Shown here: piece after piece, positions 1 to 62,119 of the stretch
How positions within the stretch are numbered: the stretch's first letter is position 1
Layout of the letters: each line of letters begins with the position of its first letter
Source: Eubacteriaceae bacterium
GTDB lineage: Bacteria; Bacillota; Clostridia; Lachnospirales; Lachnospiraceae
Assembly: GCA_910575665.1 (NCBI GenBank)
Contig: CAJTFB010000023.1
Location: forward strand, 1 to 62,119
Reading direction: 5' to 3'
DNA length: 62,119 bases
Notes under the pieces: model-generated
Told to the model about the DNA's origin: nothing
Database searches by the model: none
Seen by the model: the letters and a program-made list of their open reading frames with translations, nothing else
Translations under genes and position numbers: made by a program

Positions 1-23
1 TAGGATTTTTGGTTTTTCGCCAT
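1..23 (-). CDS. Start of an unidentified gene running off the left edge
   Basis: An ATG on the minus strand at 23 is preceded by an AAAGGAG-type ribosome binding site nine bases upstream and opens a frame reading MAKNQKS to the window edge. It lies just past the truncated hsdS in the same direction, where the restriction subunit hsdR would be expected. The same frame is open upstream to a GTG just after a TAA, so a longer start is possible. Too little is visible to name a family; an hsdR or system-associated gene is only an inference from position. Confidence 0.3.
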
Positions 24-93
24 GCTGAACATCTCCTTTGCTCTTTCATTTGATAGTATAGATTGTTCAACTTTTTCTGTCCACACTTATATA

Positions 94-561
94 CTAACAC
101 CAAGCACCTAAGTATAGTCCACCTTGTGTACTTGCTGAAACAAGTTGCTGAATTTGACTTTGGCACCTACTACCTTGAATTGCATACATCAAATAACGAT
201 TATCAACAGAATCATTTGTTCTAATAAAAGCAACACTTCTCTGAAATGCAGCTCTTGTTAATCCATCAAATATGCAACATCTTCCTATAGAACCAACACA
301 ACTAAAAAGAATATCACCTTTTTGAGGAAAACCATTCTGTGTAATAAAAAAATAATCAGATTCTGAAATATAACTTTCATTTTTTGAAACGTTTAAATAA
401 TTATCAAATACATTTTTTGCACTCAGCAATAAGCACCCATCTTTTTTTCTATTATAAGTGCCATGCGTTCCATCTTTAATTATGCAAAAATCGTCAAGAG
501 GCATTGTCACCCAATTATTAGGTATATCACCAATCTCTGTATGTTTCATTTCCCTTACCAT
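94..561 (-). pseudogene. hsdS: Truncated type I restriction specificity subunit HsdS
   Basis: HsdS subunits choose the DNA target of type I restriction-modification enzymes through two target-recognition domains, and usually have about 400 residues. Only 155 residues are present here. The start reads like a normal HsdS (EIGDIPNNW, then the PLDDF recognition-domain opening). The frame ends at STQGGLYLGAWC-stop, in the segment that normally leads into the first conserved helix. The start overlaps the end of hsdM by 7 bases, the usual coupling. No second recognition domain is visible in the remaining bases of the window. This may be a decayed gene, or half of a recombining hsdS set whose other half lies outside the window. 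Confidence 0.75.
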
Positions 562-3224
562 GAGAATCCCATCCTTTCCAGATGGCTCTTAACTTTCGCC
601 TCATAAGTTACAGTCTGCTTCATAAGGTCTGGAAGTGTATCCTCATAGCGCTTTGAAAGTTCAATAATACGGTCAGCGAGCTGATGTGAAATCGCTGTAT
701 GTAAATTAAAAATCCCGTTTCCAATGGAGTCATACCACTTCTTACTTACAAGTAAATCCATGATTTCATCATCCGTCAAAGCTGCATATCTTTCCCGAGC
801 CTTATTATCAAGGGTCTTATCCATATCTTTGATAAGTTTCGTTGATTCTTCTGATTTCTTAGCTAATTCATATGCTTCTTTGAGTTCTTCATAATCATCA
901 GCATATACTTCTGGTACAGAAGCCTCAGCACGAGCCAAATCAAGTGCATAGGCAACAGAAGCTTTCGTTACCGTTCCTTTCTCTGTATAGGCAGTTTCCA
1001 GGATCTTGTTGGCGTTTATATAATCTACATATTCCTTCTTTTTCATAGGAAGTAAGCTTTGTAACTCTAATAGACCATCGATAAGCGGAGTGTGAACATG
1101 GCTCATAATTTCAAACATTTTCTCCTGAATATCCTTACTTTTGACTTTGCCACCTTCAGCAACTTCTGACAATGCAGAGTCCTCTGATGATTCCTCTACC
1201 ATTGACATAAGACGAGCGTCTGTTTCAGCCACAAACTCAGTAAGTTCATCAATAGCCTTCTTCTCTTCTGAAAACAATGCATCAATAATAATTGCCTTCG
1301 GTATAAGTTTTCCCTCCCACCCCACAATCTTTAATTCCGGATTGCCATCTGCATCCGTCTTCTTTGTTTCTTTCATGATATTCTCTATTTCTCTTGCTGC
1401 ACCATAGCCTTCATCTTCTGCGATGATCAAAGACACATCATCACCAAGTACCTCATTCCAATAGGCAAGAAGTACTTGATAAACATCGTATTTATTGATA
1501 AGTGAAATACTCTCAAACTCTTTCAGGATTGCCTGCGCAAGATCTACAATCAGTTTTTTTGCGGATACTGTACCATTTAATGTCTTAAGTTTAGTATCTG
1601 CGTATGCTTTCCACTTTGCAAAGGCCTCATCTATCATTTCACCATAAGTTGCAAATTCTGCATTAGAATATATCGTCTGACGGATTATATCCTCTTCCAC
1701 TTTCAATTTATAATAACCTTCACTGAATACACCTAATAACTCGTTCTTCAAAGTTGGAAAGGCTGTCCAAAAACGACCTAAAGCATCAATATCCGCAGCA
1801 GGAATACCACCATGAATATGCGCATAAATATTCTGGATGTCTTCTGGGTCAGAAGAATCGATATAACGAGAAATATTTAGGTTATATCCATTTTTCTTTT
1901 TAATTTCTTTGTTAGGCACAAAACGAGCATACTTCGGGTCATCCGTGATCTGCTCATTAAAAGTGGTAACAATTCGATAAATATCCTGCTCTCGAAGTCT
2001 ATTCTTACTTCCGTCCTTAACATATCCCTTCCCTGCATCAATCATAAAGATACCCGCTCGATTCTCTGCGCCTTCTTTATCAATAATTAAAATACATGCA
2101 GGGATACCTGTACCATAAAAAAGATTAGGTGGAAGGCTGATAATTCCTTTGATCCACCCTTTATCTATTATGGTCTGTCTGATCGTTCCTTCTGCATTTC
2201 CACGGAAAAGAACACCATGGGGAAGAATAACCGCAGCCTTACCTGTAGATTTCAGTGTTTTCAAAATATGCATTAACCAAGCGTAGTCACCATTCTTTTC
2301 GGGTGGTCTATCTCCATAACCAGTGAATCTTCCGAATTCTTTTAAACCATCCGACCAATTCTTTAGGGAGAAAGGAGGATTAGCAACGATATAGTCAAAA
2401 CGCTCTAATTCAGAAGCATCATCTGTTCTTGTGAACTGAGGGTCAGAAAATGTATTACCAGCCATGATTTTGATAGTAGCCTTGTTATGAAGTACCGCGT
2501 TCATTTTCGCAAGACCTGCCGTCGAACCTTCTTTTTCCTGACCATATCCAGAAATCTCAAAAGGAGCCTCAGCCACCGCCCTAATGAGCAACGAACCACT
2601 GCCACAAGCAGGGTCACATACTGTTGCATCATGATCGGTGCATTTATCGATTCCAATTACCTTTGCCAAAATACGGGATACCTCGGCTGGAGTATAGAAC
2701 TGTCCCTTGCTTTTGCCGCTTTCCGTAGCAAAATTTCTCATCAAGTATTCGTAAGCATCACCGATAATGTCATCGCCTTCGGTTTTATTCTTTGAAAAAT
2801 CTAATTCTGGACGTTGAAATATAGCAATAAGCTTTGTGAGCTTATCCACCATTTCTTGTCCTTTACCGATTTTTACTTCATCATTAAAATGAGCAATATC
2901 AATAACACCCTTCAAGCTTTCGTTAGACTCAGCAAGACAAGCAATAATCTTATCTATTCCTTCACCAATATTTTTTTTATTCTTTAGTGCAATAAAATCG
3001 TCAAAGGAACATCCAGTTCTTTTCTCCGGGTCAGGATTCGGGTCATTTGCCTTATCAAAAACGGTCAAATCTCCGTATTTTTGTCCTTTATATTTATCTG
3101 TTACATACTTCATGAACAAAAGCGTTAGTATGTAATCTTTATATTGTGATGCATCCATGCCTCCACGTAAAGCATCACAGCTCGCCCAAAGGGAGCTATA
3201 CAATTCCGTTTTCTTAACTGCCAT
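555..3224 (-). CDS. hsdM: Type I restriction-modification methyltransferase subunit HsdM
   Basis: This is the N6-adenine methyltransferase subunit of a type I restriction system. The N-terminal helical domain (about residues 1-160) is followed by GQFYTPAEV near 174. Then come the SAM-binding motif DPACGSGS at 204-211 and the catalytic NPPF at 282-285. At 889 residues it is much longer than the common 500-residue HsdM; the extra 350 residues are a Glu/Lys-rich C-terminal region that is probably helical. Long forms of this kind occur in Clostridia. The start is supported by AAGGAG nine bases upstream. It follows a small HTH gene and overlaps hsdS. The enzyme looks intact, while its specificity subunit is truncated. 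Confidence 0.93.
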   Translation of the reverse strand: MAVKKTELYSSLWASCDALRGGMDASQYKDYILTLLFMKYVTDKYKGQKYGDLTVFDKANDPNPDPEKRTGCSFDDFIALKNKKNIGEGIDKIIACLAESNESLKGVIDIAHFNDEVKIGKGQEMVDKLTKLIAIFQRPELDFSKNKTEGDDIIGDAYEYLMRNFATESGKSKGQFYTPAEVSRILAKVIGIDKCTDHDATVCDPACGSGSLLIRAVAEAPFEISGYGQEKEGSTAGLAKMNAVLHNKATIKIMAGNTFSDPQFTRTDDASELERFDYIVANPPFSLKNWSDGLKEFGRFTGYGDRPPEKNGDYAWLMHILKTLKSTGKAAVILPHGVLFRGNAEGTIRQTIIDKGWIKGIISLPPNLFYGTGIPACILIIDKEGAENRAGIFMIDAGKGYVKDGSKNRLREQDIYRIVTTFNEQITDDPKYARFVPNKEIKKKNGYNLNISRYIDSSDPEDIQNIYAHIHGGIPAADIDALGRFWTAFPTLKNELLGVFSEGYYKLKVEEDIIRQTIYSNAEFATYGEMIDEAFAKWKAYADTKLKTLNGTVSAKKLIVDLAQAILKEFESISLINKYDVYQVLLAYWNEVLGDDVSLIIAEDEGYGAAREIENIMKETKKTDADGNPELKIVGWEGKLIPKAIIIDALFSEEKKAIDELTEFVAETDARLMSMVEESSEDSALSEVAEGGKVKSKDIQEKMFEIMSHVHTPLIDGLLELQSLLPMKKKEYVDYINANKILETAYTEKGTVTKASVAYALDLARAEASVPEVYADDYEELKEAYELAKKSEESTKLIKDMDKTLDNKARERYAALTDDEIMDLLVSKKWYDSIGNGIFNLHTAISHQLADRIIELSKRYEDTLPDLMKQTVTYEAKVKSHLERMGFSW

Positions 3225-3260
3225 AGCCTGAATCTCCTTATCGTATAGTTGCCTTAGCCA

Positions 3261-3455
3261 TTACTCAATAGCGCTCTTTCCGCTTTTAACCCATATATCA
3301 AGCTCTGAACATTTAAACTTCCATTGCTTTCCTATTTTATGAGCCGGTATTCCTTTATCGTTACGAATCCAACCGCGTAACGTAACAGGCTTAATACCCA
3401 AGTAATCAGCAGCTTCTTCAATGTTAATCCATTTATCATTCATCTTTTCTTCCAT
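3261..3455 (-). CDS. Small excisionase-like helix-turn-helix protein
   Basis: A 64-residue protein with the HTH_17/excisionase fold pattern: WINIEEAADYLGIKPVTLRGWIRNDKGIPAHKIGKQW forms the winged helix, followed by a short helix ending IWVKSGKSAIE. It sits 36 bases upstream of hsdM in the same direction and shares the promoter at 3498-3526, so it is the first gene of the restriction-modification operon. Proteins of this family bind DNA as excisionases or regulators. In this position it could control hsdMS expression, or assist site-specific recombination if hsdS is invertible. No recombinase gene is visible nearby. Confidence 0.8.
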   Translation of the reverse strand: MEEKMNDKWINIEEAADYLGIKPVTLRGWIRNDKGIPAHKIGKQWKFKCSELDIWVKSGKSAIE

Positions 3456-3497
3456 GTTTTCACCTTTCGAAGCTGTTTATAGATACAATGCACCAAT

Positions 3498-3526
3498 ATT
3501 ATATCCATTTCAAGTTTAAAAAACAA
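3498..3526 (-). promoter_or_regulatory. Sigma-A promoter of the HTH-hsdM-hsdS operon
   Basis: Read on the minus strand, TTGTTT (3521-3526) is separated by 17 bases from a perfect TATAAT (3498-3503). Transcription would start near 3491, about 35 bases before the HTH gene. Confidence 0.6.
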
Positions 3527-3676
3527 GTAGTTTTCTGATATTTGTTGATAGTTGATAGCTGTTTTCTTGAAAATATATAAACTTACCATATTTTTTATAA
3601 GTACTGGGCATAGTTAGGTCATAAGCAGAAAATCTTTGTTGACAAAATGAAACGCTATTGTACAACTGGATAAATC

Positions 3677-3703
3677 TACCCCCCCTCAAATTCGAGGGGG
3701 GTA
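3677..3703. repeat. C-run/G-run hairpin between hsd and surface-protein regions
   Basis: The arms TACCCCCCCTC (3677-3687) and GAGGGGGGTA (3694-3703) pair around a 6-base loop. No T-run follows on either strand, so it is not a standard terminator. The rest of 3456-3746 holds only the hsd promoter and AT-rich sequence; the 73-codon frame across it has no family signature. Confidence 0.5.
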
Positions 3704-3746
3704 AAATCTGGATTATAAAGCCCTTCCCATAATCCAAAAAACTCCA

Positions 3747-4648
3747 CTAACCCAGCGCTCTTCTTCCGATGATCTTCACATACTTCGGAAGGCCTTTTTT
3801 CTTCAGCGCCTTCCGGTACTCCTTCTCTTTGCTCGCCGGCACCTCGATCACCAGGTCGCGTCGGGCGTCATCGAAGATCCCCTTCCCCCACTTTCGGATC
3901 TTCTTTGATTTGATCACCACACGCTTCAGCGTCGCCCTCTTAGGGTCCGCTGTTTCAAACGCCCCTGCCCCTATCTCCTCGACATTTTCCGGTATCGTCA
4001 CCTTCCGCAGACCGGTGTCCAGAAAACTGGAGGGACCGATCCGCCGGAGGGAGCAAGGCAGCTTTACTACAGACAGCCTGCGGCTTCCCCAGAATGGGTG
4101 TGGATCTGTCTCCTCCACCCCCTCCTCCAGAATTACCTTTCTCAGATGTTCACAGAAAAAAATGCATCCTGTGAGATCTTCTTTACCCCGCCGGGGATCC
4201 TCACCTCCCTAAGCCCGGAACACTCAAAGGCTCCCTCCCCCATCACTTCCAGGCTGGCTGGCAGGCGGACTTTTTTCAATTTGGGAGTATCCCAAAATGC
4301 ACTGTTTCCTATTTCCCGAAGCGTGTCCGGCAACTCCAGTTTGGTCATGTTGCGAAATTGAAAAAAGGCAAAGCCACTGATCTTCGTAATTCCTTCTTTG
4401 ATTCTCACCCTGCGGGCTTCATCGTAAAAGATACATCCCGGTGAAATCGTATCCTCATCGGTATGTTCGATCTCTGCCATCTCCCCCTGTCCTGACACCA
4501 CCAGTTCCTTCTTCCTGGTGTCGTAGCTCCAGCGGATGTTTTTCTTCCAGCTTCCTTTGTGGATCTTCGCCTGCGCCGTGCCGGCGAACAGGCCAGCACA
4601 CACGAGAAGGACAGGCAGAATAAATAGTGTTCTTTTTATGATCTGCAT
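3747..4648 (-). pseudogene. Frameshifted BspA-like leucine-rich repeat protein
   Basis: This is the downstream copy of a tandem pair. The first 160 codons (4648-4142) match the intact neighbour: signal peptide MQIIKRTLFILPVLLVCAGL...AQA, then LRR_5 (BspA-type) repeats of the LxLPxxLxxIGxxAF type. The frame then breaks near 4155 in a run of seven A (T on the coding strand), giving FFSVNI-stop. The downstream frame resumes the family sequence (FWGSRRLSVVKLPCSLRRIG...) and ends at 3747 with the same basic C-terminus as its paralog. Compared with the paralog, the defect is a single missing base next to the homopolymer. It could be a true pseudogene, a slippage-switchable gene, or a sequencing error. 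Confidence 0.8.
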
Positions 4649-4669
4649 GATGTTCTCCTTCCTGTTTCA

Positions 4670-5590
4670 CTAATCCAGCGCTCTTCTTCCGATGATCTTC
4701 ACATACTTCGGAAGCCCTTTTTTCTTCAGCGCCTTCCGGTACTCCTTCTCTTTGCTCGCCGGCACCTCGATCACCAGGTCGCGTCGGGCGTCATCAAAGA
4801 TCCCCTTCCCCCACTTCCGAATCTTCTTCGATTTGATCACCACACGCTTCAGCGTAGCCCTCTTTAGGGATGAGATTCCAAAAGCCCTTTCTCCTATTTC
4901 CTCCACATTTTCCGGTATCGTCACCTTCCTGAGACTGGTATTAAGCAAACTGGAGGGACCGATCCTTCTTAGAGAGCGGGGCAGCTTTACCATGGACAGT
5001 CTGTGGCTCCACCAGAATGCGGACGAATCAATTTCTTCCACTCCCTCTTCCAGGATTACCTTTTTCAGATATTCACAGGAAAAAAAAGAAAAAAACGATA
5101 TCTTCTTTACCCCTCCGGGGATCCTCACCTCCCTAAGCCCGGAACACTCAAAGGCTCCCTCTCCGATTACTTCCAAACTGGCTGACAGACGAACTTTTTT
5201 CAATTTGGTAGTGTCTTGGAATGCTGCATACCCTATTTTCTGGAGCGTGTCCGGCAGCTCCAGGCTGGTCATGCTGCGAAAGTCACAGAACGCAAAATCA
5301 CTGATCTTCGTAATCCCTTCTTTGATCCTCACCCTGCGGGCTTCATCGTAAAAGACCCATCCCGGCGCGTCCTGTCCCTCATCGGTATTTTCGATCTCTG
5401 CCATCTCCCCCTGTCCTGACACCACCAGTTCCTTCTTCCTGGTGTCGTAGATCCAGCGGATGTTTTTCTTCCAGCTTCCTTTGTGGATCTTCGCCTGCGC
5501 CGTGCCGGCGAACAGGCCAGCACACACGAGAAGGACAGGCAGAATAAATAGTGTTCTTTTTATAATCTGCATCTTTCCCCCTCCTCTCAT
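4670..5590 (-). CDS. Secreted BspA-like leucine-rich repeat protein
   Basis: A 306-residue exported protein. A signal peptide (IIKRTLFILPVLLVCAGLFAGTAQA) is followed by a short beta segment and about five LRR_5 units carrying the motifs LELPDTLQKIGYAAF, VRIPGGVKKIS, VILEEGVEEIDSSAF and VTIPENVEEIGERAF. A lysine-rich tail (KEKEYRKALKKKGLPKYVKIIGRRALD) closes it. BspA-type repeats commonly mediate adhesion or surface display. No sortase or anchoring motif is visible. The start at 5590 (MRGGGKM...) overlaps the end of the protease gene by 4 bases; the second methionine, seven codons in, is where the paralog starts. The gene is a tandem duplicate of the frameshifted neighbour. Confidence 0.82.
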   Translation of the reverse strand: MRGGGKMQIIKRTLFILPVLLVCAGLFAGTAQAKIHKGSWKKNIRWIYDTRKKELVVSGQGEMAEIENTDEGQDAPGWVFYDEARRVRIKEGITKISDFAFCDFRSMTSLELPDTLQKIGYAAFQDTTKLKKVRLSASLEVIGEGAFECSGLREVRIPGGVKKISFFSFFSCEYLKKVILEEGVEEIDSSAFWWSHRLSMVKLPRSLRRIGPSSLLNTSLRKVTIPENVEEIGERAFGISSLKRATLKRVVIKSKKIRKWGKGIFDDARRDLVIEVPASKEKEYRKALKKKGLPKYVKIIGRRALD

Positions 5591-8500
5591 CCTCTGGCGC
5601 CATTCGTCAGTTTATGATCAGGGATGAGGATACCACTGTCCCCCAATATGAGAAACGGTCTCCAATAATACCCCTTTCCCTTCGGCACACTGCAAGTATA
5701 CATCGGCGTCTTCTCGTTCCCTTTGTACAGTTTCACCTTCGCACCGGACCGGGACAAAAGATCCTGGTTTTTTCCACTGTAATTCCGAACAGAGAAGCTG
5801 TAATAACCGCCCTCCTCCAACTCATAGATCTTCGTCACTTCCGGTTCGCTCCCATCTCTTACATCCTTGACGATCTCCGCCCTGTCGTCCTTCTGGAAGA
5901 CATAACCCAGTTCCGGCCGGAAGGTCTTCTCCACAAAATAGGTCATATAAAAATAATACCCCGTTTTGACATCTGGAATCTCTGGAAAATCCACGATTAG
6001 AAGAGAATCCAGATCCAGCGATGGATCCTCCCAGGTTAGCTCTACCCGATAAGACAATTTACTGAGATCATATTCAAAATGATAAATATCACACATAACC
6101 TGGGTATCCTCTTCCGTCTCGGTCTCTTCTCCATAAGTGATGCGGGGTATACTCCTGCCGCTCTCCGTGTATACCCTGCCCCCGGAAAGAATGGAGCAAA
6201 AACGGTTTCCAGATTCTTTTTGTGTCACCGTAAACCGCAGCTCACTGTCCTTCGAGACACAGAATTCGAAACCACCCTTCTCCGATGGCACCGTCCCCAG
6301 AAGTTCCCCGGTCCTGCTGGAATATATTTTTCCCTGCACCGCTGACTTAATGCCCTTTTTGGGCACATTTTTCATAACCTGAAAATCTTTTGTCTTCTGG
6401 GAGACATGCTTTAGGGAAATACACCGCAGTCTGTCCCTGACATCCCTCAGTACTCCGGCATCCAGATCTTTTAGTCCGTAAAGCTGCTCTGCAAATTCAC
6501 CAGCTTCCCCCAACGCATATGCTTCCTTGAAGTACTTCATCTGAATAAAGCGGTCCCCGCTCTTTGAGGTCTTTATATGCTTAGTGATATCATAATAAGA
6601 GGGCGCCCCATAGACAGCAAGACATTTTTTCCCCGATTTAAAACCGGTGAATCCCTTATCTGCGCTGACCTTGATCCTCTTCATCAGGGCACTGGCTGCC
6701 TTTTTGGCATTCTGATATCTCCGCTCATAGTATTTCGTGGAATCCGCCCTTTTCTTCCCGGTCTTTTTGTCCGTCTTCTTATGGGCGATGGCGCTCCACA
6801 GGATATTCTTTTTCTTCTTTTTGTCCCGGCAAAAGGTACTGTGAGCATAGGTATCTGTCAGGGTGTGAAGCGCCATTCCCATCAGGAGAAGACTCCGCTC
6901 CTTCTTCGCCTTCTTATCCTGGCAGTAGGAGTTGATCTTTCCCCATGCCAGACTTCCAATCTTATCCTCATTTTCAAAGGCATGATTGATGCCTTCGTAA
7001 GCATTTTTCAGTTCCTCATTGTTGTGAAAAACCGATGCAGTCATATCTCGTTGGATGTTCACCCTTCCCTCTCTGTACATTCCCTCTGCCAAAGTGTAGA
7101 GATAATAGTAACTCGCCAGATAATTGGACTCTACTTCCTGTTCCCCCGTTTCCTTATTCCACTTCTTTTTTCCATAATAGCCGTGAAACCATGGGTGGGC
7201 ATGCATCCCCTTACAGTCTGGGTTTTGCTCAGAATCTGAAAGAACCGCTCCTTTTTTTAGGATTATAATTTCTTTTCTTAAATTCTCCCAACTTCTCTTA
7301 TACTTTCCGTCCTTCATAACATTCTTTGACACAAATGCCTCGTGCTCATTTCCGCCCCAGCTCCCATAGAGACTTCTCACCCCGGCATCGGTATCTATGT
7401 CCTCCTCGTTCTCCATCCCATCCAGAGTAAAGTCTGAATAGTCAGCACTTTCCTCTTCCTGGTAGAGAACGACAAATTCATCATAGTGCTCCAGGGCATA
7501 TTCACAGTCGATGAGTCCGCGGCCGTACTCCCCGGATGTATCGCATTCCCTGGCGGTGGCGCCGATCAGGCTGCGGATAAATCCTGCCGTTCTGGAAGTA
7601 TCCTTCTGCCAGAGGATCGATGCCAGTCCCACTACATGAGGAACCGCCATGCTGGTCCCTGAAAAGATCTGCATGCTGTCAAAGGCGCCGCGGGACAGGA
7701 TAAACTCTCCCGGCGCCACCACTTCTACATCCTTCCCGCCGGCGCTCCCCTCCGGCCGACTGGCAACGCTGTCCACAGCTCCCACCGACATAACTTCTTT
7801 GTACGCCGCCGGATACTCTGTCTCCCCGTCGTTTCCCGCCGCCGCTACAAGAAGGAGACCAGCTCTGTGAGCTTTGCGGATCGCCCTGTGCAGCTTTTCT
7901 GAATCCTCTTTCATCCCAAAGCTCATACTGATGATGTACGAATCCTTTTCTATCGCCCAGTCGATGGCCTGGATAACTCGTTCTACAGTTGTCTCATTAT
8001 TTTCGTCCAATACCTTGGCTGAGATCAGATCCACCGTGGGATTCACTCCTTGATTCCACTCATATCCGCTATCCAGAACCTGAAACAGCGAAGATTCAGA
8101 GGTTTCCTCCTCACCTGCCAGACGCTCATCATCTTCCCCTTCGCATTTCAGAACCTCTGTCTCAAAATCGCTGTACTGTTCTTCCTCTGTGCCGTACTCA
8201 TCCACACTCGCCGGTGTTCCCCCAGGATTTGACGCCAATACTTCCGCCACCGCTGTCCCATGTCCGCTGACGTCTTCGTACAGGGGAGAATACTCATCCT
8301 CTCCCGGAACAAAATTCTTTCTGTCGCTGACATAGACTTCGTCGCTGTAATTCACGCCAGAATCCAGCAGCGCCACCCGGACCGCTCCCCTGGGATGCTC
8401 CAGAGCTTTTTTGACAATGTCAGAATCGGCATTGATCATCTCCATATTCCAGTCCTGGTTCTCGACGTCATGATAGATATAGGCATCCGTCTCCGGATCA

Positions 8501-9309
8501 AAATCTTCCTTATCTCCGGTCTCTATCTCAGGAGGGACCGGAGTGATCTCTTCTGCAGCCGTTTCATCGCTGGCACTTTGGATCTGATTTTTCTCCGGAC
8601 ATGTGATCTCCTCTCCTGACAATTCCGCCTCAAAGCCAAAACAAATCTTTTCTCCCGCCCGTATCCTGGCATTATAGTCCATATTGGCAAGCTTATATGT
8701 ACCAGAACGGTTGTCAAGGATCTTTGCATTCCAGATATTTGTGATCCTGGCTGTGTAGTGAAATGAAAGCTGCCAATCGTCTATGGTGCGATCTGATTGA
8801 TTATAGATCTCCGCCTCTATGACAGCATGCCCGTCCCATTGATTCACGATTCGATAGGAAACAGAATATTCCTCTGGCTGGTTTTCCCGCTGCTTACCCA
8901 GAACCAATTTCATCTTGTCCAGATCCCCCAGATGCCCCCTGTCCATCTGGTAGCCAAAGGTGACTTTCTCTCCCGGCTCGATGCTGCGGTTAAACTCCTG
9001 ATAAGAAAAAGTAATTGTTTGATCCTTTTCCACCCATTCTGCATTCCATGCATTCGCCACGGTTCCCCCGGAAAACCATGACAGGATCTGCCAATTGCGG
9101 ATGGTTCTGCTGCTAGTGTTTTCCACAACCACCTCTGCCACCGAACCATCCTGCCAGGAGGACTGCTCCTCCACCGTGATCTCATATCCCTCTCCCTGAT
9201 ATACCTTTTTCGTTTCTGCCGCGCGAGCAGACGGCAGACCACTAAATTCACCTAGGATAAATCCAAGGATCAATAGTATCGCCAAAAGTCTGTTTCTTCG
9301 TTTTTTCAA
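5587..9309 (-). CDS. Secreted subtilisin-like serine protease with CBM2-like repeats and PLC-like C-terminal region
   Basis: A 1240-residue exported protein with a signal peptide ending near ARA-AE at 31. Two CBM2-like beta-sandwich units follow (about 35-140 and 148-235), each with the W-N-A signature (VANAWNAEW, ITNIWNAK). The S8 peptidase domain has catalytic D316 (ALLDSG), H350 (SGHGTAVAEV), oxyanion N493 (AAGNDG) and S553 (SGTSMAVPH). A 70-residue acidic insertion lies between the His and Asn segments. The C-terminal half holds HAHPWFH (703-709) and LHTLTDTYAHS (814-824), which resembles zinc-dependent phospholipase C-like domains, followed by beta-rich sequence. The gene is translationally linked to the BspA-like gene below it. 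A role in cell-surface or polysaccharide-bound proteolysis is inferred. Confidence 0.85.
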   Translation of the reverse strand: MKKRRNRLLAILLILGFILGEFSGLPSARAAETKKVYQGEGYEITVEEQSSWQDGSVAEVVVENTSSRTIRNWQILSWFSGGTVANAWNAEWVEKDQTITFSYQEFNRSIEPGEKVTFGYQMDRGHLGDLDKMKLVLGKQRENQPEEYSVSYRIVNQWDGHAVIEAEIYNQSDRTIDDWQLSFHYTARITNIWNAKILDNRSGTYKLANMDYNARIRAGEKICFGFEAELSGEEITCPEKNQIQSASDETAAEEITPVPPEIETGDKEDFDPETDAYIYHDVENQDWNMEMINADSDIVKKALEHPRGAVRVALLDSGVNYSDEVYVSDRKNFVPGEDEYSPLYEDVSGHGTAVAEVLASNPGGTPASVDEYGTEEEQYSDFETEVLKCEGEDDERLAGEEETSESSLFQVLDSGYEWNQGVNPTVDLISAKVLDENNETTVERVIQAIDWAIEKDSYIISMSFGMKEDSEKLHRAIRKAHRAGLLLVAAAGNDGETEYPAAYKEVMSVGAVDSVASRPEGSAGGKDVEVVAPGEFILSRGAFDSMQIFSGTSMAVPHVVGLASILWQKDTSRTAGFIRSLIGATARECDTSGEYGRGLIDCEYALEHYDEFVVLYQEEESADYSDFTLDGMENEEDIDTDAGVRSLYGSWGGNEHEAFVSKNVMKDGKYKRSWENLRKEIIILKKGAVLSDSEQNPDCKGMHAHPWFHGYYGKKKWNKETGEQEVESNYLASYYYLYTLAEGMYREGRVNIQRDMTASVFHNNEELKNAYEGINHAFENEDKIGSLAWGKINSYCQDKKAKKERSLLLMGMALHTLTDTYAHSTFCRDKKKKKNILWSAIAHKKTDKKTGKKRADSTKYYERRYQNAKKAASALMKRIKVSADKGFTGFKSGKKCLAVYGAPSYYDITKHIKTSKSGDRFIQMKYFKEAYALGEAGEFAEQLYGLKDLDAGVLRDVRDRLRCISLKHVSQKTKDFQVMKNVPKKGIKSAVQGKIYSSRTGELLGTVPSEKGGFEFCVSKDSELRFTVTQKESGNRFCSILSGGRVYTESGRSIPRITYGEETETEEDTQVMCDIYHFEYDLSKLSYRVELTWEDPSLDLDSLLIVDFPEIPDVKTGYYFYMTYFVEKTFRPELGYVFQKDDRAEIVKDVRDGSEPEVTKIYELEEGGYYSFSVRNYSGKNQDLLSRSGAKVKLYKGNEKTPMYTCSVPKGKGYYWRPFLILGDSGILIPDHKLTNGARG

Positions 9310-9462
9310 TGCCGTATTCCCTTCCTTTCCTCAAAAAATAGTATGTATTTACCCTTATATTATAACATTCCATTTTCTGGGATTCAACGGAAATTCGGCG
9401 TTTTGGCGTGAACGACACAAATTTGCGACGAACGACACAGCTCTCCATTCCTGGCTATCCTA

Positions 9463-10734
9463 TTATTCTTTTACCGGCAGCCACACGGTGATCCTCGTGC
9501 CAAGCCCTTCCCTGGACAGGATCTCAAAATGCCCCCGGTGTTTATCTACGATCCATTTGGCGATGGAAAGTCCAAGGCCGCTTCCTCCCGTACTGCTGTT
9601 TCGTGCCGCGTCCGACCGGAAAAACCGCTCGAAGATATGAATAACATCCTGTTCTTTCATCCCCTCACCGCTGTCCTGTACAGAAAAGAAAATCTCACTT
9701 TTCCCATTCTCCGCCTTTCCCACAGAAAATAGGATCTCATCTCCCTCTCTGCTGTACTTCATGGCATTATCCGTCAGTATGCGTATGGTCTGCTTGAGCA
9801 TGGTAGCATCTCCCGTTAGGAAAAATCTTCCTCTCTCCGGCTTTTTTAGGGCGTACCGATGATTTTCATCGATCATTCGGGACTCCTCATATACCTCCTT
9901 TACCAGTTCTTCCAGATCCACCTGTTCCTTTACCATCTGATTTTTTCCGCTGTCGGATCGGGCTAAAAACAATAACTGTTCTACGAGAGCCGACATATGT
10001 TCCGACTCATGTTTGATCGCCTCGATCCCCTCTTCCAGGACGGTCTCGTCCTCTTTTCCCCAGCGGTCCAGCATATTGGCATATCCCTGGATCACGGAGA
10101 TCGGTGTGCGGAGTTCATGGGAGGCATCCGACACAAAACGGGACTGCTGTCGGTAAGAATCCCTCATGCGGTCGATGAGATTATTCACCGCCTGTTCCAG
10201 TCCCTGCAGCTCCTTGTCCCCGATATGAAGATGCTCCCTGCCATCCTCCGGGTTTACATTGGAAATGGCATCCTCCAAAAGATGGAATTTACTCTCGTCA
10301 AAAGCGATACTACTCAGTTCTTCCGCCTTTTTTGCCAGCTCATTCAGGGGGTGAAGCTGATACCGGATCTTCTTTGCGCCACCGACCAGTTGACAGAACA
10401 GCGATAAGATCTGCACCGCCCCAGCGATACACAGGCACGCTGCCGCAAAGATAAGAAACATCGTCATATCTGCCTCCAGCACCCTGTCCTGTCCTCGGTC
10501 TACAATATAATATATACTCCCTGACGGATTTCTTCTCTCAAACCATCGGCTCACACCTCTCCACATAAAACTGCCAAAATGATTCCTTTCCACCGCCACA
10601 CACCAGGCGGCAGAAGCCAGTAAAAACATCCCCAGATCCATCCAGAAATAGGATGAAAACTGCTTCCAGACAATCTTTCCGTTGATCCTCCGGGCGATGG
10701 AGGACATTCTGCTACCCTCTTTCCCTTTACTCAT
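9463..10734 (-). CDS. Two-component sensor histidine kinase
   Basis: A 423-residue membrane sensor kinase. Two transmembrane segments (about 30-48 and 90-115) flank a short 40-residue external loop, so sensing may be within or close to the membrane. A HAMP-like linker leads to the HisKA domain with phospho-accepting H206 in SDASHELRTPISVIQGYAN. The HATPase domain carries LTDNAMKYS (N box), VQDSGEGM (G1) and GGSGLGLSIAK (G2). It follows the response regulator with an 8-base overlap, so the pair is translationally coupled. The input signal is unknown. Confidence 0.9.
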   Translation of the reverse strand: MSKGKEGSRMSSIARRINGKIVWKQFSSYFWMDLGMFLLASAAWCVAVERNHFGSFMWRGVSRWFERRNPSGSIYYIVDRGQDRVLEADMTMFLIFAAACLCIAGAVQILSLFCQLVGGAKKIRYQLHPLNELAKKAEELSSIAFDESKFHLLEDAISNVNPEDGREHLHIGDKELQGLEQAVNNLIDRMRDSYRQQSRFVSDASHELRTPISVIQGYANMLDRWGKEDETVLEEGIEAIKHESEHMSALVEQLLFLARSDSGKNQMVKEQVDLEELVKEVYEESRMIDENHRYALKKPERGRFFLTGDATMLKQTIRILTDNAMKYSREGDEILFSVGKAENGKSEIFFSVQDSGEGMKEQDVIHIFERFFRSDAARNSSTGGSGLGLSIAKWIVDKHRGHFEILSREGLGTRITVWLPVKE

Positions 10735-11440
10735 CTTCTGGCCTCTCTTCCCGGATCACATATCCCACTCCCCGCACGGTCTGTATCATCCGTATCCCAA
10801 AACGCTCGTCGATCTTGCTTCTGAGATACCGGATATAGACGTCGATCATATTGGTCTCCCCCATATAATCATAACCACATACCCGGTTCAGAAGCACTTC
10901 TCTGGTCATAACAATATTTTTATTCTCCAGCAGGATCTTTAACAGCTCAAACTCCCGGTTGGTCAGCTCCACCTGCTGGTCCGCCACCCTCACCTCATAC
11001 CGCCGGGTATCCATCATCAGCTCCCCGAACTCCAGACAGTTTTTCTTCTCTGCCGTCCCGACTGCCGGTCCCGTCACCGCCGCCTTTTTTAAAACCAGAC
11101 GGATTCTCGCCAGAAGTTCCTCGATGGCAAAGGGTTTTGTGATATAATCGTCAGCGCCTCCGTCCAGTCCTGCCACCTTATCCATAACAGCATCTCTGGC
11201 GGTCAGAAGGATCACTGGCAGGGTAGATGTCCTGCGGAGTCTCCGCAGCACCTCAAAACCATTGAGCTCCGGCAGCATAATATCCAGAAGCATTAGATCA
11301 TAGCTGCCCTTTTGAGCCTCTGCCAGTCCCTCCCGACCGTTGGCGCATTTACTTACCTCGTAACCCTCATGTTTCAATTCCAGCTCGATAAACCTTGCAA
11401 TCTTTTCCTCGTCTTCAACGATTAGTATCCTCTCCGCCAT
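10727..11440 (-). CDS. OmpR/PhoB-family response regulator
   Basis: A 237-residue transcription factor starting MAERILIVEDEEKIARF. The receiver domain has acidic residues in VEDEE, the phospho-acceptor Asp in DLMLLDIMLPELNG, and the conserved Lys in ADDYITKPF. The C-terminal winged helix has ELTNREFELLKILLENKN and ends with YIRYLRSKID...IQTVRGVGYVI, typical of the OmpR class. The start at 11440 is chosen because GGAG lies 7 bases upstream; the frame extends 14 codons further without a better site. The gene begins inside the end of the DUF4342 gene and overlaps the kinase gene, making a three-gene operon. Confidence 0.92.
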   Translation of the reverse strand: MAERILIVEDEEKIARFIELELKHEGYEVSKCANGREGLAEAQKGSYDLMLLDIMLPELNGFEVLRRLRRTSTLPVILLTARDAVMDKVAGLDGGADDYITKPFAIEELLARIRLVLKKAAVTGPAVGTAEKKNCLEFGELMMDTRRYEVRVADQQVELTNREFELLKILLENKNIVMTREVLLNRVCGYDYMGETNMIDVYIRYLRSKIDERFGIRMIQTVRGVGYVIREERPEDE

Positions 11441-11960
11441 CTGTAAACTCCTTTTTGATCTTTTCTGCGACATTGGATGCACTGTCCATCGCTTTGTTCA
11501 CATCCACTTCCACCTTGTCGATCCCCTCAAATGAATAGTGGCAGCCACAGAACAGTCCCACCAGCATAACCACAAAGACACACCAGAATGTGATAATAAG
11601 TATGATAACAAATACCGTAACTGGAACGCTGATGATCGTCTTGCCGCCGCGCTCCACTTTAAACAACGTCTCATTTCCCCTCTGGATCATACTTCCACAC
11701 CAGCTAAAAAAACTGTTCAATGTTTCACTAAACCCGCCGCGGTTCTTCTGGGTGGAGCTTGCCGCCTCCTCGATCTTCTCCGGCTCCTCATACTGTGTCG
11801 TATAACTGGTGTTTTTGGGTTCCTTTACCCTTCCCTGCTTTTCCAGATACACGATGGCGTCCAGAAGATCCCAGCCACACTCCTCCAGCGCCTGTTTCGC
11901 CTCCTCGTAGCTCACATCTGCCTTTTTTCTTAACCGTTCGACTTTTTCTAATTCGTCCAT
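11415..11960 (-). CDS. DUF4342-type protein with UBA-like domain and one membrane span
   Basis: A 181-residue protein starting MDELEKVERLRKKADVSYEEAKQALEECGWDLLDAIVYLEKQG, which matches the UBA/TS-N-like fold of DUF4342. A Glu/Ser-rich linker follows, then one hydrophobic span (VPVTVFVIILIITFWCVFVVMLVGLFCG) and a charged tail. GGAGG precedes the chosen ATG by 5 bases; an upstream in-frame ATG lacks that spacing. It overlaps the response regulator start by 26 bases, suggesting that the three proteins work together. It could help sense or tune envelope state for the kinase, but no function is established from sequence. Confidence 0.75.
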   Translation of the reverse strand: MDELEKVERLRKKADVSYEEAKQALEECGWDLLDAIVYLEKQGRVKEPKNTSYTTQYEEPEKIEEAASSTQKNRGGFSETLNSFFSWCGSMIQRGNETLFKVERGGKTIISVPVTVFVIILIITFWCVFVVMLVGLFCGCHYSFEGIDKVEVDVNKAMDSASNVAEKIKKEFTDGGEDTNR

Positions 11961-12091
11961 ACAATCCTCCATTTCCCCACATCTGCCGGATGTGGCTCTC
12001 CGTTTGATATTTATATCATAATGTATCCGAATTAAAAGATAATTGACGAAACATTAAAATTAGATTAAAAATTAATTTATTTTCTAAGTTA

Positions 12092-13486
12092 TTACTCCGA
12101 AACCAGATTATTGAGCCACATCCCCCGTACCAGAAGCACAAATCCCACCGCTGCTTTTATGACGTCCACGCCGCAGCAGACAAAATAAAGGGGAACAATA
12201 GGCAGACCGGTATACCTGGATAAGCACCAGGCAAGAGGGATCGACACCGTCCAGATAAATCCACTGTCAAACAAAAAGGTGATAATGGTCTTCCCTCCGG
12301 AACGGATCGTAAAATAGGCAGCGTGCAAAAAAGCATTCACCGGCATATACACCGCCAGAATAAGAATAAACCTGGTCGCGAGATGTCGTATATTCTCAGA
12401 AGTCTCGTATACCTGTGGGAACATAAACGCCGCCCCTGCCAGAAGCATCGCCACCCCCACACAGATTCCGGTGGAACAGAATATGATCCGGTATGCGCTT
12501 CTTTTTGCCTCCTCCATCTTTCCAGCGCCCAGAAGCTGTCCGACGATGATCGCCACACTATTTCCGATGGAAAGAAATACGACATTAAAAAGATTGTTCA
12601 GTGTATTGGAGATATTCATGGCGGCGACTACCTCCAGCCCGCGCACCGAATAACACTGCATAAGCATTGCCATGCCCGCTGCCCAGAACCCCTCATTCAG
12701 CAGCAGAGGCGTTCCCCGCACCAGAATTTTCTTTACCAGTTCAGCCGGGATATAGAGACTCTGGTACAACCCCCGGATAAAGGTATTCTTCTCATGGTTC
12801 CGATGAGTCCAGACCAGAATGATCGTCATCTCCACCAGTCTCGCCGCCACCGTACCAATAGCGGCGCCGCTGGCACCCAGGGCAGGCGCCCCGAATTTAC
12901 CATAGATCAGGATGTAGTTTAAGATCAGGTTTACCAGCACAGACACCAGACCCGCCTTCATCGGCACTAGCGTCTGCCCCGTCTCTTTTAACGTACCGGC
13001 ATATACCTGGACAACCGCAAAAGGAATAAATGAGATCATCACAATGTGCAGATAATCCAGTCCATACCCTAACGTGTTGACGATACTTCCCACGCTCCCC
13101 TCCTGGTGCAGATAGAGCTGGATCAGAGAGTTACCAAAAGTCCCCATAACCAAAAGCCCAATTATGGTGATAACCCCGCAGCAGATCAGTTTGAACCTCA
13201 CCGTATACCGCACTCCCTCATCATTTCTCTGACCAAAATACTGCGCCGTAAAAATACCTGGTCCCGACACCGCGCCAAATACCAGAAGATTGTATACAAA
13301 AACTAACTGATTGGCGATGGCAACTCCCGTCATCTGCTCCGTTCCCACCTGTCCCACCATGATATTGTCCAGCATACTGGCAAAATTCGTGATCCCCATC
13401 TGGATCATCATAGGGACGGCGATGCCAAACAGGCGGCGGTAAAAAGTCCTGTCCCCGATCAATTTTTCTCTTACTTTATGATTCAC
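12092..13486 (-). CDS. MATE family efflux transporter
   Basis: A 464-residue multidrug and toxin extrusion protein with about 12 hydrophobic spans arranged as two similar halves. Family features include PMMIQMGITNFASMLDNIMVGQVGTEQMTGVAIANQ at the start, GASGAAIGTVAARLVE in the first half, and AVYMPVNAFLHAAYFTIRSGGKT in the second. MATE proteins exchange Na+ or H+ for cationic or other small molecules. The start codon is GTG, preceded by GGAGG 6 bases upstream, and it overlaps the end of apbE by 11 bases. It is the last gene of a pgeF-queH-apbE-MATE string. The substrate is unknown. Confidence 0.9.
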   Translation of the reverse strand: MNHKVREKLIGDRTFYRRLFGIAVPMMIQMGITNFASMLDNIMVGQVGTEQMTGVAIANQLVFVYNLLVFGAVSGPGIFTAQYFGQRNDEGVRYTVRFKLICCGVITIIGLLVMGTFGNSLIQLYLHQEGSVGSIVNTLGYGLDYLHIVMISFIPFAVVQVYAGTLKETGQTLVPMKAGLVSVLVNLILNYILIYGKFGAPALGASGAAIGTVAARLVEMTIILVWTHRNHEKNTFIRGLYQSLYIPAELVKKILVRGTPLLLNEGFWAAGMAMLMQCYSVRGLEVVAAMNISNTLNNLFNVVFLSIGNSVAIIVGQLLGAGKMEEAKRSAYRIIFCSTGICVGVAMLLAGAAFMFPQVYETSENIRHLATRFILILAVYMPVNAFLHAAYFTIRSGGKTIITFLFDSGFIWTVSIPLAWCLSRYTGLPIVPLYFVCCGVDVIKAAVGFVLLVRGMWLNNLVSE

Positions 13487-14495
13487 TGTTTTCCTCCATT
13501 TCTATTCCCTCCGAAGTCCAGACCTGGGATTTTGTATCCACCAGCACCAGCTGAATCTCCGGATGAGAGGCAGCAAATTGAACTGCCTTCTCTTTCCCCA
13601 TCACAAACAGGGCAGTGGCAAGGCTGTCCGCCGCGACACCGTCCTCTCCAATAACCGTAACACTGGTAAGATCGCTCTGCGCCGGCGCTCCGGTCCTTTT
13701 ATCTATAATATGATGATATACCTTTCCATTCTTCTCAAAATATCTCTGATAGGAACCAGAAGTAATCACCGCCTTTTCCCCGATGCGTATCGTTCCCAAC
13801 ACGCTGGTTCCGTCCGAAGGATCGGTAATGCCTACCATAAACGGCGTTCCATCTGGTTTTTTCCCGAAGGTCTGTACGTTTCCACCCAGAGACACCACCG
13901 CCGCCTGGGCGCCTCCTTCCCGAAACAGTTCCGTCAGTTTCTGGGAGAGATATCCTTTGGCGATGCCGCCTAGATCGATCTCCATTCCCTCAGGCAGCGT
14001 CACCCTATTGTCCGGCTCTAGCCGGATTTTCGAGGCATCCACCTTTTCTAACAGACGCCCAAGCTCCTCTGGTTCTGGTACCCGGTACTCCTCCTTTGTA
14101 AATCCCCAAGCACGCACCAGGGGATAGATGGATATGTCAAAGAGTCCTTCCGTCTTTTTTGATATCTCGATGCTTTTCTGAATCAGCTCATAGGTTTCCG
14201 GAGACACCTGTACCGCTCTGCCCGACGACTGGTTTAATTTCGCCACATCACTGGTCCTGGTATTGACGGAAAAAAGTCCCTCATATTTTTGAACCAACTG
14301 TTTGGCCTCTGTCAGCAGTTCCGATGCCGATTCTCCGTACACCGTCAGATCCATTATGGTATCCATGGCAAAGATCTCTGCCGTCTCCTTCTCCGAAATG
14401 GGTGTACTCCCACAACCTGTTACTGTTATCAAAACCAGGCATACCAATGCCACCACACACAACATTATCCCACTTTTTCTTATCTTTTTCCTCAT
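13476..14495 (-). CDS. apbE: FAD:protein FMN transferase (ApbE lipoprotein)
   Basis: ApbE transfers FMN from FAD to a Thr/Ser of target flavoproteins such as Rnf or Nqr subunits outside the membrane. The 339-residue protein has a lipoprotein signal peptide ending in the lipobox VTGC. It has the family opening EIFAMDTIMDLTVYG, the substrate-binding EIDLGGIAKGYLSQKL, LGGNVQTFG, and the C-terminal ADSLATALFVMG. The ATG at 14495 overlaps the queH stop as ATGA and has GGAGG 7 bases upstream; an earlier Met is too close to that site. No Rnf or Nqr genes are in the window, so its target must be encoded elsewhere. Confidence 0.93.
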   Translation of the reverse strand: MRKKIRKSGIMLCVVALVCLVLITVTGCGSTPISEKETAEIFAMDTIMDLTVYGESASELLTEAKQLVQKYEGLFSVNTRTSDVAKLNQSSGRAVQVSPETYELIQKSIEISKKTEGLFDISIYPLVRAWGFTKEEYRVPEPEELGRLLEKVDASKIRLEPDNRVTLPEGMEIDLGGIAKGYLSQKLTELFREGGAQAAVVSLGGNVQTFGKKPDGTPFMVGITDPSDGTSVLGTIRIGEKAVITSGSYQRYFEKNGKVYHHIIDKRTGAPAQSDLTSVTVIGEDGVAADSLATALFVMGKEKAVQFAASHPEIQLVLVDTKSQVWTSEGIEMEENSES

Positions 14496-15127
14496 TTGCA
14501 TTCCTCCCGTCCCTGTGCCGCCTCTCTCGAATACACACAGCCACAGTAATTTTGCCGATATAAATGATATTCCCTGGAGAGCTCGATGCTTCTCTTATAC
14601 CCGTTTCTCTTCTTAAAATCCGATGGAAGATAGGAAATGCCATATTCTTTAGACAGCGTCTCCCCGATATCCATCAGCTTGTCCGCATTTTTATGGGGAC
14701 TAATAGATAAAGTGGTACAGAAATAATCGGCCCCATCTTTTGCTGCCATCTCAGCAGTCTTTCGAAGCCGCATATCATAGCATCGAAAACAACGTCTTCC
14801 ACACTCTGGCTCCTTCTCAAGCCCTTCCGCCATCTCAAAAAACAGCCTATTATCGTAATCCCCATCCAACAGCTGCACCGGATTGGGATAATGGTTCTCC
14901 TCCACGAGACGGATCAGTTCCGCCTTCCTTTTCTTATATTCCTCTGGTTCGGTAATATTCGGATTATAAAAATACAGGACGATGTCAAAATAGGCAGAGA
15001 GGTACTCCAGTACATAACTGCTGCAGGGAGCACAGCAGCAGTGTAGAAATAGTCTCTTCTTTTGATTTTCCTTTACGATCTGTTCCAGTAATTGATCTAA
15101 TTCTTTCTGGTAATTTCTATGATTCAT
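14492..15127 (-). CDS. queH: Epoxyqueuosine reductase QueH
   Basis: QueH (former DUF208) catalyses the last step of tRNA queuosine synthesis, reducing epoxyqueuosine with an Fe-S cluster. The 211-residue protein begins MNHRNYQKELDQLLEQI and carries the expected cysteine pairs: LFLHCCCAPCSSYVLEYL near the N-terminus and ECGRRCFRCYDMRL in the middle. FYNPNITEPEEYKKRK and TTLSISPHKN are also typical. The frame is open further upstream, but the ATG at 15127 has GAGG 6 bases before it and matches the family start. It lies between pgeF and apbE in one operon. Confidence 0.93.
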   Translation of the reverse strand: MNHRNYQKELDQLLEQIVKENQKKRLFLHCCCAPCSSYVLEYLSAYFDIVLYFYNPNITEPEEYKKRKAELIRLVEENHYPNPVQLLDGDYDNRLFFEMAEGLEKEPECGRRCFRCYDMRLRKTAEMAAKDGADYFCTTLSISPHKNADKLMDIGETLSKEYGISYLPSDFKKRNGYKRSIELSREYHLYRQNYCGCVYSREAAQGREECK

Positions 15128-15162
15128 CCCTAACCTCACTTCTCTCGTATCATGACTCTGTC

Positions 15163-16005
15163 TTAGCTCGGTTCCTTCAATCCGATCACCGCCGCCAGGT
15201 TTCCTCTCTTTCCCTTTGTATATCGGTGGGAAAACAAAAGCTCTGGATATTCGTTGGTACACAAACCGCTGACGGCAATATGCTCTGGCTTCATGCCGGC
15301 CTCCCGCAGAATAATCTCATTGGCATGCCAGAGGTCCAGCTGATAATGGCCATTTTGTTTTTCCTCGTAGATCTGATCCCAGTCCGCTTTGTCAAAAACT
15401 TTTTGAAACTCTGCGATCACATCTGCACTGACCTCATAACAGCTCTGGCAGATCGAAGGTCCGATCACGGCCCGCAGATCTTCCGGACGGGAGCCAAATT
15501 CCAGGCGCATCCGCTCCACCATCTTCTCACCCATCCGCAAAACTGTTCCCCGCCATCCGGAATGTGCATTTCCCACCGCATGCCGCACTGGATCATAAAA
15601 GATCAGCGGCACACAGTCGGCAAAAAAAGTCATCAGCATCACTCCCGGCTCATCAGTCACCAGACCATCGGTCTCCCGGATGCGGCGATTGTCCTCAAAC
15701 ACTTCCCCGGTATCCGCCTTCCCCACCCGGAGAATCTCCGTCCCATGGACCTGGTCTGTCAACACCAGCTGTTCTGGCTCATATCCCAGCGCCTTTGCCA
15801 GCAAACAATGATTCCTCTTCACATCCTCTGGACGATCTCCCCTGGTGAAGCTTAAATTCATCGCAGCACAGTCACCACGGCTCACTCCGCCCAGTCTGGT
15901 AGAAAAGCCATGTATGACCAGATATCCGTCAAACAGCGGAAACTGCAGATAAGGCACCCCCTCTGCGTCTATATATCTAAAATTTTGATTTGATTTAAAT
16001 ATCAT
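15163..16005 (-). CDS. pgeF: Peptidoglycan editing factor PgeF (YfiH/laccase-domain)
   Basis: A 280-residue multicopper-oxidase-like protein of the YfiH/PgeF family, which removes wrongly incorporated residues from UDP-MurNAc peptides. Diagnostic motifs are LVLTDQVHGTEI, FFADCVPLIFYD, GNAHSGWRGTVLRMGEKMV and AVIGPSICQSCYEVSADV, which together supply the His/Cys metal-binding set. CTNEYPELLFSHRYTKGKRGNLAAVIGL is the usual C-terminus. It is the first gene of the leftward string pgeF-queH-apbE-MATE and is divergent from the phospholipase-like gene across a 90-base promoter region. Confidence 0.92.
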   Translation of the reverse strand: MIFKSNQNFRYIDAEGVPYLQFPLFDGYLVIHGFSTRLGGVSRGDCAAMNLSFTRGDRPEDVKRNHCLLAKALGYEPEQLVLTDQVHGTEILRVGKADTGEVFEDNRRIRETDGLVTDEPGVMLMTFFADCVPLIFYDPVRHAVGNAHSGWRGTVLRMGEKMVERMRLEFGSRPEDLRAVIGPSICQSCYEVSADVIAEFQKVFDKADWDQIYEEKQNGHYQLDLWHANEIILREAGMKPEHIAVSGLCTNEYPELLFSHRYTKGKRGNLAAVIGLKEPS

Positions 16006-16025
16006 TTTTTCCCCTTTCTGTTCAC

Positions 16026-16055
16026 TTGCATAACTTTCACAGAATATAGTATACT
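16026..16055 (+). promoter_or_regulatory. Promoter of the phospholipase C-like gene
   Basis: TTGCAT (16026-16031) and TATACT (16050-16055) are 18 bases apart, 40 bases before the rightward gene. The same AT-rich stretch probably also holds the divergent pgeF promoter. Confidence 0.45.
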
Positions 16056-16095
16056 ACATTCATATAAGATTGAACAGAAAAAATGGAGGGATTTT

Positions 16096-16935
16096 ATGCC
16101 ATCACTATACGCTCACCACTCCTTTGGGAAAGAAATATACAAAAAACTTCCAGAGGATCTCAAGCAAATCATCCGAAAATACCCGAACGCTTTTAATGCT
16201 GGACTCCAGGGACCTGATTTCCTATTCTTCTATCGTCCCTTTATCAAATGCGGCCCCAACAAACTGGGTCGCTCCCAGCACAGCCAGCCTTTTTGTGATT
16301 TTCTGGAGAGAGTGCGCCCGGTGATCCGCAAAAAAGGGAAGGACTGTGGGGAATATGCCTATCTCCTCGGCTTTATCTGCCATTTTATGCTGGACAGCGA
16401 AAGCCATACCTATGTCAACAAAAAAGCGAAAGAACCCGGCTATAATCACCTCGTGATGGAAATTGAATTTGATCGATATCTCATGAAAAGAGATGGCAGA
16501 AATCCACTTCTCTATCCCGCGTGGAAACATATCACCTGGGACAAAGATACGCTGGATGCCATTCACGGGATCTATGGCTTTTTTGAGCTTTCAAGGGAAA
16601 AAATCAAAAAATCCCTGCGATCCATGTCCTTTATCAAATGGTTTTTTACCACGGGAAGAACCTTCCGCCGGTTATTTATCCGTCTCGGTATGTTCGTATC
16701 CTGCCACTATAAAAAACTGGAGGGACATATGATGGATCTGGTGCCAAAAGGAAATGCCAAAGAGACAAACCGCATTTTAGACAAAATCTATCATAACACC
16801 CTTGGCATGTGTCTGGATATGATCCATCAGTTTGATGCCGTCATTCTCACAAATTCCCCATTCCATGAACGGTTTGGCACGAACTTTAAAAGCAATGAAC
16901 AAATCCCAGGCGAAAGCAGTCCCCAAGCATCCTGA
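16096..16935 (+). CDS. Zinc-dependent phospholipase C family protein
   Basis: A 279-residue protein of the zinc-dependent phospholipase C/nuclease-like fold. It starts MPSLYAHHSFGKEIYKKL and has the pattern NAGLQGPDFLFFYRPF, then GFICHFMLDSESHTYV (HxxxDxxxH metal-site pattern) and HLVMEIEFDRYLM. There is no signal peptide, so a cytoplasmic hydrolase role is more likely than a toxin. GGAGGG precedes the ATG by 5 bases. It is a single-gene unit, ending in the hairpin at 16921-16952. The motif resembles the one in the C-terminal part of the secreted protease at 5587-9309. Confidence 0.8.
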   Translation: MPSLYAHHSFGKEIYKKLPEDLKQIIRKYPNAFNAGLQGPDFLFFYRPFIKCGPNKLGRSQHSQPFCDFLERVRPVIRKKGKDCGEYAYLLGFICHFMLDSESHTYVNKKAKEPGYNHLVMEIEFDRYLMKRDGRNPLLYPAWKHITWDKDTLDAIHGIYGFFELSREKIKKSLRSMSFIKWFFTTGRTFRRLFIRLGMFVSCHYKKLEGHMMDLVPKGNAKETNRILDKIYHNTLGMCLDMIHQFDAVILTNSPFHERFGTNFKSNEQIPGESSPQAS

Positions 16936-16952
16936 AACCAGGATACTTGGGG
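16921..16952 (+). terminator. Intrinsic terminator after the phospholipase-like gene
   Basis: CCCCAAGCATCCTG and CAGGATACTTGGGG form a 14-base stem with one mismatch around AAAC, followed by ACTTTATT. The stem overlaps the stop codon at 16933-16935. Confidence 0.75.
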
Positions 16953-16988
16953 ACTTTATTCATATACAACACCAAATATACATAAAAT

Positions 16989-19900
16989 CTATTTGATCTT
17001 AATCGTAATCGTCTTCTTTACTTTTTTAACCTTTGCTGTCACCTTTACTTTTCCTTTTTTCAAGGCTTTCAGTTTGGCTTTCTTACTACCCTTACTCGTA
17101 ATCTTAGCCAGCTTTTTCTTATTGACTGACCATTTCACTTTTCCAGAGACATTGGTGAGCTTTGCCTTCAATGTAATGCTCTTACCCTTTTTAACCGTCT
17201 TCTTTGCTGTGATCTTGATCGAAGCTTTTTTCTTCTTCACCGTTGGAGTGGCAGTCGGAGGCACAGTGGTCTGCGGTTTATCAGCAGGCGGATTTGTACC
17301 TGGTCCCTGTGGTGCTGGTGTCGGAGCAGGTGTCTGCGCCGGCGCTTCCACTTCCCGCTGGATCTTAACGGTATAATTTTTCATCGTCACATGATCTTCT
17401 GCATATACCTTCAAGGATAATATAGTCGTATCAGCTTTCAGAGAATATACCTGGGCTTTGGCGTCATTGATCAGCTCATCATTGACATAGACAAGTCCAT
17501 ATCTATCTGCAATATCAAATTTAAGCTTCGTACTCTCCGTATTGGCCGGCAGCGTTACCGTAAATTCCTCTCCGCTCTGAGCCACGGTTCCATTGTTACA
17601 TGTAACTGCATTCAGAGAAGCGTTATTGTTGTAATTGATTGTCGTAAACAGACCACCTACCAGGCGGGCGCTGTCTGCTGTGGCAGAAGCACTCTCAAAC
17701 TTCAGAACAACTACTGTATAATCCTTACCTTCAACCTGAATGGTCTTTATGTTCTTTTCCAGAACATCGGCAGGGATCTCAAAGGACTCTGAATAAAATG
17801 CCTCTACTCCTGTGTAGTTCAAGGTCTTTTCAGCAATCACTGTATTCCCCACAGAGATCTTAATGGTCTTGCCATTATCTTCTTTGGCAAACTGGCAGAG
17901 AACGGAATTCTTCTTTTCCTGATTCACAATCATATTGTAAGCGAAGTATCCGCCCGCTTTGGCAAGACGAGTACTGCCTCCGCCATCGATGGTTCCAGCT
18001 TCTGAATTACTCTCATCCATCTGATGAATGTCATCTTTTTCATACTGTCCATAACCCGGCTGGGTGGAATCAACTTTGCTGGCATTCAGTCTTCCATTTT
18101 CTTTATTTGCCAGAATCTCTCCCTCGTCAACCGTCTCAAAAGGACTCTTAAAGTACCAGTAAATACCATATCTCTCATCATTCAATGTATTAAAGGGAAC
18201 AAAAGTCAGTGTCTCCCCAAAGAGTTCTTCTGCATCCGTACCTTTTAGTTTAAAGGTAAGAGTATCTGCAGACGTATCTCGAACAAGATAGGTATTGATA
18301 TCTGCAATAAATTCATCCATCGTAAGCATTTCCTGAATGGTCAGTGTCTCATTTCCCAGAGGCGTCGCAGCTTTTGAATCTCCATACGAAATACGAATAT
18401 CCTCTTCCTGGGAACCAACCACCTTATACAATGGCGCTGTCAGATTTGCACCCGCCCATGTTGTTTGATCCATTTTTTGCGTCCCAAGTCTGGCTGCCAA
18501 AACCGTTGGACCATACTGGAATCCATAAACTGTATTATTATCCGGAAGACCAACTGCCTTTACTTCCATAGGATACTTGATCGAAATCTCATCGTTTTCT
18601 TTCCAGTCCCTTGTGATGGAAATATAGCCATTGGAGCTGACTGCATCTTTTATCTCTTCTCCGTTCACTTTTACAGTTACCTTGCCACAGGCCCAGTCGG
18701 GTACCCGCAGGGCAATGGCCGCGTTGGAGGAAGCTACACCATTTAACAAATGCATTTTGAAGGATGCTTCCTCAGAATTTGTCACATCGGAATTCTGTGT
18801 GATCTCAAGGTTTTTCTCATTCCATTTTACCCGGGAAGCCACATACTGGTTTACAACCAGTGTCGAATCGTTATGGAAATAAATACTGTCTCCCAATTTT
18901 GTAAAGTTTTCCATACCACTTCCGGTACAGCACCAGAACATGTTATTTGCTGGATCTGGATTTCCAAAAGTCTTATAATATCCAGTTGCCATCGGAATAA
19001 AATAAGCAGCTGCGGCACCATCATCTGCCTTTACCGCTCCCATGATGGAATTTCTAAGTGTGGTCTCATAGTAATCAGAATATTTCTTCTCTCCAGTAAG
19101 TTTATACAGTTCACGTGCTAATTTCAGCATGTTGTGGGCACAGCAACTCTCACATGTTGTCTTGGTACGTGTAGCATCTAGCTTCTCCTCCTCACGGAAA
19201 TGCTCCATTACACTGACCCCGCCCGTGATATAAGCATATTTATCTACTGCCATGTCAAAGAATTTTTCAGCCCATTCCAGGTACACTTCATCTCCCTCAC
19301 CCAGTTCGTCTTTTGCCTTCAATACAGAATAACGTTTTAAGGCTCCCACAAACTTAGGAATCGTGGTGTTGGCATGCTTACCATTCAGTTTGTCAGCTTT
19401 ACCAGATGTAACATCCTTAAAAAGGTCTGTCTGATCAAACTTGTGAGCGCTCTCCAGATATCTCTCATCCCCTGTATAGTAATACAGATCATACAGACAA
19501 TCGTTCATTCCGCCATACTCAGTCCATAACACACGATTGTTTGTGGAAGTGTTCCACTTGCTGGAGCGGTTGTAGATCCAGTCACCGAGACCTTTCGCAA
19601 CTTCTAGAGCCTCTTCATTTCCCGTGTATTTGTATGTATCCACCAAACCGGTCAGCATCTTGTGCATATTATACCAGGGCACCCATGTATCCCCGGTTGC
19701 TTTTCCCTCGATAATATCAAACTGTAACTCCACATTTTGAGGATCCTTAATCTGAGCGCCGAAGATAAATCCCGTACCGAGTTCATCCTGGCACTCCTTC
19801 AGACCGGAGATCAGCGCCGCTGACTTCTCTTTCAATTCCTCGTCTCCCACAGCCCTAACTGCCTGTGCAACTGCGGAGAGATAGTGACCAACACTATGAC

Positions 19901-20489
19901 CACCCAGAAGACTGTCTTCCCAGCCTTTATACGGTTTTATACCTTTTGTGTCAACACCTGCTGTCTCACGGAAACGGGACAGCAGACGATCGTTATCAAA
20001 TTTTTTCAGAAATTCGATGTCTGACTGCTGTGCTGCCAGATAATAACTGTCTGTGATCTCCACATCATCCAGATTAAACTGCGAAAGATCCTGCATGGAA
20101 CTCTCTGCCAGCACCTTAAGATCAAACTTTTTCTTATATTGCAAATCGCCCATAGAAACCGTTGCCTCCAATGTCACCTGTGCGTCCGGCTGACCTGCCG
20201 CCGGTCTTGTCACTGTTCCGTCTGTGGAAATGGCGTCTTCCTGAGAAGATGTCCAAGAAATACTACTTCCGTTCTCTCCCCATTCCGGCAGTGTAAGATT
20301 TGATGTGACCTGTTCTGATCTGAATTTCAGAGCACTTACATCTTTACTAAGCGCTGTTTTATTCTCATCCTTACTTTCCGCCCTAGAAACGGATGCCCCC
20401 ATCGGAGTAATGCATCCAAAGACCAGGGCGCCGCTGAGCAAAACTGCCATTCCTCGGTTTATCAAGCTTCGCCTTTTTTTCTGCATCAT
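16989..20489 (-). CDS. Secreted GH127 beta-L-arabinofuranosidase with C-terminal binding domains
   Basis: A 1166-residue exported glycosidase. After a signal peptide (to about 37) comes a bacterial Ig-like segment (45-125). The GH127 domain follows, with the zinc/cysteine site E447-S-C449 in TCESCCAHNM, C520-C521 in FWCCTGSGMENF, and a candidate acid/base Glu at 429-435. GH127 enzymes use a cysteine nucleophile to release beta-L-arabinofuranose. The C-terminal half has a carbohydrate-binding-like region, a cadherin-like beta-sandwich (YNNNASLNAVT...NYTVKIQR), a Pro/Thr linker and a Lys-rich Ig-like tail that could bind the cell wall. It is divergent from an AraC regulator with half-sites in between. 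Confidence 0.9.
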   Translation of the reverse strand: MMQKKRRSLINRGMAVLLSGALVFGCITPMGASVSRAESKDENKTALSKDVSALKFRSEQVTSNLTLPEWGENGSSISWTSSQEDAISTDGTVTRPAAGQPDAQVTLEATVSMGDLQYKKKFDLKVLAESSMQDLSQFNLDDVEITDSYYLAAQQSDIEFLKKFDNDRLLSRFRETAGVDTKGIKPYKGWEDSLLGGHSVGHYLSAVAQAVRAVGDEELKEKSAALISGLKECQDELGTGFIFGAQIKDPQNVELQFDIIEGKATGDTWVPWYNMHKMLTGLVDTYKYTGNEEALEVAKGLGDWIYNRSSKWNTSTNNRVLWTEYGGMNDCLYDLYYYTGDERYLESAHKFDQTDLFKDVTSGKADKLNGKHANTTIPKFVGALKRYSVLKAKDELGEGDEVYLEWAEKFFDMAVDKYAYITGGVSVMEHFREEEKLDATRTKTTCESCCAHNMLKLARELYKLTGEKKYSDYYETTLRNSIMGAVKADDGAAAAYFIPMATGYYKTFGNPDPANNMFWCCTGSGMENFTKLGDSIYFHNDSTLVVNQYVASRVKWNEKNLEITQNSDVTNSEEASFKMHLLNGVASSNAAIALRVPDWACGKVTVKVNGEEIKDAVSSNGYISITRDWKENDEISIKYPMEVKAVGLPDNNTVYGFQYGPTVLAARLGTQKMDQTTWAGANLTAPLYKVVGSQEEDIRISYGDSKAATPLGNETLTIQEMLTMDEFIADINTYLVRDTSADTLTFKLKGTDAEELFGETLTFVPFNTLNDERYGIYWYFKSPFETVDEGEILANKENGRLNASKVDSTQPGYGQYEKDDIHQMDESNSEAGTIDGGGSTRLAKAGGYFAYNMIVNQEKKNSVLCQFAKEDNGKTIKISVGNTVIAEKTLNYTGVEAFYSESFEIPADVLEKNIKTIQVEGKDYTVVVLKFESASATADSARLVGGLFTTINYNNNASLNAVTCNNGTVAQSGEEFTVTLPANTESTKLKFDIADRYGLVYVNDELINDAKAQVYSLKADTTILSLKVYAEDHVTMKNYTVKIQREVEAPAQTPAPTPAPQGPGTNPPADKPQTTVPPTATPTVKKKKASIKITAKKTVKKGKSITLKAKLTNVSGKVKWSVNKKKLAKITSKGSKKAKLKALKKGKVKVTAKVKKVKKTITIKIK

Positions 20490-20687
20490 ACCTACCTCCT
20501 CGCATTTTGGTATTTGTTGATATCTACTATGCCATAAAGGATAAAATATGTAAATAGCAAAAGGTAATATGGGGTGCGAAAAGGTAAGATTTTTATATTT
20601 TCTTTATGACTGAACCTTTCAATTTCGTTACTTTATGGTAAAATAATATCAGGGTGAAAAGGTTATTGATCAGAGAGGAGAAACACC
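20490..20687. promoter_or_regulatory. Divergent GH127/AraC control region with direct-repeat half-sites
   Basis: AAAAGGTAA occurs at 20559-20567 and again at 20579-20587, exactly 20 bases apart on the same face of the helix. A third partial copy (AAAAGG) lies at 20657-20662. This is the layout of AraC-family activator sites. No strong -35/-10 pair is visible towards GH127, as expected for an activator-dependent promoter. Confidence 0.5.
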
Positions 20688-21503
20688 ATGGAAGAATTGA
20701 AAATATCACTTTCCGCACAGATCCGTTATAAATTCTATGGGCTTTTTGAGGCCCCCTCCAAAGAGTGGATGCACATGTCAAGAACTCTGGAGGAATTCCA
20801 ACTTATTCTAATGGTAAAAGGAACTTTGTATATTGCCGACGAAAAAGAAAAATACATGGTATCCACCGGCGAATATCTGATTATGAAACCAGGTTTCCAA
20901 TACGGGTATAAACCTTCCCAGTGCTCCTTTTACTGGGTCCATTTTGACTGTCCCTTTATGAATGTTCCAAAGGAACAGATCATCTCCCTTCCCTGCCGGG
21001 GAAACATCAAAAACCTGGGACGCTTTCATGTCCTTTTTACACAACTAAATGATATTTACGTCACCTATGAAAACCAATGCGCCACGAATTTTTTTGCTAC
21101 AAATATCCTGCTTGAACTATTTAATCAGGTTTCTTCTAAAAATCCTATTCCTGCTTCGGCAGAGGACAAACTGCATCGGAATATTATTACTTATATTAAA
21201 TGGAGCCGGGCCTACCGGGTAAAAGTGAAGGACCTGGCAGAGCATTTTGGATACCATCCCAAATATCTCTCCACTGTCTTCCGAAAAAAAGAGGGTACTT
21301 CTTTAAAACAATACCTGATCGACCAGACCATGGAATGTGCCAAGGAAGAGCTGTGTAATACCGAACGGAGTATCCTGTCCATCGCACTGAGTATGGGCTT
21401 CTGTGACGGACAAGCCTTTTCGCATTCCTTCAAACACGCCGTGGGGGTAACCCCTACAGAATACCGCAACAGTCATCAGTTCCTGGATAAAAACGATAAC
21501 TAA
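20688..21503 (+). CDS. AraC-family transcriptional regulator
   Basis: A 271-residue regulator. The N-terminal half is a cupin-like sensor domain (LILMVKGTLYIADEKEKYMVSTGEYLIMKPGFQYGYKP). The C-terminal part has the two AraC helix-turn-helix motifs: VKVKDLAEHFGYHPKYLSTVFRKKEGTSLKQYL and SILSIALSMGFCDGQAFSHSFKHAVGVTPTEYR. AGGAG lies 7 bases before the ATG. It stands between two secreted arabinoxylan hydrolases and is divergent from GH127, so it is likely the arabinose- or xylan-oligomer-responsive activator of these genes. A terminator follows immediately. Confidence 0.9.
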   Translation: MEELKISLSAQIRYKFYGLFEAPSKEWMHMSRTLEEFQLILMVKGTLYIADEKEKYMVSTGEYLIMKPGFQYGYKPSQCSFYWVHFDCPFMNVPKEQIISLPCRGNIKNLGRFHVLFTQLNDIYVTYENQCATNFFATNILLELFNQVSSKNPIPASAEDKLHRNIITYIKWSRAYRVKVKDLAEHFGYHPKYLSTVFRKKEGTSLKQYLIDQTMECAKEELCNTERSILSIALSMGFCDGQAFSHSFKHAVGVTPTEYRNSHQFLDKNDN

Positions 21504-21521
21504 ACTTCTTCACACAAAAAC

Positions 21522-21557
21522 CCCTTCCATCCGTTAAAGATGAAAGGGATTTTTTGT
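21522..21557 (+). terminator. Intrinsic terminator after the AraC regulator
   Basis: CCCTTCCATC pairs with GATGAAAGGG (one mismatch) around CGTTAAA, followed by ATTTTTTG. It separates this gene from the converging GH30 gene. Confidence 0.75.
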
Positions 21558-21594
21558 TTCTATTATCCTGCGTTACTGAAAGACGCATAAAGTT

Positions 21595-23325
21595 TTAGTT
21601 TGTTGGCTCAAATGTCCAAACCTGATTGGTGCCTTCCCAATATGCATTCTGCACTACATTGGTGTTATCAGCCACTCTCAGATGAAGACCACTCTTATCA
21701 TTCGTAACTTTGGTCATAATACCAAACTGACCAGCTACAGAGGTAGTTTTGAGTTTAAACTGCTGTGCTTCTCCACTGTATGCATGATAAATATTCATAT
21801 TCGTATTATCGGTAGTACCTGCACTACTTACATCAAGCATAAAATCGCCCAGAGCACTGGTAAGTGTAACATAACCGTTATCCAGCTTTCTCAGATACCA
21901 TTTCTCTCCTCTGGAACCAGTCTTAGCTCCAGCTTGTACATTCTGTCCTGCTGCTCCAACATTTCCTTCTACCTGAAGGTATTTTCCAGATGCTGGATTT
22001 TTAATGCAGTACCATCCGTTTGGAAGAGTTCCACTAACGGTGGTGTTTGTCTTTAATGTGCAGACAAATGTTGATACACTGTTGGCTGGCAGATATGCCC
22101 AGAATCCATTGCCATCAAGTGCAAGATTGGATGTCTTAGCCAGGTTCTCACTTCCGGATGTACGATAACGATCTACATTTGAGATGTTCTGTCCATTTAC
22201 AGCAAATTTCTGTGAAATATTAGAAGATCCCTTGTTTACTGCTACGATCACTGCTTTTCCATCTCCAGTAAAAGCAGACACATGTACGCCATTATTCGGG
22301 TTCTCCGTAGCTGCTACTCTTCTGTAGCCAGGACGGATGAATTTTGAATACTGTGCCATACAATAACCACGTTTACTGATGGTTCCGTTCTCTCTCATCG
22401 GACTATAGCTTCTGCGGATGTACCACCATACATATGTCTGAAGATTATTGATCATCGCATTATGTATATGATCCGAAACACCCAGTGCTTCCGGCCATCT
22501 GTCGGCAGAATTGTTATCGCTGTTCGGATAATATACTTCTGTCATCCAAAGCTCTTTGCCTGCTCCCTTCTGCTGGAACAGAGGATAAGCGAAATCTTTA
22601 AACTGTGTTCCATACAGATGGGTTCCCATAATGTCCACATTGGAAAGCGCCTGTGGATCATTCAGAATAGGATCTGACATCGTCTTGTTGTAAGAGAAGG
22701 ACTCTGGTGCAATAAGACGGCAGTTGATGGAACCTGCATGATACTTCAGGAAGTTCAGGATCTCACTTGGTGTCCACCATGTCCACTCATGTCCGTAATC
22801 CGGCTCGTTTGCCATAGAAATGGCATACAGGTTTACCCCATTGTTTTTCATAAATGTGACAAAATTATTCAGATGCTGTGCATACTGAGCGTATTTGTCA
22901 TGTTTCAAACGCTTTGCTTTCGTATCCCCATTGCGATTGAAGGTCTCTGTCAATTCGCTTGGCGGATTCCACGGAGTTGCAAAAACAATAGCACCTTTTG
23001 CTATAGCAGCTTTTGCAGTCGCAACTTCCTTGTACCAGTTCCGGCTGTCAGAATCAATCCAGATTCTAAGAATAGAAAATCCCAATTGATTGTCACCATT
23101 ACCAAATGCTGTCTCTCTTTGGGACGCTGTCAGGTCTCCCGCCCAAGTTGGGTGATTCATTCCACCAAATCCTCGTATCTCCTGATACTTCGTATTCAGA
23201 TTGATCACCGCATCACTAGCTGCTTTTGCCTCCGGCGCCTGAATTGGAAATACACCGATTACCATAGCAACTAAAAGACACCCCACCAGTAACGCTCTTG
23301 CTGCTTTCTTAAATTGTAACCCCAT
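21595..23325 (-). CDS. Secreted GH30_8 glucuronoarabinoxylan endo-xylanase with ricin-type CBM
   Basis: A 576-residue exported enzyme. After a signal peptide (cleavage near AKAAS, 34-37) the GH30 subfamily 8 domain starts at FGGMNHPTWAGDLT. The acid/base is E174 in ISMANEPDYGHEWTWWTP and the nucleophile E263 in LWMTEVYYPNSD. The VWWYIRRSYSPM segment is typical of XynC-type enzymes that cut xylan next to glucuronic acid side chains. A beta-sandwich follows. Residues about 440-576 form a ricin-like CBM13 domain (GWYCIKNPASGKYLQVEG, NQVWTFEP). With GH127 and the AraC regulator it forms an arabinoxylan utilisation module. Its own promoter lies at 23367-23395. Confidence 0.93.
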   Translation of the reverse strand: MGLQFKKAARALLVGCLLVAMVIGVFPIQAPEAKAASDAVINLNTKYQEIRGFGGMNHPTWAGDLTASQRETAFGNGDNQLGFSILRIWIDSDSRNWYKEVATAKAAIAKGAIVFATPWNPPSELTETFNRNGDTKAKRLKHDKYAQYAQHLNNFVTFMKNNGVNLYAISMANEPDYGHEWTWWTPSEILNFLKYHAGSINCRLIAPESFSYNKTMSDPILNDPQALSNVDIMGTHLYGTQFKDFAYPLFQQKGAGKELWMTEVYYPNSDNNSADRWPEALGVSDHIHNAMINNLQTYVWWYIRRSYSPMRENGTISKRGYCMAQYSKFIRPGYRRVAATENPNNGVHVSAFTGDGKAVIVAVNKGSSNISQKFAVNGQNISNVDRYRTSGSENLAKTSNLALDGNGFWAYLPANSVSTFVCTLKTNTTVSGTLPNGWYCIKNPASGKYLQVEGNVGAAGQNVQAGAKTGSRGEKWYLRKLDNGYVTLTSALGDFMLDVSSAGTTDNTNMNIYHAYSGEAQQFKLKTTSVAGQFGIMTKVTNDKSGLHLRVADNTNVVQNAYWEGTNQVWTFEPTN

Positions 23326-23366
23326 AAAAATTTTGCCTCCTTTTTCTAAATATTTTTTATGAGCCT

Positions 23367-23411
23367 AGTATAATACAGAAAATGGTATTTCACAATGACC
23401 GATTCCGTCAT
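23367..23411 (-). promoter_or_regulatory. GH30 xylanase promoter with upstream palindrome
   Basis: On the minus strand, TTGTGA (23390-23395) and TATACT (23367-23372) are 17 bases apart. The palindrome ATGAC-CGATTCC-GTCAT (23395-23411) abuts the -35, a likely operator. The rest of 23412-23629 is AT-rich and shows no gene. Confidence 0.5.
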
Positions 23412-23629
23412 TTTTTTGACATATTATGCAATTTGCGGCAACAATAATGCTCTCTTTTGTTAGTATTGCACAAAAAATAATAGCTCTTTTTATTCAAATC
23501 TACAGAAGGCTTCTTTTTTTGCTTTGTGTTAAAATTTCCCCAAAATTGGTCCTTTTTTACATATCAAAAAACATTTTTATAAACACTTTATATTTCATTT
23601 ATTCTTTAGTTAGATACCATTTACTCTTT

Positions 23630-24015
23630 TTACTCTTTTGTTAGAGTCGGTACATATCCATCAATAATTTCCATAATATCTGACCGGTAGACATTTCCCG
23701 ACAATACATCTCCATCCGGCCCGATGCATATGCTGCGTATATCTTCTTCCTTTTCTATATAAGGATTGACTGGCACAGCTATTGTATTCATTCTCCGCCC
23801 CTGGGTTTCCCAGCTAGGCCGGATTGGTACGAGTCGGGATCTCTGTCTCTTTCACTGCTCCCGCAAAGATCTTCACTGTCTCCAGCGGGATGGTCTCCTG
23901 ATGAAAGGCATCCACTGACAGCAGAACAGCATTTACCCCGCTTTCTGCAAGCTGTTGTACCACTCTTTCTATTTTTTCCTTTTCTTTGCTAAAGAAGCCG
24001 TTGGTGATCAGCTGC
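23630..24015 (-). pseudogene. Remnant of a radical SAM protein gene
   Basis: Two pieces of one degraded frame are readable on the minus strand. The first (about 24015-23830) encodes QLITNGFFSKEKEKIERVV, then GVNAVLLSVDAFHQETIPL, typical of the middle of a radical SAM barrel, and stops at an in-frame TAG where NPAWLG would be expected. The second (23793-23630) encodes VPVNPYIEKEEDIRSICIGPDGDVLSGNVYRSDIMEII, typical of a C-terminal cofactor-binding segment. The N-terminal CxxxCxxC region and a large central part are gone. It lies in a row with decayed nifS and mnmA. Confidence 0.65.
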
Positions 24016-24077
24016 CTTTTTGACTTTTAATAGTTAGTCTTTCTTTATGATTATGAAAACACATCACTTCTGACTTT

Positions 24078-24614
24078 TTACAAAATCCTCATACAATGGA
24101 GATCCAGTGTGTTTTCTTCCGACAGGGTAATCCTCAATGAGCCATGTGCAATCTCATGCGGAAGCCCAATTGCAAGAAGTACATGGGAAGGATCTAATAA
24201 AATCAGCAATGATTCCCCTTCAATAAACCGAAAACAAAAATTCACATTATTTGGCAGTCTGTCGGTTTTATGCCCATTCAGCCTGACATAGGGTATCTCT
24301 GATAAAACTCTTTCTATCAAATGATCTCGCAGTACCATCTCCTTCCTGATTCTTGATTCCATCGTTTCCCCAGCAATCTCTGTTGCCTTTCCAAATCCAA
24401 CAATTCCTGAAACATTGGCCCTTCTGTTCCGCTCCTGTGTACCACCATGTATAAGGGAACGAATTTTTACGCCTTTACGGATATACAGTATCCCGATTCC
24501 TTTTGGCCCGTTAAATTTATGTCCGCTTGCAGAGAGCATGTCTATATTCATATCATAAACATTTATTGGAATATGTCCGTATGCCTGCACTCCATCTGTA
24601 TGGAACAGCACACA
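24078..24614 (-). pseudogene. Decayed cysteine desulfurase (nifS/iscS-like)
   Basis: The remaining 177 codons cover the middle and end of a class V PLP desulfurase: LFHTDGVQAYGHIPI, SASGHKFNGPKGIGILYI (PLP lysine) and LDPSHVLLAIGLPHEIAHGSLRITLSEENT. The N-terminal third is missing. The loop that should lie between SLLILLD and LDPSHV, which carries the catalytic cysteine, is deleted in frame. The C-terminus is also altered. The product cannot be an active desulfurase. It lies downstream of an Rrf2 regulator, the usual neighbour of nifS/iscS genes. Confidence 0.75.
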
Positions 24615-24714
24615 CAGTCAATAAGCTTTTTCCCCTCTTTCATTGTTAGAAGAGAATTTTCTGATACATTGTTATTTCTTTCCATATGCCTGGGCATTGA
24701 ACCTGCAGCCTCCA

Positions 24715-25011
24715 TCATATTATTGTTCCCCCTCCTGCCACCAGGCTTCCGTCATATAACAACAATGCCTGTCCCGGTGTTACTGCCCTCTGTGGCTCTG
24801 AAAAGCTGCACTCATACAGATCATCTCCCACTTGCCGTACCGTACACCTGGAACCTTGGTGATTATAACGTTGCCCAAATAAATCTTATTTTCTGAGAAG
24901 TCCGGCTTTGACATATAGTTTATCCGGGATATATACACTTTTTCGGACAGATTATCCTCTAACTGTCCGATTACAATTCACCGATGAATCCACACCGCCG
25001 CTAAATAACAT
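24715..25011 (-). pseudogene. mnmA: Decayed tRNA 2-thiouridylase (mnmA) remnant
   Basis: The minus strand from 25011 reads MLFSGGVDSSV, the PP-loop opening of MnmA, then falls out of frame. Further on, one frame gives VYISRINYMS and another gives NHQGSRCTVRQVGDDLYECSFSEPQRAVTPGQ to a normal stop at 24715, matching the MnmA C-terminus. About three quarters of the gene is deleted and the rest is frameshifted. The start overlaps the stop of the Rrf2 gene, so it was probably once part of an rrf2-nifS-mnmA type operon. Confidence 0.7.
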
Positions 25012-25438
25012 ATTGATCTATCAAAAGCCCATACTGCCATTCCAGCATATCTTTTAATGTAATCTCCTCTAATACGCTGTTTATTGCCGCATCCAGCCTT
25101 TCCCATACTTTATAATTAACACAAGTTTCTTTATTTTCACAGGCAATACCATTTTCTCCTACACACTCTGTTGGCGACATATTACCTTCTACCGCCTTTA
25201 ATATCTGCCCAACTGTATATTCTTCCGGTGGATACCTAAGAGTATATCCGCCATTTTTCCCTCTTAAACTTTGCACCAAAGCTGCTTTTTGTATTCCCGA
25301 AACAATCTGCTCCAGATACTTTTCAGATATATGCTGCCGCCTTGCTATATCCTTTAAACGAACCGGCTGTCCCCTGCTATAAGTTGCCAGATCCAGCATA
25401 AACTTCAGTGCATTTTTTCCTCTCGTTGATATTTTCAT
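25001..25438 (-). CDS. Rrf2-family regulator (IscR-like)
   Basis: A 145-residue winged-helix regulator starting MKISTRGKNALKFMLDLAT, with ISEKYLEQIVSGIQKAALVQSLRGKNGGYTLRYP as the recognition helix and wing. Three cysteines in the C-terminal loop (ECVGENGIACENKETCVNY) have the spacing of Fe-S-binding IscR/NsrR-type proteins. It directly precedes the decayed mnmA and nifS fragments, so its former operon partners are lost while the regulator is intact. It may now act on genes elsewhere, for instance the adjacent nadA, whose product needs an Fe-S cluster. Confidence 0.88.
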   Translation of the reverse strand: MKISTRGKNALKFMLDLATYSRGQPVRLKDIARRQHISEKYLEQIVSGIQKAALVQSLRGKNGGYTLRYPPEEYTVGQILKAVEGNMSPTECVGENGIACENKETCVNYKVWERLDAAINSVLEEITLKDMLEWQYGLLIDQYVI

Positions 25439-25501
25439 ATAGCAAAAAGCCTCCTAAATCTACCAGTTAATATTATTTCTTATACCAGTATCCATAATCA
25501 A

Positions 25502-26419
25502 TTATTCCCCTGTCATCTCTAACATACGATCCAATGGTTTCATCGCTGCTATTCTCAAGTCTTCAAGAATGTCAATGTCTCCCTTCAAATTTTTCAGTCT
25601 ATTTAATACCTTTTCTATCCGTACTTTTTTCATGTTCGGACAAAATTGCCGATGTCCCACAGAATAAAACTTTTTGGCAGGATTTTTCTGCATCAGTTCG
25701 AAAAATACGCCAATTTCCGTGCATATAATAAAAGCACTGCACTTGGATTGTTCCACAAAATCTATTATTTTTGATGTACTGCCAATAAAATCAGCAAGTT
25801 CCAAAACATCTTCTGTACACTCCGGATGTGCTAATACCAAAGCGTCCGGATGAATTTGTTTAGCCGTTCTTATATCAGTGCCATGAATACTTTTATGTAC
25901 ATGGCAAAAACCATCATTAAATATAAACTTCTTTTCCGGCACCTGTTTGGAAATATAATGAGCCAAATTGTAGTCAGGAATTAAATATATATATTTATTT
26001 GGCAATGCTCTTACAATTTTTAAAGCATTTGAAGAAGTTACACATACATCGGACTCAGCCTTTATCTCTGTTGTGGAATTTACATAACAGACAACTGCTA
26101 CATCATTATATTCCCTTCTGACCTCCCGTATTTTTTCTATATCTGCCATATGGGCCATTGGGCAATCAGCACTGTCATCCGCCATATATACTTTCTTTTG
26201 GGGATTTAAGATTTTTGCACTCTCACCCATAAAAGTAACGCCACAGAACAATATATTTTCTTGTGTTATCCTTGTTGCTTTTTCCGCAAGATAGTATGAA
26301 TCGCCAACATAATCTGCTATTTCCTGCACTTCTCCATCCACATAATAATGTGCCAAAATCGCCACATCTTTTTCTTTCTTTAATTGTAAAATCTCATTCC
26401 GTATACTCTGTTCTATCAT
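25502..26419 (-). CDS. nadA: Quinolinate synthase NadA
   Basis: NadA condenses iminoaspartate with dihydroxyacetone phosphate to quinolinate, using a [4Fe-4S] cluster, in NAD synthesis. The 305-residue protein has the family features AILAHYYVDGEVQEIADYVGDSYYLA, FCGVTFMGESAKIL, CYVNSTTEIKAESDVCVTSSNA, LAHPECTEDVLELADFIGSTSKI and the C-terminal QFCPNMKKVRIEKVL. The three cluster cysteines lie within these motifs. The usual partners nadB and nadC are not in the window. It stands alone between an Rrf2 and a LysR gene, next to a decayed desulfurase that would have been a plausible sulfur donor for its cluster. Confidence 0.93.
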   Translation of the reverse strand: MIEQSIRNEILQLKKEKDVAILAHYYVDGEVQEIADYVGDSYYLAEKATRITQENILFCGVTFMGESAKILNPQKKVYMADDSADCPMAHMADIEKIREVRREYNDVAVVCYVNSTTEIKAESDVCVTSSNALKIVRALPNKYIYLIPDYNLAHYISKQVPEKKFIFNDGFCHVHKSIHGTDIRTAKQIHPDALVLAHPECTEDVLELADFIGSTSKIIDFVEQSKCSAFIICTEIGVFFELMQKNPAKKFYSVGHRQFCPNMKKVRIEKVLNRLKNLKGDIDILEDLRIAAMKPLDRMLEMTGE

Positions 26420-26478
26420 CTTCTGCCCCTTACTTCTTAATTCCCTGCATCACACAGCTCTTTCTTTTTTGTGTTGTT

Positions 26479-27390
26479 TTACAGCATCACCTTATCCTTA
26501 AATTTTTCTAATGCTGCCAGATAATCAATTCCCATTTTACTGATATGGATATCTTTCCTTGTAAGATATCCGATCGTCATCTTTTCACTGGAATTTAGTC
26601 GTACCGCAACATAATCCGCGCCATTCAGTTCTTCACAAATAATACCGGAACAAATCGTAAACCCCTGAATGCCTATCATTAAATTTAAAAGGGTTGCCCT
26701 GTCGCTGGCTTTTATCAATTTCTTATAGGGTACCGTGCTTAAAACCTCTTCCGCAAAATAAAAGGAGTTATGTTCCCCCTGTGAAAAAGAAAGACAGGGA
26801 TACTCCATAAGTTCCTCTATGTCAATCTGCTTCTTTCCTGCCAGAGGATGCATTTTTGCCATATAAACATACAAACCACAGTCAAATATCGGATGAAATT
26901 CCAAACGGTATTCTGCAAATATTTTTTGTAATACCTGTCTGTTAAAATCATTTAAATACAAAATACCCAGCTCCGATTTGTAATTCCTTACATTTTCAAT
27001 TACCCTGTGGGCTTTCTCTTCATGTATTTCAAATTCATAATCATTCATCCCATACTGTCTGATGGTTTCAATAAAGGCCTGAACTGCAAATGTATAATGC
27101 TGCAAGGACACACTGAATTTCTGTTTCGTTTCCTTTTTGGTAATATATTTTGCCTCCAGCAATTCATACTGTTCTAACACCTGTCTTGCATACCCTATAA
27201 ATTCCTCTCCCTCTGGTGTCAGGGAAATACCTGTTTTCGACTTGTTAAAAATCGGTATCTCCAATTCCTTTTCCAGACTGGCAACTGCACTTGACAGGCT
27301 GGGCTGTGAAATATACAGCTTTTTTGCAGCAGCATTCATGGAATTTTCTCCGGCTGCATATACAGCATATTTTAATTGTGTCAGTGTCAT
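26479..27390 (-). CDS. LysR-family transcriptional regulator
   Basis: A 303-residue regulator. MTLTQLKYAVYAAGENSMNAAAKKLYISQPSLSSAVASLEKELEIPIFNKSKTGISLTPEGEEF is the N-terminal winged helix, followed by a periplasmic-binding-like effector domain. The frame extends 13 codons upstream to 27429 (MFVRLKKKED...), with a weaker site, so the start is uncertain. It is divergent from an Rrf2 regulator with a 27-base imperfect palindrome in the shared spacer (27422-27448). That location, beside the cysteine/methionine gene block, suggests control of sulfur genes in the manner of CysB/CysL/CmbR, but this is inferred from context. Confidence 0.88.
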   Translation of the reverse strand: MTLTQLKYAVYAAGENSMNAAAKKLYISQPSLSSAVASLEKELEIPIFNKSKTGISLTPEGEEFIGYARQVLEQYELLEAKYITKKETKQKFSVSLQHYTFAVQAFIETIRQYGMNDYEFEIHEEKAHRVIENVRNYKSELGILYLNDFNRQVLQKIFAEYRLEFHPIFDCGLYVYMAKMHPLAGKKQIDIEELMEYPCLSFSQGEHNSFYFAEEVLSTVPYKKLIKASDRATLLNLMIGIQGFTICSGIICEELNGADYVAVRLNSSEKMTIGYLTRKDIHISKMGIDYLAALEKFKDKVML

Positions 27391-27421
27391 ATCATTGATA
27401 TCTTCTTTCTTTTTCAGTCTC

Positions 27422-27482
27422 ACAAACATATTACTCTAATAGGTTTGTATGTATTGATTTTTCCCTACAAGTACGTTATACT
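27422..27482 (+). promoter_or_regulatory. LysR/Rrf2 divergent promoter with palindromic operator
   Basis: TTGATT (27454-27459) and TATACT (27477-27482) are 17 bases apart and drive the Rrf2 gene. Just upstream, ACAAAC (27422-27427) and GTTTGT (27443-27448) enclose ATTA...TAAT, an imperfect 27-base palindrome suited to LysR autoregulation. Confidence 0.6.
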
Positions 27483-27504
27483 TTGAGAAAAAAGGAGGAG
27501 ACCC

Positions 27505-27906
27505 ATGATTTCAACAAGAGGACGGTATGCCCTGCGTCTGATGATCGACCTTGCCGTGCAGGATACAGACGAATATACCCCGTTAAAGGATATTTCCGAA
27601 AGACAGGGCATATCTGAAAAATATATGGAAATTATTATAAAGCAACTGGTAAAACATAAACTAATTCACGGTCTCAGGGGCAAGGGCGGCGGCTATCGGC
27701 TTTTACGCAGTGCTGCCGACTATTCCGTTGGTGAGATACTGGAAGCTGTGGATGAACAGCTTGCGCCTGTATCCTGCCTGCTGCCGGAAGCAGAACCCTG
27801 TGACAGGAAACCCATCTGCCCCACCATTGCCATGTGGAAAAAATTTGATACGCTGACGCATGAGTTTTTCTATGGCATCACGCTTGCAGACCTGGCAGAA
27901 ACATAA
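27505..27906 (+). CDS. Rrf2-family regulator (CymR-like)
   Basis: A 133-residue winged-helix regulator beginning MISTRGRYALRLMIDLAVQ, with ISEKYMEIIIKQLVKHKLIHGLRGKGGGYRLL in the DNA-binding region. It keeps three C-terminal cysteines (SCLLPEAEPCDRKPICPTIAMW), so it could bind an Fe-S cluster. The related CymR of Firmicutes represses cysteine genes with CysK as partner. Its position next to amino-acid and methionine ABC genes and near cysK makes a cysteine-responsive role plausible. GGAGGAG precedes the ATG. It converges with the ABC ATPase gene with only 9 bases between their stops. Confidence 0.88.
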   Translation: MISTRGRYALRLMIDLAVQDTDEYTPLKDISERQGISEKYMEIIIKQLVKHKLIHGLRGKGGGYRLLRSAADYSVGEILEAVDEQLAPVSCLLPEAEPCDRKPICPTIAMWKKFDTLTHEFFYGITLADLAET

Positions 27907-27915
27907 ATGCACCGC

Positions 27916-28665
27916 CTACCGGACATCCTCGAAAGAAAACACATGTAAGAATTTTTTTGCACGTTCTGTCCGAGGATGTTCAAAAAATTGTTTTGCCGTT
28001 CCCTCTTCTGCAATTTTACCCTCATCCATAAACACAATCCGGTCTGCCACCGCCTTCGCAAACTGCATCTCATGCGTGACAATCAACATCGTTTTTCCCT
28101 GTCTTGCCAATGCCAAAATGACATCCAGCACCTCCCTGACCATCTCCGGATCAAGTGCAGCAGTTACCTCATCGAACAGCAGAATTTCCGGGTGCATAAT
28201 CAGGGCGCGGACAATCGCCACCCTTTGTTTCTGTCCGCCTGACAACTGCCTGGGGTAACTGTCTGCTTTATCGGACAATCCCACCTTTTTTAGCAGTTTC
28301 AGTGCTTCCTCTTTTACTTCATCCTTTTTTCTCTTTTGCACTTTGACTGGGGACAACATAATATTTCCAAGCACGCTGAGATGCGGAAAAAGGTCATAGC
28401 TCTGGAAAACCATGCCCACCTTCTGTCTTAAAAGGCCTGCACTTTCCTTAACGCCCGATATTTCCTTTCCCTGGAAGCTGATACTTCCAGACTGAATCTC
28501 CTCCAGGCCATTGATACACCTTAGTAAAGTGCTCTTCCCACAGCCGCTTGGTCCCAAAATTACGACCACCTCCCCCTCCTGTACGTTCAGGTTCAGGTCA
28601 TCCAGTATGATATGTCTGTCAAATTTTTTTACCAAATTTTTAATCTCTAATACGGTATCCGCCAT
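27916..28665 (-). CDS. Polar amino acid ABC transporter ATP-binding protein
   Basis: A 249-residue GlnQ/HisP-type ATPase: Walker [11 protein letters not shown]-loop in [19 protein letters not shown], signature [15 protein letters not shown], Walker [13 protein letters not shown], and the switch His in [16 protein letters not shown]. It is the last gene of the four-gene transporter (binding protein, two permeases, ATPase). It starts 3 bases after the preceding permease stop. The substrate is a polar amino acid. Neighbouring cysteine and methionine genes favour cystine or cysteine, but the sequence alone cannot tell. Confidence 0.92.
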
Positions 28666-28668
28666 ATG

Positions 28669-29343
28669 CTAACTCCATTTCCTTTCCAAATATCGGGCTG
28701 TCATGCTGACAGACCAGCAGATGACAAAATATAAAATGAAAATTACCAGAAAAACTCCAAACGCTGCATTCGGACTCGACATGCGGTTTGCCTCGATAAT
28801 CTGCTGCCCCACCTTCAGCACCTCCACAACACCAATCATCAAAATCAGGCTGGTGGTCTTTATCATACGGGTAATCAGATTGATAGATACCGGAATCAGC
28901 CTTCGCAGTGTCTGCGGTAAAATAATATAAAAATATGTCTGTCTCCTGCTTAATCCCAATGCCTCGCTGCTCTCATACTGATGTCTTGGAATACTGAGCA
29001 GTGCGCTTCTGACCAGATCCCCCATTTCCGCAGTCCCCCACATGACAAACACAATGACAGCTGCGGTCTCCCCCGGCAGATTCCATCCCATACTTCTGGT
29101 AGTACCAAAAAACACAAGAAATAAAAGTACCAGTTGCGGCATTATCCAAATAAATTCCAGATAAAATTTTGTCAGGAACCGGATCAGCCTGTTCTTTCTT
29201 GTCATCAAAATTCCCAAAAGAATTCCAAGAGGAATGCTAATCGCAATGGATAACAGGCTGATTTCTACCGCAATCCAAAGCCCATAAAACAGCCGGAGCA
29301 GATTATTGCCTTTCAGAAGAACCTCAAGTCCCAAATCCGGCAT
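28669..29343 (-). CDS. Amino acid ABC transporter permease
   Basis: A 224-residue HisM/GlnP-type permease with about five membrane spans. The EAA loop reads SSEALGLSRRQTYFYIILPQTLRRLIPVSINL, which docks on the ATPase. It overlaps the other permease gene by 20 bases and precedes the ATPase. Two different permeases imply a heterodimeric channel. Confidence 0.9.
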   Translation of the reverse strand: MPDLGLEVLLKGNNLLRLFYGLWIAVEISLLSIAISIPLGILLGILMTRKNRLIRFLTKFYLEFIWIMPQLVLLFLVFFGTTRSMGWNLPGETAAVIVFVMWGTAEMGDLVRSALLSIPRHQYESSEALGLSRRQTYFYIILPQTLRRLIPVSINLITRMIKTTSLILMIGVVEVLKVGQQIIEANRMSSPNAAFGVFLVIFILYFVICWSVSMTARYLERKWS

Positions 29344-29983
29344 AACGCACCCTCCTCTCCACGACCGCCCCCAGGATGGACACCGGCAGTAAAATGAGCA
29401 GATAAAATACTACCAACAGGGTAAGGCTTTCCGTCGTCTTATAATACAGGCCAATCAAATCCTTTGCCGTAAACATCAAATCCATCAGACTGATTGCTGA
29501 AAATACACTAGTTTCTTTAAGGAGGAAAATGATGTTCGCCAAAAAAGCCGGAATGCTGGTAGAAATGGCCTGTGGCAATACTACATAGCGTATCGTCTGC
29601 ATCCTGTTCATTCCCAGACTGTATGCACTCTCCCGCTGAATATCCTCCACACTGTCCAGAGCGCTCCGGAATGCCTCCGCCATATAGCTTCCTCCAAGAA
29701 AAGCTAAACCTGCCACCCCGCAAAACTCCGGTGTCAGAACAATTCCTATTTTAGGCAGACCATAGTAAATGAAAAATAGCTGAACCAGAAGAGGTGTATT
29801 GCGGCTGACCTCTATATAAATCATCACAATCCGCCGCAAAATCGGAATTTTTTCATACAAAATCAATGCACAGACCAGACCGATTACGATTGACAGCAGA
29901 ATCCCCTCTATTCCTAACTGTACTGTTAAAACAGCCGCTCGTTCGTATAAGGGCAAAACACGTTCTATGTATGCAAAATCCAC
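29324..29983 (-). CDS. Amino acid ABC transporter permease
   Basis: A 219-residue paralog of the next gene, again of the HisM/GlnP type. The conserved cytoplasmic loop is RESAYSLGMNRMQTIRYVVLPQAISTSIPAFLANI. The N-terminus FAYIERVLPLYERAAVLTVQLGIEG is typical of the first span. The gene lies downstream of the binding protein, separated by a 150-base spacer with two hairpins, and overlaps the second permease. Confidence 0.9.
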   Translation of the reverse strand: MDFAYIERVLPLYERAAVLTVQLGIEGILLSIVIGLVCALILYEKIPILRRIVMIYIEVSRNTPLLVQLFFIYYGLPKIGIVLTPEFCGVAGLAFLGGSYMAEAFRSALDSVEDIQRESAYSLGMNRMQTIRYVVLPQAISTSIPAFLANIIFLLKETSVFSAISLMDLMFTAKDLIGLYYKTTESLTLLVVFYLLILLPVSILGAVVERRVRYAGFGT

Positions 29984-30026
29984 TATGGCACCTCCCGTCC
30001 GGAATTACTCCGCACTCTTTCGAACA

Positions 30027-30080
30027 TGCCGGCTTTACCGGCACAAATAATCAACGAAAAATGCTGCTTTAGCATTTTTC
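30027..30080 (-). repeat. Two hairpins between the binding-protein and permease genes
   Basis: TGCCGG/CCGGCA (30027-30032 with 30038-30043) and GAAAAATGCT/AGCATTTTTC (30056-30065 with 30071-30080) are perfect stems with 5-base loops. In ABC operons such spacers often stabilise or partly terminate the transcript, so the binding protein is made in excess. That role is inferred here. Confidence 0.6.
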
Positions 30081-30133
30081 TAAGAATGACTTAGTTTCAC
30101 TTGGGCAATGTTATCTACTGCCTTAGTAGAACT

Positions 30134-31006
30134 TCATTCTTTACTCTTGCCACCTTCCACAACCAGCGTTTCTTTGTATTCATCACCATAAGTTTCCGTC
30201 AGCGTTTCATCATAGTCCTTATTGAAGAACTGTTCCTCTTCCAGCTTCTTAATGTCCTCGTTAATCCAATCCAGCAGCGTAGTATTTCCTTTGGTAACGG
30301 CAGGCGCAATCGTATCATTGCTCCCCAGACTTGGAATGCCAACCGTAAATCCGTCATTCTGCTGGGAAAAGGCAATCACTTCCGTGTTATCATTTGCCCA
30401 TGCAACACCTGTTCCATTCTCAAAAGCCTCCTTTGCCGTCGCATAAGAATCAAATTTCTGCAATGGGATATCCGGATAATTTTCTGTCAGATATGTCTCA
30501 GCCGTCGTTCCGGAAATGATAATAATTTTATCGTCTTTATTCCAGTTATCCAGACTCTTGACTACATGGTCATTCCTGCTGACCACGCCTAATGCCACAT
30601 TCATGTATGGCAGTGCAAAATCAACTTCCTCTTTACGCTCATCTGTTACCGTAAAGTTTGCCAGAATAATATCAACCTTTCCGGTCTGCAGATACTCAAT
30701 CCGATTCGCTGCCTCTGTGGAAACATAATTTGCCTTTACGCCCAGATCCTTTGCCAGTCGGTCTGCAAAATAAACATCGTAGCCCTGATAATCTCCATTT
30801 TCATCCACATAGCCAAATGGGTTTTTATCGGAAAATACACCAATGTTTATCGTTCCGTCCTTTTTAATCTCATCCAGCGTTCGGTAGATGGTTTTCCCTT
30901 CTTTTTCAGTTGCATCCCCATTATCTGCTGATTTACCGCAGCCTGCCAAACCCATAGTCAATGCAAACGCCACTCCTAATACAATCCATCTTTTTAACTT
31001 TCTCAT
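30134..31006 (-). CDS. Amino acid ABC transporter substrate-binding lipoprotein
   Basis: A 290-residue type 3 extracellular binding protein. The lipoprotein signal ends GLAGCGK. The fold is recognisable from INIGVFSDKNPFGYVDENGDYQGYDVYFADRLAKDLGV, then RIEYLQTGKVDIILANFTVTDERKEEVDFALPYM. It is the first gene of the polar amino acid transporter and follows metI by 27 bases, so it may be cotranscribed with metQNI. Cystine/cysteine or a related polar amino acid is the likely ligand. Its gene is followed by two hairpins. Confidence 0.92.
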   Translation of the reverse strand: MRKLKRWIVLGVAFALTMGLAGCGKSADNGDATEKEGKTIYRTLDEIKKDGTINIGVFSDKNPFGYVDENGDYQGYDVYFADRLAKDLGVKANYVSTEAANRIEYLQTGKVDIILANFTVTDERKEEVDFALPYMNVALGVVSRNDHVVKSLDNWNKDDKIIIISGTTAETYLTENYPDIPLQKFDSYATAKEAFENGTGVAWANDNTEVIAFSQQNDGFTVGIPSLGSNDTIAPAVTKGNTTLLDWINEDIKKLEEEQFFNKDYDETLTETYGDEYKETLVVEGGKSKE

Positions 31007-31032
31007 CTTCTTTTCTCCTCGTATTCCAATTT

Positions 31033-31692
31033 CTATGCACTTCTTTTATCAATCCGGTTCACAATCCATATTCCTACTTCTTGAAAAAGCTGGACAATCA
31101 GCACAAGAAATGCAACTGTAACAAGCATAATATCCGTCTGATAGCGATAATACCCATAGTTAATGGCAATCGCACCCAGTCCTCCTCCTCCTACGAATCC
31201 TGCCATAGCAGAATATCCAAGAATCGTTGCCATAGATATAAGTACACCTACCAGAAGTGATGGTTTCGCTTCCGGCAAAATAACCTTATAAATAATCTGT
31301 AACCGTGAGGAACCCATTGACTTAGCTGCCTCTATCACACCTGCATCTACTTCTTTCAAGGAAGACTCAACCATTCTTGCCACATAAGGCGCTGCCGCTA
31401 CTACTAATGGAACGATTGTAGCAGTAGATCCAATTGTCGTTCCCACAATCAATCTGGTCAATGGAATGATTGCCACCAACAAAATCAAAAACGGAACAGA
31501 GCGCAACAGATTGATCAGAATCCCCGTCACAAAATGAATTACCCTGCCAGGACATATTCCATTTTTATCTGTGATAAAGCAAATCACTCCCAAAGGAATT
31601 CCTATCACATATGCAATCAGAGTGGAAACCAGTGTCATATATAAAGTTTCTTTTATTCCGTCAACCAGTAGTTCCATCATCTGCAAGTTCAT
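31033..31692 (-). CDS. metI: Methionine ABC transporter permease MetI
   Basis: A 219-residue five-span permease. The loop VIEAAKSMGSSRLQIIYKVILPEAKPSLLVG is the ATPase contact, and GYSAMAGFVGGGGLGAIAINYGYYRY is the MetI hallmark near the C-terminus. It overlaps the metN stop by 4 bases. MetI homodimers carry methionine, and in some Firmicutes also cystine or other sulfur amino acids. Confidence 0.93.
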   Translation of the reverse strand: MNLQMMELLVDGIKETLYMTLVSTLIAYVIGIPLGVICFITDKNGICPGRVIHFVTGILINLLRSVPFLILLVAIIPLTRLIVGTTIGSTATIVPLVVAAAPYVARMVESSLKEVDAGVIEAAKSMGSSRLQIIYKVILPEAKPSLLVGVLISMATILGYSAMAGFVGGGGLGAIAINYGYYRYQTDIMLVTVAFLVLIVQLFQEVGIWIVNRIDKRSA

Positions 31693-32687
31693 CTTGCATC
31701 GCTCCCTTCTACAAAATGAATCCCTTTTTTTCTAAGCATTTTTTTCACGATATCCTGTTTCTCCTGTTCCGCCGGCATCTCTACCAGCATTTGCCCAAAT
31801 GCTTTTCCACCAATGTTTTCTGTATTGGCTCCCAGTATATTAAGTTTTATGCCACTTTCTAATACCAATGCGGCAAAAACAGGTTCAAACGAGGATTGTC
31901 CGTCAAATGCAATCCGGATACTGTGCCTGTCTGCATCCGAACCTGCTTCATCCTTATCCGGCAAAATCAGCCTTCTTGCCGTTTCGGATTTTGGATTCAG
32001 AAAAACTTCCTTTACCTCTCCGGCCTCCTCAATCACACCTTCACTCATTACCGCCACTCTGTCACATACCTGCTCAACTACACGCATTTCATGTGATATG
32101 ATAATTATCGTTACCCCAAGCATTTCATTAATGTGTTTTAAAAGTGCCAGAATAGACCTTGTTGTAATGGGATCTAAAGCACTTGTCGCCTCATCACAAA
32201 GCAAAACTTCCGGATTGGTCGCCAGTGCCCTTGCGATAGCAACTCTTTGTTTCTGCCCTCCTGACAACTGGGATGGATAAGATTTTTCTTTTTCTTCCAT
32301 ATCTACCAGCTTTAGGAGTTCTTTGGCACACTTTATTCTATCCTTTTTGGAAACACCTGCCAATTCCAGAGGATAACAAATATTTTTCAACACATTCCTT
32401 TGTTCCAATAAATGAAACTGCTGGAAAATCATTCCCATCTTTTGTCTGGCATGGCGTAATTCCTTTTCACCTGCAGATGTCAGCTCCTGATTTCCAAAAT
32501 AAACTTTGCCTGACGTCGGCATTTCCAACAAATTGATACACCGAACCAGAGTGGACTTACCTGCACCCGAAAACCCGATAATCCCATAGATTTCCCCTTT
32601 TGAAATATGAACGCTTACATCATTTACGGCGATCACTTTCTTATTGGAGGAAGAAAATTCTTTTGTAATATGTTCCAGGCGAATCAT
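31689..32687 (-). CDS. metN: Methionine ABC transporter ATP-binding protein MetN
   Basis: A 332-residue ATPase: Walker A GFSGAGKST, signature [15 protein letters not shown], Walker B EVLLCDEATSALD. The C-terminal NIL-type ligand-binding domain (about 255-332: RIAFDGQSSFEPVFAAL...GQMLVEMPAEQEKQDIVKKML) lets methionine inhibit transport. GGAGG lies 8 bases before the ATG. It lies between metQ and metI in one operon. Confidence 0.93.
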   Translation of the reverse strand: MIRLEHITKEFSSSNKKVIAVNDVSVHISKGEIYGIIGFSGAGKSTLVRCINLLEMPTSGKVYFGNQELTSAGEKELRHARQKMGMIFQQFHLLEQRNVLKNICYPLELAGVSKKDRIKCAKELLKLVDMEEKEKSYPSQLSGGQKQRVAIARALATNPEVLLCDEATSALDPITTRSILALLKHINEMLGVTIIIISHEMRVVEQVCDRVAVMSEGVIEEAGEVKEVFLNPKSETARRLILPDKDEAGSDADRHSIRIAFDGQSSFEPVFAALVLESGIKLNILGANTENIGGKAFGQMLVEMPAEQEKQDIVKKMLRKKGIHFVEGSDAR

Positions 32688-32714
32688 TTCTACAGCCTCC
32701 TTTACTCCGGCGGA

Positions 32715-33566
32715 TTAAAATATAGGAACTACTGCGCCTTCATACTTATCCTCAATAAACTTTTTGACCTTATCCGACTTTACTGCATCAATCAGCGCCT
32801 TTATCTTCTCCGCATTTTCATTCCCCTCTTTGACAGCAATAATATTAGCATATGTCTTTGCTGCCAGAGAATCTGTTCCTTCCGAAGCCAGAGCATCACT
32901 TAATTTTAAATTTGCTTCGAGCGCATAATTCGTATTGATTGCGGCAACGTCCACATCTTGTAAAGCTTTCGGAACCTGCGCTGCCTCTAATTCCTTAATT
33001 TCAAAATTCTTTGGATTATCCGCAATATCTTTGACTGTCGCAGTAAGACCTGCATTTTCCTTCAACTTAATCAGCCCCTGATCCTGCAAAAGCAACAGTG
33101 CTCTCGCCTCATTTGTGGTATCGTTAGGAACTGCAATAACCGCCCCTTCTTTCAGGTTCTCCAAGCTATCTGATTTCCCGGCATAAATTCCAAATGGTTC
33201 ATAATGGATATCCGCAACACTTACAATATGTGTCCCATTTTCTTTATTGAAGTCTTCCAAATAAGGCAGATGCTGGATATAATTCGCATCCAATTCCCCA
33301 CTTTCCAGTGCTGTATTGGGTATAATATAATCGTTATATTCTACCACTTCCAGTTTGTACCCCTGTTTCTCCAGTTCATCTGATACCGAACGCAAAATTT
33401 CCGCATGGGGCGTAATACTGGCTCCCACCTTAATCACCTCTAAATTCTTTTCAGAACCAGCATCTGCCTTTTTATCTGATGAACCAAAATCCTTACCTCC
33501 GCATCCTGTCAGCAATACTCCTACAATTCCTAAACTTAAAATCAATGTAATCAATCTTATTTTCAT
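32715..33566 (-). CDS. metQ: Methionine-binding lipoprotein MetQ
   Basis: A 283-residue NlpA/MetQ-family lipoprotein with lipobox LLTGCGG. Family motifs are VGASITPHAEILRSV, VEYNDYIIPNTALESGELDANYIQHLPYLEDF and AVIAVPNDTTNEARALLLLQDQGLIKL. It is the first gene of metQNI. The 246-bp MITE at 33591-33836 sits 24 bases upstream of its start, between it and cysK. The operon must therefore be read through the element, or use a promoter provided by it. Confidence 0.93.
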   Translation of the reverse strand: MKIRLITLILSLGIVGVLLTGCGGKDFGSSDKKADAGSEKNLEVIKVGASITPHAEILRSVSDELEKQGYKLEVVEYNDYIIPNTALESGELDANYIQHLPYLEDFNKENGTHIVSVADIHYEPFGIYAGKSDSLENLKEGAVIAVPNDTTNEARALLLLQDQGLIKLKENAGLTATVKDIADNPKNFEIKELEAAQVPKALQDVDVAAINTNYALEANLKLSDALASEGTDSLAAKTYANIIAVKEGNENAEKIKALIDAVKSDKVKKFIEDKYEGAVVPIF

Positions 33567-33582
33567 GTCTAAATCCTCCTGC

Positions 33583-33844
33583 TAGTGTGCGGTAGTGTCA
33601 ACTTTATATACCCAAAATCGGCTCAACCCCAGTAAATTCAATGGTTCCAGAGGTTTTAAAAGCCTTTACCTCCCCTTTCTTTGGCTTAGGCGACCAAAAT
33701 TTTACGTCGGGAACCCGGGCAAGGCCGGGCTGAAAGCCCGTTAAATTCAGCCTTGACGGGGTTTACGTAAGTAAAATATAATCGGCCTCAGTCAAGGAAA
33801 GGGGGTCGATTTTTTCATAATCCGTTTGACACTACCTAGTGTGC
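33583..33844. mobile_element. 246-bp MITE with 11-bp terminal inverted repeats and 8-bp target duplication
   Basis: GGTAGTGTCAA at 33591-33601 is matched by its exact reverse complement TTGACACTACC at 33826-33836. The flanks carry the direct repeat TAGTGTGC at 33583-33590 and 33837-33844. The inside has no coding frame but several short self-complementary segments around GGCCGGGCTGAAAGCCCG. It is a nonautonomous transposon mobilised by an unseen transposase; an 8-bp duplication fits several IS families. It lies between cysK and metQ and fills nearly all of the 309-base gap. Confidence 0.85.
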
Positions 33845-33875
33845 TATTATATATCAGCAACCAAATCTTCATCTT

Positions 33876-34808
33876 TTACCCAAACAATGGCGTTGACAGA
33901 TATCTGTCCCCGGAATCAGGAAGCAATACCACAATTGTTTTCCCCTTATTTTCCGGTCTGCCAGCTAAAAGAGAAGCCGCCTTTAATGCCGCACCGGATG
34001 AAATTCCGACCAATATGCCCTCGCTGACTGCAAATGCCCTTCCTTCCGCAAAAGCATCTTCATTTTCGACAGCAATAATTTCATCGTAAATGTCAGTGTT
34101 TAAGATATCCGGTACAAATCCTGCCCCGATCCCCTGAATCTTGTGCGGTCCCGGTGTTCCTTTTCCCAACACCGGACTGCCAGCCGGCTCTACAGCCACA
34201 ACTTTCACATCCGGATTCTGTTCCTTGAGGTATTCCCCGACACCGGTAATCGTTCCGCCTGTTCCAACCCCTGCCACAAAAATATCTACTTTTCCATCCG
34301 TCTGCTCCCAGATTTCCGGTCCTGTTGTTTCTTTATGTACTGCCGGATTCGCCGGATTTACAAACTGCCCCAGTATTACCGCCCCATCGGTCTCTTTCTG
34401 TAACTCCTCCGCTTTGGCAATGGCGCCTTTCATGCCCTTTGCACCTTCTGTCAGAACCAATTCAGCTCCATATGCTTTCAAAAGATTTCTTCTCTCTACA
34501 CTCATCGTATCCGGCAATGTCAGAATCGCCCGGTATCCCTTTGCTGCAGCAACTGCTGCCAGACCGATTCCCGTATTTCCACTGGTCGGCTCGATAATCG
34601 TTGCCCCTTCTTTTAGAATTCCCTTTTTTTCTGCATCCTCTATCATGGCAAGTGCAATACGGTCCTTCACAGAGCCTGCCGGATTCAGATACTCCAGTTT
34701 TGCAAGAATTACGGCATCTGTCACTTCTGCCTGTTTACTGTAACGGTTCAATTTCAATAACGGCGTCCTGCCAATCAGTTCCAATGCATTTTCTTTTATT
34801 TCACTCAT
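33876..34808 (-). CDS. cysK: Cysteine synthase CysK
   Basis: O-acetylserine sulfhydrylase, a PLP enzyme making cysteine from O-acetylserine and sulfide. The 310-residue protein has PLP lysine K48 in NPAGSVKDR, the substrate loop [23 protein letters not shown] and the C-terminal SSGAALKAA...[16 protein letters not shown]. The ATG at 34808 has GGAGG 7 bases upstream; a TTG two codons earlier is in frame but lacks spacing. The start overlaps the stop of a cysteine-rich leader ORF. Expression is probably controlled by the attenuator at 34801-35064. In Firmicutes CysK can also partner the regulator CymR, and an Rrf2 homolog is encoded nearby. Confidence 0.95.
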
Positions 34809-34875
34809 AATCAATCCTCCATTTCTTTACACAAAAAACAGCTGCCATATACTTCCAACAGCTGCAACATCTCAT
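34801..34875 (-). CDS. Leader ORF 2: 24-residue cysteine-rich peptide overlapping the cysK start
   Basis: ATG at 34875 opens a 24-codon frame beginning MRCCSCW. Cys codons at positions 3, 4 and 6 sit just before and on the 5' arm of the terminator hairpin, with a further Cys at 15. The frame runs through the hairpin and the cysK ribosome binding site, and its TGA overlaps the cysK start by a few bases. AGGA lies about 9 bases before its ATG. The layout is that of an attenuation leader peptide with translational coupling to cysK. Translation is not proven. Confidence 0.6.
34833..34864 (-). terminator. Intrinsic terminator (attenuator) in the cysK leader
   Basis: On the minus strand CAGCTGTT (34864-34857) pairs with GGCAGCTG (34846-34839), including two G-U pairs, around a 10-base loop. 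Six T (34838-34833) follow at once. It lies 25 bases before the cysK start, so it can only serve to cut off cysK transcription. Leader ORF 2 is translated across it. Confidence 0.75.
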
Positions 34876-34886
34876 AATATCCAATC

Positions 34887-34985
34887 CTACCTGTCAGCCG
34901 TACATGGAATACAAATCTTATTTCTACCTGTCATCGTATGACAGCACATACACCTTCTCCTGTTATTTTCCATATTTTTCATCAT
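34887..34985 (-). CDS. Leader ORF 1: 32-residue cysteine-rich peptide upstream of cysK
   Basis: ATG at 34985 (a second ATG follows at once) opens a 32-codon frame with five Cys codons at positions 12, 14, 15, 25 and 28, including CMCC. AAAGGA lies about 9 bases upstream. Codons 14-20 form a perfect hairpin (CTGTCAT-ACG-ATGACAG, 34944-34928). The last codons repeat TGACAGGTAG (34896-34887), offering an alternative partner for the CTGTCA arm. This is a likely second sensing or timing element of the cysK attenuator. Confidence 0.55.
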   Translation of the reverse strand: MMKNMENNRRRCMCCHTMTGRNKICIPCTADR

Positions 34986-35035
34986 GGTAATCATTCCTTT
35001 CTTTCCTATTTCAATAGTAGGTTAATATGTTTTAT

Positions 35036-35064
35036 ATTATAGCCATGCACATACTCTTTGTCAA
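35036..35064 (-). promoter_or_regulatory. Consensus sigma-A promoter of cysK
   Basis: On the minus strand a perfect TTGACA (35059-35064) and a perfect TATAAT (35036-35041) are 17 bases apart. Transcription would start near 35029, leaving a 220-base leader before cysK that contains both leader ORFs and the terminator. Confidence 0.85.
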
Positions 35065-35112
35065 TATTACTTCTTCCAGTTTTTTTCTATTGTATCTAAT
35101 AGGCATTTCCTA

Positions 35113-36294
35113 TTACCCGCCTATACATAGTTTTTTCAGTCTTTGCAGCGCCTCCTCCAAAACACTTCTCGGACACGCCACGTTAATTCTCTGAAAACCT
35201 CTCCCACATTCTCCGAAAATCTTACCGCTGTCCAGCCATAATTTTGCCTGGTAAATAATACGACGGTCGAGTTCTTCCGAATCCAGCCCCAATCCCCTGA
35301 AATCCAACCAGACCAGATAGGTTGCCTCCTGTTCCACCAAAGCCACACCGGGCAAATGTTCTGTTACATACTGTCTGGTAAAAGCAATATTGTCCTTTAC
35401 ATAAGACATCATGGCATGATACCATTCCCCGCCTTTGGAATATGCTGTCTCACATGCCACCAGTCCCATAACGCCAAGCTGGCTGATGCCTGCCGCATTC
35501 AGTTCTCTCCTGAATTTTCTCCGCAGCGTCCGGTTCGGAATAAATATATTGGACAGCATCATCCCCGCCAGATTGAATGTCTTACTGGGAGAGGTACAAA
35601 CCACGCAGATTTCCTCAAACTCTTTTTTCAAGCTGGCAAATACATGATGCTCTCCCTGGAAAATAAAATCATGGTGAATCTCATCACTGACGACCGTCAC
35701 TCCATAACGGATGCAGAGTTCCCCCAGTGTGGTTAATTCTTCCACCGTCCACACCCTGCCTACCGGATTGTGGGGGCTGCATAACAGGAACAGCCGGACG
35801 CTCTCTTCTTTGATTTTCTTCTCCAAATCTTCAAAATCGATATGATATTGATTGTCCCCGCCCAGATATAAATCACTGCTTATTACGTTCCTGCCATTGT
35901 CCCGGATTACCTCTGAAAAAGGATAATAAACCGGCTGCTGGATTAATACGCCATCTCCCGGCTCCGTATATGCCCTGACTGCCATCGCCAGTGCAAACAC
36001 CACCCCCGGCGTCTTGATGAGCCACGGCTCCTGCGGCTCCCAGCCATGCCGTTCCTTCATCCAGTCCCGGACCGTCTCAAAATATGGCGTCTGCACCTCG
36101 CTGTACCCAAAGATTCCATGACCCGCCCATTCTGCAAGGGCATCCTCCACATAGGAAGAAGTTCTGAAATCCATATCCGCCACCCACATCGGCAGCACAT
36201 CCTCCGGCATGCCCCGTTTCTTTGCAAAATCATATTTCAAACACTTCGTATTGCTCCGATCGATGACCGTATCAAAATCTAAGTTTCGTTCCAT
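35113..36294 (-). CDS. MalY/PatB-type cystathionine beta-lyase / C-S lyase
   Basis: A 393-residue fold-type I PLP enzyme of the MalY/PatB group: VLPMWVADMDFRTSSYVEDAL, TPGVVFALAMAVRAYTEPGDGVLIQQPVYYPF, LLCSPHNPVGRVWT, VVSDEIHHDFIF and the PLP lysine in TSPSKTFNLAGM. Such enzymes cleave cystathionine, cysteine conjugates or cysteine to a thiol or sulfide, pyruvate and ammonia. The ATG at 36294 has a GGGGG site 8 bases upstream; the frame is open 21 codons further. It starts 22 bases after the cooS stop and is cotranscribed with it. The cysK promoter lies directly downstream of its stop. Confidence 0.9.
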   Translation of the reverse strand: MERNLDFDTVIDRSNTKCLKYDFAKKRGMPEDVLPMWVADMDFRTSSYVEDALAEWAGHGIFGYSEVQTPYFETVRDWMKERHGWEPQEPWLIKTPGVVFALAMAVRAYTEPGDGVLIQQPVYYPFSEVIRDNGRNVISSDLYLGGDNQYHIDFEDLEKKIKEESVRLFLLCSPHNPVGRVWTVEELTTLGELCIRYGVTVVSDEIHHDFIFQGEHHVFASLKKEFEEICVVCTSPSKTFNLAGMMLSNIFIPNRTLRRKFRRELNAAGISQLGVMGLVACETAYSKGGEWYHAMMSYVKDNIAFTRQYVTEHLPGVALVEQEATYLVWLDFRGLGLDSEELDRRIIYQAKLWLDSGKIFGECGRGFQRINVACPRSVLEEALQRLKKLCIGG

Positions 36295-36316
36295 AACAAT
36301 GTCCCCCTGCCTCCTG

Positions 36317-38404
36317 TCATTCCCAACCAAGTGCTTTGCGCTTTGCCTTAAAATCATCTACTATTTTTTGCCCCAACACTGCCGGATCGGTGTCCACGTT
36401 CATCGATGAGCCAAGCGTTTCCAAAGTCCCATGTTTCAAAAACTCAATCACATTTTTAGAACCATGTATCTGCGCCTCTACACAGTGATAAGAACTGATT
36501 CCATTCAGCCTGAATCCCAGCGCCGCATCAATCCCCTTTTCATTTCCCCACTCAGGAGACGAAAACGCAAACGGCAGTTCAAACATCTTATGCCCCAATT
36601 CCCCTGCAATACCGGCGAAAATGCCGCTGGAACGGGTGTTGTCAATACATTCTCCCACATGCCATACCGGGGGCAGATCCGGTTCCAAAAACGCCCGCAG
36701 GCGCTCTCCTGCCCTCTCCTTCCCAGCGACAGCGCAATATCCAAGTTTCATCAGCGGAAAAGAAGCACAGCCGTTGGACAGTATGAGCACGTTATTTTTC
36801 AGCAGTACATCCGCAACATCCACGATGCATTTTTCATACAGGACTTTAGGGTTATTACAGCCGACCATATTTACTACGCCCAGGATCTCTCCCTCCCGGA
36901 TAGCCTCCGCCAGCGGTTTCATACTGCCGAACCGCTTATGTATATACTCCACGGAAAATCCGACTTCAGCCTCTACCTCATAGGATGGAATATACACTGG
37001 AACGCCCTTTCTCTGTCCAAAACTTTCGATGGCACGGCGCACGATCTTTTCTGCCAGTTCCTTCGTCTCACCAATATTGGCATGGACGTGGTCATACTCA
37101 TAGCGCTCTGCCCCTGGAAGCCGCGCAGATTCACTAGTTGTTACAACGACCGTTTTAAAACATTTGGCCACTTCCATAATGGATGGGAACACATCCTGTA
37201 CATCCGCAACCCATAAATCCAACGCTCCGGTTCCCAGTACCAGTTCCGCCGATACTGCATTTGACAGGGGAATCACTCCACTATAACGATACATTGCTGA
37301 AAGCCCGGAACAGCATATACCATAAAAACGTATTCCCTTTGCCCCTCCCGACTTCGCCAGTGCAATCATATCCTCACGTTTGCCCGCCTCCACAATCTGA
37401 CTGACAAGTAAAGGGAGATGCCCATGCACAGCAATATTAACATATCCTTTTTCCAATGCGCCAATATTTACCTTAGATGTTACCCTGTCTCCTACCCCAA
37501 ACAGGCTATCCGTTGCAATAGAAGCTCCCACCACCCCGGAAAAGGTAAACGCAAGCCCGCAGCGCAAAAACTGCTGCATAATGCTTTTCCAGTCACCGTC
37601 CGTTGCACAGCCAGATTTGTGATACGCCTCGAACACCTCATGGTATGCACTGACCGGCAGAATATCCAGTGCCTCCCAGACCTCCTGCCGTTCCTGCGCG
37701 GCGCAGGCTGAGATAGTTTTATATTCATCCGGTACCGTCCTTGACAAGTCTTCCAACAGTATGTCTGCCAGATCTCTTGCCACGTTTTTTATCTGGCGGT
37801 TTTTCTGTTTGATGCCGAAAACCTCCGCTGTGCTTCTGATTTTTTGTTCGCCAAGGATTGGCACATCCAGCCTGCCCTCCGCTGCCCATTTCAATGCGAG
37901 CATAACCTCCCTCGCATGCATGCCGTGCTGGGCTGCACCGGCAGCGGCACTCCGCAGCAGGTTCCTCGCCACAATCAGATCCGCATCCGCACCACAGACT
38001 CCTTTGGACGCCTTCGCTGTGATACGGCACGGCCCCATATTACAGATCTTACAGCAGATACCGGCAAGACCAAAATTACACTGTGGCTTCTGCTGGTCAA
38101 AGCGGTCGAATGCCGTATCAATCCCCAGCTGCTCCATACGCAGGAGCATTTCCCTTACCGCTGGATCCGGTGTCTGGCTGACTACATCCTCTTTGGCGGG
38201 AAATGTCTTGCGGTACTCGTTTACTGCGTCCATATAATCCCGGATAAACGCCTGCGGATCCTCTTCTTCCCCGTTCTGGTGATCCGCTTTTAACGTCACG
38301 GTGGGCACGCCATGTTCATCGAACCCAATCAGATTCCGATGGGAATGTATATGCGCTGGCGTATTCGCATGCACATGAATATGTTCTTTCTGGTGCTCGT
38401 TCAT
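36317..38404 (-). CDS. cooS: Carbon monoxide dehydrogenase catalytic subunit CooS, variant C-cluster
   Basis: A 695-residue Ni-Fe CODH (CO + H2O to CO2). A His-rich N-terminus (residues 4-22, seven His) may bind nickel. B/D-cluster cysteines are C109, C117, C118, C121, C126 and C137. C-cluster ligands are H329 (VHGHLP), C364/C365 (GICCSG), C516 (GCNNP), C546 (NGCASF) and C586 (GECIDN). The usual Cys in the DVQC segment, equivalent to Cys333 of CODH-II, is Asp404 (DVQDVFPS). So one cluster ligand is replaced. The ATG at 38404 has GAGG 6 bases upstream; the frame extends 17 codons further. No CooF, CooC or acetyl-CoA synthase genes are near. It lies between a NitT/TauT transporter and a C-S lyase. 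Confidence 0.9.
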   Translation of the reverse strand: MNEHQKEHIHVHANTPAHIHSHRNLIGFDEHGVPTVTLKADHQNGEEEDPQAFIRDYMDAVNEYRKTFPAKEDVVSQTPDPAVREMLLRMEQLGIDTAFDRFDQQKPQCNFGLAGICCKICNMGPCRITAKASKGVCGADADLIVARNLLRSAAAGAAQHGMHAREVMLALKWAAEGRLDVPILGEQKIRSTAEVFGIKQKNRQIKNVARDLADILLEDLSRTVPDEYKTISACAAQERQEVWEALDILPVSAYHEVFEAYHKSGCATDGDWKSIMQQFLRCGLAFTFSGVVGASIATDSLFGVGDRVTSKVNIGALEKGYVNIAVHGHLPLLVSQIVEAGKREDMIALAKSGGAKGIRFYGICCSGLSAMYRYSGVIPLSNAVSAELVLGTGALDLWVADVQDVFPSIMEVAKCFKTVVVTTSESARLPGAERYEYDHVHANIGETKELAEKIVRRAIESFGQRKGVPVYIPSYEVEAEVGFSVEYIHKRFGSMKPLAEAIREGEILGVVNMVGCNNPKVLYEKCIVDVADVLLKNNVLILSNGCASFPLMKLGYCAVAGKERAGERLRAFLEPDLPPVWHVGECIDNTRSSGIFAGIAGELGHKMFELPFAFSSPEWGNEKGIDAALGFRLNGISSYHCVEAQIHGSKNVIEFLKHGTLETLGSSMNVDTDPAVLGQKIVDDFKAKRKALGWE

Positions 38405-38525
38405 AATAATCCTCATTTCTGCACACGTTTTTTGTGCATAACAAATTTGTGGCAAGTGTGCGCAGACACAAATTTGCGTGTGAAAAATGTATTTTTCACA
38501 CTAGCTCCTTTCCCGTCTTGATATA
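38405..38525 (-). promoter_or_regulatory. Palindrome-rich cooS leader
   Basis: GTGTGAAAAAT (38478-38488) and ATTTTTCACAC (38491-38501) form a 24-base palindrome with a 2-base centre. ACAAATTTG occurs twice further on, and TGCACA/TGTGCA flank the stretch just before the cooS binding site. No T-run follows the main palindrome, so an operator or processing hairpin is more likely than a terminator. Confidence 0.5.
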
Positions 38526-39299
38526 CTAAATATTGTACTCGATATAAGTGTCTGCCTTGAGATTGAACAGTTCAAAAATCTTATCCCGCACATAGAGAAA
38601 ATCCCCGCTTGTGCGGTCGCGGTAATGGTGCAGCGGCACTTCTGCCACACTCTTTACCTTTCCGGGATTCGGTGTCATGACGACGACTCTATCTGCCAGG
38701 TAAACTGCCTCTTCAATATCGTGCGTGACAAATATGATCGTTTTTTCCTCACGCCGGCATATTTCCAGAATGTCGTCCTGGAGCTTCATCCGGGTAATGG
38801 CATCCAACGCGCCAAACGGCTCATCCATGAACACGATCTCCGGATCTACTGCCAGTGCCCGCGCAATCGCCACTCTCTGCTGCATACCGCCCGAGAGCTG
38901 ACGCGGATAGGATCTGCTAAATTCCGAAAGTCCCACGAGTTCGATATATTTTTCTGCCGTCTCTTTCCTCTCTTCTTTGGAAAGTCTTTTTGCTTCCAGA
39001 CCGAACTCCACATTTTTCTGCACGGTCCTCCACGGCAGCAATCCGTAATTCTGAAAGATCGTCACATGTTTTACCGATGGACCGGACACCTCTTCTCCAG
39101 CAATCTGAATGCTCCCATAGTTTACCGGTGCAAATCCCGCCATTGCATTAAGCAACGTACTTTTACCACAACCGGAAGGACCAAGCAGGCAGATAAACTC
39201 TCCCTTATCGATTGTCAAGTTTACCTCTTCCAGCGCCGTAAATTCCTTTCCTCCTTGCACAAAGGTCTTTCCCGCATTTTTGATTTCGATATATGCCAT
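38526..39299 (-). CDS. NitT/TauT-type ABC transporter ATP-binding protein
   Basis: A 257-residue ATPase of the SsuB/TauB class: Walker [34 protein letters not shown], signature LSGGMQQRVAIARAL, Walker B IVFMDEPFGALD, switch His in FVTHDIEEAVYLADR. The chosen ATG at 39299 overlaps the permease stop (TGATG). Relatives import sulfonates, taurine, nitrate or thiamine precursors. The neighbouring sulfur genes favour a sulfonate or other organosulfur compound. Confidence 0.9.
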   Translation of the reverse strand: MAYIEIKNAGKTFVQGGKEFTALEEVNLTIDKGEFICLLGPSGCGKSTLLNAMAGFAPVNYGSIQIAGEEVSGPSVKHVTIFQNYGLLPWRTVQKNVEFGLEAKRLSKEERKETAEKYIELVGLSEFSRSYPRQLSGGMQQRVAIARALAVDPEIVFMDEPFGALDAITRMKLQDDILEICRREEKTIIFVTHDIEEAVYLADRVVVMTPNPGKVKSVAEVPLHHYRDRTSGDFLYVRDKIFELFNLKADTYIEYNI

Positions 39300-40060
39300 C
39301 ACTCCACACCTCCCCATGCTTTCAGGATACGTTTTTCCAATAATTTTAAGGCGGCATCCAGCATCAGACCGATAAAACCGATAACCAGAATGGTCGCCAG
39401 TAATATGTCAGCCCTTATATTATTTCTTGCATCAATAATCTGATATCCAAGCCCCGATTGCGCTCCTACCATTTCACCAGCCACAAGGAATATCCACGCT
39501 GTTCCAATTGCAAGATGAATGCCGTTTGCGATCTGTGGAAAAGCCGCTGGGAAAATCACTTTCCACATAAGTCCCAGCTGACGAATACCAAAATTTTGTG
39601 ACACTTTCAAATAGATCGGATCCACATTCCTCACCGCCGCAACGGTTGAAAGCAGAACAGGAAAAAATGCAGCAATAAATATAATGACTACGGCCGGAAT
39701 ATCTCCTATGCCAAACAAAAGTACGATGAAAGGCATCCATGCCGTTGGGGATATGGGACGCAGCAACTGTACGGCCGGGTTGACATATTTAAAAATCCAA
39801 GGCATCCTTCCCAGCATCAATCCCAAAAAGACGGCAGCTATAACAGAACTGACATATCCTGTAAGGAAACGGTACATGCTCGTTCCAATATTGGTTACAA
39901 GTGTCCCATCCCCGCACATTTCCAGCAGTGCCTGCCATGCCTGCAGCGGTGAGGGAAACAGGGTTTCACTAAAATCACTTGAAAGAAACAGCAGTTCCCA
40001 TATGCTTATGAGTATCGCTATGGAAACGAACACATTTTTAACGGATAAAATCTTTTTCAT
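39299..40060 (-). CDS. NitT/TauT-type ABC transporter permease
   Basis: A 253-residue SsuC/TauC-type permease with six spans. LFPSPLQAWQALLEM near the N-terminus and the loop YLKVSQNFGIRQLGLMWKVIFPAAFPQIANGIHLAIGTAWIFLVAGEMVGAQSGLGYQIIDA are characteristic. The ATG at 40060 has GGAGG 5 bases upstream. It lies between the binding protein and the ATPase, with a 1-base overlap to the latter. Confidence 0.9.
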   Translation of the reverse strand: MKKILSVKNVFVSIAILISIWELLFLSSDFSETLFPSPLQAWQALLEMCGDGTLVTNIGTSMYRFLTGYVSSVIAAVFLGLMLGRMPWIFKYVNPAVQLLRPISPTAWMPFIVLLFGIGDIPAVVIIFIAAFFPVLLSTVAAVRNVDPIYLKVSQNFGIRQLGLMWKVIFPAAFPQIANGIHLAIGTAWIFLVAGEMVGAQSGLGYQIIDARNNIRADILLATILVIGFIGLMLDAALKLLEKRILKAWGGVE

Positions 40061-40080
40061 CTGACCCTCCAGTCCTTTCC

Positions 40081-41019
40081 TCAAAAATCACTTTTTACAA
40101 AATCCCCATAATCCGGTGGATTGTCGGAAAGCCCATACTTTTTTACCTTTTCCACCAGAACATCGTAAGTATCCTTGGTAATATCAAGATCTTTATAGGA
40201 AATCCACTGCAGGGAAATATCCAAAACCTCATCTTTCTGGTTCAGGTACTCTTTCGCCACTTTTTTCGCTTTTTCCTCGTCCAGTCCTGCACCCGCCGCT
40301 TTGTAACTTTGCACAAAACTTTTTGCTTCATCCGGATGGGCTTCGATAAAAGCATCAGTAAGCACCAGTCCGCAGCAGAGAGAATCTTCCCAGAGTTCCT
40401 CCGATGAATATAACACCTTGCCAACACCAAGGGATACGCCCATCGCCCCGAAAGGTTCTGCCACACAGTAACCATCAATCGTGCCGCTCGCCAGAGCAGA
40501 GGGCATTTCGGTCGGGGCCAACTCCGTGACATTAATATCATCCATGGTCAGTTTTCCCTTTGCCAGCGCATCATTTAGCAATATATTATGGGAAGACTGG
40601 CGGTGTGGAATTGCAAATGTTTTTCCCTTTAAATCGCTGACATCCTTAATTTTATTGGATACAATCAGGACATTTCCATCCTTATGGCCGAGAGCAACGG
40701 CCTTAATGCCAACTCCCTCCTGCTTTGACTTCATGGCAAGTTCGATCAGCACAGAAGCCCCATCGACCTTTCCGGAATTGAGTGCATCCAACAGTTCCGG
40801 CCAAGAACCATATTTTATAAGTTCTATTTTTATGCCGTCCTTTTCCTGAAGTTCATCCGCCTCCGCAAGCACCGCCAGGGAATGGGTAATCGGCAGGTAT
40901 GCAATCTTAATTGTTTTCCCATCTCCTGTCTTATCCGTGCTGCCCTGTTTGCTTCCACACGCTGTAAGCGATACAAGCATTACTACTACCATAAATAATG
41001 TAACTATCTTCTTTACCAT
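40081..41019 (-). CDS. NitT/TauT-type ABC substrate-binding lipoprotein
   Basis: A 312-residue lipoprotein (lipobox SLTACGS) of the NMT1/SsuA-like family: KIAYLPITHSLAVLAEADELQEKDGIKIELIKYGSWPELLDALNSGKVDGASVLIELAM, and GTIDGYCVAEPFGAMGVSLGVGKVLYSSEEL. The start at 41019 has AAGGAAGGA upstream. It follows the trans-sulfuration gene by 40 bases and leads the transporter genes, so it belongs to the sulfur operon. Members bind sulfonates, nitrate, bicarbonate or pyrimidine precursors; the ligand here is unknown. Confidence 0.9.
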   Translation of the reverse strand: MVKKIVTLFMVVVMLVSLTACGSKQGSTDKTGDGKTIKIAYLPITHSLAVLAEADELQEKDGIKIELIKYGSWPELLDALNSGKVDGASVLIELAMKSKQEGVGIKAVALGHKDGNVLIVSNKIKDVSDLKGKTFAIPHRQSSHNILLNDALAKGKLTMDDINVTELAPTEMPSALASGTIDGYCVAEPFGAMGVSLGVGKVLYSSEELWEDSLCCGLVLTDAFIEAHPDEAKSFVQSYKAAGAGLDEEKAKKVAKEYLNQKDEVLDISLQWISYKDLDITKDTYDVLVEKVKKYGLSDNPPDYGDFVKSDF

Positions 41020-41059
41020 TTCTTTCTTCCTTCCTTTTAAATCCAATGTAGAGATTGTT

Positions 41060-42229
41060 TCAGCATTCTATATGACTTTCTTCTATTTCCCGAAACACCT
41101 GCTCCAGCTCTTCCAATAAATCCCTACTGTTCTCAATTCCTACCGACAACCGCAGGGTACTGTCCGTAATGCCGTTCCGTTCCCGTATCTCCGGCGGGAC
41201 ATCGGCATGGGTCTGGGTAACCGGATAGGTAATCAGCGTCTCCACGCCTCCCAGGCTCTCCGCAAATTTAATCATCCTGACCTTCTCTAAAACTGCCAGC
41301 GCAAAGTCCTTACTCTCCAACTGAAACGTAATCATTGCCCCGAATCCTCTCGCCTGTTTTTTCATAATCTTATGTCCCGGATGCTCTGCGAGTCCCGGAT
41401 AAATCACTTTCGTGACTGCGTTCTGCCCGGACAGCCAGCCTGCAATCCGTATCGCATTTTCCTGCGCCTTTTCCATCCGGATTCCCAGCGTCTTGATACC
41501 TCTCTGAATCAGAAAACAGTCAAATGGAGCCAGTCCCGCCCCCGTTGTCTTAATCAGAAAACGCAGTCTCTCGCTGATATCCTCACGGTCTGTCACTAAA
41601 AAACCTGCCAGGGTATCATTGTGCCCGCCCAGATATTTGGAACCGCTGTGTACCACAAGGTCGGCGCCCAGAAGAAGCGGATTCTGAAAATACGGAGAAA
41701 GAAACGTATTATCCACAATCAGCAGAATACCCCGCTTCTTTGTAACTTTCGAAAGTTCTGCAATATCGGTTACATTCATCATGGGGTTGGTCGGCGTCTC
41801 AATGTAAACCGCCTTCGTTTTTTCATTTATGTACGTTTCCACATTCTCCCTGTAACAGTCAATACTCGAAAAAGAAATTCCGTTTTTTGCCGAAATATTC
41901 TGAAACAGCCGGATGCTTCCCCCGTACAAATCGGAATCTACAATCAGATGGTCACCCGGTTCAAACAATTCCATCATCAGGGTAATCGCAGCCATTCCGG
42001 TCGATAAAGCCAACGCATCGATTCCGCTTTCTAAGGACGCCACAGTTTTCTCCAGATGTTCCCTCGTCGGATTCTGCAGTCGGGTATAATCATAACCGGT
42101 ACTTTTCCCTGCTCCCGGATGGGCATAGGTAGCTGTCTGATAAATCGGATAGCTGATTGCCCCGTAATTATCACTGCTTCCCTCCTCTTCCTCCAGATGC
42201 AGACATCTTGTTTCTATCTCTCTTGCCAT
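41060..42229 (-). CDS. Trans-sulfuration PLP enzyme (cystathionine gamma-synthase/lyase family)
   Basis: A 389-residue Cys/Met-metabolism PLP enzyme: AISYPIYQTATYAHP, YDYTRLQNPTREHLEKTVASLESG, LSTGMAAITLMMELFEPGDHL, VYIETPTNPMMNVTDI, VDNTFLSPYFQNPL and the PLP lysine in VHSGSKYLGGHND. The C-terminal SLGGVETLITYPVTQTHADVP is shared by gamma-synthases, gamma-lyases and methionine gamma-lyases, so the exact reaction is open. AGGAG is 9 bases before ATG 42229. It follows gshA by 17 bases and precedes the NitT/TauT transporter. Confidence 0.9.
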   Translation of the reverse strand: MAREIETRCLHLEEEEGSSDNYGAISYPIYQTATYAHPGAGKSTGYDYTRLQNPTREHLEKTVASLESGIDALALSTGMAAITLMMELFEPGDHLIVDSDLYGGSIRLFQNISAKNGISFSSIDCYRENVETYINEKTKAVYIETPTNPMMNVTDIAELSKVTKKRGILLIVDNTFLSPYFQNPLLLGADLVVHSGSKYLGGHNDTLAGFLVTDREDISERLRFLIKTTGAGLAPFDCFLIQRGIKTLGIRMEKAQENAIRIAGWLSGQNAVTKVIYPGLAEHPGHKIMKKQARGFGAMITFQLESKDFALAVLEKVRMIKFAESLGGVETLITYPVTQTHADVPPEIRERNGITDSTLRLSVGIENSRDLLEELEQVFREIEESHIEC

Positions 42230-42246
42230 TTCACACATCTCCTATC

Positions 42247-43554
42247 TCAAAATTTATTCCCACGTACGCAATGAGCCAGGCGCACACATTCTTCCTGCCT
42301 TTTTTTTGCCAGCTTCATGCCATTCTTTACAAATCCGCCCTGAAACTGTTTACGGATTATCCATGCGTAGCGATTATCCGCATTCTCAAATTTCTGGTAT
42401 TGAAAATCGAGAATTTCCTGCACATCAATCGGTATCCTGGCAAAAAAATTCTTCATCTCATCAATGATATTTATGGCTGCCTGCGCTGCCGAGCAAATCC
42501 TGCCATCCGGCAGTGCAATTTTAACCGTTTTCAAATCATAATGCGCAGCATTCTTAAAATTCTGTACGGCGTGTACCTGATGCCGGACGGACAGTTCTTC
42601 CTCCGGTCTGCAAATCAGCCAGACCATCAATAACTGTGCAAACAGGACGTCTTTTACTTCCAGCCCTTCTGCACGTAACGGATTCAGGTCAAACATCCTA
42701 AGTTCAATATGGTTCACTCCATTCTTCCGCAGGTTCTCCAGATTGTTTTCTCCCGCCGGTTTCAGACGTATCGGATAGTATAGTTCCGATGGCGCCTTTA
42801 ACAGTCCCTGCAGCACATATTGTTCCATACTGTCTGCATAGGCTTCGATGGACTGATAATCAAGCACCGGAGCAAAGTCATTCCAGTAACCCAGCTCGCT
42901 GCACCGCACAGAAGCCAGCCCCATAAACACATCACCCCCACATACTCCCTTTTCCACAAAAGAACTGTCGAGGAGCGGGCTTGCCGCTGTAACCGCTGTC
43001 AGTATCCAGCCATAAACAGCCAGTGAACCGGCAAGTTTCAGATATAATTTGTTTTTATACTCCTGAAAACTTCCGCCGCCCTGTATATGGAAACTACTCT
43101 GCAGCAATTCCTCAGAAAACGAAAAGTTGACATGAATCCCTGAAAACGCCATCCGGTATCTTCCATATTTATCGGACAGATAATCCCGGTAAACCGTCTT
43201 AAATTTCTCCTCCCCATCAAAAGCCGCAACCGGTATATCATTTTCATTTCGGATATACGGTGGATTAGAGAACGGCCACAGGTATTCCCGGACACTCAGA
43301 CCGGATAACGCCTCCTGTATGCTTATATAATGTTTCTGTAATTCCTGCAATGCCGCCTCCGCTGTCGTGTGAGGCTTCGTATTAATTTCCGTCTGGTTCT
43401 CACAAAAATCCCTGACGATAAAATCACTGTCTTCATATGGCTGCCTTGTATGGGAAAATGTCCCATCTTCCAGCACCCGTAAACTTTCTTTCTCCAAACC
43501 AAACATACCGTCCATAAGATGTTTTCTGATATGTGAATCCTCTATATGTAACAT
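42247..43554 (-). CDS. gshA: Glutamate-cysteine ligase GshA
   Basis: Makes gamma-glutamylcysteine from Glu, Cys and ATP. The 435-residue protein has FGLEKESLRVLEDGTFSHTRQP, DFCENQTEINTKPHTTAEAALQEL, YRMAFSGIHVNFSFSEELL and NGVNHIELRMFDLNPL, all from the glutamine-synthetase-like ligase fold. It lacks the ATP-grasp half found in bifunctional GshF, so it stops at gamma-glutamylcysteine unless a separate GshB exists elsewhere. GGAGG precedes ATG 43554 by 6 bases. It lies 11 bases after the class II amidotransferase stop, in the same operon. Confidence 0.92.
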   Translation of the reverse strand: MLHIEDSHIRKHLMDGMFGLEKESLRVLEDGTFSHTRQPYEDSDFIVRDFCENQTEINTKPHTTAEAALQELQKHYISIQEALSGLSVREYLWPFSNPPYIRNENDIPVAAFDGEEKFKTVYRDYLSDKYGRYRMAFSGIHVNFSFSEELLQSSFHIQGGGSFQEYKNKLYLKLAGSLAVYGWILTAVTAASPLLDSSFVEKGVCGGDVFMGLASVRCSELGYWNDFAPVLDYQSIEAYADSMEQYVLQGLLKAPSELYYPIRLKPAGENNLENLRKNGVNHIELRMFDLNPLRAEGLEVKDVLFAQLLMVWLICRPEEELSVRHQVHAVQNFKNAAHYDLKTVKIALPDGRICSAAQAAINIIDEMKNFFARIPIDVQEILDFQYQKFENADNRYAWIIRKQFQGGFVKNGMKLAKKRQEECVRLAHCVRGNKF

Positions 43555-43565
43555 ATAATTCCTCC

Positions 43566-44339
43566 TCATAATGTCGAATAATCCAAAAAGAGCAGTCTCA
43601 TTTTCTCCGGGTCTTCCACATACTCATAGCCATGTTCTGTCCCAGTCCGCATCCATTTTCCATCCCGAAATGCCAGCAATGTATTTAACGGCAAGGGTTT
43701 CCACTCCCGCTCGTCTAACGGAACCGTACTAAACACATATCCCCCCTGCCTCCTGGACAGATACAGGCTGTTCCGGCAGTTTGTATGGACATAAAAGTAT
43801 TCTCCGTCAAAAAACATAAGATTCAGTTTATTCCCATCGGCAAGTTCACAGATTAAATCATCCAGCACCCGAAAACGTTCTGATGCGTCCAGAGGGTATC
43901 CAGTTTCCCTGTATCTGTCATTCATCCGGTCTGTAAGCAGATATAAAATCCGTTCGCTATCCGTCTGTCCTTCCTGTATATAAAAATATGAATCCAGCAT
44001 TTCTCCCTCAAATATGGTGCCATTATGTGCCAGCGTCCACATCCGTCCCATCTCATCCATTCGGATAAAAGGATGGCAGTTTTCGTACTCCATATTTCCC
44101 TTCGTCGCCAGCCGGATATGGGCAATCATGCGGTCTGACATAATCTTCCTGCTTCTATATTCACGCAATCTGGCGCTTTTTGTGGACGATACCGCCTGCT
44201 TTTCCATCTGGACTGTACCATTTTCAAAAAATGCCATTCCCCATCCATGCGGATGTTTGTCTCCATGCGAAAAAAACACATCCAACAAGTGATTCAATTG
44301 TATTTTCCGGGGAGTATTTACTCCAAACAATTCACACAT
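43566..44339 (-). CDS. Class II glutamine amidotransferase (YafJ/EgtC-like)
   Basis: A 257-residue N-terminal-nucleophile hydrolase: after Met removal, Cys2 of MCELFGVNTP would be catalytic. Family motifs are HPHGWGMAFFENG, MIAHIRLATKGNMEYENCHPF and WTLAHNGTIFEGE. The true start at 44339 is fixed by Cys2; the frame runs on upstream through the tRNA-like element. Members of this family include EgtC, which removes the gamma-glutamyl group from a gamma-Glu-Cys conjugate. Its direct link to gshA suggests that it acts on gamma-glutamyl-cysteine derivatives here (inference). It is the first protein gene after the promoter at 44476-44504. Confidence 0.85.
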   Translation of the reverse strand: MCELFGVNTPRKIQLNHLLDVFFSHGDKHPHGWGMAFFENGTVQMEKQAVSSTKSARLREYRSRKIMSDRMIAHIRLATKGNMEYENCHPFIRMDEMGRMWTLAHNGTIFEGEMLDSYFYIQEGQTDSERILYLLTDRMNDRYRETGYPLDASERFRVLDDLICELADGNKLNLMFFDGEYFYVHTNCRNSLYLSRRQGGYVFSTVPLDEREWKPLPLNTLLAFRDGKWMRTGTEHGYEYVEDPEKMRLLFLDYSTL

Positions 44340-44369
44340 AAGGACTACCTCGTTTCCATATTTTATAAA

Positions 44370-44439
44370 CGATACCGGTGGGACTCGAACCCACAACTTC
44401 AGCTTTGCGAGCCTATGCCATTCCAGCGGCCACGGCATC
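44370..44439 (-). tRNA. tRNA-Cys(GCA)-like element, divergent
   Basis: On the minus strand a full cloverleaf can be drawn: acceptor GATGCCG/CGGTATC (7 bp, one G-U), D arm GCCG-CTGGAA-TGGC, anticodon arm TAGGC-TCGCAAA-GCTGA, a 4-base variable loop, and T arm GTGGG-TTCGAGT-CCCAC. The anticodon would be GCA (Cys). Odd points are C instead of U at position 33, one mismatch and one G-U in the anticodon stem, G as discriminator base (U is usual for tRNA-Cys) and no encoded CCA. It is the 5' leader of the amidotransferase-gshA operon. It may be a diverged minor tRNA, a tRNA-mimic regulator or a decayed tRNA. Confidence 0.6.
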
Positions 44440-44449
44440 AGATAAATCA

Positions 44450-44504
44450 TATAAACCTACTTTGTTTATAGGTTTATAATAATCCATTTTTCCTCTTTTG
44501 TCTA
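44450..44504 (-). promoter_or_regulatory. Promoter and palindromic operator of the tRNA-like/gshA operon
   Basis: On the minus strand TAGACA (44499-44504) and TATTAT (44476-44481) are 17 bases apart. A perfect 10-base inverted repeat, TATAAACCTA (44450-44459) with TAGGTTTATA (44469-44478), overlaps the -10 and start region, as a repressor site would. Confidence 0.65.
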
Positions 44505-44516
44505 ATTAAAAAAAAC

Positions 44517-44553
44517 TGCAAGATGTTATAGGAAAAAGCTATAACATCTTGCA
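44517..44553 (-). terminator. Strong intrinsic terminator of the ATP-grasp/amidotransferase operon
   Basis: TGCAAGATGTTATAG and CTATAACATCTTGCA form a perfect 15-bp stem with a 7-base loop, followed on the minus strand by an 8-T run after AG. It closes the transcript running from 50.1 kb to 44.7 kb and insulates the gshA operon. Confidence 0.85.
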
Positions 44554-44675
44554 ATTTCAAAATATATTTTCCTGATTCAAGATCCAATAGACCACCACAC
44601 AAATACTCACTGGCATCTGTTCCGGGAATGATATAATTAATCATCTGGATAGCAAAAACAAACGCCCCATAGGAG

Positions 44676-45389
44676 TTACAATTCTTTTCCTGCCATCAAA
44701 ATAAACTCTGAAAAAATCTTTCTGCTGTTTTCATCCACTAAACAGGAAAGCTCTGGATGCCACTGTATGCCCCAGATAAATCTTTTCTTCGGTACACACA
44801 CTGCCTCAATCAAACCATCCTCCGAAACCGCCATAGCAGACACTTTAGGTGCCAGTGTCAAAATTGCCTGATGATGATAACTATTTACCATAAGAGTTTC
44901 CTTTTTCAACAACTTGTACAATGGACTGTCCCCTATAATTTTTACAGAGTGCACTGGCACATCATATGGTGGTATCTGATGATGTTCTGTGTCAGAGGAA
45001 TGCTCTGATGGTAAATCCTGGTATAATGTTCCTCCCATAACTACATTGATGCACTGTATTCCCCGGCATATCCCCAAGAGTGGTTTATCCTGCTCATATA
45101 CCATGCGGAATAATATTGTTTCCATTTCATCCCGCTCATGACAACACTGCCCGCACATCCTAGAACGCCTCTGCGCATACAAATTAGGAGAAATATCTTG
45201 TCCACCAGCATATAAAAAACCATCCAATTCCTCTGCTAGCTGTTGTAAATTCTCTTCATCTGATGTTAAAGGAAGCATAAGCGGAATTCCCCCAGCCTGC
45301 TCGATCCCTTTCATGTAACCTGGTAGCATCCAATAACTTTCCCGTTCTATATCTACCAGTGGAACAATCCCTATAATTGGTTTCTTCAT
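44676..45389 (-). CDS. Class I amidotransferase, gamma-glutamyl-GABA hydrolase (PuuD-like)
   Basis: A 237-residue peptidase C26-type protein. PIIGIVPLVD...YMKGIEQAGGIPLMLPLT opens the fold. The nucleophile Cys is in PLLGICRGIQCINVVMGGTLYQDLP and the catalytic His in IWGIQWHPELS. Relatives hydrolyse gamma-glutamyl-gamma-aminobutyrate or other gamma-glutamyl amides. The start at 45389 has GGAGG 6 bases upstream. It is the last gene before the terminator at 44517-44553. With the ATP-grasp ligase and the M14-type genes upstream it suggests a conjugate being made and cleaved. Confidence 0.88.
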   Translation of the reverse strand: MKKPIIGIVPLVDIERESYWMLPGYMKGIEQAGGIPLMLPLTSDEENLQQLAEELDGFLYAGGQDISPNLYAQRRSRMCGQCCHERDEMETILFRMVYEQDKPLLGICRGIQCINVVMGGTLYQDLPSEHSSDTEHHQIPPYDVPVHSVKIIGDSPLYKLLKKETLMVNSYHHQAILTLAPKVSAMAVSEDGLIEAVCVPKKRFIWGIQWHPELSCLVDENSRKIFSEFILMAGKEL

Positions 45390-45440
45390 AACCATCCTCC
45401 AAAACAATGACTCTTTTCTCGTTGTTGGTATTTCACCATA

Positions 45441-46370
45441 TCAATACTTTTCTATTAACTTTATTACCGCAGTATTTGCGTATGTCAAAGGTTCATTATG
45501 CACAAAAAAGGCAACTCTGTTAGAAGGGGCATAAAGTGTTTCAAGGATATCGCCTTCATACGGATTTAAAATATTTGCCAATGGCTGCCCGATCTCTACT
45601 TCCTCTCCTGCCTTTACCATAGGCTCAAAAATACCAGACTTTGCCGTTTTAATTAAAAACATTTCCTCATCATGTACAACCTTGGAATGTATACGGCCTG
45701 GAACACTGTATTTTATCATTCCCTGCCCTGACAAAAAATTCATCACTGCCAGAACTGCCTGGCCTGCACTATTGGGGTCAATCCAGGAAGTTGTAGACGT
45801 ATACAGTGAAAATGCCTGTGTTTCCCACACCTGCCAGTTATAGTTTAATGTTGCTGTATCATAAGGCCTTACCTTGCGGATAATCACGTAAGGGAGGCCA
45901 AACTGCTTTGCTGTCTCAGGATCACTAAATCCCTCATCCATCAGCCGCACATGAGGGACAAAATCCCCCGGCATATAAAAAGATGTAAACTGAATGCCAA
46001 ATTGATACTCTGAAATCTCCTGAAAAACACCATCTGCAATTCTCTGGGTAGTTTCCCCCAGATTATATCCCGGAAACATTCTGTTAATATCCGTATTATC
46101 TGTTGACCAGAACCTTTTCTGTATGTTCATGGAATACGGATTGATGGAAGGCAGGATTAATATCTTATGCCCATCTGCAATTCTTCCTTCCTCCTCAAGC
46201 TGCTTCATTTTCTTAACCAGCCTAGAACAGCAATACAGCTGCTGCACTTCATTTCCTCTGGAACTCCCCACGATGCAGACCGACTTTTTTCCCTCGCCAA
46301 ATTCATATCCTGTCACACGGAATGCATCCCTGTACAGCCCCTTCATTTCATAAATCACTCTTTTATTCAT
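45441..46370 (-). CDS. M14/aspartoacylase-like protein lacking zinc ligands
   Basis: A 309-residue paralog of the preceding gene. The scaffold is conserved: ILPSINPYSMNIQKRFWSTDNTDINRMFPGYNLG, and a C-terminal beta domain GIFEPMVKAGEEVEIGQPLANILNPYEGDI. The zinc motif G-H-G-x-E reads SSRGNE, with R38 in place of the first His and E41 kept. The second His position is Q127 (FGIQFTS versus FDIHAS). A hydrolytic zinc site is therefore unlikely, and the protein may be a regulatory or structural partner of the intact paralog. The two genes overlap by 8 bases. Confidence 0.82.
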   Translation of the reverse strand: MNKRVIYEMKGLYRDAFRVTGYEFGEGKKSVCIVGSSRGNEVQQLYCCSRLVKKMKQLEEEGRIADGHKILILPSINPYSMNIQKRFWSTDNTDINRMFPGYNLGETTQRIADGVFQEISEYQFGIQFTSFYMPGDFVPHVRLMDEGFSDPETAKQFGLPYVIIRKVRPYDTATLNYNWQVWETQAFSLYTSTTSWIDPNSAGQAVLAVMNFLSGQGMIKYSVPGRIHSKVVHDEEMFLIKTAKSGIFEPMVKAGEEVEIGQPLANILNPYEGDILETLYAPSNRVAFFVHNEPLTYANTAVIKLIEKY

Positions 46371-47313
46371 AACCGCATACCTCCTTTTTCAACAGCCGCC
46401 CCATAAGAGAACCCTCCACTACAACCGGATAATCTCTTATGGTAAAAAGCATGCCGTCCTCGGGAGCCTGCACCTCATCCAAAATCTTTCCACATAACGG
46501 ATCTACAATCTGTCCTATGGTTTCATCTTTTTTCAATTTTGCGCCATGCTGTACTGTCGGGATAAACACGCCCCCAACACTTGCATTCAGATAACAGACA
46601 TCCTCAGGATTCCGTGAAATAATTGGTTTCCTGACCGGTTTTACTTCTCCCTTCCAGATCCCCATCTTCTTCATCAGCTGAAAAATCCCATCCACCATCT
46701 GCTCTCCATATCTCTGTGTTATGCGCATCCCTACCCCCATTTCTACTACTAACACCGGAGTCCCGATATGGTTCAGGCTGTATGCAAAGGTAGATTCTAA
46801 CACCGTACTGGCTCCATGTACCCAGACAAAATCAACATTAGCCTCCTCTGCCATTGGTACAAGGACATCCTGATGCAGCTCATTAATACGAATCTGCGGT
46901 ATCTCAGTCAGGTAAATATTGCTGGCATGGATATCAAACACGCAGTCAGAACCCGCCACATCCTCCATAATCCGGGCAACCACATAGTCCATCATGCTTC
47001 CATCAATATCCCCCGGAAATAAACGGTTCATATCCAAATCAAATGCCGGAATTCCCCTGGTAATCGAATCAATTCCCAGAGGATTCATTGCCGGATAAAT
47101 ATCTACAATTCCTGCCAGGCATTCTTTGTTCTGTTCTATACGCCTCTGCAGTTCAAAGCATACGTACTGTCCCTCCAGTTCATCTCCATGGATACCAGTA
47201 ACGACACTAATGCGTTTCATATCATCCGTGAAATTCTCTGGAGCAATGCGGTTTTTCCTAATCTCCAGCATCTCATCTACGGGCAGCCCCACTGCTGCTA
47301 TCGTCTTTATCAT
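46363..47313 (-). CDS. M14/succinylglutamate desuccinylase-aspartoacylase family deacylase
   Basis: A 316-residue zinc amidohydrolase-like protein. Zinc ligands are H42 and E45 in VVTGIHGDELEGQY and H129 in CVFDIHASNIYL; DLDMNRLFPGDIDG is also conserved. The C-terminal domain (VGGVFIPTVQHGAKLKKDETIGQIVDPLCGKI) resembles a biotinyl-lipoyl-like barrel. Family members cleave N-acyl or amide bonds of amino acids. The ATG at 47313 has AAAGGA 9 bases upstream; the frame runs 41 codons further into the transglutaminase gene. It lies between the transglutaminase-like gene and its zinc-less paralog. Confidence 0.88.
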   Translation of the reverse strand: MIKTIAAVGLPVDEMLEIRKNRIAPENFTDDMKRISVVTGIHGDELEGQYVCFELQRRIEQNKECLAGIVDIYPAMNPLGIDSITRGIPAFDLDMNRLFPGDIDGSMMDYVVARIMEDVAGSDCVFDIHASNIYLTEIPQIRINELHQDVLVPMAEEANVDFVWVHGASTVLESTFAYSLNHIGTPVLVVEMGVGMRITQRYGEQMVDGIFQLMKKMGIWKGEVKPVRKPIISRNPEDVCYLNASVGGVFIPTVQHGAKLKKDETIGQIVDPLCGKILDEVQAPEDGMLFTIRDYPVVVEGSLMGRLLKKEVCGYE

Positions 47314-47329
47314 GTTATTCTTTCCTTTC

Positions 47330-48118
47330 TCACTCACATTTTTCCACCAAAACAGATACCGTCTGCAACTGTGCCCCACTATTCCACATAAGCCCCCGGT
47401 TAATCGCACAATCTGATGCATCCCTGCCATGGCCAAGTTTAATATAATGATCTAATACCAGACAGTCATTTGTCGGGTCAAATGCAACCCACCGGCCACC
47501 ACAAAGCGCCTCTGCCCAGGCATGGCTTGCACCTTCACCAATAATCAGTCCACATACATACCGTGCAGGGATTCCCGCCATCCGAAGCAGTGTAATATAA
47601 ATATGTGCATAATCCTGGCAAACACCTCCACCCAGCCCCCATGCCTCATCCGCTGTAGTATTAACCTGTGTGGCTCCCGGCACATAAGAAAAATCCTGAT
47701 GCAGCCTGTGCATTAATGCCATGCATATTTCATAAGGGCTCTTACACTTTGAAAAATCCTGTGACCTGTAATATTCCGAAAGTCTGGAACCAGGTACACA
47801 CTTTCCATGGGGAACACGGAAAATACCGGTTGTTTCATCCCCGACCTCCTCCTCATAATCTGTCTGTAGGATTTCCACATCCCCGGTGGCCTGAAAGATA
47901 AACTGATTATGAGTCTCTGTCTCACAGCCATATATCTGCCTGTTTCCAAAAGAATCCTCTCCCCAGGAATACGTCGTTTCAGGCAATACAGAAAGCTTTA
48001 GTCCCAGTAAATGCTGCCTTGCATCTTCTTTTGGGATGCACTTAATTGTAAAATAACACCTGCCGACATATTCCTCATACTTAATTTCCATCTTATACTC
48101 AAAGTGCAATACTGCCAC
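47330..48118 (-). CDS. Transglutaminase-like cysteine protease
   Basis: A 262-residue member of the bacterial transglutaminase-like family always found with circularly permuted ATP-grasp and alpha-E proteins. The N-terminal beta domain (VLHFEYKMEIKYEEYVGRCYFTIKCIP) precedes the catalytic core with Cys in LGGGVCQDYAHIYITLLR, His in GASHAWAEAL and Asp in WVAFDPTND. GTG at 48118 is chosen because GGAG lies 8 bases upstream and it fits the family start. In this family the enzyme is thought to act as a peptidase or amidase. Confidence 0.87.
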   Translation of the reverse strand: MAVLHFEYKMEIKYEEYVGRCYFTIKCIPKEDARQHLLGLKLSVLPETTYSWGEDSFGNRQIYGCETETHNQFIFQATGDVEILQTDYEEEVGDETTGIFRVPHGKCVPGSRLSEYYRSQDFSKCKSPYEICMALMHRLHQDFSYVPGATQVNTTADEAWGLGGGVCQDYAHIYITLLRMAGIPARYVCGLIIGEGASHAWAEALCGGRWVAFDPTNDCLVLDHYIKLGHGRDASDCAINRGLMWNSGAQLQTVSVLVEKCE

Positions 48119-48137
48119 AAAAACACTCCTAACCTGT

Positions 48138-48165
48138 AACCTGTTACTATCCATGGTAACAGGTT
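48138..48165. repeat. Hairpin between alpha-E and transglutaminase genes
   Basis: AACCTGTTAC (48138-48147) and GTAACAGGTT (48156-48165) form a perfect 10-bp stem with an 8-base loop in the intercistronic gap. There is no T-run, so an mRNA-stability or operator role is possible. Confidence 0.5.
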
Positions 48166-48169
48166 ATTA

Positions 48170-48832
48170 CTATACAATTGCCTCAACATTAGATACAATT
48201 TTATAGTAATCCAAATCAGGATTTTCCACAAGGCTTTTCATCTGCCCCAGTTTTACCTTATTATAAACCAGCCCGCTCCTTTCCACCCTTGGAATCATGC
48301 GGCACACCTCTCTGATCAGTTCCTCCCTTGATACTTTCAGCCGTGCATACATATCAATACGCTCAATCCGTTTTCCTGCCTTAATCATATTCCGAACCTG
48401 CTCAGAATCAATCTGGTCATCGGCAATTCCCCAGAACGATAAAATATGGTCAAGGAGATACTGCAATTCTATCAGCGGTGACTTGCTTACTGCCGCCTTA
48501 TTCATATCATAGACAGCAAGCTGTATGTAAGAAAGCGTTTCCGAGCCAATGCTTTCCCTAAGTACAATGGCATTGTCATATGCCCGGTTAAGATTGCTGA
48601 TGATGGAATCCGGATTGTCCGCATCAAAAGGGTAACGCCTCAAAAAATCCTCCTTCGATGAATAAATGTTTGGTATATCAATGGATTCGCAAAATGTCTG
48701 ATAACTGTCAACTGTTTCATCAATCATGCTGTCAAACCTTGGAAAATAGAAACGAAGTGTCGTATATACACGCTCCGTATATCTTCCCAGCCAAAATAAA
48801 TGATCCGCCTGTTCTACTGATATAATACCCAT
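48170..48832 (-). CDS. Alpha-E domain protein (DUF403)
   Basis: A 220-residue all-helical protein starting MGIISVEQADHLFWLGRYTERVYTTLRFYFPRFDSMID, the classic opening of the alpha-E (DUF403) family. Its biochemical role is unknown, but it is encoded with circularly permuted ATP-grasp and transglutaminase-like proteins in many bacteria. The gene overlaps the ATP-grasp gene by 19 bases, so the two proteins are probably made together and may form a complex. Confidence 0.88.
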   Translation of the reverse strand: MGIISVEQADHLFWLGRYTERVYTTLRFYFPRFDSMIDETVDSYQTFCESIDIPNIYSSKEDFLRRYPFDADNPDSIISNLNRAYDNAIVLRESIGSETLSYIQLAVYDMNKAAVSKSPLIELQYLLDHILSFWGIADDQIDSEQVRNMIKAGKRIERIDMYARLKVSREELIREVCRMIPRVERSGLVYNKVKLGQMKSLVENPDLDYYKIVSNVEAIV

Positions 48833-50133
48833 GTGTCTTTAAAACCTCCTCCCTGTGATGAATTCACAATAAACGAATCTGTATTTCTGGAAAACCTCGT
48901 CAACCCGCTTTTCCAGACTAACGGTTCTTCCGCCATCACTACAAATGCTCTCAAATCTGCCTTTCTTGGCACAATTTCCCCATTGTCCACAATATCCAGA
49001 TCCTGAAAATCAATCACTTCCTGTGCAATAAACCTTCTTGGCTCTCTCTGTAACAGGGAAATAAAATCCTGCTTCTGCTGCTTTGTCATGGAACTGCCAA
49101 ATACAACACCATAGCCTCCTGCCTCTGCTACATCCTTCAATACCAAATCATCAAAATGGGCCAGAACATACTTCATATCTTCCTCATAAAAAGGCAGATA
49201 GGTTGGTGCATTACTAAGAATTGGTTCTTCATCTAAATAATACCGAATCATCTTAGGTACAAAATAATAAATTCCCTTGTCATCTGCCACTCCATTCCCC
49301 GGTGCATTGATCAGCGCAACATTCCCTTTCCTGAACACTTCATAAAGATGCGGAATACCTATCAGGGATTCCGGGTTAAAGTTCATCGGGTCCAGATACT
49401 CATCTGATATCCTGCGATATACCGCTCCCACCCTTTCCTTTGTGCCATCGGAAGCAATATAGTACAATATGTCATTTTCTACAACCAGTTCAGAACCCGT
49501 CGCAAGATGTGCCCCTGTCTTTTCCGCCAGATAGGAATGTTCAAAGTAAGCGGCATTATATCTTCCCGGCGTCAAAATCACTGTATGCCCTCCCGGGTTC
49601 ACATAATCCATCGCCCTTCGGAGCAAATCCGCATAATTACGGTTGTCCTCCAGCCTGTAATCATGAAAAGTATCCGGTGAACTCCTTCTACACAGCTCCC
49701 TGGCAATCATGGGATAGGATGCCCCGGAGGGCACCCTTAAATTATCCTCCAATATATACCAGTTATCATCCTTTCCCTTTACCAGATCAATTCCTGATAT
49801 GTGGGAATAAATATCTTTTGCCGGGACTACCCCCTCACATTCTGCCATATATCCACTGGAAGCAAAAATAAAATCCTCCGGGACAACTCCATCCTTTACA
49901 ATCTGTTTCTTACCGTAAATATCTTTTAAAAATAAATTTAAAGCCATAACACGCTGCTTTAGCCCCTTTTCCAGATGGCTGAATTCCTCATGTTCAATAA
50001 TCCTTGGAATAGAATCAAAGGGAAACAACTGTTCTTTAAAAATATTATTTTTATAGATTCCAAATTTTACCCCGTAGCGTGCTAACAGTTCATTGATTTT
50101 GTCTGTGTGCTTTAATAATTCCATCTGCTGCAT
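48814..50133 (-). CDS. Circularly permuted ATP-grasp protein (DUF404/DUF407)
   Basis: A 439-residue ATP-grasp amide ligase of the circularly permuted type: VKFGIYKNNIFKEQLFPFDSIPRII, FIFASSGYMAECEGVVP, YILEDNLRVPSGASYPMIAREL, VILTPGRYNAAYFEHSYLAEKTGAHLATGSELVVEND and LKDVAEAGGYGVVFGSSM. These are predicted to form amide bonds between amino acids or peptides, but no product is known. AAGGAGG lies 7 bases before ATG 50133. It has its own promoter (50220-50248) and a leader hairpin, and heads the six-gene run down to 44676. Confidence 0.88.
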   Translation of the reverse strand: MQQMELLKHTDKINELLARYGVKFGIYKNNIFKEQLFPFDSIPRIIEHEEFSHLEKGLKQRVMALNLFLKDIYGKKQIVKDGVVPEDFIFASSGYMAECEGVVPAKDIYSHISGIDLVKGKDDNWYILEDNLRVPSGASYPMIARELCRRSSPDTFHDYRLEDNRNYADLLRRAMDYVNPGGHTVILTPGRYNAAYFEHSYLAEKTGAHLATGSELVVENDILYYIASDGTKERVGAVYRRISDEYLDPMNFNPESLIGIPHLYEVFRKGNVALINAPGNGVADDKGIYYFVPKMIRYYLDEEPILSNAPTYLPFYEEDMKYVLAHFDDLVLKDVAEAGGYGVVFGSSMTKQQKQDFISLLQREPRRFIAQEVIDFQDLDIVDNGEIVPRKADLRAFVVMAEEPLVWKSGLTRFSRNTDSFIVNSSQGGGFKDTWVLYQ

Positions 50134-50159
50134 GGCGATTCCTCCTTCCAAATACTTTC

Positions 50160-50213
50160 CTAGAACGCCAAAAGGCGCTCTGCTTATTGCAGAACGCCTT
50201 TGTTCATAAACCG
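50160..50213 (-). ncRNA. Leader hairpin 1 (CAAAGGCG core) of the ATP-grasp operon
   Basis: The transcript starts near 50213. GAACAAAGGCG is followed by the inner stem TCTGC-aataa-GCAGA, and AAAGGCG pairs with CGCCTTT. A distal GTTC matches the GAAC start. The 3' arm ends in TTTT. The core and layout match two other leaders at 55449-55492 and 57025-57064. It may also act as the terminator of the upstream DUF1847 gene. Confidence 0.5.
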
Positions 50214-50219
50214 AATATA

Positions 50220-50248
50220 AGTATATTCCATTTTTCATTTTGTGTCAA
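50220..50248 (-). promoter_or_regulatory. Sigma-A promoter of the ATP-grasp operon
   Basis: On the minus strand a perfect TTGACA (50243-50248) and TATACT (50220-50225) are 17 bases apart, immediately after the DUF1847 stop. The hairpin at 50160-50213 begins at about the transcription start. Confidence 0.8.
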
Positions 50249-50255
50249 GTTTTAA

Positions 50256-50897
50256 TTAACTTCCTGTACAATCGCCCAGCAATTTTGCATAATATCCGTT
50301 TGCAAGATGGAGAGGTGCCACTGCATTATGTCCTGTTACACGATCCTTCGTTACCAAAGTAGTAACCAAGGCATCAGAATACTTATAAAACATACTGTCA
50401 TGCCCCACACATAAACCCATCACAATATTTAAATCTGTTCCTTCCGCATTTAACAACTTTGCCTGAAGAATTGGGTTGCAAGAATTGATTCCAATATTCT
50501 GACAATCCACATCAATTCCAAACTCCGTCTTTGCCACCGCACCTGCTTTACACCCTGCCCCATACACCTCGAAGCCATGACTTCTAAGTATTTTTGCCAA
50601 TTCTCTAGTTTCCTGAATCAGGCCGACGCAGGTGGCAATTCCGATTTTATGATATCCCATCCTTTTCATAAATTCGACGGTTTCCTGTACCCTTGTCCAC
50701 ACACAATATCCATCATATTCTACTTTGGCGGCAGTCTGCATCACCTTTCTGTTTTCACCGGTGTATTCCTTCATTGCCTCATTTTTAACAGTTTTATCCA
50801 TATGCGTTGTCAAACAAAACGGCGGATATGACTTATTTTGTACATCACAATTTACCACACCGCAATCCACACAGCTTCTCCTTACATCATTCTCCAT
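50256..50897 (-). CDS. DUF1847 putative metal-binding protein
   Basis: A 213-residue cysteine-rich cytoplasmic protein of the DUF1847 family. It opens with RSCVDCGVVNCDVQNKSYPPFC and later has IGIATCVGLIQETRELAKILRSHGFEVYGAGCKAG, FGIDVDCQNIGINSCNPILQAKLLN and VMGLCVGHDSMFYKYSDALVTTLVTKDRVTGHN. About ten conserved cysteines suggest zinc or Fe-S binding. The function is unknown. It follows the permease-dehydrogenase fusion by 32 bases and ends just before the next promoter. Confidence 0.85.
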   Translation of the reverse strand: MENDVRRSCVDCGVVNCDVQNKSYPPFCLTTHMDKTVKNEAMKEYTGENRKVMQTAAKVEYDGYCVWTRVQETVEFMKRMGYHKIGIATCVGLIQETRELAKILRSHGFEVYGAGCKAGAVAKTEFGIDVDCQNIGINSCNPILQAKLLNAEGTDLNIVMGLCVGHDSMFYKYSDALVTTLVTKDRVTGHNAVAPLHLANGYYAKLLGDCTGS

Positions 50898-50929
50898 TTA
50901 CTTCTCCTCCGTTCCACCGCTGAATGTCC

Positions 50930-53584
50930 TTACATTGCCTTTCTATATATCTCTGCAATTTCATCCTGAGTAAATACTATGGGATTATTTGCAACACCGG
51001 CAGCAGACACTTTCATACAGTTTTCTGCCATCCATGGCACATCTTTTTCCTCAATCCCAAGGTCTGACAAAGTATACTCCATATCAATATTTCGCAACAG
51101 GGTACGGATTTTGCCTGACAGATCGCCAGCCGTCAGACCACCAAAAATCCGGGCAATTTTTGCAAATTTAAAGTAATTTCCTTTATATGACTCTTCAATA
51201 ATAACAGGAGTCAATGCTGCCAATCCTTTTCCATGGACAATATCTTTCAGTCCACTTGCCGGATGCTCCATACCATGTGCCAGAGTGACACCTGCCGTAT
51301 TGATTACCATACCACCAATGGTACTGGCAAGTGTAATCTTTTCCCATTCCTCTTTGCCACCCCTGCCCTGATATACTTTTACAAGATTTTCTGCCAGCAG
51401 TTCTATAGCATAGACACTAAGCGCATCGGTAAAAGGCTGTGCAATCTTAGAAGTATACGCCTCAATACAGTGACACAGTGCATCAAAGCCTACAGAAGCC
51501 AATACATGTTTTGGCATAGTCATCATGCAATCCGGATCTACAATAGACACCTTTGCCACAATAGCATTGCATCTGAGAGATTTTTTGTCTCCATTCTCTG
51601 GATTCGTTAATACTGCAAACCCATTGCCCTCGGAACCAGTACCACATGTGGTCGGAATCAAAACCAACGGCAAGGCATGATCACTCTGTAACCTTCCATA
51701 AATATAGTCATTGATATCGCCGCCATTGACTGCCAAAAAAGCAATCGCCTTCGCGCAATCCATGATACTTCCGCCACCAATTGCCACTACCACATCACAT
51801 CCATTGGCTTTCGCGAGTTCCGCTCCCTCAATAGCAGTGGTTGTAAGAGGATTCTGTGCCACCTTGTCAAAAAGCACCGTATCCAATCCCTCTGATTTCA
51901 AATTTTCATCCACTCTGTCATATAACCCTGACTTTTTTGCACTGCTTTTTCCAGTCACAATCAAAACTTTCCTGCCATAAGGTTTTGTCAGTTCTCCTAC
52001 CTTATTCACTGTACCATTCCCAAACACAATATTCACCGGCAGGAAATAGGAAAATGCCATGCTGCTCTCCTGTACCGTTGCTGCCACATGACCACTGACA
52101 GTCTCCAAGGCAGCCTCCAGCACTGCTTCCTCCCTGTACTGCTGCCCATCTTCCGTGGCAATATCCACATGAAGGCCAAACTTTTCCCCGTATTTTATCT
52201 TACATATTGCAAAGAATACCACTCCCAGTACAGCCCAGCCGCCTGCCATAATCCATTCCTGCCATACCAGTGCGCTCCCAGAAAATGGGATAATATACAT
52301 AACCACCATGAAACCTGACATCATAACCGCCATTGCGCCAACAAACTTATAGTTTTTTACCTTGTATGGACGTATCATTTCCGGTGCCTTACTTCTCAAA
52401 ATAATAAATGACAGGGAGACCATACAATATGCCAGACAGCAGCCAAAGTTTCCGGCATCTACAATCCACACTAACATCTGACGTCCACAAAGCGGAGCCA
52501 GAATGGAAAGACCGCCAATCAAGTACAACGCATTGGTTGGTGTCTTGTGCTTTGGATGCAGTTTTGTAAAACATTTTGGAATCATATAGGAATCTGCCAT
52601 GGAATACATCGCACGGCTTCCGCCAATCAAAAAAGAATTCCAGCTTGTGACAATTCCACACATGCCACCGATAATCAACACTTTTGCCATCACGCTGCTA
52701 TGAAATGCTTTTGCCATGGCATCTGCTGTGACTAACCCGGAAGTCTGTGAAGATGCAGCAATTTCTCCCGCATTCATCACATATCCCACGCCAAAGATAA
52801 TCAGGGCATAAAAGGTAACCGCCAACACAATCGACAAAATCATAATCTTTCCAATTTTTTTCAATGGTACATTGATTTCCTCTGCCGCCTGTGGAATTAC
52901 GTCAAAACCAATAAAGTAAAAGGGCGTTACCACCGCTACCGCAAAAACTGTCTTTAAGATGTTTCCTGCAGAGTCACCAACAAACATCTGCCCCTCCAGA
53001 TTGGTTGCGTCCCCTGAAAACAGGGATGCCACAATAAGAAGAATACCAACACCACCGATAATTACTGTCAAAACAGTCTGCAAAACAGCCGCTGTCTTGG
53101 CTCCCCGCACATTGATATAGGTAATAAACAATGCAACCAACATTGCTACCGCCAGCCATGACGCATAGATATCAAATCCTGCCACAGTATATAAGTATCC
53201 CTTTAAAAACATCGGATAAATATATGTAATAATGGTTGGCAGAGCGCATGCCTCAAAGCATACTACACTGACATACCCTAAGATAATCGCCCATGTACAG
53301 ATAAAAGACCCCACAGGTCCCATCGCCTTATGGCTGAAAACATGCTCACCACCACACTGCGGCATTGCCGCTGTCAGCTCTGCATAAGTAAGCCCTACAA
53401 AAAATACCATAATGCCGCCGATTGCAAAACCGATTGCCGCTCCAATCACACCACCGGTTCCAATCCAGTCCCCGGTAGATACCACCCAGCCCCATCCAAT
53501 CATTGCCCCAAAAGCAATCACAAGGATATCCCATGCACTAAACACTTTGTCAAATTCCGATTTCTTTGTCTCCATATATTGCAC
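50930..53584 (-). CDS. Amino acid permease fused to iron-containing alcohol dehydrogenase
   Basis: One uninterrupted 884-residue frame joins two full-length proteins. Residues 1 to about 465 are an APC-superfamily permease with about 12 spans (VFSAWDILVIAFGAMIGWGWVVSTGDWIG, YAELTAAMPQCGGEHVFSHKAMGP). A charged linker (about 466-505) follows. Residues about 507-884 are a group III iron alcohol dehydrogenase: VVAIGGGSIMDCAKAIAFLA (NAD site), LIPTTCGTGSE, and metal ligands in SVGFDALCHCIEAYTS and LAHGMEHPASGLKDIVHGKGLA. The dehydrogenase would face the cytoplasm, next to the transporter exit. Substrates are probably an imported amine or amino acid and the aldehyde made from it by the adjacent aminotransferases. 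Confidence 0.88.
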   Translation of the reverse strand: MQYMETKKSEFDKVFSAWDILVIAFGAMIGWGWVVSTGDWIGTGGVIGAAIGFAIGGIMVFFVGLTYAELTAAMPQCGGEHVFSHKAMGPVGSFICTWAIILGYVSVVCFEACALPTIITYIYPMFLKGYLYTVAGFDIYASWLAVAMLVALFITYINVRGAKTAAVLQTVLTVIIGGVGILLIVASLFSGDATNLEGQMFVGDSAGNILKTVFAVAVVTPFYFIGFDVIPQAAEEINVPLKKIGKIMILSIVLAVTFYALIIFGVGYVMNAGEIAASSQTSGLVTADAMAKAFHSSVMAKVLIIGGMCGIVTSWNSFLIGGSRAMYSMADSYMIPKCFTKLHPKHKTPTNALYLIGGLSILAPLCGRQMLVWIVDAGNFGCCLAYCMVSLSFIILRSKAPEMIRPYKVKNYKFVGAMAVMMSGFMVVMYIIPFSGSALVWQEWIMAGGWAVLGVVFFAICKIKYGEKFGLHVDIATEDGQQYREEAVLEAALETVSGHVAATVQESSMAFSYFLPVNIVFGNGTVNKVGELTKPYGRKVLIVTGKSSAKKSGLYDRVDENLKSEGLDTVLFDKVAQNPLTTTAIEGAELAKANGCDVVVAIGGGSIMDCAKAIAFLAVNGGDINDYIYGRLQSDHALPLVLIPTTCGTGSEGNGFAVLTNPENGDKKSLRCNAIVAKVSIVDPDCMMTMPKHVLASVGFDALCHCIEAYTSKIAQPFTDALSVYAIELLAENLVKVYQGRGGKEEWEKITLASTIGGMVINTAGVTLAHGMEHPASGLKDIVHGKGLAALTPVIIEESYKGNYFKFAKIARIFGGLTAGDLSGKIRTLLRNIDMEYTLSDLGIEEKDVPWMAENCMKVSAAGVANNPIVFTQDEIAEIYRKAM

Positions 53585-53599
53585 CTCTTTTCTGTTCTG

Positions 53600-54202
53600 C
53601 TATATCTCTCCAAATCGCAAGTCAATCATCTGCAAAATATATTTTGCAGTCTTTTCCAGTCCAAGCACACTGCTGTCAATCAGCATATGGCGCAGCTCCC
53701 GCTCCCCGCGGTTCTTATCTGTCATATACCTGTACCGGGCATGAAGCATATCATCATTATATTTCACCAGTTCTGCGGCTTCTTTTTTTGACATACCCTT
53801 CCGCTCCATCACATGCTCTATCCGCTTTTCCTCTGGTGCATAGATAAAAATATTCAGACAGTCACTTCTATCCTTCAGTATATAATTACCGCACCGCCCG
53901 ATAATGACACAGGAGGACTCTTCTGCAAATTTCTGTATAACCTCAAACTGCGTATAGATTACACGATTTGTAAGATTCGCATATCTCGGTCCAAAAGAAG
54001 TTTCAAACTCATATTTTACTGAAGTTCCCATATCTGCCTTTTCCACCAGTTCCCTCTCAACACCAAGATGCTCCACCACCTGATCCACCAAATCCCTGTC
54101 ATAGAATTTAATGCCCAGTTCCTCTGCAATTACCCGCCCGATATCCGGACCGCCGCTGCCATACTCACAGCCAATCGTTATTACAAAATGTTTCATCTGC
54201 AT
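53600..54202 (-). CDS. Cytidylate kinase-like family protein
   Basis: A 200-residue P-loop protein of the cytidylate-kinase-like family. The N-terminal HFVITIGCEYGSGGPDIGRVIAEELGIKFYDRDLV is a variant phosphate-binding loop, and CVIIGRCGNYILKDRSDCLNIFIYAPEEKRIEHVMERKGMSKKEAAELV is the middle of the fold. The normal CMP kinase is longer and differs in the substrate site, so the substrate is unknown. It lies in the operon between the aminotransferase and the permease-dehydrogenase fusion, with gaps of 12 and 15 bases. Confidence 0.82.
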   Translation of the reverse strand: MQMKHFVITIGCEYGSGGPDIGRVIAEELGIKFYDRDLVDQVVEHLGVERELVEKADMGTSVKYEFETSFGPRYANLTNRVIYTQFEVIQKFAEESSCVIIGRCGNYILKDRSDCLNIFIYAPEEKRIEHVMERKGMSKKEAAELVKYNDDMLHARYRYMTDKNRGERELRHMLIDSSVLGLEKTAKYILQMIDLRFGEI

Positions 54203-54214
54203 TCCTCCTCGTCT

Positions 54215-55426
54215 TTATAATGCCTCGACAGCATCTCTGATAATTTCTACCGCCTTGTCACAATCTGCCTCTGTCAGTATCAATGGTGGAACCATACGAA
54301 TAATGTCATTACCGATTGCTGTAATCAAAAGCTTTCTGTCCAGACATCCATGCTTCACATCTGCCGCCCGAATACTTCCATCAAATTCCACACCAACTAA
54401 AAGCCCCTGACCCCTGACTTCTTTTACATGCGGAATATCAGCTAACTTCTCCATAAAATATTTACCCATCTTTTTTGCATTATCCGCCAGATTTCGCTCC
54501 AGCAGTTCATCAATCTCAGCCAATGCTGCTGCACAGGATACCGGATGCCCGCCAAAGGTCGTTCCATGAGAGCCCGCTGAAAGTGCCTTTGCCACTTCTT
54601 CCGTTGCACAAATAGCACCAATAGGCATACCGCCACCCATGGCCTTTGCCATAGATACAATATCCGGTTTTATATCATAGTTCATATAGGACATAATTGC
54701 CCCCGTCCTACACCAGCCGGTCTGTACCTCATCCAGCAGAAGAAGAATTCCTTTATTATCACAAAAACCACGCAGCCCTTTCATAAATTCCTGCGTTGCA
54801 GGATGCACACCGCCCTCCCCCTGTACCGGTTCTATCATAATTGCGATGGTATTTTCTGTATAAGCTGCCTTAAATGCTTCCAGATCATTGTATGGTACAT
54901 AGGTAAATCCCGGCGTCATATCTCCAAATCCAATCTGACAGGCATTGTCCGGCTGACCGGTGGCACTCATAGAACCAAAAGTTCTGCCATGGAATGACAT
55001 CTCTGCGGTAATAATGTTATATTTATGTGGCCCATACTTTTCCACACCGTACTTACGCGCCATTTTAATCATTGCCTCATTGGCTTCTGTCCCGGAATTT
55101 TGATAAAATATCTTATCCATTCCAATCGCCGTACAAATTTTCTCTGCCAAAAGCGCCTGGGGAATCGTATAGGGATAATTGAACGTATGCATCACATCTT
55201 CTACCTGTTCTTTTACTGCTGCCACAACCTTCTCATTACAGTTGCCCGCAGAATTCACTGCAATTCCCGCATAAAAATCCAAATATGGTATTCCATTTTC
55301 ATCGTAGATGTACATACCTTTTGCCGTTTCTGCCAGAAAATCAAAACGCTCATAGGTCTCAATCATATATTTGTTTACCTTATCCTTAATCTCCTGTACG
55401 GTAAGTCCTGTATCTTTTAATCTCAT
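54215..55426 (-). CDS. Class III aminotransferase (acetylornithine/GABA type)
   Basis: A 403-residue PLP aminotransferase: YIYDENGIPYLDFYAGIAVNSAGNCNEKV, FYQNSGTEANEAMIKMARKYG, EMSFHGRTFGSMSATGQ, MIEPVQGEGGVHPATQEF, LLLDEVQTGWCRTGA and the PLP lysine in SMAKAMGGGMPIGA. It could act on acetylornithine, ornithine, putrescine or GABA. Context favours an omega-amine (inference). The ATG at 55426 has GGGAG 8 bases upstream. The leader at 55449-55492 contains a hairpin directly ahead of the gene. It starts a four-gene run ending at DUF1847. Confidence 0.9.
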   Translation of the reverse strand: MRLKDTGLTVQEIKDKVNKYMIETYERFDFLAETAKGMYIYDENGIPYLDFYAGIAVNSAGNCNEKVVAAVKEQVEDVMHTFNYPYTIPQALLAEKICTAIGMDKIFYQNSGTEANEAMIKMARKYGVEKYGPHKYNIITAEMSFHGRTFGSMSATGQPDNACQIGFGDMTPGFTYVPYNDLEAFKAAYTENTIAIMIEPVQGEGGVHPATQEFMKGLRGFCDNKGILLLLDEVQTGWCRTGAIMSYMNYDIKPDIVSMAKAMGGGMPIGAICATEEVAKALSAGSHGTTFGGHPVSCAAALAEIDELLERNLADNAKKMGKYFMEKLADIPHVKEVRGQGLLVGVEFDGSIRAADVKHGCLDRKLLITAIGNDIIRMVPPLILTEADCDKAVEIIRDAVEAL

Positions 55427-55448
55427 ATTCTTATCTCCCTTCAATAAA

Positions 55449-55492
55449 AAGAGCAGAGGCCATCTCAATTCCTGTGAGCGCCTTTGCTCTTA
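55449..55492 (-). ncRNA. Leader hairpin 2 (CAAAGGCG core) of the aminotransferase operon
   Basis: On the minus strand AAGAGCAAAGGC pairs with GCCTCTGCTCTT (one mismatch), enclosing an inner stem CTCA-caggaat-TGAG. TTTTTATT follows at once, so the long hairpin is an intrinsic terminator just before the gene. It has the same core as the leaders at 50160-50213 and 57025-57064. Confidence 0.55.
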
Positions 55493-55572
55493 ATTATTAA
55501 ATCATTTTATTTTAACCGTGAACAAATCCATAAATACTACACTCTGTAAGATTATCCAGTAATCGTTTTTCA

Positions 55573-56925
55573 TCACAGACAATCTGCTACTGCTTTTTCA
55601 AAGATATCAAGCCCGGCCTTCAACTGCTCATCTGTAATTACCAACGGTGCCAGAAAACGAATGACATTTCCATATATACCGGCACCCTCCACCAGAAGAC
55701 CATTCCTGGCACAGATGTCGATAATATTGGCTGTCAATTCTTCTGCGGGTTCTTTCGTTCCATTATCCTTGACAAACTCAATACCAATCATACCGCCCAT
55801 TCCTCTTACATCGCCAATTACGGAATACTTTTCCTGCATTGCCTGATAACGCTCTGTAACTGTCTTACCAATCTCCACAGAACGTTCCGCCAGATGATCC
55901 CGCTCCATAATTTCAATGGTTTTCAGCGCTGCCGCACATGCCAATGGATTGCCACAATAAGTACCGCCAATAGTTCCCTTTGGAACTGCATCCATAATTT
56001 CATCTCTTGCAATAATTGCAGAAAGCGGCACACCGGCTGCAATGGACTTGGCTGTGGCAATAATATCCGGCTGTACTCCTACTTCCTTCCAATATTCCGA
56101 AGCAAACATTTTTCCAGTACGGCAAAAACCACTCTGTACCTCATCCGCAATCAGTAGAATTCCATGATCATCACATATTCCCCGCACTGCCTGAATCCAT
56201 GGAAGGGGAGCCGGAATAAATCCTCCCTCTCCCTGCAAGGGCTCAACCACGATAGCAGCAACGGTATCTGCTGCCCCACATTCTTCAAAAACATTCTCAA
56301 TAGATTTGATATAATAGTCCAAAGCCGCATCTTCAGGCATCCCTTCCGGATTCCTATAATAATATGGAAACTGTGCCCGGAATACACCGCCTGCCAAAGG
56401 TCCCTGTCCGGAAGCATATGCCTTTTTTGATGTCATGGTCATAGTTAAATAGGTTCTTCCATGAAATGCTCCGGAAAATACAATGATATTTGACCGCTTT
56501 GTATATGCCTTCGCTATTTTCACTGCATTTTCATCTGCTTCAGCGCCACTGTTTGCCATAAAAGCCTTTTTCTTTTCTCCCTTTACCGGTGCAATCTGAG
56601 ATAATTTTTCTGCCAAAGCAACATAACCTTCATGGGTAACTACATTAAACATACCATGAAAATATTTATCTGCCTGTGCTTTTACTGCCTCTACAATTTC
56701 TGGATGAGAGAAGCCAATATTTAAAACACCAACACCACCAATCCAGTCTAAAAATTTATTGCCATCCACATCCTGAATCATGGCACCCTCGCCCTTTTCA
56801 ATTACCACAGGATAGCTGCATCCAACAGCTGCAGGTACTGCTTCTTTCCTTCTGTCAATCACCTTCTTTGCCTTTGGTCCCGGCAATGACTCTGTTACAA
56901 TTTCCGGTAAATCTGTCCTTAACAT
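55573..56925 (-). CDS. 4-aminobutyrate-type class III aminotransferase
   Basis: A 450-residue PLP enzyme of the GabT type: YPVVIEKGEGAMIQDVDGNKFLDWIGGVGVLNIGFSHPEIVEAV, FMANSGAEADENAVKIAKAYT, SGAFHGRTYLTMTMTSK, VVEPLQGEGGFIPAP, LIADEVQSGFCRTGKMFA and PLP lysine in IIATAKSIAAGVPLSAI. It would convert GABA or another omega-amino acid with 2-oxoglutarate to the semialdehyde and glutamate. The iron dehydrogenase of the fusion protein could then reduce the semialdehyde. It has its own leader and promoter region and is divergent from a PucR regulator. Confidence 0.88.
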   Translation of the reverse strand: MLRTDLPEIVTESLPGPKAKKVIDRRKEAVPAAVGCSYPVVIEKGEGAMIQDVDGNKFLDWIGGVGVLNIGFSHPEIVEAVKAQADKYFHGMFNVVTHEGYVALAEKLSQIAPVKGEKKKAFMANSGAEADENAVKIAKAYTKRSNIIVFSGAFHGRTYLTMTMTSKKAYASGQGPLAGGVFRAQFPYYYRNPEGMPEDAALDYYIKSIENVFEECGAADTVAAIVVEPLQGEGGFIPAPLPWIQAVRGICDDHGILLIADEVQSGFCRTGKMFASEYWKEVGVQPDIIATAKSIAAGVPLSAIIARDEIMDAVPKGTIGGTYCGNPLACAAALKTIEIMERDHLAERSVEIGKTVTERYQAMQEKYSVIGDVRGMGGMIGIEFVKDNGTKEPAEELTANIIDICARNGLLVEGAGIYGNVIRFLAPLVITDEQLKAGLDIFEKAVADCL

Positions 56926-57258
56926 AATCTGCTCCTTTCCCGCATTTGCGAAAAACTTCTATCATAAAACTTTTGGTGTATTACAGGCAATAATTGTCTA
57001 ATAACTACTTTCCTATAATACAGAAAGGGACAAAGACATACTATCCGGTACGCCTTTGTCCCTTACAAAACCTATCATAACGCAATTCTTTTATAAATAC
57101 TATATCACGTCGGCACAAAAAAAACTATCTTTTTTTATGCCATCAGCACAAAATACAGATTGACTTCCCACATTTTTCTATGCTATTGTATGCTTATAAC
57201 ACACGCACTATATAAACAGGCAGTGAATACACAAAACATACATAGGAGGCATATGGCT
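56926..57258. promoter_or_regulatory. Divergent aminotransferase/PucR intergenic region
   Basis: This 333-base gap holds the aminotransferase leader, with a hairpin at 57025-57064 and a TATGAT-type -10 just upstream of it on the minus strand, and AT-rich sequence before the PucR gene. PucR-family proteins usually act on such divergent regions, but no clear operator repeat was found. Confidence 0.4.
57025..57064 (-). ncRNA. Leader hairpin 3 (CAAAGGCG core) of the GabT-type gene
   Basis: AAGGGACAAAG (minus strand, 57064-57054) pairs perfectly with CTTTGTCCCTT (57035-57025). The loop contains GCG and a small TAC-cggata-GTA inner stem. The sense core GGACAAAGGCG matches the other two leaders. 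No strong T-run follows, so regulation may be by termination with a weak U-tract, or by RNA-protein recognition. Confidence 0.5.
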
Positions 57259-58407
57259 ATGGCACTTTTATTGAAAACTATTTATCGAGAAACAAAAGAA
57301 AAATATAAACTCAGACTACTCTGTGGCAAAAAGGGATTAAACCGCATGATGAACTGGGTATATATTACAGAAGATATTGCAAGCTCAAGTTTTGTTCAGG
57401 GTGGTGAACTGATCATCACTACCGGCATCCGCTGCACGCAATCCAAAGATTGGCTCTATAAGTTTATCCAGTCATTAATAGAATTAAAAACCTGTGGTGT
57501 CATCTTAAATATCGGCACCTATGTTTTTCCAGAAGATGTCACGGAAGATATCCAGAAACTATGTAACAAGCATAATTTCCCAGTCTTCACAATGCCTTGG
57601 GAAATCATGCTCCATAATGTAACCAGAGATTATTACAACCGCATTTTTGAGGAATCACAAACAGAAATCACGTTAACTTCTGCTTTTTTCAATCTGATAT
57701 TCCAAAGCAAAGAAGCTAACTACAGCCAGGCAATTTTGGAGGAATATGGGTATCAAAACACCAAACAGTATACCATCTGTCAACTCGCAGCTACTCCTGA
57801 AGTTCCCTCCGACAGACTCTCCCATATCCTCAAGGTATTTATTCCGAACTCCTTTCTCTGCCACACAAAAGACGCTTCTCTTATCATCACCTACCAAACA
57901 ACCACAAATATACTCTCTCTGGAAATGCAAAAATTTCTGGCACAGCTTGCACTCTATTTTCCAGACAACCGATTTACTGTCGGAATCGGTTGTCTGGCAG
58001 ATCTTTGTGGGCTCCCGGCATCCTATTTTCATGCAAAATCTGCTGTACAGATGGCTATTTATCATAAAACCCGTCTTTTTTGTTATGAAGACATGGGATT
58101 CCTAAAAATTCTGTTATCCTGCAATGAGCCAAACATCCTTGAAAACTATGTAGCTGAAAAATTGAATGGATTGCTACAACAAAACCATAAACAGGAGCAG
58201 GAATATCTGGAAACCTTGTACCAATATCTCATCTGCGATGGCAGCATAAAAAGAATTGCAGATGCCTTGTTCTGTCATCGTAACACTATAAATTACAGAA
58301 TACGAATATTGAAAGAGGATATGGGATTTAATCTTGATGACAGCTACTGCAAATTTGAACTGATGGTAGCATTTCAAATAAAAGAATATCTCCAAATCAT
58401 ACACTGA
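57259..58407 (+). CDS. PucR-family transcriptional regulator
   Basis: A 382-residue regulator. The N-terminal PucR-type domain reads LRLLCGKKGLNRMMNWVYITEDIASSSFVQGGELIITTGIR. A GGDEF-like central region follows. The C-terminal PucR helix-turn-helix reads TLYQYLICDGSIKRIADALFCHRNTINYRIRILKEDMGFNLDD. ATG 57259 is preferred because AGGAGG lies 9 bases upstream; the in-frame ATG two codons earlier is only 3 bases from it. Relatives control purine, GABA or proline catabolism. Its position opposite the GabT-type gene suggests that it activates the amine/amino-acid cluster. Confidence 0.87.
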   Translation: MALLLKTIYRETKEKYKLRLLCGKKGLNRMMNWVYITEDIASSSFVQGGELIITTGIRCTQSKDWLYKFIQSLIELKTCGVILNIGTYVFPEDVTEDIQKLCNKHNFPVFTMPWEIMLHNVTRDYYNRIFEESQTEITLTSAFFNLIFQSKEANYSQAILEEYGYQNTKQYTICQLAATPEVPSDRLSHILKVFIPNSFLCHTKDASLIITYQTTTNILSLEMQKFLAQLALYFPDNRFTVGIGCLADLCGLPASYFHAKSAVQMAIYHKTRLFCYEDMGFLKILLSCNEPNILENYVAEKLNGLLQQNHKQEQEYLETLYQYLICDGSIKRIADALFCHRNTINYRIRILKEDMGFNLDDSYCKFELMVAFQIKEYLQIIH

Positions 58408-58941
58408 TGGATCTGCACAATTCTTATCAAGAATTTGTAGTTTCAATCAGACTTGGAATATTTATTTTTCATATCAGCTTGCTCTGTTCCATTTATAATT
58501 TATATGAAATGAAAGCAAGTTAGTGAATTACAAAATATGTCCCCCAAAAATGACATATGCTATAGCAAAACCGCCATAAATAAAATAGAATTTCGATATC
58601 AAAGCACCAGTATCTCATATCACAGTGAAATGCCAGTGCTTTTTATAACCACTTATGTTTTCTGAATGATTATCATATTGTCATTTTATCTAGAGATTTG
58701 AATTTCTTCTACATATAAGAGATTACCTGTCACTTCCTCCTTGTATTCTCTCCCTTTAATTTGCCAGATAAAAAATCACATTATAGGCAGTACATTTTTT
58801 GTCCGAAACATTGTGATATACACGGGGCACATCTGCAAGAAAGAATAACGATATTATTAAACCTGTTCCATGATACCTCCATCGTCCGTTTTAACATATT
58901 ATAACATGCGCACAGACAAGAAATCCTTGCAACTCCATATA
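58408..58941. other. 534-base gap without a recognisable gene
   Basis: An inverted repeat AAAGCAC (58601-58607) with GTGCTTT (58636-58642) followed by TTTATAA is the only clear structure, a weak terminator for rightward transcription. The minus strand near 58900 has TTATAAT before short frames that end quickly. No family signature was recognised. Confidence 0.5.
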
Positions 58942-59541
58942 TTACTTCAACTTGTCAGCTTCCGTTAACTCACGAATCACACGGCACGGGTTACCTGCCG
59001 CCAAACTATGTGGAAGAATGCTTCTTGTCACTACACTTCCTGCACCAATTACACTTCCCTCTCCAATGGTCACACCACCGCACACAGTAACATTCGCAGC
59101 AATCCAACAATCATTTTCTATAGTAATCGGTTTGGCATACTCCAAATTATAATAACTGCCATCCTCTCGTTGTCTTACATTCCTTTCTTCCGGCAAGAGT
59201 GGATGCATCGGTGTTTCCAAGGTAACATTCGGTCCGATCATTACATTATCCCCAATATATACAGGGCATACATCTAGACAAGTAAAGTTAAAGTTAGTTC
59301 CACAAAATTTACCGAAATATGTATTACACCCATAATCAAAATAAACTGGGGCTTGCAGACTTGGCAAATTAGGTGTATTGGGAAGCAATTTGCGAAGAAT
59401 CGCTAAACGTTTTTCTGGTTCATCTTCATCAATTTGATTGTATTGTCTGGCTAGTTTTCGTGCTTTTATGAGTAATTCCGTCAGTTCTGAATCAGATGGG
59501 TCATACAACATTCCAGCAAGCATTTTTTCTTTTTCATTCAT
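58942..59541 (-). CDS. Sugar O-acetyltransferase (maltose/galactoside type)
   Basis: A 199-residue left-handed beta-helix acetyltransferase. The N-terminal MAC domain (EKMLAGMLYDPSDSELTELLIKARKLARQYNQ) is followed by hexapeptide repeats VYFDYGCNTYFGKFCGTNFNFTCLDVCPVYIGDNVMIGPNVTLETPMHPL, with the catalytic His in that segment, and IENDCWIAANVTVCGGVTIGEGSVIGAGSVVTRSILPHSLAAGNPCRVI. It transfers acetyl from acetyl-CoA to a sugar hydroxyl. GGAGG precedes the ATG. It stands alone next to the IS110 element. Confidence 0.92.
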   Translation of the reverse strand: MNEKEKMLAGMLYDPSDSELTELLIKARKLARQYNQIDEDEPEKRLAILRKLLPNTPNLPSLQAPVYFDYGCNTYFGKFCGTNFNFTCLDVCPVYIGDNVMIGPNVTLETPMHPLLPEERNVRQREDGSYYNLEYAKPITIENDCWIAANVTVCGGVTIGEGSVIGAGSVVTRSILPHSLAAGNPCRVIRELTEADKLK

Positions 59542-59579
59542 CTTAATAGTCCTCCCATAATAATCTTTGTTTTCCTCTT

Positions 59580-59959
59580 GTTAACTCGCTTTTTCTCACT
59601 TTTTCATATCTACATAGATGAGTTGTCTAAGTCCATGCCATTCCCCTTGGCCTAAATTCATGGATTTATGGATGTTTGGGGGCACTTAATAAGACGTCGC
59701 CTTATTTCGTTATGATCGGCCTTTCTTATCCCCAACTCCTTACGGCAGCCTAACCTCCCATGTCATACAGGATCACCTTTTCTACAGGGTCCTCAATTCC
59801 TTCGTTCTGCTTATCCATAAAGGGGCGTCATGATGCTCCCTCGCTGAGTCTGTGCTCTGATGGACTAAAATCTGACTTCGGCTCTCTATGTTTTTTTTCT
59901 GTCCTGTTCCTTTCAGCACCTTTCGGTGGACGTCTCCCTGAATCTCACAGCTGTTCTCC
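59580..59959 (-). other. Noncoding 3' flank of the IS110-family element
   Basis: About 380 bases between the transposase stop and the acetyltransferase hold no gene but many short self-complementary stretches, such as TTCATGGATTTATGGAT. IS110/IS1111 elements carry a structured bridge RNA in one noncoding end, and this flank or the 61238-61570 flank is the candidate. The exact element end cannot be set from sequence alone. Confidence 0.35.
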
Positions 59960-61237
59960 TTACGCTGCCTGTGGTTGCCTATGTATGTCAGACATCATTT
60001 TCTGCGGATCATAGGCTACTCCTTTTGTCAGTATGGCGTAGAAAACTCGTATCAGCTTACAGCTGATGGCTATCACTGACTGTTTCTTCTTTAGCGGATT
60101 GTTTGCTCTGGTTGTGTAATACTCATGCAGCGACCGAAATTCCGGATTTTTAGCAATTAACGGGATTGCCGCATTGAACAGTACTGCCCGCAGCTTACTC
60201 CGGCCTCTTTTACTAATGGTCGTCTGCCCTTTATGCTTTCCCGAACTGTTTTCCCTTAATGAGAGTCCGGCCAGTTTCTGTATTTGCCTTGGTGATTCGA
60301 AACGCCTCACATCACCAACTTCAGCCAGAAATCCAGCTACAGTGATTATTCCGATACCTTTGATGGCAAGCATCTGCCCGCTTTCAGGTATCTTTTTGCA
60401 CAGACTTTCTATCTCTTCCATAACGGAATCAAGCTGTGCCATTTTATATTCGTAATCCGCAAGCAATAGTTTCATTTCATACCCGGCTGCCGAAGATCCT
60501 TTCTTTAAGCCTATGCTTCGTCTAGCTGTTTCACACAGGGTCACTGCCCTTTTTATCCCAACAGCTCTTAACTTTGCATCACGCCAGATCTGATTGATTT
60601 TCTCAGCCCCAAGTTCCACGATTGCTTTCGGAGTACAGGCTACTTTTAGAAGCAGCATACTGCTTTGTGCTTCATAATCCCTAAACACCTCTTTGTATTC
60701 AGGGAAATATATGGCGAACCATCTGGCAAATCTGTTTTTGATCTGGGTAAGTTCCCTGACAAGTCTCTTACGATTGGCCACCATAATCCTTAAGTCTGCA
60801 TACACACCATCCGGTGTATATGATATGGAATACCTTCCGTCAATGACAAGCTTTGCTATCACCTTGGGATCTTTTCTGTCATTTTTGCTTTGGCTGTTAT
60901 CATCCAGTTCCTTGGTCTGCTTTACCGCATAAGGGTTAACCATAACCAGCAGGATGCTCTCATCCTCAAGATAAGCACCAAGGTCAAACCAGTAATGACC
61001 GGTTGGTTCGATTCCTGCAATGACATCTGACTTTTTGTACTTGTCCTGTAACCACCGCATCCAGTCCTTGAAGTTTTCAAACCCTTCTCTGCTGTTGCTG
61101 AATTTAAAGACCTTCCCAAGTTCAATACCCCGCCAGTCAAAAACTCTGGCATAATGTGTAGTACTTCCAATATCGATTCCAACTACCAAAGTTGATTCTT
61201 TTACTTGATTGATTTTCTCATTTTGTTTACAATTCAT
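59960..61237 (-). mobile_element. IS110-family transposase
   Basis: A 425-residue DEDD transposase starting MNCKQNEKINQVKESTLVVGIDIGSTTHYARVFDWRG, with further acidic residues in VIAGIEPTGHYWFDLG and SKNDRKDPKVIAKLVIDGRYS. The C-terminal Transposase_20 domain reads MLAIKGIGIITVAGFLAEVGDVRRFESPRQIQKLAGLSLRENSSGKHKGQTTISKRGRSKLR and includes the conserved serine region. The start at 61237 is chosen over an upstream in-frame Met 17 codons earlier because family proteins begin near here. IS110 recombinases use bridge RNAs to choose targets. No terminal inverted repeats are expected or seen. Confidence 0.88.
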
Positions 61238-61630
61238 ATGTGGGTGTCTCCTTTGAAAAATGATTTTTATTAACCGCCAAGTTAACAATCATTATTCTAT
61301 GGGTGACACTCATTTTTTGCAAACCCGCTATTTGTTACTTAACAGGAATGCTCCCTAAAATCCCGATTGGATTTTCACAAAATCTAAGGGATTTATTAAC
61401 TCTTATATTTTGTTATCATGAACTGCTCTAACTACCGAAAACACTAAATTTATGCAAGGTGAGCATTCCCTTAGATTTTCCCTTATGTTATTTTCTCCCC
61501 CTTGCTGTTATGAACCCTAATGAGGGAAACTTTAAGGGAAAGAAAAACCTATAACATATTATAACACAAAACAATTAAGGTATGGGAACTGATTTGATAT
61601 GCTTGTAAAAATTACGAAAGGACAAAGAAA
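61238..61630. other. Noncoding region between the IS110 transposase and the small ORF
   Basis: This 393-base stretch has no gene. GGAATGCTC (61345-61353) and GAGCATTCC (61461-61469) form a 9-base inverted repeat about 110 bases apart, each next to a CCCTTA/CCCTAA segment. The stretch near the transposase is the candidate left end of the element and may encode part of its guide RNA. Confidence 0.4.
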
Positions 61631-61867
61631 ATGAATCTAATATACGCAAGGTACAATATGTACCACAACAGTATTGATATTACTACCTTTGACGGTTACA
61701 TATTACGAATTGACTGTAACAAGGCAGAAAAAGGATTAAAAACCACAGCATGGACAGACCATGTGCTAAATGCTATGGCAATAGATAATCCGCTTGAATA
61801 TGCAAGGCTTTATCTCAACAACGAAATGCAGATATTTATAGACGCAGAGGATAATCAGGAAATTTGA
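61631..61867 (+). CDS. Small DUF6061-like protein of mobile-element type
   Basis: A 78-residue protein starting MNLIYARYNMYHNSIDITTFDGYILRIDCNKAEKGLKTT and ending in an acidic stretch (FIDAEDNQEI). It resembles the small DUF6061-type proteins common on Clostridia integrative elements, but this is recognised by pattern only. AAAGGACAAAGAAA precedes the ATG. A terminator follows at once, and iteron-like repeats lie further right, supporting a mobile-element setting. Function unknown. Confidence 0.55.
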   Translation: MNLIYARYNMYHNSIDITTFDGYILRIDCNKAEKGLKTTAWTDHVLNAMAIDNPLEYARLYLNNEMQIFIDAEDNQEI

Positions 61868-61871
61868 CATA

Positions 61872-61916
61872 AAAATGCTTAGAATCTTTTACAAAATGAT
61901 TTTAAGCATTTTTTCA
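61872..61916 (+). terminator. Intrinsic terminator after the small ORF
   Basis: AAAATGCTTA and TAAGCATTTT form a perfect 10-bp stem (61872-61881 with 61903-61912), extended by GAATC/GATTT, followed by a T-rich tract. Confidence 0.7.
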
Positions 61917-61977
61917 TTTTTGCTATTTAATCTCCTTAAAAATGCCAAAAGAAATATAAATCCGCTCGAATGTAACA

Positions 61978-62075
61978 CGACCTTCCCGTTTTGTAAACGA
62001 GTTTCACATTTTGAAAGCGACCTTCAAATTTTGTACCCGAAATTCCACTTTTGTAGCAACTTTCCCGTTTTTTTC
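61978..62075 (+). repeat. Iteron-like 20-bp tandem repeats
   Basis: CGA recurs exactly at 61978, 61998, 62018 and 62038. Each begins a unit of the form CGANNTTCNNNTTTTGTAN, for example CGACCTTCCCGTTTTGTAAA and CGACCTTCAAATTTTGTACC; a fifth degenerate unit starts at 62057. Equal spacing of about two helical turns is typical of replication-initiator or repressor binding arrays next to rep genes. Confidence 0.65.
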
Positions 62076-62086
62076 TGCGGTTCTGT

Positions 62087-62119
62087 GGTATAATGGTCCC
62101 ACAGCAGGATAAAAATGCG
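62087..62119 (+). promoter_or_regulatory. Extended -10 promoter and start of a gene running off the right edge
   Basis: TGGTATAAT (62086-62094) is an extended -10 directly after the repeat array. CAGGA then precedes an ATG at 62115-62117 by 5 bases, the last codon visible. A replication initiator or regulator gene probably begins here. Confidence 0.45.

Follow-up and report, generated by a model that had tools for sequence, protein, structure and literature searches.

We posit that cysK in the window, i.e., the entire 62,119-nucleotide stretch of Eubacteriaceae bacterium DNA analyzed here, is very likely controlled by a trp-type, cysteine-specific transcription attenuator, with ORF1, a short Cys-rich reading frame in the leader of the gene, as its sensor. 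The initial annotation had proposed a Cys-codon attenuator at this position, and every coordinate that it gave for the cysK leader region on the minus strand is confirmed; the leader's Cys codons, reading frame and terminator are kept in relatives, but its choice of ORF2 as the sensor is not upheld. T-boxes or CymR are the usual explanation for cysteine control in Firmicutes. The region between cysK and a gene for a PatB-family C-S lyase features a promoter that matches the full consensus, two short ORFs rich in Cys and a terminator, laid out as follows:

33876..34808, minus strand: cysK (cysteine synthase A), the putatively regulated gene (TIGR01139, 453 bits against a cut-off of 351; PF00291)
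34801..34875, minus strand: ORF2, whose frame is not kept separately in relatives and which probably arises from the terminator sequence as a by-product
34833..34865, minus strand: intrinsic terminator hairpin and T6 tract, GCAGCTGTTG-8-TGGCAGCTGT (sequence, fold, covariation)
34845..34861, minus strand: antiterminator 3′ strand CTGTTGGAAGTATATGG, i.e., the terminator 5′ arm and loop (duplex, covariation)
34887..34985, minus strand: ORF1, leader peptide MMKNMENNRRRCMCCHTMTGRNKICIPCTADR (reading frame; counterparts in relatives)
34891..34907, minus strand: antiterminator 5′ strand CCATGTACGGCTGACAG, i.e., the ORF1 tail just before the stop (dG −20.5; covariation)
34928..34944, minus strand: small hairpin CTGTCA-tacga-TGACAG overlapping the Cys codons, possibly an RNA polymerase pause hairpin
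34941..34952, minus strand: putative sensor Cys codons 12, 14 and 15 of ORF1 (TGT ATG TGC TGT; stall model; kept in L134)
35005..35021, minus strand: palindrome CCTACTATTGAAATAGG just past the −10 box, a candidate repressor operator
35036..35064, minus strand: sigma-70 promoter TTGACA-17-TATAAT (12/12 consensus matches)
35113-36357, minus being the strand of interest: PatB-family C-S lyase gene on the other flank of the leader (TIGR04350)

The promoter is as perfect as had been annotated, with its −35 TTGACA at 35064-35059 and its −10 TATAAT at 35041-35036 separated by a 17 nt spacer. Promoter-like sites are not in excess in the region (9 observed vs 6.6 expected), and the 12/12 score is unique to the cysK-leader promoter among them. 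ORF1 begins approximately 50 nt past the −10 box, is led by a Shine-Dalgarno sequence and has the described 32 codons from the ATG at 34985 with five Cys at codons 12, 14, 15, 25 and 28; an alternative ATG at 34994 would give 35 codons but abuts the AAAGGA Shine-Dalgarno-like site. Thus, ORF1 fits the form of a trp-type leader, namely a short Shine-Dalgarno-led frame with clustered codons for the regulated amino acid, and is predicted to be translated. A scan of the window outside its long ORFs recovered no further Cys leader. On the other side of cysK, between it and an NlpA lipoprotein gene, there is a hairpin-rich-looking stretch (33610-33830, minus strand), which is single-copy in the genome.

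Conservation of the Cys codons and of the frame in relatives had been suggested as a test, and ORF1 stands up to it. Relative to its counterpart in the nearest named record (L134, Lachnospiraceae bacterium B94_19_ER_BP, leader MMNNIEKNRRRCMCCQCVTCRNKNCVSCTVNM), it shows 16 base changes in 13 codons, all of which alter the amino acid, and no indel, with indels present in its flanks; all five Cys codons are retained in L134, which additionally gained two Cys. The leader of G005 is 96% identical to that of the window and its ORF1 differs by a single synonymous change, located in a Cys codon. Since all Cys are kept while 13 other codons change their amino acid, we interpret ORF1 as a codon sensor rather than a functional protein.

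To survey relatives, we queried 39 genus genomes, 392 order genomes and the contigs of named genomes (best 80 of 585) with the cysK protein, yielding 158 orthologous upstream regions after leaving out the paralogs L015-L036 and L128-L133, merging exact duplicates (near-copies were kept) and excluding L099 (58 nt upstream only) and L116 and L127 (cysK start not located by tblastn). A strict scan, which required an ATG, a Shine-Dalgarno, a length of ≤45 residues and either ≥3 Cys including a CC or CxC or else a CCC, and whose criteria were fixed after a first look at the leaders, identified ORF1-type leaders before cysK in 24 of the 158 distinct regions, including near-copies and at least one likely chance match (L120), as compared to 0/158 on the reverse strand and a mean of 0.7 (maximum 2) in 20 dinucleotide-shuffled sets. 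CCC runs occur in 16/158, against 0/158 on the reverse strand and none in 10 shuffled sets. By the same scan, which misses real leaders such as that of L202, no leader was found before the other 134 of the 158 orthologs. As a control, 10 of 366 other gene starts scored: seven of these carry cysK leaders themselves, cysK being read from an upstream ATG, and the remaining three are the second leaders of L176 and L207, discussed below, plus one in L195.

Further examples are MKTNNMVVNKRNNNCCCCHTVYINTVCFSCV in L011 (genome G029), MNKATVSNNQNFTMCCCHAVCMSTVYFSYALCT in L144, the ...CCCQAV... type of L073, L074, L090 and the Lacrimispora amygdalina locus L204, and the leaders of families f11 (L089, L096) and f17 (L106). 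Among 23 inspected leaders (L093, a near copy of L089, was omitted), terminators were detected automatically in 13 and by eye in three (L073, L144, L196), with seven lacking a visible one. Cys-run leaders without a visible terminator precede cysK in L139, L140, L148, L153 and L086 (e.g., MRHRKRMCCCSKGRC and MQNKKMTMRCCCRCCSTYE); these are perhaps under translational or Rho-dependent control.

A peptide profile of 12 leaders returned 15 matches at E ≤ 0.01 in 397 family genomes. The six best (E of 7.4e-6 or better) lie directly before cysK, the loci in G558 and G695 being new, and the nine with E > 1e-4 are not before cysK in the ORF listing and were taken as chance, perhaps excepting L220. The latter (G605:C31:7574-7633, minus strand) is a CCC leader with a terminator; it follows closely on a cysK paralog and is itself followed by an ABC-ATPase-like frame. 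At E ≤ 0.001, all 3 genus and all 9 order matches are beside cysK; as these are the profile's own rows or near-copies, they attest to its specificity rather than adding members. Searching 61 genomes with the 381-nt leader DNA recovered only G005 over the full length, along with four short uninformative matches elsewhere. The ORF1 protein as a query in 39 congeners retrieved nothing above noise beyond itself and G005; the true counterpart in G029 escaped it and came to light only through inspection upstream of cysK. In the phage collection 24 records gave a match, and the 20 listed fall inside the coding part of cysK.

In a FastTree tree of 110 cysK proteins, 19 of them with a leader (L202 being scored as leaderless), there are 13 changes of leader label vs 17.9 with shuffled labels, and starred branches force only 4 of the 13. 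The leader is thus patchy in its distribution and was probably gained or lost several times; L137 resembles a decayed leader by eye. Second Cys-rich leaders with terminators are found past cysK in Lacrimispora algidixylanolytica (L207:5082-5189, plus strand) and [Clostridium] aerotolerans (L176:5084-5167, plus strand). That of L207 precedes genes for a GST-domain protein and an SBP_bac_3/ABC transporter of the amino-acid type, and CUGAUACC, located at its stop codon, may be able to pair with the arm of its terminator. An O-acetylhomoserine sulfhydrylase gene in L195 is preceded by a leader-like ORF that contains Cys and ends in ACCLFC (L195:2484-2561, plus strand).

The intrinsic terminator with six U that had been noted just before cysK is present at 34865-34833. 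Terminator-like sites are not in excess in the region (2 observed vs 2.3 expected); the 38-nt terminator hairpin folds strongly (z −3.1; 1/200 shuffles equally good), other sub-folds of the leader are weak (z −0.3 to −1.5), and the whole leader has a z of −1.5 with 15/200 shuffles equally good. It is conservation in relatives that places the leader above chance. The last codons of ORF1 (CCAUGUAC..CUGACAG) are complementary to the terminator 5′ arm and loop (CUGUUGG..GUAUAUGG), and the resulting antiterminator helix and the terminator helix share bases and are hence mutually exclusive. The antiterminator duplex of the window amounts to −20.5 kcal/mol, with 0/300 dinucleotide-preserving shuffled spacers being as good, and that of L134 is matched by 1/300; taken singly, only 5/15 leaders fall below 0.05 against shuffled spacers. 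Measured from the end of the leader's stop codon, the antiterminator strand is found between −22 and +23 nt in 13/15 leaders, a position at which a terminating ribosome would cover it.

Compensatory changes were assessed in alignment A4, comprising nine leaders aligned by MAFFT without structure, among which L007 and L008 are near-copies and from which L220 was omitted as its tail could not be matched to its loop by eye. In this set, whose leaders and helix were picked after inspection and in which relatedness inflates the counts of two-sided changes, the 8-pair outer helix of the antiterminator is paired in 95.8% of cells and shows two-sided changes in 4/8 pairs (reached by 25/500 shuffles) and in 7 cells vs 2.5 shuffled (2/500 as high), its pair types being no higher than those of shuffles (232/500). 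Under the same caveats, the terminator helix is 97.7% paired, with two-sided changes in 3/10 pairs (11/500 shuffles). Sliding the helices lowers pairing to 11–61% for the antiterminator and 19–66% for the terminator. At the level of sequence, then, the leader displays the anatomy, conservation, covariation and mutual exclusion of an attenuator: as in the trp type, an intrinsic terminator lies between leader ORF and gene, and a mutually exclusive antiterminator carries compensatory changes.

The small hairpin with its CTGTCA and TGACAG arms and the second TGACAG copy at 34896-34891 are also where the initial annotation had placed them; in the alignment with L134, the TGTCA/TGACA arms are kept and the loop is changed. 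In the window, a protective 1:2 helix between the sensor codons and the antiterminator strand is at chance level (p 0.59). It has p 0.01–0.02 in L073, L074 and L090, where the Cys codons pair with the region past the stop (GUUGUCAGGC with GCCUGACAGC), and is equaled by 0/300 shuffles in L204, which has a corresponding pairing (GUUGCCAGGC with GCCUGGCAGC); the 1:2 helix of these four shows a two-sided change.

We modeled folding behind a ribosome whose edge lies 13 nt beyond the first base of the A-site codon, with codons numbered from MMKN. For the window, the computed probability of the terminator is 0.00–0.01 with Cys codon 12, 14 or 15 in the A site, 0.97–1.00 at the two late Cys codons, 1.00 at the stop and 0.85 without a ribosome; in these models, its antiterminator strand is masked at the stop and free when the ribosome is stalled at Cys. 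L089 resembles the window, and in 10/15 relatives the terminator probability is ≥0.95 at the first Cys run under equilibrium folding. For these ten, a kinetic argument from the order of synthesis is needed, since the terminator persists at equilibrium. In an arm-sequestration model, in which only the arm, the loop and 3 nt have emerged, mean upstream sequestration of the arm over 16 leaders is 0.70 when Cys-stalled and 0.24 at the stop, as compared to 0.48 with shuffled spacers (letter-only shuffles); singly, p ≤ 0.05 is reached in 5/16, and in L096 and L196 the stalled and stop states are not told apart.

Based on these observations, we infer that ORF1 is translated, that ribosomes stall at its Cys codons and that this alters cysK expression in response to cysteine. 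RNA polymerase would start at the consensus promoter and a ribosome would load on ORF1. With Cys-tRNA plentiful, the ribosome would reach the ORF1 stop and cover the ORF1 tail (34907-34891), allowing the terminator (34865-34833) to form, and cysK would not be transcribed. With Cys-tRNA short, it would stall at Cys codons 12–15, some 34–60 nt upstream of the tail, which would then be free to pair with the emerging terminator 5′ arm and loop, letting the polymerase read through into cysK.

The initial annotation had instead envisaged ORF2 as the sensor, with the stalled ribosome sitting on the terminator arm. The frame exists as described: it has 24 codons from the ATG at 34875 to the TGA at 34801, with Cys 3, 4, 6 and 15, of which the first three lie within the 5′ arm, and it overlaps the cysK ATG at 34808. 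It begins 11 nt past the ORF1 stop, and a stall on it, perhaps after re-initiation, could make it a second sensor with the same sign of control as ORF1. Its start codon is ATG, GTG and TTG in G000, G005 and L134, respectively, all possible bacterial starts, and Cys-containing frames cover the terminator in 4/11 other leaders (L089, L090, L096, L204), differing in place and sequence. However, the conservation test goes against ORF2: its frame has no stop in G005 and continues into cysK, its Cys3 is lost in L134, in 7/11 other leaders (L011, L138, L144, L164, L053, L074, L106) the terminator arm is not covered by any frame containing ≥2 Cys, and the Shine-Dalgarno of ORF2 is weak or absent by eye. 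As UGC and UGU occur in the arm sequence itself, ORF2-like frames are probably its by-products, and we consider a sensory role for ORF2 unlikely. The conserved design is rather one in which a stall on ORF1 would free the antiterminator and permit read-through.

A second alternative places control at the promoter only, via a repressor at the palindrome, with the leader as a relic. The CCTAY-N7-RTAGG palindrome is found in 56/158 orthologous upstream regions and in none of 10 letter-shuffled sets; it occurs with and without a leader, often past the −10 and in some cases overlapping the −35 by eye. It is probably a repressor operator, and one might guess at a CymR/Rrf2-like sulfur regulator as its repressor. 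Two Rrf2-family genes score over the cut-off in the window (25040-25432, minus strand; 27508-27900, plus strand) and share the contig with a sulfur/amino-acid transport cluster. These genes, together with the palindrome and the decayed appearance of L137, would be compatible with promoter-only control, but the clade of the window has kept all the elements of the leader, namely frame, Cys codons, terminator and antiterminator, in intact and covarying form, which makes such control improbable. A repressor layer acting together with the attenuator is the likelier arrangement.

Still less probable is a role for ORF1 as a functional Cys-rich, zinc-binding microprotein next to an incidental terminator. 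Its CxCCH...CxxC spacing is one that we take to resemble a zinc ribbon, and the strong promoter and Shine-Dalgarno would suit a translated product. Against this, the peptide has no Pfam match, the peptides of relatives diverge almost everywhere except at Cys, and the coding tail doubles as an antiterminator strand with compensatory changes.

The prospect that a T-box or another known riboswitch controls cysK is negligible: cysteine-specific T-boxes do precede cysK in Clostridium perfringens (PMC2940859) and the genome has six T-box matches, two of them over the cut-off, but none of the six is on the cysK contig, no RF00230 (T-box) match lies upstream of cysK, and Rfam at gathering thresholds detected nothing except tRNA in the window or 15 related loci, with a lax threshold adding only two sub-threshold, chance-level matches to unrelated families at the leader. 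T-box, microprotein and promoter-only control were each thus considered and rejected as the main reading, and we retain attenuation through ORF1.

The proposed attenuator can be compared with several known systems. With the trp/his-type ribosome-mediated transcription attenuators of enteric bacteria (summarized in PMC10953045), it shares a leader peptide in which the regulated amino acid is abundant, exclusive antiterminator and terminator helices, and a stop codon at the antiterminator strand; it differs in the amino acid, cysteine, in its occurrence in Lachnospirales and in that the 1:2 helix is clear in no more than four leaders, all of the Lacrimispora type. In having Cys-codon runs ahead of a cysteine gene, it recalls the actinobacterial candidate cys leader peptides, which are described as lacking obvious terminators (PMC1262725), and the mycobacterial polycysteine uORFs, cited as translation attenuation (PMC13236596). 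Unlike these, the cysK leader has an intrinsic terminator and an antiterminator; the mycobacterial uORFs are characterized as leaderless and without an intrinsic terminator, whereas ORF1 is Shine-Dalgarno-led with a terminator downstream.

Leader-peptide attenuation as such is not new to Firmicutes, given the His leader peptide of hisS/hisZ in bacilli (PMC2965389) and the Leu-responsive attenuator of ilv in Staphylococcus aureus (PMC5794164); the present system differs in amino acid, bacterial class and genes. The T-box of C. perfringens has the same gene, the same signal (Cys-tRNA charging) and the same output, but it binds tRNA directly without a ribosome. Among the literature matches listed, which include few subscription papers, none described transcription attenuation by Cys in Lachnospirales; for Clostridia, Lachnospiraceae or Firmicutes, no listed title on attenuation by leader peptides or on leader peptides for cysteine concerned this system.

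The cysK genes of C. acetobutylicum, C. tetani and C. novyi are without a T-box, and other clostridial mechanisms may exist, according to PMC2940859. A ribosome-sensed switch would be one possible mechanism of this non-T-box kind for cysK, in a large group of gut bacteria. We further advance, tentatively and with somewhat less than even confidence, the idea that the Lachnospirales ribosome follows RNA polymerase closely enough for trp-type control, and that a family of cysteine attenuators, repeatedly acquired and lost, governs cysK and, in genomes of the Lacrimispora type, also a second operon (the GST-domain protein with the amino-acid-type ABC transporter). If Lachnospirales ribosomes do trail this closely, the functional uncoupling of translation from transcription would not hold for all Firmicutes.
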